Of a stretch of DNA of 64,000 bases, positions 1-64,000 are shown piece by piece. A model generated the notes under the pieces. That model had not been told where the DNA came from. It was given only the letters and a program-made list of their open reading frames with translations, and did no database searches. Position 1 is the stretch's first letter; every line of letters begins with the position of its first letter. Both the position numbers and the translations under genes were made by a program. Origin of the DNA: Apteryx mantelli (Eukaryota; Chordata; Aves; Apterygiformes; Apterygidae); NCBI RefSeq assembly GCF_036417845.1, contig NC_090020.1:33588425-33652424 (forward strand), read 5' to 3'.

Positions 1-3000
1 AATCATCTCCTGAGACTACTACAGTTCTCACCCAGGCAGCCTGGAGAGCCTACCACGTGGACACTGCTCTCTGGCATGGAATGCTCTCGTGCTTTATTCG
101 ATAGAGGAGAGGTTTTTCTGGCCCTCAGAAGAGCTGCTGCCAGTAAGAGAGAAAGTGAAAGAATGGAGGAGAAAGACCAGACTATGGGAGGATGAAAGAA
201 GGAGCTATACAGCTGTATGTAGCTAAATTCACGGTAAGGGTAAGAGGTTCTGAGCAGATCAATGTGCTTGCTCTGGAAGCTGAGGTGGCTCCAACACCCT
301 GTCATTCTGTGGCTGACGAATGAAGGCCCGGGTGAAACCCTGGCACCACTGAACACAGTGGCAAAACTAAATTAACTTGAATGGGGCTGAGGTTTCACCT
401 CATGACACTTACGTCTTCATTTATCTGTGACCATCACCTGTGATGTGAAGAGCAGCCACGTTGTGGGAAATACCAGAACTTGTTCTGAATTCTCTATAAA
501 TCTAGTTTAGCAAAAAAAAAAAGTGTATGTGCTTCACTTTAAGTGAAGCTAATTTGATGACTCAGTGAGGTTAGTTTGTGTGCCAAGGGATAGAAGGGCA
601 TAAATTTTTCAAGACAGGGGCATCGCATTTCAAAAGAGCTTCATCTGCCAGCCAGTGGCATTATGGCTAAGACCTTGTTATGCTCCTGGTATTATATGTG
701 TTTTCCATGGATCTTCAGTTTTATTCAGGGTAGTTGTGTTTCAGATAACGGTTGGTCTTGTGTAGTGAAACTTGGTAAAGTGAAAAAATAAAGCCCTAGT
801 GGTTTCTTAGTTTGTGGGTGCTGTTTTAGACATTCAGCTTGTCATTCTGAGTAACAGTTTAGCCTTCCCTCTCCCTGAAAGAAGTAAATTTGAAAGTAAA
901 ATCTGTTTCTGAGTTATCATACAGAATATTATCCAAACTGCTTGTTCTATTTCCTAAGGGATATTTTGGCATGATTAATGGATGTTGGCAATCAAAATTC
1001 CTGAAGGGTAGAAATGTTTTTTAGTGAAACTTGTAATGTGGCAAGCCAAAACCAAAAGTAATATTAATTAACAAGTTTTGGCATGGTATATATGTAATTT
1101 CATTTTTATAGCAAAGGGCAAGGGATTTGCCTGCACTGCAGTGTGCTTGGATCACAGAGAGCTTTACCCTTTATTAAACATATTATTTTTAATTTTGAAC
1201 GGATGAGTGAGCATCAGTATGTGAAAACAATACATCCCCTTGCATTCCCTCATTGTGAAGAGCTGTGTTATAGGCACATAATAGGGAACTTTTTGGAACA
1301 TTAACCATATTGTAGAAAGTCTACCCTTTTGACAGCTGCTTAGATTGCTCCTTTGCCATGCCCTTCAAATCATCTGGTCAAAGCACTTCACCGTCTTTTT
1401 TGAGTTGTCTATATTTGTGTTGATCAATCTGTCACACCAAGTTAAACAACACTACAGCTGGACTGTGCAATATACTTTATTTTTAGGTTTCTGGAAAAGA
1501 TGTGTGTTCTGTGTGAGAACTGTGGAGGAAAGGCATCATTATCAAGGAATCCTAACAGTAAATTGAACTGCATAATTTCCTCCATCCCCAAATTAGCAAT
1601 ATAAGGTAAGAGAGATTGGATTTCAAAAACTGTGGTACTCCTCCCTCTATTCCAGTTTACTTGTCCTTGATTCATCTGTAGGGAAAACAAGCATGTTAAA
1701 AGGCAGCATAAAGCAGATAACTTCCATATATGTCTCGGCCTTATTAAGGTTTAAAGAGCCTAACTAATTTTCATGTTAAATTCTTGCTCATCTCCTAGTT
1801 TCAGATATCAAAACAATGCCATCATATTTGTCAGGCAGAAGAGTTATTTTCTTACTGTGTCTTCCTGGTGAAGGGTTCAAAATTTAACTCCTCTTTTTCC
1901 ACAGGTATTCATTCTTGTTGCTCATTCCCCATTCTAAAAAGACTAAAAATTGCCTCCTTGGCTAATTTACTTGTTTTAATAAATCCGAAGAGCAATTGTT
2001 TGGGCTGGATATACCAACCCTCATTTATCTTTGATGCTGACTAAGATGGTTTGCATAGGTTGACTCTCTGCGACAGCTTCAGCTGGGGCTTTAGGACTCT
2101 GACAGATGAGTTATGGCTGATTTAGCTTCAGGAGTTTAGGATGTTACTACTGCCTGCCCATTTCTGCTTATCAGCTACAGGTTACCACTTTTCATAGCAA
2201 GGATAACAGAATAGAAATTGCAGTTATAACTCAATTGTCCCAGCTCAAGGACAATTGATCTTAGTACAAAACCTTAATTCTTGGCTTAAGCTAGTACACG
2301 GGATTGCACTCGGGAGCTCCTCTGGGCTGGGAATGGGGGAAACAGAGGCAGACAGCTGGGACGGACAATTGTGTGTGGTAGTACCAGATCTGCCAACACA
2401 TCTCTGCAGGAGCCCTAAGAAACACCAAAAATGAAACTTCTGCCTTGTGTTGCACTAGTAGATCAGTTTTCAAGTCACAGCACAAGCTGTTCAGAAAAGA
2501 ATAAAAAATGAATTTACTACTTTATCAGATCTATCCAGGAATTGTGACTCTCTTCCTCTCTCATTATTGCTTTGAGTTGATCAAAAAATGTTTATATTTA
2601 GCTTCTAGCTTGGACACGAATGAAACTATGAATCCATAAGTAGGGAAAATCCTAGCTCTGTCCTGCATAATTGATAAAATATTTTGTATATACACACATA
2701 TGCTGTATTAAATATTTATGCTGTATATTATATTATATATATAAAATATGCTAATAACTTTTAAATTAATTTTTGCTTGTTTTTCTTGGTAATTTACTTT
2801 GTTCAAATTTATTTATATTTTGTATTACAGTCTATGCCTGTAAAAAATTAATTTTTAACGAGGAGCTTATCTTGCATTTCCTGCATTGATTGTTTCTGTG
2901 CTATAGAAAGAAGTTTTTTTCTACAGATTTTTTTAAAATACATAATTCTCACAAATACAATTTCATATTAAATTCTAAGCTCTTTAGGCCTTTCTCAAAA

Positions 3001-6000
3001 AAGCAATATAAAATTCCAAGAGTATATGTGGTATTATGAGACAGCAAAACCTTTTTTCAGGCAGTAGGTAAATTAATGTTGGTGTATTATGTGGAAGTTG
3101 GGGGAAGAAGTGTTTAAAACTACTAATTAAAATATCAGTTCTGTTACCTGAGAGTATTAGCTAATGCCTGACTAAGAAAGGAAAAGTCTCCTGAGTTTTA
3201 GGAACTGAACTATATTGTGTAAAACTTTTTTCCCCTTTGAGAGCAGCTGAGCTACATCTTTTAATGATGCTTTCTCTGCTTGGAGACAAATGTTAAATGT
3301 AGTCAATACTCTCCTTCCCAGCTTCTCCTTTGTCCGAATAACTTTCTGCATTTACTTAGCCCCTTGATGCAAATTTTATTGAAATCTCAATTCCATGTAA
3401 ATTGGATCTCAAACTATCTTTTGAATTTTATCTAGAGGAAACATAAAGCTGCTGAGAATGCCTATTCCTCTTTGTCTCTCTTCATGCACTCTTACCGGTT
3501 CCATGGACAGTGAATTAATACTTTACTAATTTCTGTGGCACCTTTGCTCTGCTAGCTGACTAAGATATTTCTGACTTGTAGTGTAACTTAAAGGTCATAG
3601 TACTGGACTCTGAGAGGCTGCTAGTGAAGAGAATTAAAAAAAAATTAGGACTCAACCAGTCCTGCTGTTTGATGAAGAAAGCACAATTGGTCAATTGAGA
3701 TTCATTATGAATTTGCTGAATTTTCACTGTTAAATGTGGTCAGAATTACAGTATCAGTGTTGAATACCCCAAAAGCAGGGACTTCCCTGTCAACTTGCAA
3801 AGCCTTGTCAGAATTACAGAAGGAGAAGATTAGCCAAAAGATGACAGCTTATAACAGGTTACATGAATCATTGGAAGTCTTCACCTTGAAACAAGCAGAG
3901 AGCAATATACAATTGCTGTATGTTCACATTTATTGCCATCAAGCTGGAAACACAAAGCTATATTCTGCAATAATTTGATCTCCCAGGGGTGTTTCCAGAG
4001 TATTTGTAAATAGCCTACATAGTGCTCAAGGCTAAAGGCAGCAAAGGTGTACGTGAACCTACTAGATGTAGCTGTAGATATTGAAAATCACTGAATCCAC
4101 GTTTTGTGTGCATGCATTTATTACATGTGGAATGTAGTTGTATGGTGTGAGTGCTGTGTATTTAATCCTCCACCCTGGTGAGGTGTGACATTATGCAAGG
4201 TAATTCATTCCCACTGCAGCTCCACTCCTAATTTCACCCATGCATCACTTCTGTGTGCCTGCCCCAGTGTTCGTCAGACCTCTTGGTGAGCCACTTCTGC
4301 CTAACCCAGCGGAAAACTCACCCAGGAATATCTGGTTAGATTTCTGCTAAGCTAGAGAATTGCATTAGTGAAGTGCTGGACACTGCAGCCACATGAAGGC
4401 AGAGACAGATGCGAGAGGCACAAGCAGGGCAGGAAGGCCCTTTTTGGTGGCAGTGAATAATGTTACATTAGCTCAACTGTTTTGTGTAACTTTGTGCTAA
4501 AAGTGAGCTCAGGAGGATGGAACTAACACAAGCCTCTCTTCAATAAAAATAGTCCTGCAGAGCAATTTGCCTCTGAGCCAGGATAGATATAGTCTTTTCT
4601 CATAATTTGTTTGTAATGTAACCATTAACATGACTATTTTAACTTATAACCAGCATTGACATCTCTAAGATTGTATCTCTGTATCAGGATGTTTGGTACT
4701 CTTTAAATAAAAGCCCCTAGAGCTTGAGAATAAAAGACTAAAAGTTAAATTTTTAAGGGTATTTAGGGACTTAAAATGCAGAAAAATGCTTGTAGCCTGC
4801 AGAGTTGTAGGAAAAGGCCAGAAAGCTTGAAACTCAAGAATAATAGGAACTCAGCATTTTTAATGAATAACCTCTTGATTTTTTAAACAGTATTATGAGT
4901 TTCTGGGAGGTTAGTCCATGGTGTTTGAATACTAGGGATTGACAGTACCACATAATGGGGTGTGGATGTTTTTTTTGTACCAGTCTGGTTAAAAATTTGC
5001 ATGACTGTAAAGAGAACTCTACAGGAAATTCTGAGAAATGTTAGCATAGGAAAAATGGCATCTGAGAAAGCAGACTTCAAAGAATACACGCAAATTTTTC
5101 TTCTGAACAGTCTTTTATTTGCATAGAGAAATGTACAAAAACAGTTTAAAGCTTTTCTGGGGGATTTTCTATTTGGCTCCAGAACATTCATAGTTCTCCT
5201 TAGTGCTGTACCCTGGCACTATTGCTATGATCCTCATTTCTCTTCTCCATTTCTCTCTTGCTTACACATTGCTCCTCTTGTGATACAGCTACATGGGAAC
5301 ATCAAAGAGAAGGCTGGCCCGATGCCCACTGCCTAAGGTGCAGTGACTACTCCACTGCTGCAGCTGGTTGCCTCAGGGCCTGATATGAGAGCAGCAGGCA
5401 GTTTTCAAGTAGCCCCTGTCAGCCCAGTAAAGGCAAACATGTGATCTAAGGGTGATGGGGAAGAGAAAGTCAGAGAGTATCTTGATACCTGTCCTTGGAG
5501 TCCCTTCCACCTTGTCTCCCATAAACCTCACAGGCTGTCATTGCTGCAACAGCTAATAACTAGCAGTCAGCTTTAAGCAGCTGGAAGAGGCTGTGAAAAG
5601 TGAGATGAAAGAGGGAGAGGCTGTAGCTTTGGCTCCTAGCCCTGGTAGCAGGATGGCGGCTGTGGAGGCAGCTGCCTGCGGTGACTGTCCCTCTGGCGTG
5701 ATCTGTTACACAGATCTGCATGTCTCTTTGGCACTTTGAGAAGGTGGTGGAGACCCACTTCAGTGACACAGATACAGAAGTGTAAAACATGTCGTGTAGG
5801 AAAAGGCAGAGCTTGGTTCCAGACTGAGGGACCAGAGGCTCCATTTGCCAACACTGTCATGGGGGCTTGAATGTCCCTTCTTGGACCCTACTGCTCTGAA
5901 GAAAAGAAAAAAATGATTTTTGCTTTGGAAGCAGCTTTATTTTGTGCTGAGAGCCTCCTAGAACCCATGTTCCGCTGCTGCTGGGGAGATGTGTCGAATC

Positions 6001-9000
6001 AGTGTTTTACTTTCACTAGCAGGGTTTTCTGGTGTGATCTATTCCTCCTCTGGCTGGCAAACAGCCAGGTGAAATTGTACAGAACACCAGATATGAAGAA
6101 ACTGGGAGAAAAAGCACTGTGTCTGTGTTGTGTCCAGACTGGAGTCAAGGAATTATGAATTGATATTTTCTTAAACTTGAGAATGGAATTACTGAAGCAT
6201 TTATGATATTGTCTGCATGTGCTTTTCAGTGGAACAGAAAAACTTGTCTTTAACTGTAATTCCAGGCCTCCGCGTGGAAGGCTTTCATTGTTTCAATTGC
6301 AACTGATTAAATTTAACAAGTGTTTGCTAGAAAAGCTATATCTCACCTAGGTAAAATTACTTTGTGTGTGTTTAGCTTGGTTTATTTTTTTATTGATATG
6401 TTAATCTGGAGTAATTTTCTAGTGTTTCAAGGCATAATTGCTTTTATTTCTGTTTGTTTTCAATGATTAAAAATTAATTTTCTGAGACATGTCTTTCAAG
6501 TACTAGTTTCTTCTTAAAAAATGTATGTGTGCAAGTCAGGAATTGCTCTGAACCTATGAGATACAGCTTCCTGATCAGAGATACACAGTAATTATGTGCC
6601 ACATATAGAGCAAAACACAAGAAGCCCTGTCATGTAGACTAGAATTCATGCTAGTAGGCCATGGTTTTTTTTGACTCATATTTAATTGTTGTCTCTTGCC
6701 AGTTTAAATAAAGTTCCTCCATTCAAAAATTCTGCAACCTCACTGCAAATTCTTACTTCTTACTTGCCAACAGAAATACCAGACTTTACTAATGTGCACT
6801 GAGGCAGCCAGGAGAATTTGCACTTGAATGAGAGCCCTTACAAGTGACTGCCAGAAATTCCAAGTTTGACTTATAGGTTTTTTGGGTTTATTTGTTTTTT
6901 TAGGAGAAAGGATTGTTTGGTAACTGTATCTTGAATATAGATGATTTTACACGTGACTGTGATTTTGCTGTCAAGACACAAACCTTCCAAAAGAGAAAAG
7001 AAATGTTGAATGGTAGAGGGTACCTGAATGAATGGTAAGATGGCACTAACAGAACCAGGCAGTGTTCATGCTCAATTTTGCTGGCTTTTGTTGAAAACAG
7101 TTGCTCAAATCTAGCAGGATTTGGACTAATCAGTGTTATACTTTTCAAAATTAGCTCGCTGGGAGAGTTGCTAGTCTGTCATCAGATCTTACTGTCTTTG
7201 CTGGAGATTCTGGGATGTGTAGCTGCAGTGTCCAAGTTAAACTATAGATACAGCAGTTAATGCAGTTAAAGCTATACTTATTTTCTTTATCCTTAATATT
7301 TGTAGTGATAAATTAACTGAGTGCAGTCAAAATCCCTGCAATGAAGCTGTAAGATACACCAGAACCTAGTGTGAAATCTTCTTCAGAGGTGTCTTGGAAG
7401 AAAAACATGTTTGCATTTTGAGATAAAGATGATATCCTTTAGTGCATCCACCAATTAAAGCAGTAAAACATCCCACGAGACACTAATATTTTGTTAGAAC
7501 ACAGTGAAGTGTTACATATTAATTACTTTCATGTTTTGCTTCTAATTATCTGTAACAGCCAAAGGTAACCAAACTGAAAATAAACAAAGCATATGCAGAA
7601 ACTCTCTTGACCAAACACATGCTAGAGAATTTTGATATGGCTCCAGAGGGGCTTATTATGGGCTGGAATTGCTGAAATTTGCCTGTGGTTTAGGCATAAA
7701 ACTTTTCAAACATGGCTGCACTCTGTTAGTTTGTTGACAGACTCATTCTATACAATTGTCAGCCCCCTAGTACATATTATAGAGGGGTCATTAGTTCTGG
7801 GAAAATGGAGTGTTTGTCATCACTGCAATAGAAGTGTGTACATATCATAAATGGTGCCTGAAGGGATTTAGTTCCAGGTTATTAAGTGTTCATTTGAGAT
7901 GGCGGATAATAACTGCTGTTTCTGATATTTTACATTAGGCTGCCCTTACTGCTTGTAGGGCTTATTTTCAGTAACTGTTAGTCTTGTTATTATAAATACA
8001 TATTTAATGATTAAGGCAGTATCAGCAAAATCAGTAAACTTATATACTGTCCAAAAGCTGCAAAGTATCAATTCATTAGTTAGCACTTTATCATTAAGCT
8101 CTAATAAGAACTCTGCTGCAACAGCATCCAGTAGTTAATGAGAAAGCATTGTTATTTGGAATTTTGTACATGTAAAAATGAACAATTGTTTAGGTTTTCG
8201 CTTATTAGAATACATACAAAAGTGCTAACACACATCTTATAGAATAAATTTCCTTTGAGAAGTTGTGGTGGAATCAACATCACACTGAAAACATTAAAAT
8301 TAAGATATCAGGGGAAATGCAGGTCCTTTTTCAAAAGGTTTATCTTAAATACACTGTTGGCCACTCCAGTAATACTGTGTTTTCCTTGCCTAATTACACG
8401 TGTAACACATACCGCAAACTCAAACTCTATTTCTGGTTAACAACTGCATTACTATTATAGAAGTTTAGAGGAGTGAAAATAAGATAAATGATAGCAAAGA
8501 CATGCTTCTCTGCTGCTTACTTGCAAATAAGCAATACAGTTTGAGCTTTTTGTATCATTATTTTGCAGATATGATTCCTTTGTGTTAGATACTAAAGCTA
8601 ATAGAATTGAGAACTTTTCACTTTTACATCTATTTTTTTCCCTTTGTATACAGTTGAACAGTCAAAATATACAGGGAAGTTACAGTTCTGATCAAGTAGT
8701 GCCAATGCTCAGGCTGGGTGCGCAGCATCGTTACACTGGAAAACAAATGAAGTGTCCAGTTTTTTTAAGAATTGACCAATTTGTGAAAACACCCAATCTA
8801 AAAGTTGTCTTTCAGATTTCCTACTGCATCTTTGTTTCCCCTTTGATTATTGTCAAGCAATTGTTTTATTGCTACAGTTGTTTGAAATTTTAACTCTCAC
8901 TGATGCTGATGCTGTTTACTATGGAAAAAAATGGTGATCCTGATTATGAACCTCTGAAGTCATACTATTGTGAGTAGACTCATGGAGGCTGACAACTGGC

Positions 9001-12000
9001 ATTGAGTACCAGGTAAAGATTAAGCCAGTAGATGCTTTCATTTCGATAATCACGAGTAGGAAATGTTGCTTCATTTAATGAATGGCATTTCACACAAGTA
9101 CACTTAATTACTGAGGTAGTGCAAGCAACCTATTATCCAGTTTGTCTTCCCTGGTAACTTAAATGTTTTCAGGCTGCTTGCCAGATTGCCACTGTTTGGG
9201 CTGGAACGTTCCCTGCTTTGTGTTCATCTTAGCTTGAACTATGTTTAAAAGTCTAAAAGTCTGCTGCCTGAATAGTAACAAATGCTTCTGAGAACACACA
9301 AATTTTAGCATGGATTTTGAAGCACTTTGCAAAAAGTACCATACTATAAACACACTCAGATGAAATAGATGAGAAGTAGGAGAAATAGGGAGATTTTTGT
9401 ATTGGCAGTCCTGACTACTGAATTTTTGTGTGGGATTTTGGCCCAAATGTAACATGAATAACTGCTGCCTTCTCTGTTAGAAATAAATAGTATAGCAATG
9501 CTTAGTTTATGAACAGAAGCATCCCCAGGAAGTAAAAGATTTTCTAAAATTATTCTTCATTTCATCCTCATTTATCTACAGATGCCCTTTTCAATCCACA
9601 AGTATTTTTTTTTTTTACATGATTTACTATTCCTTATTCACACTGTGGCAGTGAAGCCCCAATGAAGTGATGTTTAATAGCTAAGACAGTGAAGACCAGC
9701 CCTCAGGACACAGCCAATTTGTAATTAGGAAGAACATTTGGGCTGGGAAATCAGTAATTAATAATCCTAATATTTAATTGTAGAACTGAATCAAGTGTAG
9801 CTGTTTTGTGGTTTCAAAAACAAATCTATACCAAGTGTTATATTAGCGTGGGTAAACTCTGTTTCAACACATCCAGCTCCGGTAGGTCAGCTGAACAAGC
9901 CATGTAGTTATGCAGGCTGGCACATATGCATGACTATATAATTAAATTATTGATCCTGTGCTCAGTTGCATTAGATCTGCTAAGGTACTACCTTTGGATC
10001 TTCCTGCAATGTACTAACATGCACTGAGCCCCTCTGTATTGTTTCATAGACTTGTGTACATTAGCAAGTGATTCAGCGCATTATAAGCAGCTCAGTAGAT
10101 CAAAGTGGCTGGTGCTGAGGTCTCTGTATTGGAGTGTATGTGGTTCAGGGCTTTACTTCAGAAAGGATCTAATTTTCCTTCTTGAACATCCCTGATCTAC
10201 AGGCTCGAAGCTGTCTGAAGAACTAGTACTTGTCTTAGAACCAAAGAGGCTGGGGAGCCTTTGGTGTGCACTTGGAGCAGGACTTCTGGTTTAGTTTCAT
10301 TTCCCCTGAACAAAATCTGGTTTGCATGCTCTAGATCTGCTCTGTGAGCCAAATCAATGTGTGGTAAGTGGAGGCAGTTGGGGGATTCGCTTAAAAAAGT
10401 CTCTCCTGCTCTTAATTAAAATACTAACTCCAGTGTAGCAGCTGGCAGGTGGTGAGTCACTGTTGCTTTTAACACCTTGTATCTGTGAGTGCTTCTGAAC
10501 AGTCACTGCATAAAGCTGGATTACAGCTGAACATGGTTTAAATTTACCGCTTTGACTGCCTTGGTTTGGGCATGCAGGACTTCAACAGCTAGACACTGCT
10601 CAGAAAGAGCTTAAGAAAGCATTTCTTGCTGTCTCTCAAGCATTAGTTCCTGGTTTCGGGATCAGAAGCAGTACTTAATAGCAACCATGTGAATGAGTGT
10701 AGTATGTGCTTACATCATCTGCCATGCACATAAATTTGGACACGCTAGTGGATGTTCTGCAGCTGACACCAGTATGCCAAATAAGTTGCATTGCTTCACA
10801 GATATGATCCACATCTGTTGCATCATATATCATAAGGTTTAAGTCCCATGACCAAAATTTTAGTCCCTGCCTCGTACTACAATTTTACTTGTTCTTTACT
10901 GGCTTAGGCAAGTACCGGGCTGGCTTATATGCAGATATAAGGCATGGTAATATCTTGCTAGTGCAGGCTTGAGGTGGTACTGATCTGTCCATGCAGACTA
11001 ACTGATGTTCAATTCCAATTCTGTTGGAAAGAAAAGCTGGTAAATTAATTTTTCCTCTCAAGTAGCTAGTCTGATGCTTTTAACATAGCTAGTGCAGTGG
11101 AGATGATAGCCTAAATTCTCATTTGAATCTTCCTTTTTCATGGGAAAGTGGGAAGAACCAGGGACAGAGGAGGGAAAAATACTGTGCTCAAAGTATCCCA
11201 GAAGCTTATGCTCAGTGGATGTTTTGTTTTATCAGTGGGGACTGTGCATGTGGATGAGACAGATGTTTTCTAATGTAACACTCCAACTTGAGTGTTTTGT
11301 TTGCTTGCTTTTTTAATGAAAGCCAGGTTTCACATTTTCAGGCATGTTTGAAATGCCTAAATTCAGACATGAATTTCACCAACTCAGTAACCAAGACAAA
11401 AGGAAAAAATTGCTATATATCACCTTACTATCTGCTTTCAGCTTTGCAATTTGCAAGCAGCATATCTGGCTACATCTGCCTGCTACGCTTTATTATTTCT
11501 AGTACTTGATTCTTTTCTCAGTCTGGTTGTGTGAGCAGTAGCAGTGAAAATAGAGGAACACATGCATTTGGGAATAAAAAGCAGCTGATATCCAATACCA
11601 TGGGGGTGCCAGGATACTGCTGTCCTGTAAAATATGGGTTAGAATCGGTAAGCGTGACTAATGCATATGCACTCGAACATCTCCCAAAGAGCTGTTTTTT
11701 GCTAAGAGTGGGAGGATTTTTGTCTTTCACACTTGTTATGTATAAACTTGGCTCTGCAGTGAATGTATCAGGGATGCATTCACAACTGAAATAGCTTCCA
11801 TGTACTTGCTGTGATAAACAATGCCTGTGACACTCCTCTGGTGTGTAGTCAATCCGCTGCTGCCTGCTTGCAGTGGAAGTGATTTCACACGTCCTTCAGC
11901 TTCCTTAGAGCTCCAAATGGAAAAGCTGGTGCTCAGGAACCTAATGTGGTTCTTGGGTACTCTCTGGGGAATGCTGAAAATAACTGGTTGGATTTCATCT

Positions 12001-13750
12001 ACTTCTGTGCTCTTTTTCCTGTTCCTTTTATAACATCAACAATAACTTAATAAGCAATCAGATATACTGTCATAAAAGTGTTCCTAGTAATTAAAAATAT
12101 TGACATTAAACTTAAAAGAACAACAAATGCTTATGGGCCATTTTTCTGATACCTTTTTCTCTTGTCCCCCCCAGCATTAAGTGGGGATTACCTGCGCTGT
12201 TTTAGGTGAAATTACAACGCTATAAAACAGTGGTTAAATTAGTAGATTATCAGGCCTCTGGTTTTCAGAAGGAGGGAATGGGACACTTCTCCATTTCAGT
12301 AGTCCCTGCTTATGGCCTTTAGCAACAGCTGTGAAATAGTGGAGTATTTTGTTTTGTATGTAACTAGCAGCAGGTTCAAACCCTATTTGACCTGTTTCAC
12401 AAGAGATTAATGCTTAACTAGTATGGCAACATAAGAACTTTTTACAAAATTATGGGAAATAAATGAACATAGAAGTAGGAGACCAGTACAGCAAAGGCAA
12501 AAGCAGCTACAACTTTATTATTGTTCAGTTTGCTTTTCTAAGAGAACACTGGAAAAAAATGATTGCTTTATGGGTTGGATTGTATGAAAAGAGTCTGATT
12601 CTACGTTCCCTTAAGCTTTCATTAACCAAAGAGCTTTGCAGAAATTTTTAATCCTTTACGGATCAGCAACATTTTTGTGATAAAATGTTTTTTTTCTATG
12701 GGAGAATACCACTTTGTAAAAGTGGGGACCTCCTGTAGAACTGTGTATTTCAATGAAATGTGGTTTTAAAGGGATAAAAAAGCATTTCTGTGAGGTCAAA
12801 ATGGTTTACTTTGATTGTTGTTTTGTTTTGAAATTTATCAAATGTATTCCTGTGTACTTGCTCAGTATAAATAAAGATGCAAGGTAAAAGTGAATCTGTC
12901 TCAATGTCACTAGAAAGAAATAACTGTTTAGACTTATGACTGTTCTCTTGAGTATCAAGGTAATGAATTGAAGAGATAAGTAAATGTTTGCATCCAGAAT
13001 ACATGATATTTAGCTATACAGAGGTGTAGGTAAACAGAAGTCACACACTGTTACCCTGTGCTTAGCTATTTCTTCTTGTATTTCATCTGACCTAGAAGAA
13101 GATGAAATACAAAAAATGTCTGGATTAGTGCAAACCAGGTCTGGCGAGTGATACCTTGCAGAGTATTCCTGTGCTGTTATGAAGAACTGATTTGCTGCCT
13201 TGTCTTTCAAACTCTCATACTCGCTTCCTCTGACATTTCTCAGACTAGTTCATAGTAACCTCAGTAACCTTTTTCTTACCTACTCCAGAAAAGCCAGAAT
13301 CCTTTCCTCTCTTCTTTTAATGATTAAGATCTGGAGAATCACCTATATGTTGACCAGAAAATCTCATTCCTTTTTTCTTCCTGATTCTGTTAAAGAATAT
13401 CTTTTTCCTTCCAGCCAGCTGATCACACTAATCCTTAACTACCTTCACTAGTGGCTCATCAAGACAGGCAGGACAGGTTATATCTGCATTAAGCCAGACT
13501 GTGTGTCAGCTCTGTAAATGGAAATGTGCAAATTTGCATGCAGCCACCTGAAAGTATTATACCTATTAAACAAATGATCATCTGTCCTAGGAATATGTTA
13601 TTGTCACTTGAAAATGCAGAGTTACATAACAAAGCCCTGCTGCATCAGACCAATCATATATCATGCAAAATTAAAGGTGCCTGCTGCTCATCTCTCCCTC
13701 AAGAGTTTTTAAGAGATTATATACTGTGGCTATTCTTGCACTGAAATTCA
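1..13750. other. Non-coding host DNA, no gene recognised
   Basis: This is AT-rich DNA with short open frames of 60-120 codons on both strands, none with a recognisable domain, a coding-like composition over its length, or convincing splice signals. It includes an AT-rich stretch around 2,680-2,760 made of alternating TA runs. Short homopolymers occur, for example poly-T near 9,606-9,616. I see no retroposon that I can name here. It is most likely intergenic or intronic sequence. Confidence 0.6.
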
Positions 13751-13757
13751 TCAAGGC

Positions 13758-13763
13758 TTTATT
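13758..13763 (-). terminator. Polyadenylation signal of the FAM240-like gene
   Basis: The minus strand reads AATAAA here, about 135 bases past the TAA stop of the terminal coding exon. This spacing would give a short 3' UTR ending near 13,735-13,745. The hexamer is seen directly; its use is inferred. Confidence 0.5.
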
Positions 13764-13897
13764 GGTATATCTTGCAGCTGATCTGGGAAAGGGCCTGATT
13801 CTGACCTCTTGCTTGTCCAGCTGTGTAACTGTTCGTTCACAGGTGCACGCAGAAGGTCAGGGTCAGGCCTGATGCTTTCTCTGTTTTCCCAGTATCT

Positions 13898-14030
13898 TTA
13901 GGCAGCAGTTTTATCTGTTGAGGGAAGAGTCTCAATAGACAGCAGCCTCATCTGTTCTTTCTGCCTTTTCACATGTGCCTGGACCTGTTTTGCTCGGCCT
14001 TCCAGCCTCTGAGTCCATTCATGGCGAAGT
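13898..14030 (-). CDS. FAM240-like small protein, terminal coding exon
   Basis: This is the second coding exon of a two-exon reading frame; the 92-residue product is described under the first exon. On the minus strand a pyrimidine-rich tract ending CTCTTTGCAG gives the acceptor at 14,031. The first base completes a split Lys codon begun in the upstream exon. The frame then runs 43 codons to a TAA at 13,898-13,900. The encoded segment starts LRHEWTQRLE and is rich in Lys, Arg, Gln and Glu, so a helix or short coiled coil is likely. No continuous frame links it to the upstream exon, so it is visible only by splicing. The intron (14,031-16,438) holds nothing else that I recognise. Confidence 0.7.
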
Positions 14031-16438
14031 CTGCAAAGAGAGAACAAATGCTTAGCGAGCATGGAGCCAAATCTTTCAAATGTATCCAGGGCTTTTCAGC
14101 GGTGTGGAAGCTTACCTCTCTTTCATCACCATAGCACTTGCCCTGTATTTATTTACCATCTACACATCTCTCTAGCTTGCTAGATTGGGAATGCAGGGGA
14201 GAAAGGGATAGGGCTGATGGTATCAGTGGATGACGTTGCTGGATTCCTAATGAGTCAAACAACTGCTGAAATACTGTCATTAGTGTGAAGTGCTCTTTTT
14301 TCCCTCTGGGGTATTCTCAAAGCCGCACAGAAGGACTGTCTTCCTGGTAAGGTCATGCAATGTATAAATTAAAAGTTACAGTTAAAACTCCCTAAACTTT
14401 AGTGTAAGGTACTCTGGAGAAGAGAAAGCAGGATTTTAATTATGTCCATTTGGTTTTACTTTGAAGCAAGAAGTGAAAAAGAAAGTGTAACCATTTAGAA
14501 CCCAAAATCGCTGCAGACCTTATATGTGTTTAATGAAAGGAATTGATGTCACATGCAAGAGGATCCACATAGCTTTAAGATACAAGTATAGTACAAACAG
14601 AGAAGAAAATCACTAGGGACCACCATAAGATCTCTGTTGGCAGAGTCATTTTCCAAAGAAAAACATGTTATGAAACACCTGACCCAGCAATGCTATAGGA
14701 TTAGATGTCACATGTTAATGCCAAATGCATCAGGGAATACATGGTTTTTTTTATGTTACATTTGATGTACTAATAAGAATAACAGCTAAAAATTTCATCT
14801 GAGAATAACTTAACTGTAGGTGTTTTACATAGACACTTGTGTTAGTTTGACTTCTGACTTCTGAGTTTGTTTGCAAATTGTGTATTAAACTTTTCCCATC
14901 TGGGGACATGCCCTGCCTTGACTTCACTATTCTTTTGTGAGCATAGTCAAGCCTCAAAAAATCAGTGCATTTAGTTAGGAAATATTTGCCATTCAAAGCA
15001 CTGCCTTTTCCCTGCTGTTCCTTGTTAGCTAGCATCCTAGGGGTCACAGAGGGAGCACTTGCTTATGCTTAGAGCCATCTAATTCTCCCAAGTGCCAGTT
15101 ATACGAGATAGTGGCCCTGTAGATTTTATAATGACAATGTCAGTAACCTTGCAAAAGTACCTCTTTTCGAATTATAGAACACTTTGTGAACAACTTGGGC
15201 TTCGGTCAGGTGACCTTGAATGAACTTGCTTGCATCTGTTTCAGTTGTGACCTGAACTAATTATGACTTATTCAAAGTTCTTTTGGTGCATTTTTTCTAT
15301 TTGGAAAAGACCATATAAAAACACATTTGTGAAGTTAAAAATATTGTTAATATTGGCTGAACACTGTGAACACTGTGTCTTCTTTCCAGCAACTTGGTGA
15401 TCTAGAATTGGGAATGTCATTGACTAGCTGGAGTAGGGTCCTGAGAACAGGGCTCTCTACACTTGGTTCTGCTGGGACACGAGGCCTGCAGAGATCTTAG
15501 TTTCCGTATCTTTAAAATGACTATCCTAGCTTCTCCTTGGGCACCTGGAACAGGGTCCCTGGAATTTTGCTTAAAGAAACAATCCTTTACCAGCACATTC
15601 CAGTTTGTTGAAATCAAATTAATTTATATGAATATTCCAGTTTTAAGAAAACTTTAAGCAGAAAAACACCTTTGTCAACTTCAGGTGGAAACCCCATCAG
15701 ACAAAAGAAAAGATATACACCTTTCCCATCCTCTTGTCCCTTCAGTTATTGGTCAGGGGACTCCCTTGGTGTGTGTGGGATCCTGGTTCAAACTCCTGAG
15801 GTACAACATGTAGAACAAGTATCTGAAGCAGTATCCCACATTACAGTGGAGTATCTCTACCAAGACCAGAGTTCTTTTTAGGTGGTGCCTGTTATTCTAT
15901 ATTTTTTTGCCCCCCAAAGTTCAAATAGCCTTGTTTTTTATTTGTTATAAAACAGGAATGTTTTTGAAATGTGTTCCATTGAGTAGGAAAACCAGGTTGT
16001 ACCATATCTAGCTGTAAGCTTAAATGATATAAAGGGCTGTTAAATGTGATAAAGGCACTGTGGATTTCCTTGTATTCCACATTAACGGGTGGTGTTCCTG
16101 TCCCCTTAATATAACATGTTTATTTGCTGTACCAGTTCCAGGTAAAAATCCTGATATTTTCTGGCTGTCACAAGTCATAGTGTCAAGGTGCTTTATTTTA
16201 ATGTGGCTATGCTCCGAGGCCTTTGAAGAATGCTCATGAGGTTCAGGGGTGAGGGCTGTCTGAGTTTCCATACAGAAGAGCCATGGAAATATGAGACAAA
16301 CAGCTGTGAGAGGAAAAGCGCCAAAGATCCAGAACACAATCTGTGCTATGAATAAAGCAGTACAATAACAGGTTACCTTATTTTAAAGCATGTGATAGCA
16401 TGCCTGCTTTCTTGTGCAAAAGGAAAAATGACACTTAC

Positions 16439-16584
16439 TTGTTCAAGGCACTTTTACTCAATCTAGACTCTTCACCTTCTCGTTGCTTAGTTTGTTCTTG
16501 AATGATCTTTTCCCAGAAGTTCTTCAGCCCTTCTGCATCGTGACCAGCCATCTTGTGGTGTTTAAAGTTGGTATGCTTGCTCAT
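16439..16584 (-). CDS. FAM240-like small protein, first coding exon
   Basis: The minus strand has a pyrimidine-rich acceptor ending CGCTTTTCAG at 16,588. Three bases later is the ATG (16,582-16,584), and 48 codons follow to a consensus donor (AA|GTAAGT) at 16,438. The two phases match exactly across the intron, giving a 92-residue protein that begins MSKHTNFKHHKMAGHDAEG. It carries a FWEKII segment, then SALNK at the splice junction and a basic helical tail. There is no signal peptide or membrane segment. The FWEK-type motif, the SALxKLRxEW-type junction and the length fit my memory of the uncharacterised FAM240 family; I could not check this by search, and the member (A, B or C) is not resolved. 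The acceptor just before the ATG implies at least one untranslated upstream exon that I did not locate. The function of the family is not known to me. Confidence 0.7.
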
Positions 16585-16599
16585 TTTCTGAAAAGCGAT

Positions 16600-19500
16600 T
16601 TGGAGGTCAGAGCAGTCAGGAGCCTAACCTGAGGCAGACACTGCGTTGCTGAGCCCTTTGCAATTTCTTTCTCATAAAGTACTATTAATAAAGTATGCCA
16701 CCTGAGAAGAATAGGTAACTGATGCTTATTCTGCCTTGCAGCAAATATCAGGCATTGAAACAGGCCTGGGGTGATAGTTAAATAATATACCTCTATTTTT
16801 GGTACAGAGTAATGACTAGGCATGGCATAGTTCTCTGAAATGTTGTGGAGGTCTCAGTATGAGAGAGATTTTAAACAGTATTGCAAGAACTTGAGAAAAA
16901 TACTTTCATGTATAGCATTATCCTCACTGGAGTTTAGATAAGATGTTCTGAAGGGTTTTCCCTTTTCCTACCTCTTGTGGTTTCAAAGGAGATCATAGAC
17001 AGTTGTTATCCAAAGGAAGTATGTTGCCCTTGAATGATTCCTGTTACTACTGCAAATGATATCAAGCACAAACTATTCAGGGGAATTATGAATCTAAAGT
17101 AGAAGCACACAGAGTACAAAGCACTGGGGAGCATGTTATGGCCTTGTTCTTTCATTTATCAAAAATTCTGGCTTAAATACTGTTAAAAATAGAGCTTGTT
17201 AAAATATAGAGATGAGATCCAATAAATGAGAAAAAGGACAGAAATGAGAGGAACTTCTCCTTGCTAAATGCATAATGTTCAAATGTGGAGGGCATTAAAA
17301 TTCTCAGCATGTCTAAGGTGATTGCTGATACCACCAAATATGCATTGGTTATCAGACCTTAATGGTACCTTGAAAAGTTAAGATCTGTTTTTTATTCCCA
17401 AAGGAAATTAACAGAAAAATTGCATCATATGCTATATTTGTTGCCGGTCAAACATTGCTTTGATATGAAATTAAATAAGGTACCAACAACCCCGCACACC
17501 TCTCAACAACCCCAAGCTTGAAGCAGGATTTCCTATATCAGTCTCCTGCAATAACTCGCTCCTGCAGGTAGGAGAATGGGATGATAGAAGGAAGAAACAA
17601 AACATACTCCTGAGCTTTTTACAACTGGATGAATATGTACTTTGGGTCTCTTGTGAAATCCCTTTGCTTTCTTGTGTTTGTCCATAGTCTGGCCGTCACT
17701 AGATGTTTTTGCCAACTGTCTACTCCGGAATTGCTGATGAGATTAGTGCCTCATAGACCCTAATATGTTTTTGTGGGTCTGCTTTGAAGACAGGGTCATG
17801 CTTTATGAGCTATCCTTAAGAAATACTAAGAAGGCTATGCCAATGTAGACCAATCTGAGTAAACTGTTGTTTCATGCAATGCTGATAGCAGAAGACCAGA
17901 AAAATAGAAAGGGAGAGTCAGATGTGACAGGAAGGCAGACTTGCATAAGGTCTTCCTATTCAATTCTGTATTTTAAACTCCAGAGGTTTTAAAAGGGCAC
18001 ATGGAAAAGCTCTTGGGAGTGATTTATCTTCCTAGCCAAAATATTTTGGATTTGCCATAATATTCACAAAATGGTTTTTGAGAAAGCCCCCAAATAACAA
18101 TTAATTTTGTCAAAATCTCTGCTAAGTCTGATCAAACTAAAAAACTTGTTTAAGAGAACGAACAGTCTCTACCACCTCCAGATGCAGTATTTTTCCACAG
18201 AGAAGTCCAGATGCTTAAAGACCAGCACAGTTCAACTGGAGTAGTAAGTGTGTGAACTGGTACACATACATGTAATATAATCTCCTACTGGATGGAGTGT
18301 CAAACGCGTCTGAGCAGTTAGTATTCTGGTCCTCTTTACAGTAAGGTTAGCAAGAGCTGTAACACCACCAAAACAATCAGACATTTTCTCTGAGGCAAAT
18401 AGCAGGTGTCTAATGTTTCCTTCACTGTGGTCTTGGGATAGCACAGATGTAGCACAGCAGGGTGGAGGGGAAGTTGCTACACAGTTATGGACATGACAGT
18501 TTGACTGCTATCTTTTCCTAAATGTGCTTTGCATGTCGGTGATGTGGTCTAAATGAGAATAAAGGCAATCTTTTAATAATCTTTTGTCTCACTGTGAGGC
18601 ACTGAAATAACTGAAATAACAAGGCTTCATCTTACAAAAAAAGATATGCATGTCACAGACACATTGGAATATGCCCTGTCTGTATCTTAATTCTATAGGC
18701 TTCAAACAGTGTTAGAAAAAGTCTCTGGTAATAACTTGTTACAGTGAGTGATGGAATACGATTATATCATCTTTCCTAGACCAGCAGGTCACTTGGGTCG
18801 TTGCACCATTTAAAGACTCTTCTATCAGTAGCTGCTGCCCACTTGACACTCTTCAGATAATTATCCTGTTGCCTTAGAAGCCAAGTGCAACCTGCTGACA
18901 AACTGTCCAAGTAGGTTGCCCTCCAAACCCTATTATCCTTTGCCTCGCGTAGGAGCCTGCCATAACACATTAACCTTTCATACCAGCTTTTATGCTTATG
19001 CTTAAGCTTTTATGATTACGATTAAGCTTTTATGATTATTAAACTTCTAGAAGCTCTTCAAGTGGTACAAAAGAGGACTTTCAGTCTTTATCTGAGTTGT
19101 AAATTGGTTAGATTTTTTGGGAGTGCTTGAGGGTTTTGGGTGTCTCTGTCCTTGGCTGCTCTACTCAGAGGCATAAGCTATGGTCAGCTTGGGTACCCCA
19201 AAGAGGGAGGTACTTCTGCAAATGTTAGTCCAGCTTGATTCTGGGACTCTTTGGAAACCAAGAGGATTTGACTTGATAATAGTTCCCAGGCATGTCAGAG
19301 ATAGGTAATGTTTCATATGGCATCACCCTGGTGTCCTTGCTAAGCAGATTCTTGATACAGGACTTTTGCATATGATGGTGCCTGGCACGACTAGTCAGCA
19401 TTTCTCATGTTGTGATATGTGAAAGTATCCTTTCTGTGTGCCTGGCATTAAAACATCTATGTGTAGAAAGATTAGAGTTCACATATACTGTATAATACCT

Positions 19501-22500
19501 TCTTTTTTTCTAATCAAAGAATTCTGTTTAGGAGTTTGGTCTGGATTTTTGAGTAATTATCTGAGTTTGTTTTACTTGTAACAAACAATTTTTTTATTAT
19601 TCCTCTAGAAAACTTTTTGTTGGGTGAGTTTCTGCTTCCTTTTAAGATATCTCAATATTAAAAATTGAAGTTACAGTGACAATTTAAGTTAATTCTGGCA
19701 AACTTGTTTGTTCATGACTCCTTTACCTAATGGCCTATAGATACCTCAGGGTTCAGATACTGCCTGGATAGTTAAGTCACCTCTGTAAGTAATAAATATT
19801 TCCTTGGATCACTCTACCAGTTTTTCCTGAGCAGAAAGTGATCAAGGAATACAGGAAGGTTCTTTATCATCTTTGTTTTTATTTCTGGTAGTGAGGTATT
19901 GTCCCAGAGAAATTAAAGGAAAGTTGAGAAGGCATCTTTCTGACTGCTAATGGCAGATTATTTTAACATGTTTTTCCACTAATATAAAAATAAAATATGC
20001 AGATAACAAATAGGCAACAATAACGCTACTATGGACCCATAATGATTCGTTCAGAGGACTTGGATGGGTGTGAATATTGTTTACAGACTGAAAGTTTATG
20101 TTATGAAAATTTCTACAATACATTTCCTGTGAAGGACCACTAATGTGTGCATAATGCTGGTGCAAGGCAGAGTCCCTTACTTCTTCAGGTAAGATGGCTG
20201 AGGAGAGGATATTTTTGTACGAACTGTGCACTCTTACCTGTCCATTTGAAGTACAATTGGACAATTTTGCTGTAAGTGAAGATGATAAAACAACATTTAA
20301 ATAAAGGTAAAACTAGATTTTTGCTGAAGCAGCTTATCTATTAGGTATTTCTGAAACTCAGCTGTCAGAAATATGATCATATGTGTATGAGAGGATTTTT
20401 ACAGTATTGGTTATTTATAAGAATTAATTTATGTGTTCATGAATTGTTAATTCATAGATAACATCTGTAAAAAAGCTGATAGCAAATAAAATTGCAGTTG
20501 CTACAAAATAAAAGTGTCTTACATTTATAATCAAATTATAAGTCATGTGGCCATGCAATAATCTGGAAGACAGCCTATCACTCGTGATACACAGATAGCA
20601 TCTACGCATAAATACATTGGTTTAAATTCTTTGAGCTGCTGCCCCAGACCATGTTTAAAGGAAATTCAAGTGTGAGTGATTAGTAGATTTTCTCCAGCAG
20701 GTCTCTTCTGTGCAAGGGAGAAGAAATTTTGCTTCTAGCTGGAGGCTAGCATGTGCACAGCCTTTTTTCACACCCACAAAATTAATATAGAAACAGACAG
20801 TGGTACAACCTCCTGTCTTTTAAACAGATCTGCAGGCCAAATGTGCTTTGGAAAGATGTTAATTAGGTGTTTCCAAATACGCTGGTCTTAGCCCTTTTCC
20901 AGACTGCACGTACTGGTTTATAATAATTTCATACAACCTCCACTGAGATACCAAAAGGAGGTTCAACAAATATCTAATTTCTCTTCTCCAGCCTTCATAA
21001 CTGCATTTGTCCTTTGGAAACTATGCCAGAAGAAATTTCAGAATGAGAAATGACTTTCTTGTGATTTTTAACAAAAAATACTATTTTAGTAACTTCTGGG
21101 TAAAATAGGCAAAAGGAAAAAATTCAGGATTTTTTAACCCAATTTCAGTCTTTCTGGGAAAAATATGTCTTAATCTAGCACTCTTTGAGAGACAATACTT
21201 AAGCATACAATGATAAACACTGAAAATCTTTTTACTCTTTACAGAGAGATATTTTACTGTATCCAGTAAAGCTGTTGATAACTAAATATATTTTGAGAAA
21301 ACCTCAAAGTCACTTTTAATCTAAATGATTCATAATAAAAAAATTCAATCAATTGGTTTGGCTAACAGAACAAAACAAGCCAACCATATGTATTTTTTCC
21401 CATTGGAAAATATTTTAACCATGAAGATGAAACAACATTTAAACACTTCTAAACTTTATTTCCAAAATGCTTGTTTTGAAATAACAGAATCTTTGACAAG
21501 AATGATTTTGTTTATATTTAAAATGATATTTCTATTGTAAAAACTGGAGGTATGGCTAAATTTAACACTTTCAAAGAGTTTGAGCATTCAGCCATTTTGA
21601 ATGTTGAACATGAGCATTTATGTTTGCAAAGAAATTCCCTAGTCATTTAGTGGTTTTTTGGAGCCCATTGTAAACAGTGAAAAGATTGTCTTTGATTTCA
21701 ACTGGGATCAGCCCCTAAGGTCATATCATGGCCTGAGCTATTTTATCTTTCTCAGGCCACTAATTAGTGTCCTGTTCCTTTTGCCCTTCACTGGGATTTG
21801 TTTGCCTAAACATAGAACATTTTTCAGCATTGCAGAATTGCTATTACAGTATAGTGCATGTGCTCAAAACATGTTTTTTTGAAAAAAGCTTTATGTTCTA
21901 AAATGTTTTAAATTATGCTTGTAGGTTGAATGTCCTCTTGCACATTAATTTAATTAATGCCTTTCTTTCACCTGAAGTATATTTAACCAACTACACAAGT
22001 TCTAATAACAGTACACAAAACTGACACAGAAACAAACAGGTTAATAATGGAAGTTAAGATTAGAATGAAACAAAACAGAGGCAGGATACCTCTGAGATTT
22101 TATAAATCAGACAGGATCAGATTATTTTCCAGTAAAATATACAGTAATATAGAGAATTCAAGGTCATGAAAGGAAAAGAAGAAAGCATTATTCAAATTCA
22201 CAGGTTCTAATAAAAATAAAATAAATGTATGTGCCTGTATATCTAGGTGAGTTTAATAATCAAGATAGGAAGAGAAAATCTTATTTTGGCCAAAATACAA
22301 AAATATAAATGCTTACTTTGATGGTATAGTAGCTTCCTCTTCTGTCAAAGTATGGATTTCTTGGGTGATTACTGAATAGTGTCAGTTTTACCTCTGGGTT
22401 CCCCTTTTCCAGAGGACTCCAACTGCCAAAAGTAACTGATGAAATCTTTTCATCCGTCACCCATTTTTATTTAGAAGTGGTGACATCTGCTATTTTGAAT

Positions 22501-23170
22501 TAGTTTTACGGCAGGGGAAAAGAAAGCCCAAACCCACAGTCTTGTTTTGTGAAGTGGAATGGTCAGGCAGTGGAATGACCAGACAGTTGTAGGGCACAAA
22601 CTCTGAATGCCACATTTGATCTGTGCTATAATTTTTGGCAGGTGCTGCTGATGTCATACGTTGGCTCTGGAGAAACAGTTATTCTTTGACAAATGCAGAT
22701 CCCTGGAACATAACTTCCATATGACTTGCAAGAATTTGGTACTGTCCCCTCCAAGAAAATGGATAGATCTGAACAGAACATGTTGAATAACACAGCTTGT
22801 TTCAGGCTTGTGTCACTGCGTGACTGACAGATAAATATATATTTTTTTCTCCTTCTGAAGTGTTGCTCTGTAAGAGCACCTGGTAGGCTACATGACAGGA
22901 TTCCAGCTAAGCTGTTAATACCCTGAATAGCACAGGAATTTGAACTCAGCTGGTTGCTAGCTGGGATCATAGCATATATAATTTGTTATAGAATTTAGCA
23001 CTTCCACTTTCTTGGGTGGATTCTTCCCCCCTCCACCGGTACCACTGAGATGAACAGAAAAACACAGGGGAGTAAGGTACTACTTACTCTGACAAAGGGA
23101 GAAAAGATTGGGAGGTATCTCCTTTTCTCAGCTGTTATTGGCAACCTAACTACATAACCCCTCTGTTCCA
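16600..23170. other. Non-coding host DNA upstream of the FAM240-like gene
   Basis: This stretch is AT-rich and has no supported exon. Apart from the 20-bp tandem repeat at 18,985-19,044 I find no recognisable element. A 5' untranslated exon and promoter of the FAM240-like gene should lie at higher coordinates on the minus strand, here or beyond, but no CpG-rich promoter is evident. Confidence 0.5.
18985..19044. repeat. 20-bp tandem repeat, three copies
   Basis: Three direct copies of a 20-base unit that each begin AGCTTTTATG lie at 18,985-19,004, 19,005-19,024 and 19,025-19,044. The first two differ at three positions and the third diverges at its end. It is a short minisatellite with no evident function. 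Confidence 0.8.
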
Positions 23171-23179
23171 TTTTGAAAT

Positions 23180-24290
23180 GAGTTACGTTTCTGCCTCCAG
23201 ATACTTCCGGTGAAAGATTGCTCCAGAAATTTCCTTCTCATTTTACATTTCTTTTAATTTCCACCCTAAACTTATTCAAGAGAGAATTTCCGCTCCCCTT
23301 TGCTCTAGGATGTATATAGAAGAAATCATCTCCCCTCTCATTCTTTGTTTTGCTAAGATAAATCAATCAAGGCCTTTGAACTCTTCCCATATCCATTCTC
23401 TTGATAAGTCTCATGGCCTTTCTCTGCACCTGCTCTGGTTTTAATTCAGTCTCATTGAACATGGGTGATCAGAACTGTATGTAATATCCCAGCTGAGTAC
23501 TAGTACCTTAAACACGGTGTGACTGCTTCCTTATTTTGATTGGAAATAAATATCTGATATGTCCTAGAATCACATTTATCTTTTTCAGAGATGTATCATG
23601 CTCATAAACACTCTCTAATCAGCTAACACACCCACCTAGTTCTCCTCATTTATTTTTTCCAGCTGATAAGCTCCTGCGTATAAAAGAAATGTTAAGTAGA
23701 TCCTAAGTTCATGACCTGTCTTTTGTGCTCTTTCCTCTATTTCAGTCCTTCAAGTAACCTGTTTCTTTTGTATCTGATATTCAGTCCTCTGTGCTGATGA
23801 CAACCTCCCAACTTTGTGTTATCTGGAAAATTTCTTTAACACATGCCTTCATTTTGTGCCAAGTGTCACCACTCAGAACTGTAGCAGCACCGCTCAAAAA
23901 CTAGTAAGACAGCTCCCAAGGAATTCCACTTGAAACCTTCTTGCAGACAAGTAGCTTCTGCTGAAAAAAGAGATGTTATCTGATTTTAGCCAGTTCTTAT
24001 CCACTTATACGTTTTGTATCAGATTGCATTTTTTTACAGCCTATCGGGTAATTTTCTGTGTGGCACTGTATTAAATATGTTACTGAGTTTGACAGTTTAT
24101 CTGGCCCACATTTATCTGCCCATGATTATCTGGTCCAAAAGAAGCAGTGAGTTAATGTGCCGTGATTGACCTTTGGCAAACCAATTTTGCATTATCCCAT
24201 TTGCCTTCAGATCTTTAACTATTAAATCTGCCAAAGTTTATCTGAAAGCCTTGTGGGGTACAAGGTCAAACCAATGGCTCTATTTGAAAT
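23180..24290 (-). mobile_element. Ancient CR1/L3-like LINE relic
   Basis: Read on the plus strand, the text follows the antisense of amniote CR1-type LINE consensus in order. Recognisable stretches are around 23,310-23,340 (the segment about elements mediating the 3' region), 23,405-23,500 (CCTTTCTCTGCACCTGCTCT onward), 23,800-23,870 (a Cys-poor RT-coding segment), 23,990-24,090 and 24,150-24,200. The element is therefore in minus orientation, with its 3' end near 23,180. It is heavily diverged, with many indels and no open frame, so it is a long-dead copy. Boundaries are good to roughly 50 bases. Confidence 0.75.
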
Positions 24291-24294
24291 GCGA

Positions 24295-26450
24295 AAGAAT
24301 ATGGCTATAACACAGTAGATTTTATTCCAGTTCTCTGTCAATGCCTAACATTTGGATGAGATTCATAGGTAGAAGTAATATCTTTCCTTAGATCAGCTGG
24401 TCGAGATGGGAAAAATGCACAAGGTCTGAAACAGAAGCAGCAAACTTCAGGGCTAAATACCAGCTTAGTATGTGCTCTCAGTTTAAGTAGATAAACCTCA
24501 ATGAGTCCATCAGAGAGAAAAGTTGGTTTCTCTGGAGGAAAGAGAAGAAGATAGTAGAGGAAAAGTGATAAGGGTCACCTTAACTCTTACAGTAAAGAGA
24601 AACAGGTTATTTATTGCTTGGTGAATGTGGGAGAAGTTAGCAAATGGAGAGAAAGGAAGAGAGAGGAAGATTAAGATGTGCCATTAAATATCCCTATTGA
24701 GGCCATAGTTTAGATGAACTGCAAAATTAATTTTTCCACTATCTGACCATTCAATAAGCAACCCTATTGTGAGTGGAACATAGCCATGAAATGTAACATG
24801 AAGCTTGCGATTCATTGCTCTAGGTCAGACAGAGCAGATTTCTGATCCTGGATGCTAGGCAAATGCCCAAGTCACTGGTGATGGAGTCAGACTCTTACAG
24901 TTTCTCCTCTTGGAGCTGCTCCACTTCACATAAATAATGAAATACTCTTTGGGCTCGAGAGACAGAGTCAATAACATTCCTGTTTACTCCCCTGTATGAC
25001 TCAGAGGGGGTATTTGCACTTTCTTACAATATTGGGTAGATCGCTTACTAGCTATTCTAAGACATGTTTTTTCATACCTAGGGAGTTGCATGGAATTTCT
25101 TTTGAAAATTCTTGATTTCACTGCAGCCTTGACATAAAACAGATCTCAAAACCATGCTGGTATTGTGGGTAGCCCTAAGTTTGAAACTGTCCAAATTCTT
25201 CCTGTCAGAGAATTCACCAATAGTTCTGCTGTGTAGTTTCCGTCATGTGTATTGACAAAAATGAACAAGAAACCATAGGCAGAGGACTAGGCCACTATGA
25301 AACACACAGAGAGCTATTCGGAGCTCTTTGGTTTTCGTAATAAAAATGTGTTTCAGGCTGAGACTTGGCATGCAAGATAGTTTGATACTTAATGTTAATC
25401 ATTGATATAGTCTGTACCGGCCCTTAGGTGGCCCAGAGTTAATTGTATGAATATTATATGACTTCAAAAGTTGTACAGATTTATTTTGTAGTCATGTCCT
25501 ACAAATCAATATTTTGAGTAAATTATTTCCACTTTAAAAAACATGTAGATACCACTGTGCCTTTGGAGGCTTATAGCCTAACCTGACAGTTTCACTTAAG
25601 TAACTGAAAAGTCTTCAGTGCACCTCTCTAAATATGGCTCTTATAGTTGCAGTTGCCCATTTCTAATGATTTAGAACTGCTAATAGGTCTCATGTAGTGT
25701 TTTCTTGCACTGAACTAAGCTTTAGTATAAGTGACCTGGTTTTGAACGTTGTATGGTAGCAAGCTTCTTTGTTACTCTAACATCAATTGGCTGAATTAGT
25801 AAAGTTCAGTGCTGAGAGATTCCCACAGTCATAGATCATCAATGGAGCCAAATGCCATGGAATTAACTTAAATAACAGAGGATTTTTGCCATATGTCTTT
25901 ACCCTTTGTTTTTTTCTTAACACACAAAATACAATTGGAATTACATTTTCAATCCTTTCTCCAGAATCATGGGTGTTACAAATGTGTCTTAAATAAATAA
26001 AGGCTTGGTTTCCCACATTATTCATTTGACTGCAGATATATGTTTTATGTATAGTCAAAAAGACTGGATTACCTGTAATACTTTCATTATCTACTCTGGA
26101 TAGAGTGCTTTCCTTTCTGATCTTGTTCCTGAAATAAGTACATAATAGTATCACTGAATCAAGGACTGAGAATGGTCTTTGCTACTTATCTGAGGCAGAA
26201 AACAGGAAACTGAATCTATCTTTTAAGTGATACCTAGACATGGAATTAGGAGCTAATTTACAGTTCTGGTAAGGTTCAAATCTCATGGCCTCTCTTCAAG
26301 CACAGACAGTTTTTTTCTGATAAAATGATTGAACCGTGTATTTTTTTGCTAGTTGTTGCAGAAATCACTATTTGTTTGGGGGGTTTTGCTTTGTGTTAAT
26401 AGTTGCAGGGAGTGGCTGTAAACTATGGTATTTATAACAGAGTACTTTGG
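24295..26450. other. Non-coding host DNA
   Basis: This stretch is AT-rich, with several short minus-strand open frames (the longest 123 codons at 25,783-26,154) that lack any recognisable motif. I see no repeat family or exon that I can support. Confidence 0.5.
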
Positions 26451-26454
26451 AGCG

Positions 26455-26765
26455 TTTCCTACTGCCTTGCTGTCAGGGCCCTGAGGGCACCCACAGGCCC
26501 AACAGCCATGTCCAGCCTCCCTGTTCCCCCCACCCTGCTGGGTCCCATGGCAGCTCTGGACAGGAACCCCGTCCCCGCCTTGGCCCTGTCACAGGAGTGC
26601 CCTGCTCTGGCGCTGCCTCGGGCCCTGCCTCCTGCATGGACCTCAGATCTTTGCTGTAGGTAGCTCATCTCCGGACCTGCCTCCTGGAGGTACCCTGCCC
26701 TGCCTTGTCCCCTTGCCATGCCTGGAGCTGTCGACGAACCCTAGTGTCCAGGTGCTGAGGGCACA
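26455..26765. other. Isolated GC-rich block of unknown nature
   Basis: About 300 bases of markedly C/G-rich sequence, with several CCTGCC- and CCCTG-type runs, sit abruptly within AT-rich flanks. Overlapping open frames occur on both strands (70-86 codons). That is expected from GC-rich DNA with few stops and is not evidence of coding. It could be a decayed retroposon or LTR fragment, or a small CpG-containing regulatory island. No target duplication or terminal repeat was found. Confidence 0.5.
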
Positions 26766-26769
26766 CCCA

Positions 26770-28025
26770 ATACTGGTGTTGGCAGTGTCTCATGTGGACT
26801 ATGTTCCACCTTCTCAGTGTGGAGTCTGAGCTACTAATAGTTACAGACAGTCATTAACCCATCTGTAAACATATGGGTCTCATCTCAGTATCTGAGATGC
26901 ACTTACGTAAGTGGCTGAGAAGAATTTTCTATCATCCGAATGGGTGAAGGTATAGCTTACTACTGTCAGCCATGTTAAAAAGGTAGAAGACAACTGGACA
27001 TCTAACACTAGCTAACAGTTAGTAGACTCTGATATGGCATGTGGTCGGTTGTGTGGAGTCCTTTATCAAACCTAGGAACCTAAAACTAGATTCCTAAATC
27101 CAAGTAAATTTCCCTGCAGTATCTGGGTACATGACAAGAACAATGAATGGCTCATGGCAGTGGGCTGGATTCCAAATGTGAGAGCAAAACTAGGAAATGG
27201 TATAATTCTCTCTTGATCTGCAGCTTAAGGCAAGACTTGACCAATGCCAAACAAAAGTCTAAATAGTGAAAATGTCCAGAATGAAAGACAACACACTGGG
27301 CCTGCAAGCCCAATGTGAGAGAGGATTCAGTGCTCAGAGAGGAAATAAAGGATGTACTATCACAAAAAGAAATATTTGTGAAAAGTCTAATCAAAGTTTA
27401 AAATTAGCAAACAATAGTGGGACGAATATAAAATCTGCCACTATAAAATTAACCTGTCAAAATGTTTTGAACAAATCTGATTTGGCAATCTGATTTTATT
27501 GTTGGTCAGTGCTTTGCACTGTGGAGTTGTATTACTGGAACTCAAAAGCTGGCTTTGCTATTGCAGGGAAAAGTGGCTTATGACTGCCTGCATAGGAAGT
27601 TGTATTGAGCTACCTCATTCATTCAAAATACACTCCTAATAACCTAAGAACTCTCCAAAGTAGATAAGCAGTAGCTAGATTATTATACCTGTAAACCTGG
27701 GAAAATAGCCGGTGTAGATGAACCTACACTTTAGCTGACAGTGAGAAAGAAATTGTATAAGAATCTTTGATTCACAGATTATTATTTTATTCATATTAAC
27801 TTTCAGTTCTAATAAGCATTCTGTATCTCAACAAAGGAGTGCAATATTTGTCTTATTCCTTAATTAGTTAGTTCATCTACAAAAAGGAACCAAGTTTCTG
27901 TTAGTACTCCTTTGAATTTTGAGCCAACTGCCCTTCATGGTACTTGCAATCTTTTTTGTGTTCTGATAATATTTCAGAAAATTAATTTATGGACAAGAAC
28001 ATTTTAAATATGTAATACATGAGTA
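26770..28025. other. Non-coding host DNA
   Basis: No exon, RNA gene or named repeat was recognised. Short frames at 27,152-27,493 on both strands overlap each other and look like chance. Confidence 0.5.
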
Positions 28026-28079
28026 AGCCGTTTTCAACTCCATATTCCTTATTGTACTTACACACGTTCCGTATTGTGC

Positions 28080-28258
28080 ATTCCTTGGAACTGCTCCTTT
28101 ATTGATTTATCTTATCCTGTCTCATAAGGACTGCAAGCTTTTGAGGATGCAAACCACCTTTTACATCCCACAGCATTTACCATAATCAGACCTTAGTCCT
28201 AATGGGCTCCTAGGTCCTTCATGTTCTACTGTAATATAAATAAATAATAGTTCTATTA
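28080..28258 (+). mobile_element. L2/MIR-like retroposon 3' tail (probable)
   Basis: The stretch has the layout of the old amniote L2/MIR-type tail. A segment on contents being 'collected' (GACTGCAAGCTTTTGAGGATG) is followed by an ACAGCATTTACCATAAT core, then GGGCTCCTAGGTCCTTC, CTGTAATA and finally a (TAAA)n-type AT tail near 28,236-28,250. It is short, diverged and non-coding. The exact family (L2, MIR or a CR1-mobilised SINE) cannot be fixed by eye. Confidence 0.55.
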
Positions 28259-28259
28259 T

Positions 28260-29085
28260 TAATTTCATTTCTTTTTCTCAGTGCTTAAATATTAGCTTAA
28301 TTTTAAATATTTGGCTTGTCTAGAAATATCTGAGAATTTAAGTACATAGACAAATCACCCACAATCTCTGGTAACTTTTTCTGCAAGTTATTTTAGGCTG
28401 TGGCAAATGTTAAGTGCCTTGAGTTTGCTTAACATACAAAGACCAGTCTAAGGCAATCTTTACATTAGCAAGTAGTGCAGCACAATAAAAAATAAAAAAT
28501 AAAGAAGGATCTTGTAAAGCACAACATTTGGTGGTGAGGTCCTGAAGTCTGTAGTATATAAATTTCAGGCTATTTAACTAGCTTGCATCTCTACTTCAGA
28601 CTAGCTCTGCTTTAGTCTGAAGTTCTATTAGCAGATGGTGTGTATCGTGTCGGGTGTGTTCTCAGAGCATATCTTTTGGTTTAACCTTATCCAAAAAGCT
28701 ACTTTTTGTGGTCTGAGATGTGAATCAAAGCCTAGTAAGTGAGGACAGTTGGGAAATCTTCCAAAGTGCCCTTCAGATCCAAACAGCAGTACTAAAGTAT
28801 AAGCAACCTAAGCATATTTGAGTTAGTTTGTTGTGGACTGAGAACGTGGATCCACAGAGTTAACATGGATCAGGTGATATGCAATAACTTCTTACCCATG
28901 GCAATACATTTATTTATCTAAGCTCTTGAGACCCTGTCTTTTTTTTATAATAAGCTGAACTAATTCAAATAATGGAAGTATATAAAAACACAAACTATGC
29001 AAGAATATTGTCTTCTGACTTATGATTAATACTTCTTTTTGCAAGGGAAACCTATGACATTCTAATTTAGACTGGGCAGAGCACT
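28260..29085. other. Non-coding host DNA
   Basis: This is AT-rich sequence with a small AATAAAA-type repeat at 28,483-28,503. No exon or named element was recognised. Confidence 0.5.
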
Positions 29086-29089
29086 ACCA

Positions 29090-29185
29090 AGTACTCTTAG
29101 GAGTAGAAGTAAAATAGCAGGGAACTGGGTTAAATGACCTTTAGGTCTTTTCCATTTATGATTTTTATGGTTCTATATCCCTATA
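29090..29185 (+). mobile_element. CR1 LINE 3' end fragment
   Basis: The sequence contains the CR1 3' terminus pattern: GGGTTAAATGACCTTTAGGTC, then a TTCCA segment, then a degenerate repeat of the TTATGATTTTTATGGTTCTA type that matches the short tandem octamer ending avian CR1 copies. Only the extreme 3' end is present, as is usual for 5'-truncated CR1 insertions. The element is in plus orientation. Confidence 0.65.
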
Positions 29186-29189
29186 TATT

Positions 29190-32100
29190 TGCTTGCTTTT
29201 TCTTCTTTTGTGACAAACAGGATGAAATGAGGGAGATAAAATTAATTTTGTAAGGCACAAAATTCAATATGGGAAGCATCAGCAGGTTTTTTTTCCCCTG
29301 TGTCCAGCATTTCACAGCTGGGCAGGTGTAATATGCATTTTTTATTATTTTTTGTTGTTCTGGAAGCTGAGTATAAGATATAATGAATTAAAGGTCTGAT
29401 CTGGATTGTTGAGTCTGGCACCACTAAGACCTATCATGAGCAAAGTCAGACTTTCAAATGTTTGGGTCCAGGGAAAATTTGCCAGTGTCAAAAAGCAGTC
29501 CTCCTGGGCAAACCTCTTGTGTTTGTCTATAATAATATTGCACAGCATTACAGTTACTCTACCAGTTCCCCATGATTTGCATAGCTTCTTTATGGAACCC
29601 AGCGAATACTCTGTCTTGAAATGAGACCCAGCTTAGCTGGCATTGTCTGGGTATCTTGATCTTCTAGATACTGTAAACACAGATTGGCTATGTTAAAATT
29701 TTTGCTGGTAACAAAGTTTGTTTTACTGCCAGCTGTAAGCTACAGAAATCTCTTCTTCCTCTATGGCAGGACCAAAGGGAGATGTATCACAGTAGGAAGT
29801 CTTACTTTTAGCGGCCATGCAAGCATCATATCCTGTCTGAAGTGGTTCAGCCTCTCTTGCTTAGTTTCTGCTCCTTTCAAAATAAGCAATAGATGTCTCA
29901 AGCTAAACAATAGTTTGGTGCCAGCAGATGATTTGCTGACTTTTTTGCAGCCCATTGGTTTTGTATCTTCTTTTAAAATCTTCAAAAGTCTTTCATTCTG
30001 GAACTCACTCCCTTCTTCCTAAAGTCTTCAGAAGCCCTTAGACTTCTGTTTTTCCCTGCGTCATTCCTCCTTTCTGATTTTATTTAATGTTACCTATCAG
30101 TGTCAGACTTAAAATAAGAATTACTGACACCCCATTATGCATGTTCAACATGCCTGCTAATTTATAGTGTAGATACATGACCCACCCTGGCTCTGGCTGC
30201 ACAGGCTAACACGATGACCACCACCATCCTGCCCCAGCTACTCATCACCTTTCTCACACCACTGCCGGCTGAGATGCTGAAAGCCAGCTGAAGTGTTCAG
30301 TCGATGCAGCCCAGAGGTATAAAGAGTTTGAAGAGTAGTCTGTGCTCACACAAGTGTATTGATGGGAATGGTTTAGGAAGAGATCTCACGAGAAGCTCAG
30401 CTGGCTGACTCCATAAGGCCTGTAGGGAGGAGAGGGGGTGGCCTCCTCAGCCAGCCTAATGCAGCTAAAAAACACTTGTACCAGCCCATGTTATCTCAGA
30501 CATAGATCGTAGGTCTTTGTCTTTCTAGTGCTCTCATTTGCTTTCTCTGGTTTCATTAATGAACTGTACATCATGTTTCTCTATACAGATGTAGTTTGGG
30601 TTTTGTCCCACTTATCATCTACTTTAGTATAATGCCTAACTCCAGGAATTTAGGAGGAAATTGTTAAAGCACCAAATATTTTTAAATAAGCAAAACATCA
30701 CCTGAGAATGGCAGGGATAAAAGCATCCACAAATACTTAAAGGAACAAAATGCCCATTATTAAGTCAGATGTTTCTAGGTGGGGAAAAGACTATAGCTAA
30801 GAGCATTTGTTACACTGGGTGTTGTGCAAATATGGATAAGGCAGCATCCTTTTGCAAGAGTGTCTTTAATTTAAATAAAGTGATAGCCTAAAAGCTGAGA
30901 TGAAATCAGTTATATCGCAGTTTCACCTGCATTCCAAGAGGTACAGATAATGTCTAGCAAAGTATTTAAGCATTATCATTAACTGGTTCTTTTTTCAAGG
31001 CAGAGATTGCTATTAAGAAGTTGTGCTGGGGTTTATGAGTATAGGACAGATCATTCAGAAAAGTAAGGTTTACTGGAGAAATAAAAGTATTTTGGTAACT
31101 ATAGAAATAAAAGTCAATGCTGGCCTCAGAGCCTGGGAGCTCTGGGGTCCCAAGGCTTGGACAGTCAGCCTGGTGCACTTGCCTCATTCTGACAGTCTGA
31201 TAGCTGATGAGAGAAAATGGCTTCAACTTGTGCCAGTCTTATTCATCTGTTCCTGCATGCTAGAAAGAATGTTTTATTTAGGATACGCTATGGCATTTTG
31301 AAGCATTTGGTCTCTTCAGCTTCTGTTGCAGAAGAAATTTTGGAGCAAAAGCGAAGAAAAAAATTTCAGAATAAGGAAGAAGACAAACATCAAGAAGTTG
31401 AAGCTTCTGATGGAGGCAAAATTCTAAATTTTGGTCATTTCTGCTTTCATCTCACTTTTAATCCATTTTCACTTCTTTGGAGTATGCTATGAAGGCCAAA
31501 GTTTAGGCAGGGATGTGAACTTAACATCTTCTATTTCACAAAATAAGAGCTCCTCAGGTGACAACAAATGTCATTTTTTCACATACACTGGAAAGGAAAT
31601 AATAGTACCAAACCCTTAGAGAGCTTTGAAGATCAGCTCTAGCATTTCAAATTATATGGAGGGAAAAAAAGGTTAGTTGAAGATTGCTTTGCAATACTTT
31701 GGCAGAGGGAGACATTGCTAGCTATGTAGGCTTGCTCGTTCTGATAAATCTAACATTTTCAAGGAGATTTAAGCACACTGCAGTAATTTCCTTAGCAGTG
31801 GTCAAGCTATCTGTGAGCTGTCCCAGAAGTGAGTGGTTGCAACCATGTTGGGAAACAGACAGAAAAAATGCAGAAATACCAATGAACTTGTATGAATGCA
31901 TGTACGGAAAAAAAAAAAAAAGATTTCTCCAATAATTTAGTGTGGTTTGGCTTTGTCAAGAAATATATTTCTGCTGATAATTTACATCCAGGTTAGTTTA
32001 AAATTAGAACTGAATCTAGTTATGTTATGCCCGGCCTACTTTAAATGCAGTAATTGTCCTTTATAATCAAGCTATTAGAATGACATTAAAATGTAATCCT

Positions 32101-33361
32101 GAGGAACAACATAGTCATTTATCAAATGTTGCGTTAGCCTGCTTGACATTTTAATTTACAAGCTTTTTATTATTAGTTTGGTCTCCTGATTAGTAATTAC
32201 TTGAAAGACATGTCATTTTTCATGTCTTACATAAACAAATACAAGAAAAAGGGTCAAATTTTAATCTTAGTGAAACCAGTATAAATCAAAGATAACTGCA
32301 CTGTCAGTGAAGTGTTACCCCAGTATAAGAAAGAGGGGCATCTCCTTTTATATCTAATGAGACACAAATGCATGTTTGCTTTAAGCATTATGTAGGAAAG
32401 ATGCCATTTCTTTTGAGCTGTCTATCATATGAATTGTTTAGGAATTAAAAAATCTGTAATTTTTTACAGAATTAAAAAGTTTTAAAAAGCTTGATTAAGC
32501 TTTTTTACTTAATTGGATTAAAATTAAAAAAAGGTCAGATTTCAACAGTAAAAGATTCTTTTTTTCTCTTTTCTTTCTTCAATAGTAAAACCAGATAAGG
32601 CATAATTTATTATGCGTTTCACATTATTGTGTTTCCAGTTTCTCAACTGTTATGTTTCTGCCAGTCAAGCTATGTCTTGAAATGTCTCATGAAAGGACTT
32701 GGATGTTGGTTTCTGAAGGCTATAAATAAGGGCTTCTTGAGGTGAAAAAATACGAAATCACCTTCTACTCCCATTTGAAAAGCACTGGAATCAATGGAAT
32801 TGTGCTTTTTTATGAACTGGTATGTATGGAATGTACATTTTATTGAAAAATAGCAATTATGAGTCTTAGGTGAGAAAACTTGGTACTGATGTTATACTTA
32901 TTACTTAGGTAGTATACCTATTATTTGTTGTAATACTGTTTTATTCCACTATTGAGACTGTGATTACTAGACTGGTGAATAATTTGCAAGTTGTACATGA
33001 ATAAATTCACCAAAATCCTCCTGTTATATTGTAAGTGTTGAAAGAAGAATATTGAACACATATAACCAGCTGACCTGAAGGCACAGTGCTGTACATCAAA
33101 TCAGAACTTGCCCTTTACATTCATATCTTAAACTATAAACCTAAAAAAGCGATAAACAAACACAGAGGTGGTAATATCATAGATGTAACTTTTTTCAGAA
33201 ACTTGGAGAAAGCAAGGGCAGCAAAGCTATCAGCAACTGAAGAATGAAGAACGCTTACTTTAAGTACAGAGCTTTTAACTTGTATGCCTTGAAAAACTTT
33301 ATATGGAAAGAAGTGTTAATGTTTCCATTTTATAGATGGGAAGAATGAGGCTTTGACAGCT
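29190..33361. other. Non-coding host DNA on the low-coordinate side of the provirus
   Basis: Mostly AT-rich DNA. Noted here are a poly-A run near 31,909-31,922 and a perfect 9-bp inverted repeat with a 4-base loop (AAAAAGCTT / AAGCTTTTT) at 32,484-32,505. A pyrimidine-rich AG followed by an open, Lys/Glu-rich stretch at 31,332-31,430 lacks a good donor and is treated as a weak candidate only. Confidence 0.5.
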
Positions 33362-33367
33362 AAAGTG
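33362..33367. repeat. Target-site duplication, low-coordinate copy
   Basis: The six bases AAAGTG directly abut the provirus and are repeated exactly at 41,434-41,439. A 6-bp duplication is the size made by alpharetroviral and betaretroviral integrases. Confidence 0.95.
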
Positions 33368-33853
33368 TGTCGCGGTCCGCGGGAGTGACGGGAATGAATC
33401 ATACGCATTCACAAAATGCAGGTTCAATTCCATCTTTATTCAGCAATTTGCCTATTTTATAAGTACAAGTATTCGGCGCTCTGGCCCTTGATTTGTGGTT
33501 CATACAGATTATGTCACAGGTAGCCAATCATTGCACCGATCACGCACACAGCGGTCATGCCTCGTACCTTGCTACTTGTTTGGCAAAGCTGTCTAGCCCT
33601 TAACCTTGGTTCCCACTGGCTTCTGCTAGTTTATCTGTACTTTCTCAGGATGTATCATTCCCAGCTGCACCAGTGTCCTTGGTAAACTACTTCAAAGCAC
33701 ATAGCAGCAGCTACAGTCTGAGGCCTAAGGCTTCAGCAAATTTAGCTACTTATGCTAAGCAAGTTGTGCTAAGCAACTAATCCTAAACAGTGTAGTTCCA
33801 TACTCTATATTTCATATAGATTATTGTTCTGAAGTACCGCAAGGGCCCCAACA
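33368..33853 (-). repeat. 3' LTR of the provirus
   Basis: This LTR is 486 bp. In sense it starts TGTTGGGGCC and ends CGCGACA, so it has TG...CA ends. A TATA box lies at 33,455-33,461, an AATAAA at 33,435-33,440, and an intact inverted CCAAT box at 33,524-33,528. The cap site should be near 33,430, giving a long U3 (about 420 bp), a short R and a U5 of about 60 bp. It matches the other LTR at every position except 33,524. The last 15-16 codons of env lie inside its U3. Confidence 0.97.
33435..33440 (-). terminator. Proviral polyadenylation signal in the 3' LTR
   Basis: AATAAA in sense lies about 15 bases after the TATA box and just before the expected cap site. This compressed order, with the poly(A) signal at the U3/R junction and a very short R, is the alpharetroviral arrangement. 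The same hexamer in the 5' LTR is at 41,015-41,020. Confidence 0.8.
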
Positions 33854-35184
33854 CCTCCCCCTCTTCTTTCAAATAATAGATCAACCATTTTCTGTACCCG
33901 AGCTAGGATACATTGTAGTATACAAGGCCCACAAATCAATAGGAACATACCCACGATACCTATGGTAATCAGTTGTTTTAATCCTGCTGCCAACCAGGGC
34001 CCGATCCCCAGCCCCCGAAGCCACCCGTCAATGCCAAGGCCATTCTCCTGCTTCAGCTTATATAGCCCATTCTGAATGTTTCGTATACGCGCGTGGATTG
34101 ATTGTGAATGGTCGGTAAGATTGAGACAACACATCCCCTCAAACTCGTCACACCCATGTCCATGAGCTAAGAGCAAGAAATCTATAGCGGCCCTATTTTG
34201 TAACACAGCGTGGTTTATGCTCAGTGCATCCTGAGACATCTCATCTAGTACTCGTGATGTAATAGTTAACTCATTTTTGGTCCAACAAGCCAATTGCTCC
34301 GCCAATTTCATCGCCTTAAGCCCAGCGGCTCCCGGCAGTAGCGTAGCAGTCGCCAGCTGCCGGAAGCCTGACCAAAATACGGGATCGCCAATGTCCTTGC
34401 ACTCTAGCTCATGCACACTCCTTCTGCCCCGCCCGCGCTTCATCAAGACCAAGTTCTGCAGTTGGGTGAGATTGGGGTGGAACAGACTCAATCTCCCCAG
34501 GTAGCACGGGCCTCCACGCAGGATGCGTGGCACGCCGTTCCAGGCCCTATCCCCGCATATCAGAAATATACCAGGCGGCAGTGCTTTCGCTGTTATGTGG
34601 CTTGTTGCGTTGCAGTTCGTATACACCTGGCCATGCACGTCACCGCTGCTTAAGGCGGAATTCAAGGTTACCCATTTTGATGACCGCTCAGTGAGCATCC
34701 CCACAGGGGGAAGGAAGTTGACATACCCGCCCGTATCTTTTTCTGAGGCGCTGGCGGCCATACAGCCGAAGAGATCCAACTCCTCAGGGTCTGAATTTAG
34801 GGTTTTGTTTAAGGCCAGGATAATACGACACTGCCACCTTCCATTACGTTGCCACTTATTTAACTCTGGGGCCATTCTGGTCTTATCGACGGCCGTGAAA
34901 TTCAAGGTTGTCTTATTACCAACATATGCCTTGAATTCCTCTGCCCTCCAGGTGGGGACACCGATTAAACATGTCCTAAAAGGGTCACCCACCTTGCCCA
35001 TAGACAGACAGAACGATGTCTGGCCGGTCCTGTTTGCGATCGTAAGCCACACATTCTTCCTTGGAGTATGAAATGGGGGTAATACCGCACTCATGCTACT
35101 CAAACTAATTATGCTGCCTATAAGTGTGACTAGGACCGCTCTTCCACCAACCCCCCCAACACTCTTTTGTTCGTGCCCAGTCAT
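33805..35184 (-). CDS. env: Env polyprotein (SU-TM), alpharetrovirus-like
   Basis: Env is a 459-residue glycoprotein precursor that mediates receptor binding and fusion at the virion surface. The ATG at 35,182-35,184 is the first ATG after the pol stop; the frame is open further upstream but has no ATG. Residues 16-33 form a hydrophobic signal-peptide core. SU is short, about 220 residues, with potential N-glycosylation at 51, 90, 95, 126, 192 and 238. A furin-type site, RGRR, ends at residue 255. TM has an internal fusion loop flanked by Cys262 and Cys300, a heptad region, the immunosuppressive-type segment near 328-344, a CX6CC motif (Cys345, Cys352, Cys353) and a membrane anchor at about 404-427. 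The cytoplasmic tail crosses the polypurine tract and ends in U3. The Cys-flanked internal loop is the alpharetroviral pattern. No CXXC occurs in SU. The frame has no stop or frameshift. Receptor use cannot be told from sequence. Confidence 0.93.
   Translation of the reverse strand: MTGHEQKSVGGVGGRAVLVTLIGSIISLSSMSAVLPPFHTPRKNVWLTIANRTGQTSFCLSMGKVGDPFRTCLIGVPTWRAEEFKAYVGNKTTLNFTAVDKTRMAPELNKWQRNGRWQCRIILALNKTLNSDPEELDLFGCMAASASEKDTGGYVNFLPPVGMLTERSSKWVTLNSALSSGDVHGQVYTNCNATSHITAKALPPGIFLICGDRAWNGVPRILRGGPCYLGRLSLFHPNLTQLQNLVLMKRGRGRRSVHELECKDIGDPVFWSGFRQLATATLLPGAAGLKAMKLAEQLACWTKNELTITSRVLDEMSQDALSINHAVLQNRAAIDFLLLAHGHGCDEFEGMCCLNLTDHSQSIHARIRNIQNGLYKLKQENGLGIDGWLRGLGIGPWLAAGLKQLITIGIVGMFLLICGPCILQCILARVQKMVDLLFERRGGGVGALAVLQNNNLYEI
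33854..33870 (-). promoter_or_regulatory. Polypurine tract for plus-strand priming
   Basis: Immediately upstream of the 3' LTR the sense strand is purine-only for 17 bases (GAAAGAAGAGGGGGAGG). This is the standard RNase H-resistant primer for plus-strand synthesis. Here it is also coding, giving the Arg/Gly-rich part of the Env tail. Confidence 0.9.
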
Positions 35185-35281
35185 TGCAGCACGCTCACAA
35201 TCACAATCCCGTTCGTTCCGGGTGAGGCTGGTGCTTTGTTTTCGTCCTCTGTCAAGAGCTTCCAGTTCCTGCCGCTGGTCT

Positions 35282-37936
35282 TCAAGCGCAGGTAGTAGCT
35301 GACTCACGGGCTGTTTCCAGTGGGCAGTCGTCCGCAGGTCCAACGTTACTCTTCTTCAACCACGGTCGAACCCACTTCGCGGGTATCCACTCCGTACCAG
35401 TACCTGCAATGACACAAGCATACCCTCGGCCCCAAGTGAGTAATTCCACAGGCCCCTGCCATGAATGTGTTTGTGGTACCCATCGGGACACGAGCGTCTT
35501 AATAGGTCTCGTAATCTGTGCATGGCGTGCCCCTGGGCTGATCAACTCCCCTTGGTCTATTTCAATGAGGTTGCGCCAATTTAACACATAACAGCTTTTT
35601 GCTACGATGTCATGGACGGGGAGAGATACCTCCCCCTCCTTTTTCAAAATAGCAAAAAGGCGTTTTAAATCCTGATGACGGCGCTCCACTATGGCCTGGC
35701 CAGTGGAATTATAGGGGACCCCCGTGGAATGTGTAATGTCCCAAGCTCTCATAAACTCAGCGCACGCGGCGCTCGTATAGGCAGGTCCATTGTCGGTTTT
35801 TATCTGAGCCGGCTTCCCCAGCGCGGCAAAGGCTTGCAGCCAATGCAGGCGGCAGGCAGTAAAGCGTGTGGAGGTTGCGGCAGTGGCCCAGGTCATTTTA
35901 CTGAATGTATCGACTGATACATGGACAAAGCGCAGTCGCCCAAAGGCAGGGACTTCTGTGACATTGGTCTGCCATAACTGGCGAGGTTCTAACCCGCGTG
36001 GGTTTGTCCCTGTATCCTGCAGCGGGGGAATGTGTGCACAATCAGGGCACGCGGCCACTATGGCCCTGCTTTCTGCCCGGGATAAGTTGAACTCCTTTTG
36101 CAAAGATCTAGCTGACTGGTGAAAAAACGCATGAGATCGTTGTGCCAGCTGTAACCTAGTTTTTTCTTCACCGGCGGCTGAGACTTGGGCATCTATGCGC
36201 TGGTTGCCCTCCGCCAATATTCCCGGCAGCCCCGAATGACTACGGACGTGTGTGCACCAGAATGGCTGAACGCGAGAATTTAAATGGCCGCTTGCTTGTA
36301 TCAACAACGCCTGAATCTTGGGGTTAGCGGTCTGCCCAATAAGAGCAGAGTGTAGTCGTTGTAACACACCCGCCACATATAGTGAATCAACTATAAGATT
36401 AAGAGGTTCTTCTGCAAAGTCCTTCAACGCGAGTACAGCTGCCATGAGTTCTAAAATTTGCACGGAGTGCTCGGGGGCACCTTGCATGATCTTTCGAGCC
36501 CATTCTCCTCGTACATTCACGTATTCGTATCCGTACTTCTTTGTTTTGCCGCTAGCGTCCGTAAAGACGGACTTCGCGTTGTGGATGGGGCCATCTGCCA
36601 TTACCTTCCTTTCTTCAAGCATCAATTGCGTGTGCAGTAGTGGGTGCTTTGGATAATGATTGTCGAGGGGAACCCCACACGTCGCCAGGGCGAATGAAAT
36701 GCTCTGTTGGGTCCATTCGGATACGAGATCCAAAGAAACCAGGGGCAGAATGATGCGTGAGGGCTCCTTCCCTGATATGATGCGGACGCGCTGTCTTGTT
36801 TTTAGTAACAGTTCTCCCACAGCATCTTTCCTGGGCATAATCACTGTGCGTGGCTGGACTGGCGAAAACACCCACTCCAGGATCGTGAGCTGATTTGTCT
36901 CGTTTGTTTGACCAATTATGCCAACCACCTCCTGTTGTTTATTGTAGCACACTATGTCAATGGGTTTCATGGGGTCATAGCGATAGGCTTGTACATTTCC
37001 AAGCTTCCTCTCTATGTTAGCCATGACTTCCTGCACTGGAGGAGACAACGTTCTTGCTTCTCTGGGGTTCTTGCTATTCTTAAGTAAATTCACCAGCGGT
37101 TGAATTTCCTCATTGGTAATGCCGCAGTAAGTACGGATCCATTGAATGTCCCCAAGAAGTTTCTGTACATCGTTCACTGTTGCGATCTTCCGCGTGATCG
37201 AGGTTTTCATTGGGTAGACTCGGGTCTCGGTTATGACCATACCAAGATAGTTCCACGGTGCGTGTTGCTGGATCTTCTCAGGGGCGATGGTAAGACCCCA
37301 GGCCTGGAGTTGTTGACTCAATTCCCGTTGACTCTCTTCTAGCAGCGGGGTTTCTGTTGCGACTAATATGTCGTCCATGTAGTGGTATACTATAGCCTCG
37401 GGATGTCTCTGCCTCCAGGGTTCTAAGGCTCGGTCTACATACCATTGACATATCGTGGGGGAGTTTTTCATACCTTGGGGTAGAACGACCCACTGATAGC
37501 GTCTCGAAGGACCAGATCGATTTATCGTTGGCACTGAGAATGCAAAGCGTTTGGAGTCCTCCAGATGTAAGGGGATACTAAAGAAACAGTCTTTCAGATC
37601 AATTACTAGCAGACTCCATTCCCGCGGGAGCATGGTAGGTGATGGCAGTCCTGGTTGTAACGCTCCCATATCTTCCATTGTTGCGTTCACAGCTCGCAGA
37701 TCGTGTAGCAGTCTCCATTTTCCTGACCTTTTCTGTATGGTAAAGATAGGTGTGTTCCATGGGCTGGTTGAAGGTTGAATATGTCCCAATTGTAGCTGTT
37801 CTTCTACCAATTTGTTAAGTTCCCTTAGCTTCTCCTTTTGCAGCGGCCACTGCTCGACCCACACTGGTTCGTCAGTCTTCCATGTAATTTTCAGCGTGGG
37901 CGGAGAAGTGTCAGCAGCGGCCATTACTAAAAAGGG
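35282..37936 (-). CDS. pol: Pol: reverse transcriptase, RNase H and integrase
   Basis: Pol is entered by a -1 shift from pro at 37,930-37,936. It copies viral RNA to DNA and inserts it in the host genome. The frame stays open upstream to at least 37,957; residues below are counted from there. RT has the first catalytic Asp at 120 (VIDLKDCFF) and YMDD at 193-196. RNase H has Asp467, Glu503, Asp524 and Asp589. Integrase has the zinc-binding His609, His613, Cys637 and Cys640, then Asp722 and Glu758 with exactly 35 residues between them, and a C-terminal domain near 835-865. The first acidic residue of the integrase triad is replaced: residue 665 (codon AAT, 35,963-35,965) is Asn in the WQTxVT context where families have Asp. 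RT and integrase look betaretrovirus-like, with some alpha-like segments. Reverse transcription looks intact; integration by this protein is doubtful. Confidence 0.95.
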   Translation of the reverse strand, partial: PFLVMAAADTSPPTLKITWKTDEPVWVEQWPLQKEKLRELNKLVEEQLQLGHIQPSTSPWNTPIFTIQKRSGKWRLLHDLRAVNATMEDMGALQPGLPSPTMLPREWSLLVIDLKDCFFSIPLHLEDSKRFAFSVPTINRSGPSRRYQWVVLPQGMKNSPTICQWYVDRALEPWRQRHPEAIVYHYMDDILVATETPLLEESQRELSQQLQAWGLTIAPEKIQQHAPWNYLGMVITETRVYPMKTSITRKIATVNDVQKLLGDIQWIRTYCGITNEEIQPLVNLLKNSKNPREARTLSPPVQEVMANIERKLGNVQAYRYDPMKPIDIVCYNKQQEVVGIIGQTNETNQLTILEWVFSPVQPRTVIMPRKDAVGELLLKTRQRVRIISGKEPSRIILPLVSLDLVSEWTQQSISFALATCGVPLDNHYPKHPLLHTQLMLEERKVMADGPIHNAKSVFTDASGKTKKYGYEYVNVRGEWARKIMQGAPEHSVQILELMAAVLALKDFAEEPLNLIVDSLYVAGVLQRLHSALIGQTANPKIQALLIQASGHLNSRVQPFWCTHVRSHSGLPGILAEGNQRIDAQVSAAGEEKTRLQLAQRSHAFFHQSARSLQKEFNLSRAESRAIVAACPDCAHIPPLQDTGTNPRGLEPRQLWQTNVTEVPAFGRLRFVHVSVDTFSKMTWATAATSTRFTACRLHWLQAFAALGKPAQIKTDNGPAYTSAACAEFMRAWDITHSTGVPYNSTGQAIVERRHQDLKRLFAILKKEGEVSLPVHDIVAKSCYVLNWRNLIEIDQGELISPGARHAQITRPIKTLVSRWVPQTHSWQGPVELLTWGRGYACVIAGTGTEWIPAKWVRPWLKKSNVGPADDCPLETARESATTCA
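35403..35418 (-). promoter_or_regulatory. Candidate env splice acceptor
   Basis: In sense, TTGTGTCATTGCAG|G near the end of pol is a good acceptor, with the AG at 35,404-35,405. No ATG lies between it and the env ATG at 35,184, so an mRNA spliced here from the leader donor would start translation at env. Nearby weaker AGs cannot be excluded. Confidence 0.5.
37845..37922 (-). promoter_or_regulatory. Candidate pro-pol frameshift-stimulating stem
   Basis: Seven bases after the pro-pol slippery heptamer, GGCCGCTGCT (37,913-37,922) can pair with AGCAGTGGCC (37,845-37,854). This gives ten pairs with one G·U and encloses a 58-base loop. The spacing fits a frameshift stimulator, but the loop is long and the pairing has not been folded or compared between relatives. 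Confidence 0.4.
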
Positions 37937-38697
37937 CACGAGAGAACTAGGCCCCACTGAGACAGAAGGTCCCGGCCTAAGATCCAGAGAGGGGTATTCA
38001 TTACGTATGGTGTTACCACGCCCAAATGACCTTCTTCGTCGCAGATCTTCACGGGTCTCGCACTTCTCCAGGTGGGGGCTGAACCACCAATCCCCTGTAC
38101 TGCAGTGGTGCTATCCACTAGCGCCCAAGCGGCAGGCCAGGAGTCGCGAGGTACTATGGTGACGTCGGAACCGGTATCCATCATCATCTCGGCTTTTAGG
38201 TGATTCATTCCGTCTGGAGAGGTAATGATGACCCTTCGAATGGGTCTAGTCGAGGACACAGCAGTCGAGAACAAGGCCAGGGGCGTCCCCGTAGAGCCGA
38301 AACCTCCTCTTCTATCATCTCCGCTGGCCAGGGGGACCGCAGACTTGAAAGGGATCAATTGGGCAATTTTGCTTTTTGCTGGTATTGTAACTGGGGGACA
38401 GAAGACCTTCAGCATGATTTTTATAGGTCCACGGTAGTCGGCGTCGATGCATCCAGGGAGAACAAAAATTCCCTGTCTAGAGGCAGATGATCGTCCTATC
38501 AGTAAGGCCGACAGCCCCCCCCCCAAGGGGCCACAAACGTCTGAATTTACCAAGTGGACCTGCTCAGTGGTAATGCTTACTGATTCTGCCAGGGCCAGAT
38601 CGATTCCGGCGCTCCCTCTTGTGGCTGCATGGTGTTCGAAGAGGCAACCATGGGATATTTCTTCGCCGCGTCCCAGGCGCGGCTGTTCCAGTTTCCC
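37927..38697 (-). CDS. pro: Pro: dUTPase fused to aspartic protease
   Basis: This protein is expressed by a -1 shift from gag at 38,691-38,697. The N-terminal part is a trimeric-type dUTPase, which would lower dUTP during reverse transcription. The C-terminal part is the retropepsin that cleaves Gag and Pol. Residues are counted from the open frame at 38,736. The dUTPase motifs are GSAGIDL (41-47), GRSS (81-84), GCIDADYRG (95-103), IAQLIP (124-129) and the glycine-rich GGFGSTG (144-150), so all five are present. Protease has the active-site DTG at 187-189 (38,170-38,178) and the conserved ILGRDLL at 252-258. The frame ends at TAG (37,927-37,929), directly after the next slippery heptamer. A dUTPase in the pro frame is the betaretroviral arrangement; alpharetroviruses are not known to carry it. 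No disabling change is visible. Confidence 0.93.
   Translation of the reverse strand, partial: GKLEQPRLGRGEEISHGCLFEHHAATRGSAGIDLALAESVSITTEQVHLVNSDVCGPLGGGLSALLIGRSSASRQGIFVLPGCIDADYRGPIKIMLKVFCPPVTIPAKSKIAQLIPFKSAVPLASGDDRRGGFGSTGTPLALFSTAVSSTRPIRRVIITSPDGMNHLKAEMMMDTGSDVTIVPRDSWPAAWALVDSTTAVQGIGGSAPTWRSARPVKICDEEGHLGVVTPYVMNTPLWILGRDLLSQWGLVLSCPF
37930..37936 (-). promoter_or_regulatory. Pro-pol -1 frameshift slippery site
   Basis: The sense heptamer C CCT TTT sits in pro-frame register and is followed at once by the pro stop TAG. Pol is exactly one base back in frame. The X XXY YYZ rule is met. A stop directly after the slippery site also occurs at other retroviral and viral recoding sites. 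Confidence 0.75.
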
Positions 38698-40748
38698 GAC
38701 AACGGGGTGCCGCTTTTCTTGCATTTTGAACGGCACTCACTTGTCCGATGCCCAAACTTGTCACAACGCTGGCAGATACGGTTGTCTTTAGCCAGTCGTC
38801 TGAGGGGGCAATGTTTCTTCCAGTGCCCAGGTTGTCCGCAGATGTAGCAGTTCTCTGTTTTGCGGCCGCCCCCTCCTTGTGTAGGGCCCTGTTTCATAGC
38901 TACAGCTAATGCAGTAGCATGGATCTTCGCTTTTTGTTTTTCTAGCTCCATGGGTGCTCGGGAGCAAATTTCCACCATTTGGAGCAAAGTTGCTCCTGAA
39001 GGCAAGGTGGCGAGCAGTTTTGTGCAGGTTGGATTGGCGTTCTGCGTAGCGATCTCCTTAACCATGATTGTTTTCATATCCTGTGGCACGTTCGGGGCCG
39101 CATCAACGGCTTCCTTAAGTTTATCCACGAACTGCAGGAACGGTTGGTCTTCCGCCTGCCTTATTGACAGGTAAGGCGGATTAGCTTTCCCTATTTGGGG
39201 CAGTGCAGCGAATGCCTCTAAGGCAGCGTTTTTTGACTGCATCAGGACTCGGGGATGCAGTGCCGCCTGTCGAGCGGGGTCTCTAAAAGCTCCGTTGCCC
39301 ATCAGCATGTCCAAAGATGTCATACGTAACGGGTCATCTGCCGGTAAGTCCAAATTAGATAATTGGCATAGACCAAGCAGTTCCTGCCACTTATTCAGAA
39401 ACACCAGCAAAGAGGTGGGCCCCAAAATCAGTTCGGCAAGGGCGCGGATGTCGCTCGGCACCAGGTTCTGATATTTTACCAGTGCTCTCAGCTGCGCTTG
39501 CACTTGATGGTTATTTATCCCGTACTGCATTACCAGCTGTTGCAGCTTTGTTACCACTTGCCAATCCAGAGGCTCCCACCTCGTCTGTCCCTGACCCGTG
39601 GTCACCACCGGGGCTACTATAGGGAAAAACTGCATGTCCCCAACCAGTTCAGCATTCTGAATGATCCCGCGCCACCTTTTTGCCATGTCAAAGTCAGGGT
39701 CCCTAGGTGGTAGGGCTTTCTCCGGTGCTCTCGGTAAACGGTCCAAAATCATTCGATACTCTTTCTGTGTTAAAGGGGTTTTTTTCCAGGCTTGCAGATG
39801 TTGCTCCGCCTCCTCAAGGGACCACGTCCCTTTGAGTACGTTGGTAATCACCCAGTCTCTGGGGGCGATCTCTTGGTTCTCCTGGGATCCACCGGCAGGA
39901 TCCCCGGAGAACCGTTCCTCAACCGCCTTCAGGCCGTCCACAATGGCCTGATGCGCCTTCTTATACGCCTCCCTCACATGCGCCTTTTTCGACCCCCTAT
40001 CCAACCTCCTCATTTCCTCCAACAGTTCCTCCATTTTTTTTGAATATTCAGTCAGATCAACGCTTTTCTCCTCAGGTAAAGGCACAGTGGCCGGATCCAC
40101 TTCCATAGGGGGAGCGGACGGCTGCGGGGGGGCGGCAAAGGCATCAGCAACGTCCCCTTTCTTGTACGGTGGCAAGTCCTCATATCCTGTGCCAGTCCCC
40201 CAAGCCTCCCGCTCTAGCTTAGAGAGAGGTGCCGCACACGGCAGGGAGGGCTCATCTGTCACCGAGGGCCCCCCCGCGGATGGTGTATCAAAGACAGGCA
40301 CCGCACACTCCGCTCCGGGCACCGCGCACTCCGCTCCGGGCACCGCGCACTCCGCTCCGGGCACCGCGCACTCCGCTCCTTCCGTGCACTCACTCCCCGG
40401 CGAAAGTGCCGCCGCAGAGGGCTCCGCCTGCAGCGCCCTCCGTATGGCAGCAGTCGCCTGTGCCTCCCCGTGCAGCTGTTCGATCATGAGCCGCACGTCT
40501 CGATATATTTTGGCCAGACGCCTGGCCTCTTTTTCTCCGTTCTGGATGGATTCCCACAGTTCTTTTCCGACCTTCTTCCAGGTTACCGCGCTAAAGACCT
40601 GGCTGGACTCCCGTAACAAACCGCGCCGCCTTCCCCACAACAGCAAGTCCACCAGCGCCTGGCGCTCCACCTGGCGCTCTGTTTGTGCTGCCACTTGTAA
40701 CAATTTTTCTAACGTGGCCTTTTCTACTGCTGATACAGCGTTTCCCAT
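38577..40748 (-). CDS. gag: Gag polyprotein
   Basis: Gag is a 723-residue structural precursor that assembles particles at the membrane. The ATG at 40,746-40,748 is followed by GNAVS, an N-myristoylation signal. Matrix-like sequence covers roughly residues 1-110. A long Pro/Glu-rich linker follows, with four 7-residue repeats at 124-151 and a PSAP late-domain motif at 210-213; no canonical PPxY is seen. The capsid lies about 290-605. Its major homology region near 529-544 keeps the overall pattern (IRQ...PFLQFVDKL) but has Ala532 and Gln535 where Gly and Glu are usual. Nucleocapsid has two CX2CX4HX4C zinc knuckles at 634-647 (38,808-38,849) and 659-672 (38,733-38,774). The frame runs about 115 bases past the gag-pro slip site to its own stop. 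Two zinc knuckles and a long linker fit alpha- and betaretroviruses. No frameshift or premature stop was seen. Confidence 0.95.
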   Translation of the reverse strand: MGNAVSAVEKATLEKLLQVAAQTERQVERQALVDLLLWGRRRGLLRESSQVFSAVTWKKVGKELWESIQNGEKEARRLAKIYRDVRLMIEQLHGEAQATAAIRRALQAEPSAAALSPGSECTEGAECAVPGAECAVPGAECAVPGAECAVPVFDTPSAGGPSVTDEPSLPCAAPLSKLEREAWGTGTGYEDLPPYKKGDVADAFAAPPQPSAPPMEVDPATVPLPEEKSVDLTEYSKKMEELLEEMRRLDRGSKKAHVREAYKKAHQAIVDGLKAVEERFSGDPAGGSQENQEIAPRDWVITNVLKGTWSLEEAEQHLQAWKKTPLTQKEYRMILDRLPRAPEKALPPRDPDFDMAKRWRGIIQNAELVGDMQFFPIVAPVVTTGQGQTRWEPLDWQVVTKLQQLVMQYGINNHQVQAQLRALVKYQNLVPSDIRALAELILGPTSLLVFLNKWQELLGLCQLSNLDLPADDPLRMTSLDMLMGNGAFRDPARQAALHPRVLMQSKNAALEAFAALPQIGKANPPYLSIRQAEDQPFLQFVDKLKEAVDAAPNVPQDMKTIMVKEIATQNANPTCTKLLATLPSGATLLQMVEICSRAPMELEKQKAKIHATALAVAMKQGPTQGGGGRKTENCYICGQPGHWKKHCPLRRLAKDNRICQRCDKFGHRTSECRSKCKKSGTPLSGNWNSRAWDAAKKYPMVASSNTMQPQEGAPESIWPWQNQ
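38651..38683 (-). promoter_or_regulatory. Gag-pro frameshift pseudoknot (H-type)
   Basis: Seven bases after the slippery site, GCCGCG (38,678-38,683) pairs with CGCGGC (38,665-38,670), six G-C pairs in all. Within the 7-base loop, TGGGA (38,671-38,675) pairs with downstream TCCCA (38,651-38,655). The connecting segments are 2 and 9 bases. Stem lengths and spacing match the betaretroviral gag-pro pseudoknot class. This was found by hand pairing, not by energy folding. Confidence 0.75.
38691..38697 (-). promoter_or_regulatory. Gag-pro -1 frameshift slippery site
   Basis: The sense heptamer is G GGA AAC. It lies in exact gag register, with GGA as codon 685 and AAC as codon 686. Pro is the -1 frame at this point. 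GGGAAAC is a classic retroviral slippery sequence. Confidence 0.9.
40296..40379 (-). repeat. 21-bp tandem repeat inside gag, four copies
   Basis: Four near-identical 21-base units encode four copies of the heptapeptide GAECAVP (Gag residues 124-151). Copy number is a multiple of three bases, so it can vary without breaking the frame. Each unit carries one Cys, which is unusual in a Gag linker. Confidence 0.95.
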
Positions 40749-40776
40749 ACCGCCCGCCGCCTCACAAGGGCGCCTG

Positions 40777-40786
40777 ACTCACCGGT
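40777..40786 (-). promoter_or_regulatory. Proviral major splice donor
   Basis: In sense ACCG|GTGAGT, with the exon ending at 40,783, is a strong donor 35 bases before the gag ATG. A donor in the leader, not inside gag, means spliced env mRNA cannot borrow the gag start codon as alpharetroviruses do. Env must then use its own ATG. Confidence 0.75.
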
Positions 40787-40927
40787 CAGAAGAGTTGCGT
40801 AGCTACGACTTTTCTTTTCCCGTCTTCTTTCAGACGGCCAGGCTCGTTTTCCCCGGGCACGAGCCTCCCGGGCGGTATCCACTCCCGTTACTCGAACTCT
40901 TAGCAAAGCCAGCTTCTCCTCCGCAGT

Positions 40928-40945
40928 ATCACGTCGGGGTCGCCA
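40928..40945 (-). promoter_or_regulatory. Primer-binding site, tRNA-Trp type
   Basis: Two bases after the 5' LTR the sense strand reads TGGCGACCCCGACGTGAT. This is complementary to the 3' end of tRNA-Trp with one mismatch at the fourth base, judged against the known alpharetroviral primer site. tRNA-Trp priming is typical of alpharetroviruses, whereas betaretroviruses mostly use lysine tRNAs. Confidence 0.85.
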
Positions 40946-40947
40946 GA

Positions 40948-41433
40948 TGTCGCGGTCCGCGGGAGTGACGGGAATGAATCATACGCATTCACAAAATGCA
41001 GGTTCAATTCCATCTTTATTCAGCAATTTGCCTATTTTATAAGTACAAGTATTCGGCGCTCTGGCCCTTGATTTGTGGTTCATACAGATTATGTCACAGG
41101 TAGTCAATCATTGCACCGATCACGCACACAGCGGTCATGCCTCGTACCTTGCTACTTGTTTGGCAAAGCTGTCTAGCCCTTAACCTTGGTTCCCACTGGC
41201 TTCTGCTAGTTTATCTGTACTTTCTCAGGATGTATCATTCCCAGCTGCACCAGTGTCCTTGGTAAACTACTTCAAAGCACATAGCAGCAGCTACAGTCTG
41301 AGGCCTAAGGCTTCAGCAAATTTAGCTACTTATGCTAAGCAAGTTGTGCTAAGCAACTAATCCTAAACAGTGTAGTTCCATACTCTATATTTCATATAGA
41401 TTATTGTTCTGAAGTACCGCAAGGGCCCCAACA
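40948..41433 (-). repeat. 5' LTR of the provirus
   Basis: This is the promoter LTR, 486 bp. Its TATA box is at 41,035-41,041 and its AATAAA at 41,015-41,020. It is identical to the 3' LTR except at 41,104, where the plus strand has T in place of C. That changes the inverted CCAAT box, about 60 bases upstream of TATA, from ATTGG to ATTGA in sense. U5 contains a short upstream ORF that ends within the primer-binding site. Confidence 0.97.
41035..41041 (-). promoter_or_regulatory. TATA box of the proviral promoter
   Basis: In sense TATAAAA, followed by TAGG. It places the transcription start near 41,010 and drives the full-length and env mRNAs. The paired copy in the 3' LTR could start transcription outward toward lower coordinates, in the direction of the FAM240-like gene. 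Confidence 0.75.
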
Positions 41434-41439
41434 AAAGTG
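41434..41439. repeat. Target-site duplication, high-coordinate copy
   Basis: AAAGTG here is identical to 33,362-33,367. It fixes the exact provirus boundary. Confidence 0.95.
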
Positions 41440-44400
41440 GTTCATTCATAGCAACTCTATAGCTGATCCAGGAATCCATTTGTTATGAAACCACGGTGAA
41501 TGTACCCTACGTACCCATACTTACACTGTAGATGGAGACTGAAACTTTTGCTGAGTTATTTGCTGCCTCCACATCTCTTTTCTCATCTTATTGTGCTTTC
41601 TTTGGGCCGCTCTTAGGCATGAAGAAATGCTGTGATAAAATCTGGTTTTGTGATGTGTCTAACACAGGTAAAATCAGGAAGCATTGGGAATCTTTCAGAG
41701 TCTGCTTTTCCTGTAGAAGCTCAGTAGGTCTGTAAATAAGTCTAATGTGACTACGTCACCAGTGAGCAATACTTTTTCTGTTTGTTTCTTCCTCTGCCTT
41801 TTTATCTCATTCATACAACTATTCTCTGAATTGCCATAATTAGACATTGATAGCCTGTCTATTTTAAAGAGAGAGAAAAAAAAAAAAAAACCCAAACTTT
41901 CATCATAATATCTGACCACCTTCACAGTCTTTAATGGGTTTTTTAGAGAACACTCTTGTGTGTTATGAAAGCAACACTACTTCTGCTCTACCGTGGGGAG
42001 TCAGGGTGTAAAGAACTGACAGATTATTACCTCTCTATTTCTTCTGCAGACATATCATAAGAAGTTACATGCTTGCTCTGTACTCTTCTCGTAGCATGTC
42101 CTCATGTTCTCACTCGAGCCTTTCTCTTGCTATCATCTTTTATTTTCAGATAGTATTCAAAAGGTCTTAATCTAAATATCACAATGAAAGACATTCACTT
42201 AATCTGTTAAAATTCCTGACAAGACATAACTTGATACCAGGCAGGATCTGCACATTTTAGCATTTGTTTAGTGTCAGTTTATTTATTCACCTGATGTCCA
42301 CAAGTCCACAGTTCATCTTGTCTATGAGAATTTTTTGTTTTGCTTGGTTTTCTTTGGAAATAGATCTCTGCCAGACCTCTCCCAAGCAAACAAAGGCTTG
42401 TTCAAGTCTCTAAATCCTTAGGACTAGCTGGACCGTAACATAATGTTTTATTATGATTAAAATTGCTTGTTCAGTCCAGATTCAATGGTTAGTACTGTTT
42501 GGATGTGTTAATGAATTTGGTCTGAATGTTATACAAAGCAGGAAACTAGCTTTTGTGACTCTTCTCACCAGGGAAAGGAGGAACATCCTCATGTGGAAGA
42601 CAACTATCTAGGATATAGAAGAGCAGAGCTCTTGTTCTTGTATCTGAGCTGTGGAAAGAGCAGAGAAAGGGAACAAAGGGAAGAAGGAAAACAGAACTAT
42701 GAATGTGGAAAAAATGAAGTGAGTGTTTTATTTATACACCCTGGGTAGTCCATGCACTACTTGGAAAGGCTACATTCCTTGCTCCTCTGTTTTGAGCTGG
42801 GTTTTCAGCCTTACTATAAATGACTGAACAGCCAGTTTTAATTATAGTAAAACACGACAACAGAAATGAATCCTCCTGGCTAATAGGTCATAAGACCGCA
42901 TCACAGACCTTAGCAGCCAAGATGGAGAAGACTCAAATGATTGTAAATAGTGCAGGTGCTGAAAACCAATATGAGGATATATAATTTCTTGATAGAGAAA
43001 TGCCAACACATGTCTTGCAGCATTGTAGTGTGTGGCAGTAGCTTTTCTGGTGGCAATTTTCAGGCAGGGAAAAAGATCTTTGATCTCACTGCATTTGGCA
43101 ACCTTCACATTTCATATTCACTCTTCATCTCGGGATGTGCTAGTTTTCAGATAGGTATAATAAGGCTAAGAAAACAACAATGGTACTGACTGTGCTGCTA
43201 TTTTTTTAAGCAGAAATCCACCCAGTTTATGTGAATAAATTTCAGCCCATTATATGTGAAATATTACCGTTGTTAGTGTCTATTTGCTAATTATTCTTGT
43301 GTGACTGGCCATCTAAGTTTGATAATTGTGTATCTGTTGTTTAACTGAGTGACCAAAGCTTGACAGGAGACCAGAAAAAAATGATGCATAGTTAATAATA
43401 AACACTATCAGTCAAAGATAATTGGTAGAAAAATGGTGGCATTTCCATGATTCAAAAATAATCAGTAGTCATAGGTCGATGAGGACCGATGACAGGTGTC
43501 ACAGAGTTGAGTATCAGTGAAGTAGGTTAATAACATTTCTCTCAGTAGACTTTTATACTACATTTTGTAATTTTTGTTCACTGCTGATGACCATGTTTAA
43601 TGCCAAATTTTTTCTCCCTTGTCTGCTCAAACTTATTGTAATATGTAAGGAGATTCTCTGAACTCGATTCAAGCATAAAAAATAGAGATTTTATGAGTAT
43701 TTGAAAATGAATGCAATACTTTCAGGACAGGGTTTTCAGGGACATTCATCTGTTGTTTTGTTTTGGTTTTACTCTTCTGAAAGAACTTGTGTGTCTGTGG
43801 TGTTACAGCAATACTTCTATAATTGTTCATTCAAGCCTTTGAAATGTTGCAATAATGTAATTTCAGACAAACGATAAGATATTCCATTTAAAATGTACTG
43901 TTGCTATGAGCTGTACTCAGGTTCCTCTGTAATCCAGATTCATTGCCCTCTTTATTCTTAGCAAGCATGAGCAAACATGAAATAGTTTTCTGTAATTATA
44001 TAAAAAGAAATATAAGCACTGTTTCAAAACCTTCTACGAGATGGCAAGGTCAGCTGTATGCCACTAAATAATTTCCTGAGCATCTGTTCATACTGGCTTT
44101 AACAGGGTACAGCGGTGCAGACATAGTATGGACAATAGCAACACTGTACGATTTGCTGGGGTCTAAGCCTGCAACTGTACCCTTTGTGAAAGTCCTGCTG
44201 AAGGACATTGGTGTTTTGAACATGGAAACTCTGTGCAGCTAGGCTGTCATTTTAGGCTGAACGTATAAATCAGTGTCCTGCTTGACCTGCGCTACAGCAG
44301 TGTGCAAATATGTTCTGAAATCAGAAGTATAGCTACACAAAGAAAAACATGAAGTATGTCCCAGCACAGGAATTAGCTGCCTTCTTCATAGCTGGACTTT

Positions 44401-47400
44401 GCGGAAGACGGGGGTTTGAAATGTGAAGGGCTGTAGCACTTGGCGGCTGTTGACAGACGTACAATAAAAATCTGATAGGAGACCTCACTTCTAAGTGTGG
44501 CTTCTCAAATGACCTTCCCAGATTGCTTTTAATGTTAAGTTCATAAAGGACACCAAGAAACCAAAGAACTGTTAGTTCACAACCCCTTCTCACAGTATAA
44601 AGTGTTACAGATTTTATCTCACAGTGGCACTATTTTTGGCCAAAATTTCTGCTGTTTCATGGTATGTCAGCTGGGACAGGCACTATCTGGATAGCTTGTT
44701 TGGTCATAGCTTCAGTGTATTTTCTGATATGTATTCATATGTTTATAATGTTATGAGAAGGGTTTGACCCAGCCAGAAATACTCTGTCCCTATTCAGGTG
44801 ATTCACGACATCCTCAGACTTCTTGGCAGCTGATCCTATTCCCTTCCGGGAAGGGGAAACTCTCCATACATGACGGCAACACACAGACCTTGTGTACAGT
44901 TGCCAGCACCATCTCCATAACCAGACAGCATCTGTGATGCTTTCTCACCAGATAGCACTCCGACTCTTGAGCAGGGCAATTTAATTTCTCCTGAAGGATG
45001 CAGAATAATTTTACCAAGACCAGTTTGGCAGTGTGTCTGCGCCAGGTCCACTGAGCAAGCCAGGTGCTTCCAGATACCTTTGTGCCTGAAAATTATGGCA
45101 ACATGCTGCAACAGCTCCCCTAGAGAATGCAGGAGATGGCACATATCTGGGGCCTTGGCAAGGCATGAGCAGATGTATTTGTGGTCCATATCCAGATTTG
45201 TGTCTGCCATTTGTCTAGCCCTGTGCAGGAGCATGACAAGCTACGGAAGGAAAATGTCCTCAGTGCTTCCCTGAGAAAGAAGGAAAATGGGGTCAGTTAT
45301 TTCTGGCTGAGGAGAAAAGTCTTTAAGTATGACTACTTTAGTGAAATTTGCCTTTTCTCACAGTTCCATAAGGGTGAGCAGAGGGAAAAAATTAAGAATG
45401 GGAGAAGATGAAAAGTCTGCTGTATTTCAATAACGTTAATACTTAAAGTAAGCTAATGAATAAAAAAATATATGTTTCGAAAGAATGGAAGAAGTCACTC
45501 AAGTAATTGAAATGTTAATGAGGAGCAGTAGTAATGAACAGATTTCATCAGAAAAGCAGAAGTACAAATATTTGCTGCCTTCTGACTAACACTTCCCAAT
45601 CTGTGCCCTCCTGTCCCATCTCCCCTTGTGCTACCTGATGAAAACTAATGATCACTTCTGCAATGGGATAATGTGTTTAATCTAATTTAATTATGACTGA
45701 TATAGGTAGCACTTTTCCTCTCTATCTATTTGATAGCTCTGATTCTCTTTGTGTGAAGAGAGAGATATCAGAATTAAACTGGAATCTACGGGTTGCTTTC
45801 CCCAGATCTATGTATAATGAACACTGAGTGGAGAATTAGTGTTCTGGTGGTTTTCTCAGTTTATTTGTAGATGGATGAGAAAAAATGTACGTGAAATGTA
45901 TCCCTTTAAGTGCTGGAGCCTTGCTATAAGACATTGGGGGTTAAAAGGGACCGATTGGCTTATTGACAGATTAACACAATTTTCTGCCATCATCAGAACT
46001 GCATCTCAGTTTATTATCCTAACTCTACAACACAGTAAGACAAGGATGACCAACTGAGGGGTTATGGGCTGGCTTATGGGGTGGTTTATTTAGGCTAGAG
46101 GAGAGCTAATCAGTTATCAAGTCAATCAGATTGGGGATATTGCTATGCATTTGTGTAGGCGGGAAAGGAAGTGCAGAGCCAGATACTGTCAGCAGAGTTA
46201 AAGTGCAGTCTTATACATTGTTTCTGAAAAGTTGACTCAAAAAAAAAGTTATCCCATGCTTAGATAGAATTTATCCATCACAAATCTACCTGGGTGGAAA
46301 AAAAGTGCACTTCTGAACTCCTGGTGATTTAGTTCTGTGGCTTTTCTTGAGAGACTGGAGAAATATTAATTAGACTGCCCTCATGGAAGGAAGGATATAA
46401 GTGTTAGGCCATACAGGAAACCAGACATTCTTTGAAAAAAATTGTTGGCTGAGATATTTTTGGTTTCTTCACATTAACACATGTTAAATCAGCTTCATCA
46501 CTATTAGTTAACATGTTTTTAAGCAAGATTGTCCCAGGCTTCATTAGGAGTAAAATGTTGTCTCCAGTTGTGCAGGCAGAGCTGTATGTCAATCCATTTT
46601 CCCTGCTGTGGGCAATGGCTGAGTTACCAGTGGTCTGTACAAAAGCAGTTACGTTGACTAAAATTGCCAGCACAGGCAAATGAAAGAGAAACAATTGTTT
46701 GTGCAACACATCCCTGCTGGCCACGAACATATGCTGTTTTTCATAGGCCTATTTCACTAATTGTGTACAAACCAGTAAACCAGGAGCTCTTCTGTGTGTA
46801 GAAGTGTATTGTGAGATACATCCCATTAAGGGAGACCTCAAACTTCCTGTGTTTAGGATGGTCAAGCAGCCCTTATTATTCCCTTGATTCCACTCTTGCA
46901 TGTGGAAAACTGTTCTTGGGGGTAAAGAAATCAGAATCTGCAACATTTGGATTCTCAAACATTCACTGAATGTGTTAAGAATTAATAAAACAACCAGAAC
47001 CCCAGGATGTTCTATAAACTCTAGATACCTATCATTATTATGAATTCTACCACAGTGCATCATAAGCAGGTTCCTAGGATTGATAAAAAGATCAGTTTTT
47101 CATTTGGTTGGTGTTGTTTTTAAGGCGTCTGGCTTAATAAATGACAATAAGTCATCGTTGAATGTGTATTTTAGCCTTTGGTTTCAACAATGTGATAGCT
47201 CTGTTATGATGGGCATGGTTATAAATCTACTCTGCAACAGTTTCAGACTCTTCCCTAGAGAATCAACCATATGAAATGTAGCAAAGATGAGACTGAATTT
47301 TGTGCATCTTCTTGGCACAGCTCTAGTTACACATGCAACTCTTTAAACTGGAAAGTAAACAATTTGATTAGTTAATTATTTATCACAGTAAGCTCTGAGT

Positions 47401-49015
47401 GCGCATACTGAAAATGAAGACAGCTTTGTTTTAAAGCGTTAATACTCTACACATGGGTGATGCACTTTCAGAAGAATTCTGCCAGCCAATAATAATCCCT
47501 ATAAATATGCTTATCATTTGTAAGAAATGGTAAATGCTAAAAGTTGGAATTAGTTTTGAAATATAAATTTATTTGCAAATGGCTATAGTAACTATAAAGG
47601 TGAAATAGTTGCATACCTGAAAAAACAGAAAATATTGAAGATGCAAACTTAAAAACCACAGTTCAAGAGAAAGTTAGTTGGAAAAAAAAAATCAACCCAC
47701 TTTACACATAACACTGAAAACAGTTTTAATTTTATCTTTTCAGTAGCTGAAATAGATAAACAATTAACAATAAGTTATAAAGATAGATACCATATTTACA
47801 AAAAAGTTTTTTTCCTCCACTGGAAGAACTGATCTTTCAATACTAAACAATAGGTCGATCGTTGAAAGTAGCAGGGCCATTTCAAGATGCAGGAGCATTT
47901 TTTTTGCTCTTTCCTTCGGTTCTCAGGAAAAGTGATATTCCACTAATGTGTGCTCCTTGCAGTCATGCAGCTCTGACCAGGCAGGCAAGGCAGCATCCTG
48001 CAGTCCTCCAGTCTCTGCAGATGGTCACTTCTGGAGCTGCCACCCAGCTGAAGCTCCCAAGCCAAACCCTTGTGCCGGTAAGGACATCACTGCTTTGCTC
48101 CTTTCTGGTGCGTATTAGAGGAGCCGCCAAAGCAGGGTGAGCAGGGATGGAGCAGTAAGAAGGTAGGCTTCATGCTGAAGGCTCAGTCCTTCAGACCTGG
48201 CTCCAGCCTGCATCTGATCAGGCAGATTTTCTTTTGTGGGACCTGAACAAACAGAAAACTTACATTTAAATAGCTGTAAATTAAGCAGAAACAAGAATGA
48301 TTTGCCCAGGTTGTTTCAAGTCCTTTATTGCTCTAAACTGCTTCCTTTAAGGCTTCCCAGAAGCTACTTCAGCTGAACAGGCAGTGATGGAGGGTCTTTA
48401 AAGACAGCGTTAGCAGGTCTGAAAGAGCGGCAAATAGCAGCACTCAGGATGTTTAAGAAATGACTGATGAGATTTTATGGTGCTTAGGAAAGAAAATATC
48501 TGAGTATTCATATGTAAATCTCAGATACTCACCAGAATGTTGCTTTTTAAGTACTGCCATATTTTTCTTTGCAAGTGCATACTGAGTAAGTAGCTGGAGG
48601 TAATGTTCCCTCTAGAGACTCAGAAATTTGTTTTAATGTGAAACAAAAATGTCAGAGTACTAAAGCTCTCAGGCTTTTTCTTCCTTTTGCAAGTAAAGTC
48701 CTCAAGGGAACCTGACTAGAAAAATTCATTCTAAAGAGATTAACAAAATCCAATTAGCCTGGTAAAACCATTAAGTAAATTAGCAAATTTGGTAATCAGA
48801 ATGTTGTCCCTTTCTATTTACTTAATTCTAACATTTACAGCTTAATGTGGTAAATGTTTAACAAAGAAAAGCCTTCTTTTTTGTCACACACAAACATAGA
48901 TAAGTTTATACCTTTAGGAGACTTTTGTTTAAATTGAAAGGAACCTGAAAGAACTGTTCCATAGTTGCTCGTGAATCAAATACCATCAAAATGGCTTTGC
49001 GTGGATATAGAAAGC
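41440..49015. other. Non-coding host DNA on the high-coordinate side of the provirus
   Basis: AT-rich DNA with a poly-A run near 41,877-41,890. A 132-codon minus-strand frame at 44,836-45,234 shows no domain or splice context. A possible 115-bp exon with good splice sites lies at 47,963-48,077 on the plus strand; see findings. No gene is otherwise supported. Confidence 0.5.
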
Positions 49016-49029
49016 CAGTGGTTTTTATA

Positions 49030-49140
49030 TTTTAACATATGGCATGTATGTATACTATATATATAAATATAAATATCACTGTGCATTTGTGTGTGTATGT
49101 ATAAATACAAATATATATGTGTATGCACACACACACGTAT
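49030..49140. repeat. TA/TG/CA microsatellite cluster
   Basis: Interleaved (TA)n, (TG)n and (CA)n runs, including CACACACACAC near 49,126-49,136. This is an imperfect dinucleotide repeat. Confidence 0.8.
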
Positions 49141-49144
49141 ACTT

Positions 49145-50555
49145 ATTAGATCTCTTTTTAAACTTCTGGTAGATCTGATAAATTAGAATCACTCACTACT
49201 GAACGTAGCAAAATTGAAGTGTTCTTCTCCATTTACTTTCCCATGGAGGGTAAGTTTCACACTTTGGATAAATCCACAACTCCAGATATTATTTATTCAA
49301 ACCTTTCAAGCTTCACATTGAATTTAATGTGAAAAAAACTCAACTTTTTTCTGAAGCTGACATGGTAAATAGAAGCTATATAACCTATGCCCTGCATATA
49401 CCTCATGCCTGCATCTAAAGGAGTAACCTGTAGGTTGGAAAGGCTACACTTATTTTTGAAGAGTCTCTCCACTACTACAATGGGTGAAATGTCACAGTTT
49501 CTAAGGCAGAAGAGGCCTGCCAGCTGGTAACGCCTATGGTAACTAGTGACAGGCTGGCCTCTGGTGGGACCAGTGCTGACCAGCAGAGTCTGTCCTTGCA
49601 CCTCTTTTCTGTGGGGAGACATAAGTGCCAGTTTTGAAGCAACCTGACTTTGGATTGCAGGGTTGGGGGAAGTTTCACTACATGCCCCAACATGTTTAAC
49701 CCTTCGCTGCAGCTGAAAGGGATCTCTGTGAATAGTTCATCATTGTTTTGGGCAGGTGAAGTGGCTCAGGGATGGTCAGAGGCACGAATAACAAGACCAG
49801 AGAGCTGGGCACTGTCTTTAAGGGCTTCTGTCATGCAGCGTACCCTGATGTCTCTTACCACAGCCGTCTTGCAGGCCATGAGGGAAGCAGTGAAGAACAC
49901 CCTGGACGCACTGGCAGAACAGACAGCCATCCTTGGTCCACTCCCCGTGCCTCACTGTGCCACAGAGTCTGCATTATAAGGAAACAACTACAATAATATC
50001 AATCTATGAAGTGGAGTTATGTGACTTAAAGTTAAGCTTTTACTATTTTGGGGGAAAGGAATCCATTCCATATTTTGCTCACCCGATCCGTTTATCATGT
50101 TCGCAGTGTCTACCAGTAAAATGTTTTGGACATATGGAGAAAGTCCCCAGGAAGCAGGTCCCTCCATTCTGACAGCAGTTCCTGTTCAGCTCATGGGCTG
50201 GAGTCAGAAACAGAAAGTTATTTCAGAAACCAGACTACTGAGCAAATAAGGCAACTGCTTTAGCTGTACCCAGCTGGGCCACCACTCTAAATCTGATGCT
50301 TTTTAGGTCTGATTTGTTTGCTTTTTGCAAAGAATCTACCCAGCTATCCTGACTTGTTAGTAGCTTCAAAAAGGTCAAGGACTGAATTAAGCAGTATCCT
50401 CTTAATTTAAGTTTTAATTACTCTTTCAGTAACAGATACCATTGCCTGAAGGCTTTTGTTTTTGCTCTGCGCTTAACTGGAGATTAAAATTTGTAGGGGC
50501 ACTCAGCCAGGTACCTTTCATATATTCTTTAAACACACAGCAAGAGTTACAAAAG
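49145..50555. other. Non-coding host DNA
   Basis: Overlapping short frames on both strands around 49,290-49,990 have no recognisable motif. Nothing else is identified. Confidence 0.45.
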
Positions 50556-50561
50556 AGTCTA

Positions 50562-50581
50562 CTCTGCTCTGCTCTGCTCTG
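50562..50581. repeat. (CTCTG)4 microsatellite
   Basis: Four perfect copies of CTCTG, followed by one imperfect CTCTT. Confidence 0.85.
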
Positions 50582-50589
50582 CTCTTCTG

Positions 50590-53560
50590 GATATCAAGTC
50601 TGAAAAAGACAAGCAAATTCTGGTTGGCCGTCAGGTGACTATGATCTCCATTAGAATTTTCCTGGGGAAGGTTGATCTGGATTCTCAGTAAAAGAGAACA
50701 GGTAGGAAGATTGCACAGAAAAGAAAAGAAAATACTGTACTAGCCTGTATTTTTAGAAATGCTTGAGAAGATGCTTCTAGACAGTGAAGAGCGACAAGTA
50801 TCATATATATCTAGTGAGAAGGCACTGCACGTATAGCAGCAGTTGAAGCAAGTATCACACATCTTACATCAAGTATAAAAGTACCAGTTCTTTTTACTAT
50901 CCATGGCAGCTGAGGGAAATGTTAGTAAACGTAAAAGGAAATAGCACTCTCTGAATCATGGCAATAGCTTTCAGCCCAAATCCCTTGATATTCCTGTGGC
51001 AAGTGAAGTTCTCGGACTTTGGTAATAGCACTGAGAGCAGGCTGAGAGAGACATCTCTACTACTGCCATTCTTTTTTTGTTTCCTTTAGAAACAAAAATG
51101 AACATCTTTGGTGAAGAAGAGAATTCCTAGGCATCAATAACCAGTGCTCAGACAGTACATTTCCCAAGGCACGGACTGGTGGGTCTGAGCTTGGCCTTTT
51201 GGGCCCTGTGTATGAAATACAGGGAGTTGTTCTGTAAACATGGGCCTCTTCATCTTGAAACTGCCCTCACATTGAAAGATCATGAACATGAGGCGAAAGG
51301 TCTTTTTCTGATCATGTATCATTCAGTGTTTGACTGGCAACACACTGAAGTTGTCACATTACCTCTGAAGGGGGGAGGATTTAACAAAAGCTTCTGAGCT
51401 CAGACCTACATCTTTTTTTTTTTTAAATCATCAATCACTTTTGGCTTTCTGCACCAGTTCAAACGTTAAGTAATGAAATGAAGGCATAGCGCTTCCCATT
51501 TCTCCACAGGACCAACATTTTTCAAGTACTTTGCAGGGTATTTTAGCAGGCATTTCTGTGACGTCTTTAGGAGTGCATAAGTGTGCATCTGGCTCATGAA
51601 ATGGTCTCGCTGTGTTGCCAAGGGCTGCATGCATACTCATCAGGTTTCACAATTTCAAGGACTCCCTGGTATTTGCTAACAAAACTGCACTCTGGTGTGA
51701 AACCTCTTGACATGGGACTTGCATGTTTTCCTGAGCAGGTAGGGGTTTTGTGTGTGTGTGCGTGCGTGTGTGTGTGTTTAAAATACAGACATCAGTGTGT
51801 AACAGTGCAGAGTACTGTGCATATAATAAATTGGAACAGAAATCATCTTCTAGAAAACAAGTTATTATGTAACCCGGGTGCCCTTTTTCTTCTGTTGACA
51901 CTTCTTCATAGTGGACATGCGAATCAGTTGTTTCCTCCCATGATGAATGACTTACCATGTGTTAACCCAATGAAAGGTAAGACGTCTGAAGGGATTCTCT
52001 GTTTCCTCTTGGAACTGAGATTATTCATTTCCTTAAAAGTGTTTAAAGATATGCTCCAATTTTCCTGGTTTGGGGAATTGTTTCCCCCTTCACACCCTTT
52101 AAACATATCAATTAGAAAAGGATTGTAACATGTTCTTGGGAACAGCTAAAGTGCAGAATTAGCATATGACAGTAGCTAGAGTAATTGACAGCATAAAATT
52201 ATTTCTCATGAAAGTAAGAAGTGTCAAAGTTGTTATTTTAGAAAGTGATAGAGATGCTGAAGTGTGTTTTATAGCTTGGGTTACCTATTTCTCTTTCTGC
52301 TTCATTGTTCAATCCAGTTGTTATTACATGGGTTCAGAAGGCAGTGCAATGGTAAAATAAAAAACACTGAAATGCTTGTAATGTGAATTTTGTTAATTAT
52401 GTGAAAAGTAACCAGCAGAGATCAGGGCCTATGCTGTGGATCATGAACATGGAGCAGATGGGCCCCATAACTGTGTCTCCTTTCCTCTGAACCTCCATGT
52501 GGATTTCCTGCATCCTTCATTGTGCAATAGTCTGGCTCCACAAGAGAAGCCAAAGTGAGCAATGATGTTACAGAAAATCCTAACCCTGCAAGCATAAGAG
52601 TAATGCCAGGCATAAGAGTAACCCCATTCATGCATGAAGGTGCCTGAAAGCTGAGAGTACAAATGTAGTTGTTTTCACACTAGTTATTTACAGGAGGGGG
52701 AAGGGAGAGTTGTTAGTATTTTCTTTACTTGAAAGAACCACCACCCATAAAAACCAAAACAAGGAATAAAGGTTATGTCTTACCACTCTCACACTGAAGT
52801 GCTTGTAAAGGTAGTGCCAAACTTAAAAGAAATCTGCAGTACAACGATTAAGATATATGAATAACGACTACACAAAAAGCTTAACAAATTATAGCATGAA
52901 GTCAGTGAAACTTAATTATAACTACAAATTTTTTTGTAACATGTAAGGGAAGGGAAAGAAAACAGTGCCTATGTGCAACACAAGCATTATGGGAGAACAG
53001 AACCCCCACTTTTAAATAACTACTGGACAAAAAAAGTGTAAAAGAAAGGTGTAAAATACAAGAATATAACAAAATTGATAAATTTCATTTTCCATATGCA
53101 GTAGCAAATATTTTCAAGACTAGGATTTTTATTATATATAAAAAAAGTATTTGCTTACCTAATAAGCTTCATTTTTTCCCATCTGGTCTGCCTATATTTC
53201 ATGTCTTTCTTTGTATGTGAAATTCCTTTGCTATAACTTTTACACTACAACGTACGTAAAGAAGAATTAGTTTGACGGGAGTTTTTGGTGAAATACAGAA
53301 CTGAAAGTAAAGCAAATCCTTTGCTCGTCAACCAAGAAAAATTTGGTGTACTTCACTCTCGGTTCTTTAACACTGCACTCTCTGCAGCAAGTCATTTACA
53401 GACGATCAACACCTTTCTACTCTCTACTCTCGCCTCTCATTTCCCTACTTGACCTCTCTTCATTAACCCATCATTTTGCCGTGGCATTGGGTGGTAGATT
53501 TATCACAGCCCCTGCTATGAAGTGGTCTCTGGGGCAAGAATTAAAGTGAATTTCTCACTC
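50590..53560. other. Non-coding host DNA
   Basis: The longest frame (181 codons, 51,583-52,128, plus) runs through the (TG)n repeat at 51,749-51,777 and is not coding-like. A poly-T run is at about 51,412-51,424. No gene was recognised. Confidence 0.5.
51749..51777. repeat. (TG)n microsatellite with CG interruptions
   Basis: About 14 TG units, interrupted by CG steps near 51,761 and 51,765. Confidence 0.85.
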
Positions 53561-53565
53561 AAGGC

Positions 53566-53605
53566 TTCTCTTCTCTTCTCTTCTCTTCTCTTCTCTTCTC
53601 TTCTC
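53566..53605. repeat. (TTCTC)8 microsatellite
   Basis: Eight perfect copies of a pyrimidine-only pentamer (purine-only GAGAA on the other strand). Likely to be length-variable. Confidence 0.95.
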
Positions 53606-53609
53606 ATCT

Positions 53610-56600
53610 TAAAATATTCTTGCGGTGTCATCAGTGAGGATTGGTTAGTGACACAAATTCAGAGCTATATGGTCAACAAAATACTGTCCCTAGAATAAAT
53701 GAGGAACTGATATAAAAGGTAATATTTTTAACTTGATTTAATTTTAATCACTTCTGTTTTCTATATGCCCCTTTGTTTTGGGTATATTTTTAATATTACA
53801 TGTAATATTTTCCAGATTGGTTGGTTTATCTCAACAATACCACTAGTGTCTTGTGAGATGAGTCTAGGAATTCAGCTATACAATAATGTATTTATTTTTC
53901 ATTTAGAAAATTAATAATTCATAAAAATGAGTAATTACCCAGAATTTTGAATATAGATTTCATGTCTGTTTTTAAACCAAGTTTAATGAACTAAGACCTT
54001 ATTTAGGTTTGAAGCAAGTTTATTGTGATCTAATTTAAAATAAAAAGCTCTGCTCTAGAATTCACTTTGCTCTAACTAAATAAATGTCACTAAACTGGTG
54101 CAAGTTTGTGGGGGAAAAGTCAGACGGAGACCTATTACACTCATGCTCAAAGAATACTCATATATCATTTGCAGTATTGTGAAATACCAGCCTTTTTGAA
54201 ATAACTGGTTGATCCCCCTACATGCTTTTGTTCAAAGGTCTCAGTTAGGTATTCTGTTGGTTTGCAATCTATTTCTTGGCTTTGTTTTAAAAATAATTTT
54301 AAGTGTCACTTTTTCAAAAACTCTGCTCTCAACAAAGACTCACAAAGAATTTTTACTAAATGAAGGCTGGGATTGTCATGTATTGGTGTGATTCCAGTTT
54401 AGGTTTACAATAGATTGACATATGAGGAAGAAGGCATATATACTTTACATACAGTGAATACTTTTCAGATTTATTTGCTGGACTCTGGAATTTCTTTCAG
54501 GGCAGGAGTTTAACAATCCTGTCCGCTTGTTTGAATTTGTCCTTGGAGTTCAGTCAGGAAAGAGTGCCTCTTTGAAAGGCATAATGAGTGAGGAGTAGCT
54601 TGCACTAATCTCCCAGAGCAATTCATTCCTCTAATGATTTACTCCCCAAGGCTGATCCTATCTCTTTCCACCATACCTTCCACATACAAACATACAAACA
54701 ACTTCAAAACAATTATCATCCTCAGCATCCTGGGACAATTTAGGGAGAATAAGACGTGCAAATTGAAGTGGTGCTCATTTCTGTCAACTTTGATTCAGGT
54801 TAATGATTCTAAATAATAATTAGTAGTTGATATTTGAACACCTTTTCATTGAAAGCTCTCCAAAGATTACAGCAAATCCAGGTCATTTAGATGAACAATT
54901 CCACTCATTGCAAAGCAAATGAACAAGATCTGTGGCTGAAATCTAGGGCCTTAAGCATGGGTTAAATTTTTGCGTGCTGTGAGTAATCCCATTGGAAGCG
55001 GTTCAGTGCACTCTCTCACATTTGTATCATGTGAATTATTGTTTTACCATTCCACATCTCACAATAAAAATTCTGGCAACACAGATGATAGATGAATGAC
55101 TTTTAGATGCTAACATTTCCTTTTTGGTCATTTACAACATATGATATCTATATTTTTTATTAATTAAAAAAATAGGATAAATGTGCAGTTGCTGTAGTAA
55201 GCCTTCAGGAGTCCAGGGTTACCAAAGGAATACTAAGTGTGAAATGAGCTTGCATAGTTCCCGCTCATTCCTTGGGTGTTCAAAGTCCTTGCTATGCTAT
55301 TTGAAGCAAAGCCTATTTGTTTTCTCTAATATTTTATCCCTTCTTTAAAGTTTGATTTGGAGAAGGTATATCGATAGGGAATTTATTTTGACCATTTTCT
55401 TATAAATATCTTGATATAAAATCACTTACTGCAGATTGTTTTGAAATGATGATCACTGTCTTAAAGCTTAATCTTTTTAAAAAAATTGAACAAAAATTAG
55501 CAGTAAACCTCAGAGATTACCTTGTTTTGTGAATCTTGTTAAAATAAAAATTGCAGCTTCCTGCTTTCCCTTTAGGTTTCTGTTTGATTTTTCTGTAAGG
55601 CAAGAGGTTGAAAGCCAGTACTTTGGGGAAGGTGCAATAAAAATTAGCAGCTCTTTAAAACCTAATGGTTGTGGAGGAGGGCCATGGAAACAGCAAGACA
55701 TTTAACATAAAGAGTGCTTAAGTTTGTCAATGTTGGGTCTTATCATCATGTTGCCATTTGCCTGGCCAAATAAAAACAGTGTGATTTCTCAGAAGCATAG
55801 ATTAAATCTCAGGAACATTAGATCACAATAGTAAGTTCGTTCATTATTTTTTCAGTTCTATCAATATCAATTACAATTACCTTAATTCACTTCTTAAATG
55901 AGTTCTGCAGTTTCTCTCCTTTTAGTGTGCATTTATGCTGAGAGTCCTATTAAATCCAAGTATTCCCGTCGCACAATAGTGACCGAAACCCTTTTGCTGC
56001 ATTCTAACCACAACTTAGCATGCTATAACCAGTTATCTACTTGAAAATATGGTACATAAGCCTGGCAAATTACAATTCTTCTAAGCATATCATCCAAAAA
56101 GTGCTAACGTTCTCTTTCCTGCATGTTGTTTCATATCTCTGTTGTTCAGTTCCCCATTTATAAAACCCAGATGAAAGTATTCCCTTGCATGAGGAGAATA
56201 TTACGAGCCTGTATTCATTCATATATGTGAAGTGATGAGTAACATAAAGATGTTCATAAATATATTGCTGAGAAAGTAGTGATATAAAAGGCTTCAGGAA
56301 AGTGAGTCTGCCCTTCTAATGGTTAAAACTATTTTCAAAACAATTAAGATTATGGTTTTCATCTTTTTGATATACATATTATAGGAAGAAAATACAGCTG
56401 CCTGAATCTTGTAAAGTTGATGTATACCTCTCTTCTCCATAAACTCAGGGAATTCTTACCCTGGGTCAGTGTTGTCAAATGTCAGTCTCATATTCTGCAT
56501 TTGGCTAGTGGTAATTCATGGACTCATCTCCATATGTTGAGCAGCCCAGTGGCACAACTGTGTAGGCTTTTCTGCATGTGCTTTTTGGGAGGAAATGAAG

Positions 56601-59600
56601 GCTTTTAGAATGCTTGAGGCACTTGCAGGGTTAAACAGCAGCAGAGGAAGAGATTTTAAGAGGTTAGGGTTGTCTAAATGTAGGTCCTGCATGCAAAGTA
56701 AGTTCATGGTCAAGGTAATCAGAAGAAAACAAACAAAAAATCAGATGTTAAAATTAAAAACAGGCAAAATTATATTATAGATAATTATGTTAATACTTTA
56801 AACACTTCCTTATGACTCTTTATGTTGTCAGAACAACTTCTGGGGGAACTGGACAAATCTGCACTCTTCAGTGGGGTTAATTACAGATATATTGCTGTGT
56901 GCTTGCTTTGTAATCTCACTGTTTGGCAGGTTTCACTCACATTGTGCAAACGTCTACACTGCTCAGACATTGTGATTCCTTGAACTAACCAGATTTTCTT
57001 TGTAATGACAGCAAACATGTCAGCAAACAAATCAGCCAATGAAAAGTACAGGTATGTTCAATCTGTAAAAGGCATGACTTTTTAAATCTGAGTATTGGGT
57101 GTTTGTTAGTGTGTTTTCTACTTGGAGTATGTCTGTTTCAAAATCAGCGAAACCCCAAATGTTTCCTCAAGATGTATCCCACGAGCATAGTCGATGTGTC
57201 TTGATCTTTTATTGGTAGTGTCCAGTCAGACAAGTATAAACGGAAACTTACTAATTGGTGTTTAGAAAAATCCATTTCCCATTCAAGTTCAAGATGAGAA
57301 TATAATGTCTTGTTTTTCAAGAGCTGTCTCTTCAAGGAGAGGTCATGCGTGGTACTGACATAAATAAAGTGAGAGTTAATTTCCTGTTAATGAGTTAAAG
57401 ATGTCAAAAGGACAATAGCTTTAAGGCTCAATTAAGTCTCTGCAGAAGCAGATGAAAGTGGAGAAGACACATCAGTTTAGTTTTTTTTTTTTCTTCTACC
57501 CAGTCATATTTTACCAGAGAAATGTCAATGAATGCCTCTTTTTAAAGTCCTTTGGGCTCACACACATTTTGTTTTTAAAATAAATCACTTGGGGTTTGAA
57601 AGCGTAGATATAAAGACTTTTTTGAGTTATTTTTAACACAAGTTATTTCTGTGATCTGCATTGCGGTTTGACCCCCAAATATTTGCACTGGTAATCTGAA
57701 GGTGCATTGAACTGTGACACATGGTTAGGAGTGAACTGCTGGAGGCAGGAAAATTTCTTAGTTCAACCTCACTGCTGAAGACAAAGTATACTGTTAACTT
57801 CATCCTGGCGTTGCATTCATCCTCTTCAGGAAAGCAATATTTGACAAAGGAGTTTATTTTTTGAAGGATGCTTTTGGAGGATTCACAGAAGGTCCAGGTA
57901 CGGTCCCATGCTGCGTAAGCTCCACACTTGGAGTGACCCCTCCTGGTACCTCTGTGCATAGCTTTTGTCTCTCTAAACAGAGTTTCTGCTTAGAAATTAA
58001 GCAGGCAGCAGAAAGCACTGGTTTTCAGCAAAAGACAGAAGAGCCTTCACGGGTCTATTGTAACAGCCACTGCCTTCTCCCCCTCTGTGTGTGGGGCTGA
58101 CTAGGGGGAAATGTGTAAGAGCATCTCTCCAAGCCTGTGAGAAGTGCCATACTGGCCATCCACAAGAACCTTCTAGTAGCCTGAATAAAGACAGCGTGGA
58201 GAAGAGCTTGCTAACAGCCAGTGTGAAAATGTTACAGAGGGACCTTTTCTCTTCAAATGCTTCGTGCAATATTACAGTACAAATTTAATGGGGGCTTTCC
58301 TCCATTTCCTTCAAGAATTCATTACACAGTGCTGTAAGGGACAGAGGTAAGAGTCTATGTCTGAATACTCATTGTTTAAATCTCCCCTCAATGATGAACA
58401 TATCTCCACAATCAGCTTAAAGATTTAAACCTATTTCCCTGGTGTATCAACCTCCAATTGACTTATGGCCTTCACCTACCCTTTCTTGTCTTGCCTGCTC
58501 TTGCAACCCATGCACTATTACCCTGCCCACATTTGTTCAAAAAACGGATATCGTTGGGTCTAACAATGAAATATGTCTCTTGACATCATGTTTAATGCAT
58601 GAGCAGGCACAGAAGTGGATTTGCAAATAAATTTTAAAGTTTATTGGTATAAAATATCACTAAAGTACAGAACTTTTACAGCAAACAAGATCTCATGAAG
58701 AACATTTCTTCAATCAATATCCCTATAGAGCTTTTCAACTTGGAACAGTAACCAAGGAGCTCTATTTATTAATGCTGGACTACTGGTCTCATAAAGAAGA
58801 ACTGAAAGTACAGATAATGCTCTATATTTTCACAGCTTTGCAAGGAAAAACATTTTCTTTGGAACTGCTCATACAGCTACTTTTCTTTTTGCTCCTTTTA
58901 CAGATCTTGAGGGCATATGAACCTCTTCTATACCAGTCTTATCTATCATCAGAATTTTTCAATGGTTTGACAAGTCACCACCAGATTTGGCTCCTTCCAC
59001 CTGAAAATCTTCCAACATTCTCCCAAAAGAATTTGTACCTTTAGTTATTCCCACACAACTCTTATGATTCACCCAGGGCATGAAAGGACACCATCTCTGC
59101 CAAGCAAAGAAAACTTCCCTCCAGTTGGCTGCAAAACAGCCCTTGCATTGTCAGGAACTCGGTTACTCCCACCCCAAAATAACTATTATGTCTTAAGGCC
59201 ACCAGGACACCACAAGGGGCTAAGCTCGTTCTCATGCACCTGCAGCCAGTTTGTACAACTTCAGCTTACAGCCAGAAAGTTACCTTGTCCCTGTTTCATT
59301 TAAGGAGAGATTTCATGATGGTATTCTGCTGCTGTTGCCTGTCCAATCTGAGCTTGGTGCAGATTTCCACTTGGCCTTTGTAACCCAGAAGTTCTTCTGT
59401 TTCTGCAGGTCTCTCAGTTCTGCATCACTACCCTTTCCTGTAAATCAATTCTAGATTACATCATCCTGAAGTGGCACTTCATCAAGTCAGACTGGTTCAG
59501 ACATATAGTTTGCCAAAATAACATTAAATTTTAATCTCCTGCTCCTCCTTTTCTTCTATTAGTTGAATCAAAGTAGCATCTGCATCCCTGTGAAATAGCA

Positions 59601-62600
59601 GAGTCAAATCCAGCCACCTGCATCACTGCAAATACATGTGCTGTCTGTTTCTTATTAAGGGCTGTCAAAATCACATCATTCAGAACTGGGTCTTTTTTGC
59701 TGCCAGAGAAGCCATTCAGAAGTGGCACTGGAAAAATAATGAATGCCAAGAAGATAATCATGGTAATGTGTTAGTTTTACTTCTCATATAATTTTTATAG
59801 TTTCTGGTAGATATTCTACAATGCATGAGGAGAAAAATAGCAGGAGAGGACTTTTGTCTCATGAGATGCCTGCTCATAGTTCAAACCAATCAATATAAAT
59901 AAAGATAGAACTGTGAAGAGGCAAAGGATTGACAGGAAAATTATGTATGGTAGTATAACAAGGTGTGGTGGATGCTCTTCATATTAACATAGTTATGTTC
60001 CTTCCTGGAGAGTGAGGAAGGTAGATGATTAATACAATCCTGCCATGGTGACATGGCCTTAGTGGCACTGTCTTGTTATCAAACTGATTTGTAAATCAGT
60101 ATCTCCTGTGAGAAACGAGGACATGCGAGACATGAAAACTTCAGCAAGGGGAAGAAGGTCCCCACACAGTAGAAACGTTCAGAAGTGTAAAGGAGAGCAG
60201 ACCCTGATTCCCACCAGAAGACAGGGGTAGGGTGAGCTTGACCTTGATTAGGAACTCAGCTCAGTTAACACTGCCTGATTTTCTTCCTAGATCTATGGGT
60301 ATGAATAGACCCTACTGGGAAATGGGAATGTGCCTGCGATCCCTGATGAAGAAGAAGGATTGTGATTTGTGGGAAGGAAGGTTTGTGTAGTTGCCTGCTA
60401 AAGAAGAATCAGGGAAATGCATCAAAGTCCGGCAGGGAGAATGTCTGTGCAGAGACTTGAGGAAAGAGGAGCGCTCGTTGCCTTCCACAGACATGGTGTA
60501 ATGGGCTAAGTGACTAAAATGCATGAATGATCTACAATTACTCTTTTCTGTCTTGCTCTTGTACTAATCAGGCCCATGTTCAGTTTAGCCAGGTCCACTT
60601 CAGTGTATGTCACAAAACAGATAGAGATGTAGTAGCAGGTCCTCTCTCACAGTCTGACAGCTGGGGGAGGTGTAATTTGGGCTGTAGTATCAGGAAGCTT
60701 CTAGTCATTCACCGTGGTGTGCTTTATTAATTACCTCTTTGAGTTCTGAGCAATGCTTAACAAGGCAATTAATGGGGATTAGAGTTTTCTATGGAGGCAG
60801 ATTATGTCAGAACATTATACTGTGTCACCACCTTTATTACTAAACTATCATAGGGAGTAGTATATTAATTATTTGATTAAAAGTTGCTGTGTATCTGTTA
60901 GTTAAAATCAGCTGCCAAAGGTGAGCTGACAACTTCTGTGAGAAGGGGAAAAATGAATGTGAGGAAAACAGCCTCTGAAAGTTGAAATATTATGGTCCTG
61001 GATTGTTAATACTAATATTCTGTGGTGTCAGCCTGGACCTCTTGAACAGTTTAAGTACCTGTTTTGGGTTTTTGTCATGTCACCATCAGTAGAGATGAGC
61101 TTGCAAGGGAACATGGGTAATGTGGCTCCTTGGCAATAAGACTGTGGCTCCTTGCTGAAGCCCTGCTTCCAAGTAGGGCTGTGAGACTTCTGGGAGACCC
61201 TGGAGGGCCTCTTCTCTTCAGCACCCTGAAGTATGTATTATATGATCATGTGAAGATTTTGTGTGCAGCTAATAAGTTTAGCAAAACCGGTTTCCTTTTA
61301 TATATTGTTTATATATATGTGTGTTCAGCTTCCCGTCGTTTAATTTGTTTCTTCACAACTGAGTTCAAATAATGTGAAACAGCTGAAGTATTCTCACTGG
61401 GATACAGCCAGAAATTTTGGGGGGCCGAGGAGAATCTGGCTCTCTCCCCTTCTAGAGAATATGCTCTAACCACCAGGCAAGTACCTCAACTAATGAAATA
61501 GAGAGAACTTTTTGTCTCTTTTTTCTGTACCAGTCTCTGTTCTGTCCCTACTGTATTCTGCAGGAGCGCTGATCTTCTTAGTGTGTGTGAGCAATGTGCT
61601 GGCTGCACTGGCCCTGTCAGAGGATTTATTTGCTGCCTTGTCTGTGGTGGTACTTGAGGGAGGCGCCAGTAAAGAGCCCAGTGGTTCAGGCTGGGCCAGC
61701 TCTGGGCAGTGCAGAAGCAGAGCTGTGGGAAATAGCCAGGCTAAAATGACAAAGGCTTTGGAAAGTTTAAGGTGAATAGCTCCTCTAGAGTTGTGAGGTT
61801 GCTGTCTTTTGAACTTATCTGCCAAAACCTGGCTTTTCTTATTCAGCATGCTGGGTCTCCTGAGTCTTTTTTTTGGAGTAACAGATTGAACTGAGCAAGA
61901 AGCTACTCCAAGATGATTTTGAGCTTTTGACTCACTGGAAGACAAAGTAGTAGCTCCTTAGCTAATCACTCCTCCTTCCAGGTCAGCTGTGTGTTGTGTA
62001 ATTCCTTTCAGGGTATGAAAGCAGAGAAATATTAAACCAGGAGGCCATCCTTTACTCCTGAAAGCCACTTTGTTCAGATAGAGCCAAGTCTGTTTCAGGT
62101 CACTTGTGCTGTGGCACTGAAGAGCTCTGTCTACATTTCCTTGAACAACGTTGCTCTTGAACTTAATGAAGTTGTAAAAGAAGAGATCAAGGTCATCATA
62201 ATCATAAAAATATTTAGTGGTGTCCCTAGGTTATGCATAAAAGAGGATTATTTGGTTGAATGGAATAGTCTCTGACCCAAGATGGCCACTGTCTTGAATA
62301 ACACATTTTAATGTAAACATGTTGGATGAATGACTCCTTTGTACAGAAGGCACCCAAAATTAAGAGTTTCCTTAGACATAGTCCCGTAGACAATCTTGAC
62401 AAAATTGAGCCTGGAGCAGTTTTCATAAAGCACTGTTAAACTCCCCATTGTGTAAATACTGGATTTTCCCTTTTTAGTTGCTTTGCACAAGATATTCTTG
62501 AGGGGACAGACTGAAAAACAACGATTGGAAAAGGTTGTTATCATTTCCCCCCTCCCCCCCTCAAGGCATAACAACAAAACATGGCTTTAATTAATATTTG

Positions 62601-64000
62601 TCCAGGATGGATTTACTCTTTGTGATTAGCTCAGAGTGTCAGTTTCCGGAAAAGGATGAATTGAGTAAACGATAGAGCTGAGGCATACAATATGATTTAT
62701 GAATGAGGCAAAGCCCATAAGCACTAAATGGTCACAATATTTTGGCCTGTTTGGGTGCATTTTGATTGTGCCTGGCAAGCAGGTGGTGTTTCCTGGCAGA
62801 CGGGGAACTGGATTGGTGCACAGTACTGGGAGCAGGACCAAGCTCTGATACTGGCCAAGAATGTGCCCAAGACAAGCTGCACAAGTTTCCTGCTTTAGTT
62901 TCTCCATCAGGGAAAGAATGGGGTAATAAGTCTCATCTTTAAATGCTTTGAGGCCTATTAATAAAACTAACTATGAGTTTTAGGTATATGTTATTGTTTG
63001 GTGCTTTGGACTTTTTTTTTTTTAACTAGTTTGAGCAGTTTTTAATGAAATGCTTTTGCACTCAGACTGTGGAGGTAGCATGTTAAATAGCTTGGACATG
63101 GTCAAATGAAGTCTGCTTGAAGTTTAGGCTTAAATAAGCAGGATGAATTGTGTGCTGCGCAGCTCTGCTCTCCATCAGCTGCTCCACTGGCACTCCTCTG
63201 TCTCTTCAACAAGTATGTGAGCAGTGAGAGAAGCAGATTGGGGAGCTGATCTAGCTGAAAACTACCCAATCAAAAATGTGTGTATATCTATTTATTTCAG
63301 CTGGATGAGTTCTCTGACCTGCTTTGCTGCACAGTCTCCCCAGCAGCTCTGCTGGCACAAGGAAGGAGATAGAGGGGGGAGGCAGAGAGAAGGGCACAGC
63401 CTGTGGCTGGGAGTGAGGAAGGTTTAGGAGCAACTACCAGTGTCTGCTGCCTAAACTTGTTTGTTAAAGTGCAGGCCAAGACTCAAGCTTGTGTTGAGGA
63501 AGCTTCAGGAAAAGGCTTATCTTCTGGTCTTCAAAAGTCTCCAGTTCAGCAGAGTGAAACCTAGAGATCAGAGCAAAGTTCTCCTTGATGGTTGGGCAGT
63601 ACATGAAAGATGTCAGGGTGGAGAGATGGGCTAGGAGCAAGTAGGCTGGCTCATACAAGGGCCAGGGTTTGCTGCAGGGCTTGGCTTGAGCTCAGTGCTC
63701 CTGTTTGCACCTGCACCAGTGGGCTGAAGGGTCTCTGAGGTCCCACAGAGCTGTAGGTCCCAGGGGCTTGAAAAAGACCCTTGGTATCTCTCACTGGCTG
63801 CTGCTTGTTAATGAGACTGCTTTTAGGCTGTTGTGTTACATTGTGAAGGATTGATAAGGGTGCCTAGGGCTTCAGGTAGCATTTTATTACTTAAATTTAT
63901 GCAAATATGCTTCTGGTATCCACTGAGGGTCCATTTGCATCTCTCCTTTTTGCGGGAAGGCTGATACTGTTCATGGGAGCAATCAGTGTCCCACCGCTTT
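53610..64000. other. Non-coding host DNA, right end of the window
   Basis: Short frames only. Homopolymer T runs lie near 57,480-57,491 and 63,009-63,021. Two stretches look exon-like on the minus strand (59,531-59,727 and 61,800-61,934) and are discussed as findings. A degenerate tRNA-derived SINE-like piece may lie at 61,430-61,490. No gene is firmly supported. Confidence 0.45.
61430..61490 (-). mobile_element. Possible tRNA-derived SINE fragment
   Basis: On the minus strand TTGCCTGGTGGTTAGAGCAT resembles a tRNA A-box region. The following GGGGAGAGAGCCAGATTCTC resembles ancient amniote SINE heads. It is short and diverged. A chance match is possible. Confidence 0.3.

What the first reader, a model, noticed from the sequence alone, without database searches (positions are those of the whole stretch)
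33368..41433. Young, full-length mosaic provirus: betaretroviral gag-dut/pro-pol with alpharetroviral env, primer site and LTR plan
Seen in the sequence: dUTPase fused to protease in the pro frame, two -1 frameshifts, a leader splice donor, a tRNA-Trp-like primer site, AATAAA at the U3/R junction, and an Env with a Cys-flanked internal fusion loop. Known: dUTPase in pro is betaretroviral, while tRNA-Trp priming and the internal loop are alpharetroviral. Inference: the lineage is either an intermediate between the two genera or a recombinant whose ends and env come from an alpha-like parent.
Basis: partly seen in the sequence, partly recalled or inferred. Interest (0 to 1): 0.85.

Follow-up and report, generated by a model that had tools for sequence, protein, structure and literature searches.

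The report
Young mosaic kiwi endogenous retrovirus family
This is a recently inserted bird retrovirus, most likely in a kiwi genome, that joins the inner genes of one retrovirus group to an entry protein and primer site like those of the chicken leukosis viruses; related copies in the same genome show that such viruses mix by recombination.

Summary
In detail: a minus-strand provirus at exactly 33368-41433 with 486-bp LTRs differing at one base, a 6-bp target duplication, four open frames, dUTPase-protease in its own frame, two in-frame -1 slippery sites, a tRNA-Trp primer site and an Env with a Cys-flanked internal fusion loop. The host is most likely a kiwi. RT groups with bird and turtle beta-like sequences, beside the mammalian betaretroviruses; capsid is roughly as far from RSV as from ERV-K. 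[quoted passage not shown] Frame plan, dUTPase and missing G-patch match chicken 'intermediate beta-like' ERVs described in 2005. Pieces from the same genome add more. Sixteen copies, this one included, have a full-length open env; 28 keep only its 3' part (the same 452-nt deletion in 4 of 4 checked), and the 15 sampled look younger. Related elements are clear recombinants, with exchanged gag, pol-3'/env and env-tail/LTR blocks. Recombination in this group is therefore shown; an alpharetroviral donor is neither shown nor excluded. Goose and stork gene models also pair dUTPase with this Env type, so the pairing is not unique. New variant of a known kind.

The parts
40948..41433 (-). 5' LTR (486 bp), TG...CA ends; TATA-like 41041-41036, AATAAA 41020-41015
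33368..33853 (-). 3' LTR (486 bp), 485/486 identical to the 5' LTR
41434..41439 (.). target-site duplication copy, AAAGTG on the plus strand
33362..33367 (.). target-site duplication copy, AAAGTG on the plus strand
40928..40945 (-). primer binding site, tRNA-Trp, 17/18 (18/18 in 7 of 28 sister copies measured)
40777..40783 (-). splice-donor-like GGTGAGT in the leader, upstream of gag
   Evidence: sequence only, not tested
38577..40748 (-). gag (723 aa): p24 N and C domains, zinc knuckles; 21-bp tandem repeat at 40297-40379
38691..38697 (-). gag/pro slippery heptamer GGGAAAC, in the gag frame
37927..38736 (-). pro frame: dUTPase then aspartic protease, no G-patch after it
37930..37936 (-). pro/pol slippery heptamer CCCTTTT directly before the pro stop
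35282..37957 (-). pol: RT, thumb, RNase H, integrase
33805..35184 (-). env from first ATG (459 aa), avian gamma-type; the stop lies inside the 3' LTR
34682..35133 (-). stretch absent from the env-deleted sister copies (452 nt, 8-nt repeat at its ends)
   Evidence: 4 of 4 junctions read, of 28 such copies

Best explanation
The window holds a young endogenous provirus of a beta-like (class II, 'intermediate beta-like') retrovirus lineage of birds, most likely in kiwi, with an avian gamma-type Env. From its parts, and by analogy with known families (inferred), it would copy itself as follows: tRNA-Trp primes reverse transcription; Gag, Gag-Pro and Gag-Pro-Pol are made by two successive -1 frameshifts; Env is made from a spliced mRNA and fuses through an internal, Cys-flanked loop. 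In this genome the family has spread both as full-length copies whose env variation bears the mark of purifying selection and as an env-deleted derivative that probably spreads inside the germline without its own Env (inferred). Co-resident lineages exchanged blocks, presumably by template switching, so gag, pol, env and LTR have partly separate histories.
For: Domains and frames. Placement: six-row clades in RT (99/97) and IN (99/99); the named members are Apteryx and, in IN, budgerigar, the others unlabelled. Pol best hit is an Apteryx protein at 100% over 99%. Env: ASLV TM is the best solved match; own clade 100/100. Copies: 85 env matches; 16 full-length and open at 96-100%, 28 with only the 3' part at 97-98%. 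LTR pairs: 13 of 15 fetched full-length copies measurable, 32 differences in 6317 sites; 15 of 15 fetched short copies, 6 in 7290, 12 of the 15 with none. Same deletion junction in 4 of 4 short copies read; from the env ATG the frame ends after 30 codons in the 3 where the ATG was found. Full-length env variants 48 synonymous to 50 non-synonymous against about 71% non-synonymous expected, p 3e-5 (relatedness of copies not corrected for). Recombinants: in one copy 415 of 417 informative sites left of window 35905 are like family E and 181 of 200 to the right like the window family, 0 of 2000 shuffles as good. Another has leader and gag 94-99% like the window but pol and most of env from family E.
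Against: The most numerous copies lack a usable env, so present spread may need no Env. Their env remnant also shows few non-synonymous variants (14 to 3, p 7e-6, no significant difference from the full copies, Fisher p 0.09); 10 of 17 are shared with full copies and 5 to 2 are private, which is unexplained. No expression, particle or infection data. RSV was the only exogenous alpharetroviral reference in the IN and CA trees, and none was in the RT tree. AU tests on the TM tree were not significant (p 0.07 each). Host named by one protein match only.
Confidence: 0.87

Rival explanations
1. Intermediate, not recombinant: avian gamma-type Env and tRNA-Trp priming are ancestral to a whole sauropsid alpha-to-beta-like grade, and the genus Alpharetrovirus is one branch without dUTPase.
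For: The CA tree rooted on RSV puts emu, goose and kiwi-type capsids in steps between RSV and the beta side (99/97, 95/87, 94/93), and the emu, goose and Gallus gene models there carry this Env type. dUTPase and this Env occur together in goose (P0112) and wood stork (P0114). Trp primer sites also in kiwi family B (18/18), E1 (17/18) and the pol recombinant (18/18).
Against: Recombination is shown outright among kiwi families. A swallow pol of the same class comes with an ordinary gamma-type Env (P0149; compare TgERV-F in PMC10536682, passages), so Env does move. The goose capsid row is very long (2.15) and the tree carries a long-branch warning.
Confidence: 0.35
2. Recombinant with an alpharetroviral parent that gave the ends and env.
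For: tRNA-Trp site, avian gamma-type Env, no CXXC. AU test does not reject kiwi Env plus leukosis-virus Env as one clade (p 0.07). Ends and env tails are seen to be shared between kiwi families with different pol.
Against: The kiwi Env clade (100/100) is apart from the 10-row leukosis-virus clade (99/96) in the TM tree. None of the top 12 SU matches shown (of 158) is a leukosis virus.
Confidence: 0.2
3. Assembly artefact or contamination rather than an inherited provirus.
For: Nearly identical copies are easy to mis-assemble; one tandem array of three is present.
Against: Matching 6-bp duplications, different from copy to copy, at 10 of 13 full-length and 13 of 15 short copies measured, on many contigs; a near-identical Apteryx protein record.
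Confidence: 0.02

Closest known systems
Chicken 'intermediate beta-like' (alpha-beta) ERVs, Jern et al. 2005 (PMC1224870, passages)
   Same: dUTPase before protease (in 21 of them), -1/-1 frameshifts, no G-patch, class II pol between alpha and beta
   Different: the passages seen give no env type or primer for the chicken group; its sequences were not compared here
Betaretrovirus (MMTV, SRV/MPMV, ERV-K)
   Same: dUTPase-protease frame, two -1 shifts, RT and IN closest among solved structures
   Different: no G-patch, tRNA-Trp instead of tRNA-Lys (recalled), avian gamma-type Env, RT and IN outside the mammalian clade
Alpharetrovirus (ALV, RSV)
   Same: tRNA-Trp primer, avian gamma-type Env with internal fusion loop, capsid about as similar as to ERV-K
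   Different: dUTPase present, pro in its own frame, splice donor before rather than inside gag (alpha plan recalled), IN far (147 bits for 7jn3, RSV by recall, against 225 for the best IN)
TgERV-F and related bird ERVs (PMC10536682 and PMC3758190, passages; the 2014 paper is not held)
   Same: class II bird gag-pol joined to an env of another history
   Different: their Env is the ordinary gamma-type
Env-losing lineages: IAP (PMC10536682, table passage) and MEBrv 3 of dasyurid marsupials (PMC11334065, abstract)
   Same: a form without env multiplies in the genome
   Different: here full-length and env-deleted forms are both young in one genome; some of each have LTRs identical to the window's 3' LTR

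Membership tests
Avian intermediate beta-like ERVs | dUTPase N-terminal to protease | tested here: met
   many of the chicken members lack it (PMC1224870)
Avian intermediate beta-like ERVs | gag, pro and pol in three frames, -1/-1 | tested here: met
Avian intermediate beta-like ERVs | no G-patch after protease | tested here: met
   protease match runs to residue 265 of a 269-aa frame; no G-patch Pfam hit
Avian intermediate beta-like ERVs | Pol groups with the published chicken members | not tested
   those sequences were not at hand
Betaretrovirus (mammalian genus) | RT and IN inside the mammalian clade | tested here: not met
   apart from SRV in both trees and from MMTV in the IN tree
Betaretrovirus (mammalian genus) | beta-type or type-D gamma-type Env | tested here: not met
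Betaretrovirus (mammalian genus) | G-patch at the protease end | tested here: not met
   some betaretroviruses lack it (PMC1224870)
Alpharetrovirus | no dUTPase; gag and pro in one frame | tested here: not met
Alpharetrovirus | tRNA-Trp primer site | tested here: met
   17/18 in the window, 18/18 in 7 of 28 sister copies measured; kiwi tRNA genes could not be searched
Alpharetrovirus | pol groups with RSV | tested here: inconclusive
   IN scores higher with other class II references, but RSV was the only alpha row and the root of the IN tree; no alpha RT was available
Avian gamma-type Env | CX6CC, ISD, Cys-flanked internal fusion loop, no CXXC in SU | tested here: met
   marks from PMC3758190 and PMC9967133 (passages)
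Avian gamma-type Env | SU-TM disulfide and the way of fusion | not testable with these tools
   needs protein work
Avian gamma-type Env | position with ALV Env in a TM tree | tested here: inconclusive
   separate clade 100/100, AU p 0.07

The most novel reading that the evidence does not exclude
The avian gamma-type Env and tRNA-Trp priming are old features of a broad sauropsid class II grade that runs from alpha- to beta-like. Within it, gag, pol, env and LTR blocks are shuffled between co-resident lineages, so 'Alpharetrovirus' is one surviving branch rather than the donor. Kiwi catches this nearly live: recombinants, full-length copies and an env-deleted offshoot, with 25 of 28 sampled LTR pairs of the family differing by 0 to 4 bases.
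Probability: 0.35. Interest if true: 0.7.

Novelty: new variant of a known kind. Interest (0 to 1): 0.55.

Why it matters
[quoted passage not shown] A dUTPase-bearing beta-like lineage with this Env, most likely in a palaeognath bird, with gene models of the same pairing in goose and stork and an Env relative in a tortoise, makes the origin of the alpharetroviruses testable across bird genomes. My searches of the held library (listings) showed no paper on this pairing, but key papers of 2012 and 2014 are not held. The family also gives, in one genome, a side-by-side view of env-keeping and env-losing copies and of block exchange with dated LTRs.

Tried and rejected
Viral contigs (IMG/VR) gave no relative for the Env or the Pol alignment. 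Rfam and tRNA scans of the window were empty. Ten flank frames gave no Pfam family above its cut-off, and a bird CR1-tail pattern (recalled) had no match. Low flank CpG (0.16) made me consider a marsupial host until Pol matched Apteryx. I dropped the idea that the short copies code a working Env: no Met was found in the part of the open remnant read. I also dropped a claim of separate selection on that remnant, because 10 of 17 variants are shared with full copies. I first took PDB 5a9e for a betaretroviral Gag; its alignment shows it is RSV Gag, so capsid is reported as intermediate. Env hit P0088 and Pol hit P0124 list contigs of equal length (6650) and may be one element; if so their Env and IN positions conflict with kiwi's, but that rests on contig length alone and AU gave p 0.07, so it is not used.

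Limits. Tree rows were hand-picked from the 120 listed hits per search: 38 of the Pol hits in the IN tree, 34 in the RT tree, 44 Env hits after P0067, P0083 and P0004 were dropped for want of the ISD motif, 39 Env hits plus three kiwi copies, where the C1 copy was dropped for the same reason. CA rows were those with a BLAST span over 110 residues (28). Short copies were sampled: 15 of 28 for LTRs, 12 of 28 for env variants, 4 of 28 for the junction. The LTR query scored 40 of 1920 first-look candidates, so LTRs were not counted. Two full-length copies without a whole 5' LTR at the expected place were left out of the divergence figures. Genome queries for tRNA-Trp genes, gag, integrase and the E-family LTR did not complete.
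Full report
What is there. The window carries a complete provirus on the minus strand, 33368-41433. Its LTRs are 486 bp, differ at one base, begin TG and end CA, and are flanked by AAAGTG. It is richer in G+C (0.52) and CpG (0.75 of expected) than its flanks (0.38 and 0.16), as suits a recent arrival. Four frames are open. Pfam gives Gag_p24 N and C with zinc knuckles, dUTPase followed by protease, RT-RNase H-IN, and Avian_gp85 plus TLV_coat. The frames join by two -1 slippery sites that lie in the upstream frame. The primer site matches tRNA-Trp at 17 of 18 bases. The env stop lies inside the 3' LTR, so the last codons are U3 sequence.

Host. The Pol protein matches an Apteryx mantelli record at 100% over 99% of its length (integrase part 99.3%). 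The genome holding the window has 1.50 Gb in 408 contigs. Kiwi is therefore inferred, the species not settled. The listings of two searches for Apteryx with retrovirus terms showed no paper on kiwi retroviruses, and in the kiwi genome paper PMC4511969 the terms retrovir-, ERV and LTR do not occur in the main text.

Where the genes belong. Best solved relatives by sequence. RT: chain 7sr6 (ERV-K by recall) at 448 bits against at most 192 for HIV RTs; 60 of 205 matches were shown and no RSV RT was among them. IN: 7usf (MMTV by recall) at 225 against 147 for 7jn3 (RSV by recall) and 117 for 1c0m, named RSV integrase. Protease: 3sqf (MPMV by recall) at 53, against 38 for 2rsp, named RSV protease, and 45 for 1bai (RSV-derived by recall); a tethered HIV-1-type dimer ranks first overall at 55 through two matches of 27 each. 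dUTPase: 2d4l (MPMV by recall) at 55. Capsid is undecided: RSV CA 2x8q 59, ERV-K CA 6ssj 56 bits; capsid with nucleocapsid is closest to RSV Gag 5a9e at 109 against 98 for 8c9m, while capsid alone in direct BLAST gives 8c9m 68 and RSV 56.

Trees. RT (37 rows) and IN (41 rows) put kiwi in nearly the same six-row clade (99/97 and 99/99; named members Apteryx and, in IN, budgerigar; the rest unlabelled). In RT this lies in a 25-row clade whose named members are birds and turtles (99/96), beside SRV and other mammalian sequences. In IN it lies outside the 13-row clade with MMTV and SRV, which also holds a parrot and a sea-turtle row. The CA tree (31 rows) puts kiwi with stork, rhea, budgerigar, starling, pigeon and unlabelled rows (84/84 for the nine, 99/95 for the inner seven). 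Between these and RSV stand the goose and emu gene models, both of which carry this Env type; that tree carries a long-branch warning. The Env-TM trees (45 and 43 rows) put kiwi with Zonotrichia, Cuculus and two unlabelled sequences at 100/100, apart from the leukosis-virus clade. AU tests forcing kiwi with the leukosis viruses, or with the Env from the 6650-base contig, gave p 0.07 each, so they reject nothing.

Env type. It meets the published marks of the avian gamma-type: internal fusion peptide between two cysteines, CX6CC, ISD, no CXXC in SU. The 2013 review that named the type reported it only in alpharetroviruses and only in birds. The protein search listed 120 of 176 Env relatives; as I read the names, every named host is a bird except the tortoise Gopherus evgoodei. 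Gene models of goose (P0112) and wood stork (P0114) hold dUTPase and avian gp85 together, so the pairing is wider than kiwi.

Copies in the same genome. The Env query found 85 matches; 84 of 2906 first-look candidates were scored, so counts are lower bounds. Sixteen, the window's included, cover the whole frame at 96-100% without a stop. Twenty-eight cover only the last 298-300 codons at 97-98%. The rest are other partial copies or belong to older families at about 88, 80, 65 and 44%. Of the other 15 full-length copies, 13 gave both LTRs: 32 differences in 6317 sites, 10 of 13 with a matching 6-bp duplication. Of 15 short copies sampled, 15 gave both: 6 differences in 7290 sites, 12 with none; matching 6-bp duplications in 13, and in the other two a 5-bp one by my reading. 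With a bird rate of 1 to 2.2e-9 per site per year (recalled), the window copy dates to roughly half to one million years, with wide error from a single difference.

The env deletion. Four of four short copies read lack the same 452 nt, with an 8-nt repeat at the ends. The env ATG then leads to a stop after 30 codons in the three where it was found. They are thus most simply one lineage that lost env once and then multiplied, like IAP (PMC10536682, table passage) and MEBrv 3 (PMC11334065, abstract). How they spread is inferred: inside the germline, or with Env supplied by full copies. In the full copies env variants are 48 synonymous to 50 non-synonymous; those in two or more copies are 17 to 11, singletons 31 to 39 (counted without a tree). 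This fits selection on Env while the lineage spread and decay after insertion. The short copies' remnant shows 14 to 3, partly shared variation (10 of 17); I cannot fully explain it.

Recombination. A copy of the 80% family has pol 94-95% like family E up to a point in integrase (window about 35905), then a pol end and env 84-85% like the window. Of 617 informative sites, 415 of 417 on the left are E-like and 181 of 200 on the right are like the window; no shuffle of 2000 did as well. A second copy of that family is 82% like the window over the pol stretch read, with no break, so the break is not uneven conservation. In family E, pol matches best a swallow-type group and most of env falls in another Env clade, yet the env tail (80-92% in nucleotides) and the LTR (88%) resemble the window's. 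One E copy (E1) also has leader and gag 94-99% like the window; the gag piece read of another (E2) has no nucleotide match. Exchange therefore happened at least between gag and pol, in integrase and in env-TM. Trp primer sites are also present in E1 (17/18), the integrase recombinant (18/18) and family B (18/18).

The anatomy was read correctly without tools. 'Intermediate or recombinant' is a false choice here: the backbone is of the described intermediate kind by its plan, and recombination is shown in related elements. That the ends and env came from an alpharetrovirus is not shown.

Noticed in passing
P0065, Gopherus evgoodei protein: A tortoise protein on a 370-Mb contig has the avian gamma-type Env marks (Cys-flanked loop, CX6CC), outside the bird-only range given in 2013.
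   Followed up: partly
G000 contig C1:153842079-153863888: Three env-deleted proviruses in tandem share four identical LTRs, with one target duplication (GTGGTA) around the whole array.
   Followed up: partly
window 40928-40945 and sister copies: The primer-site base facing tRNA base 73 is C in 20 of 28 and T in 7 of 28 measured copies; one copy differs in another base too. A tRNA variant or primer-copy repair could cause it.
   Followed up: partly
window 40297-40379: A 21-bp tandem repeat in gag (about 4 units); LTR spacing differences of 21 bp and its multiples between copies suggest its number varies.
   Followed up: partly
short copies, env remnant (L115-L126): 14 synonymous to 3 non-synonymous variants in a remnant with no start codon found in the part read; 10 of 17 shared with full copies, 5 to 2 private.
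   Followed up: partly
G000 contig C3:10043904-10105981: Several old env copies with the same stops lie close together and look like a segmental duplication.
   Followed up: no
P0074, Pogoniulus pusillus: A gene model joins an avian gp85 Env to a sialyltransferase; possibly a read-through model.
   Followed up: no
P0149, Hirundo rustica: Class II bird pol with TLV_coat but no avian gp85 in one gene model, like the TgERV-F kind.
   Followed up: partly
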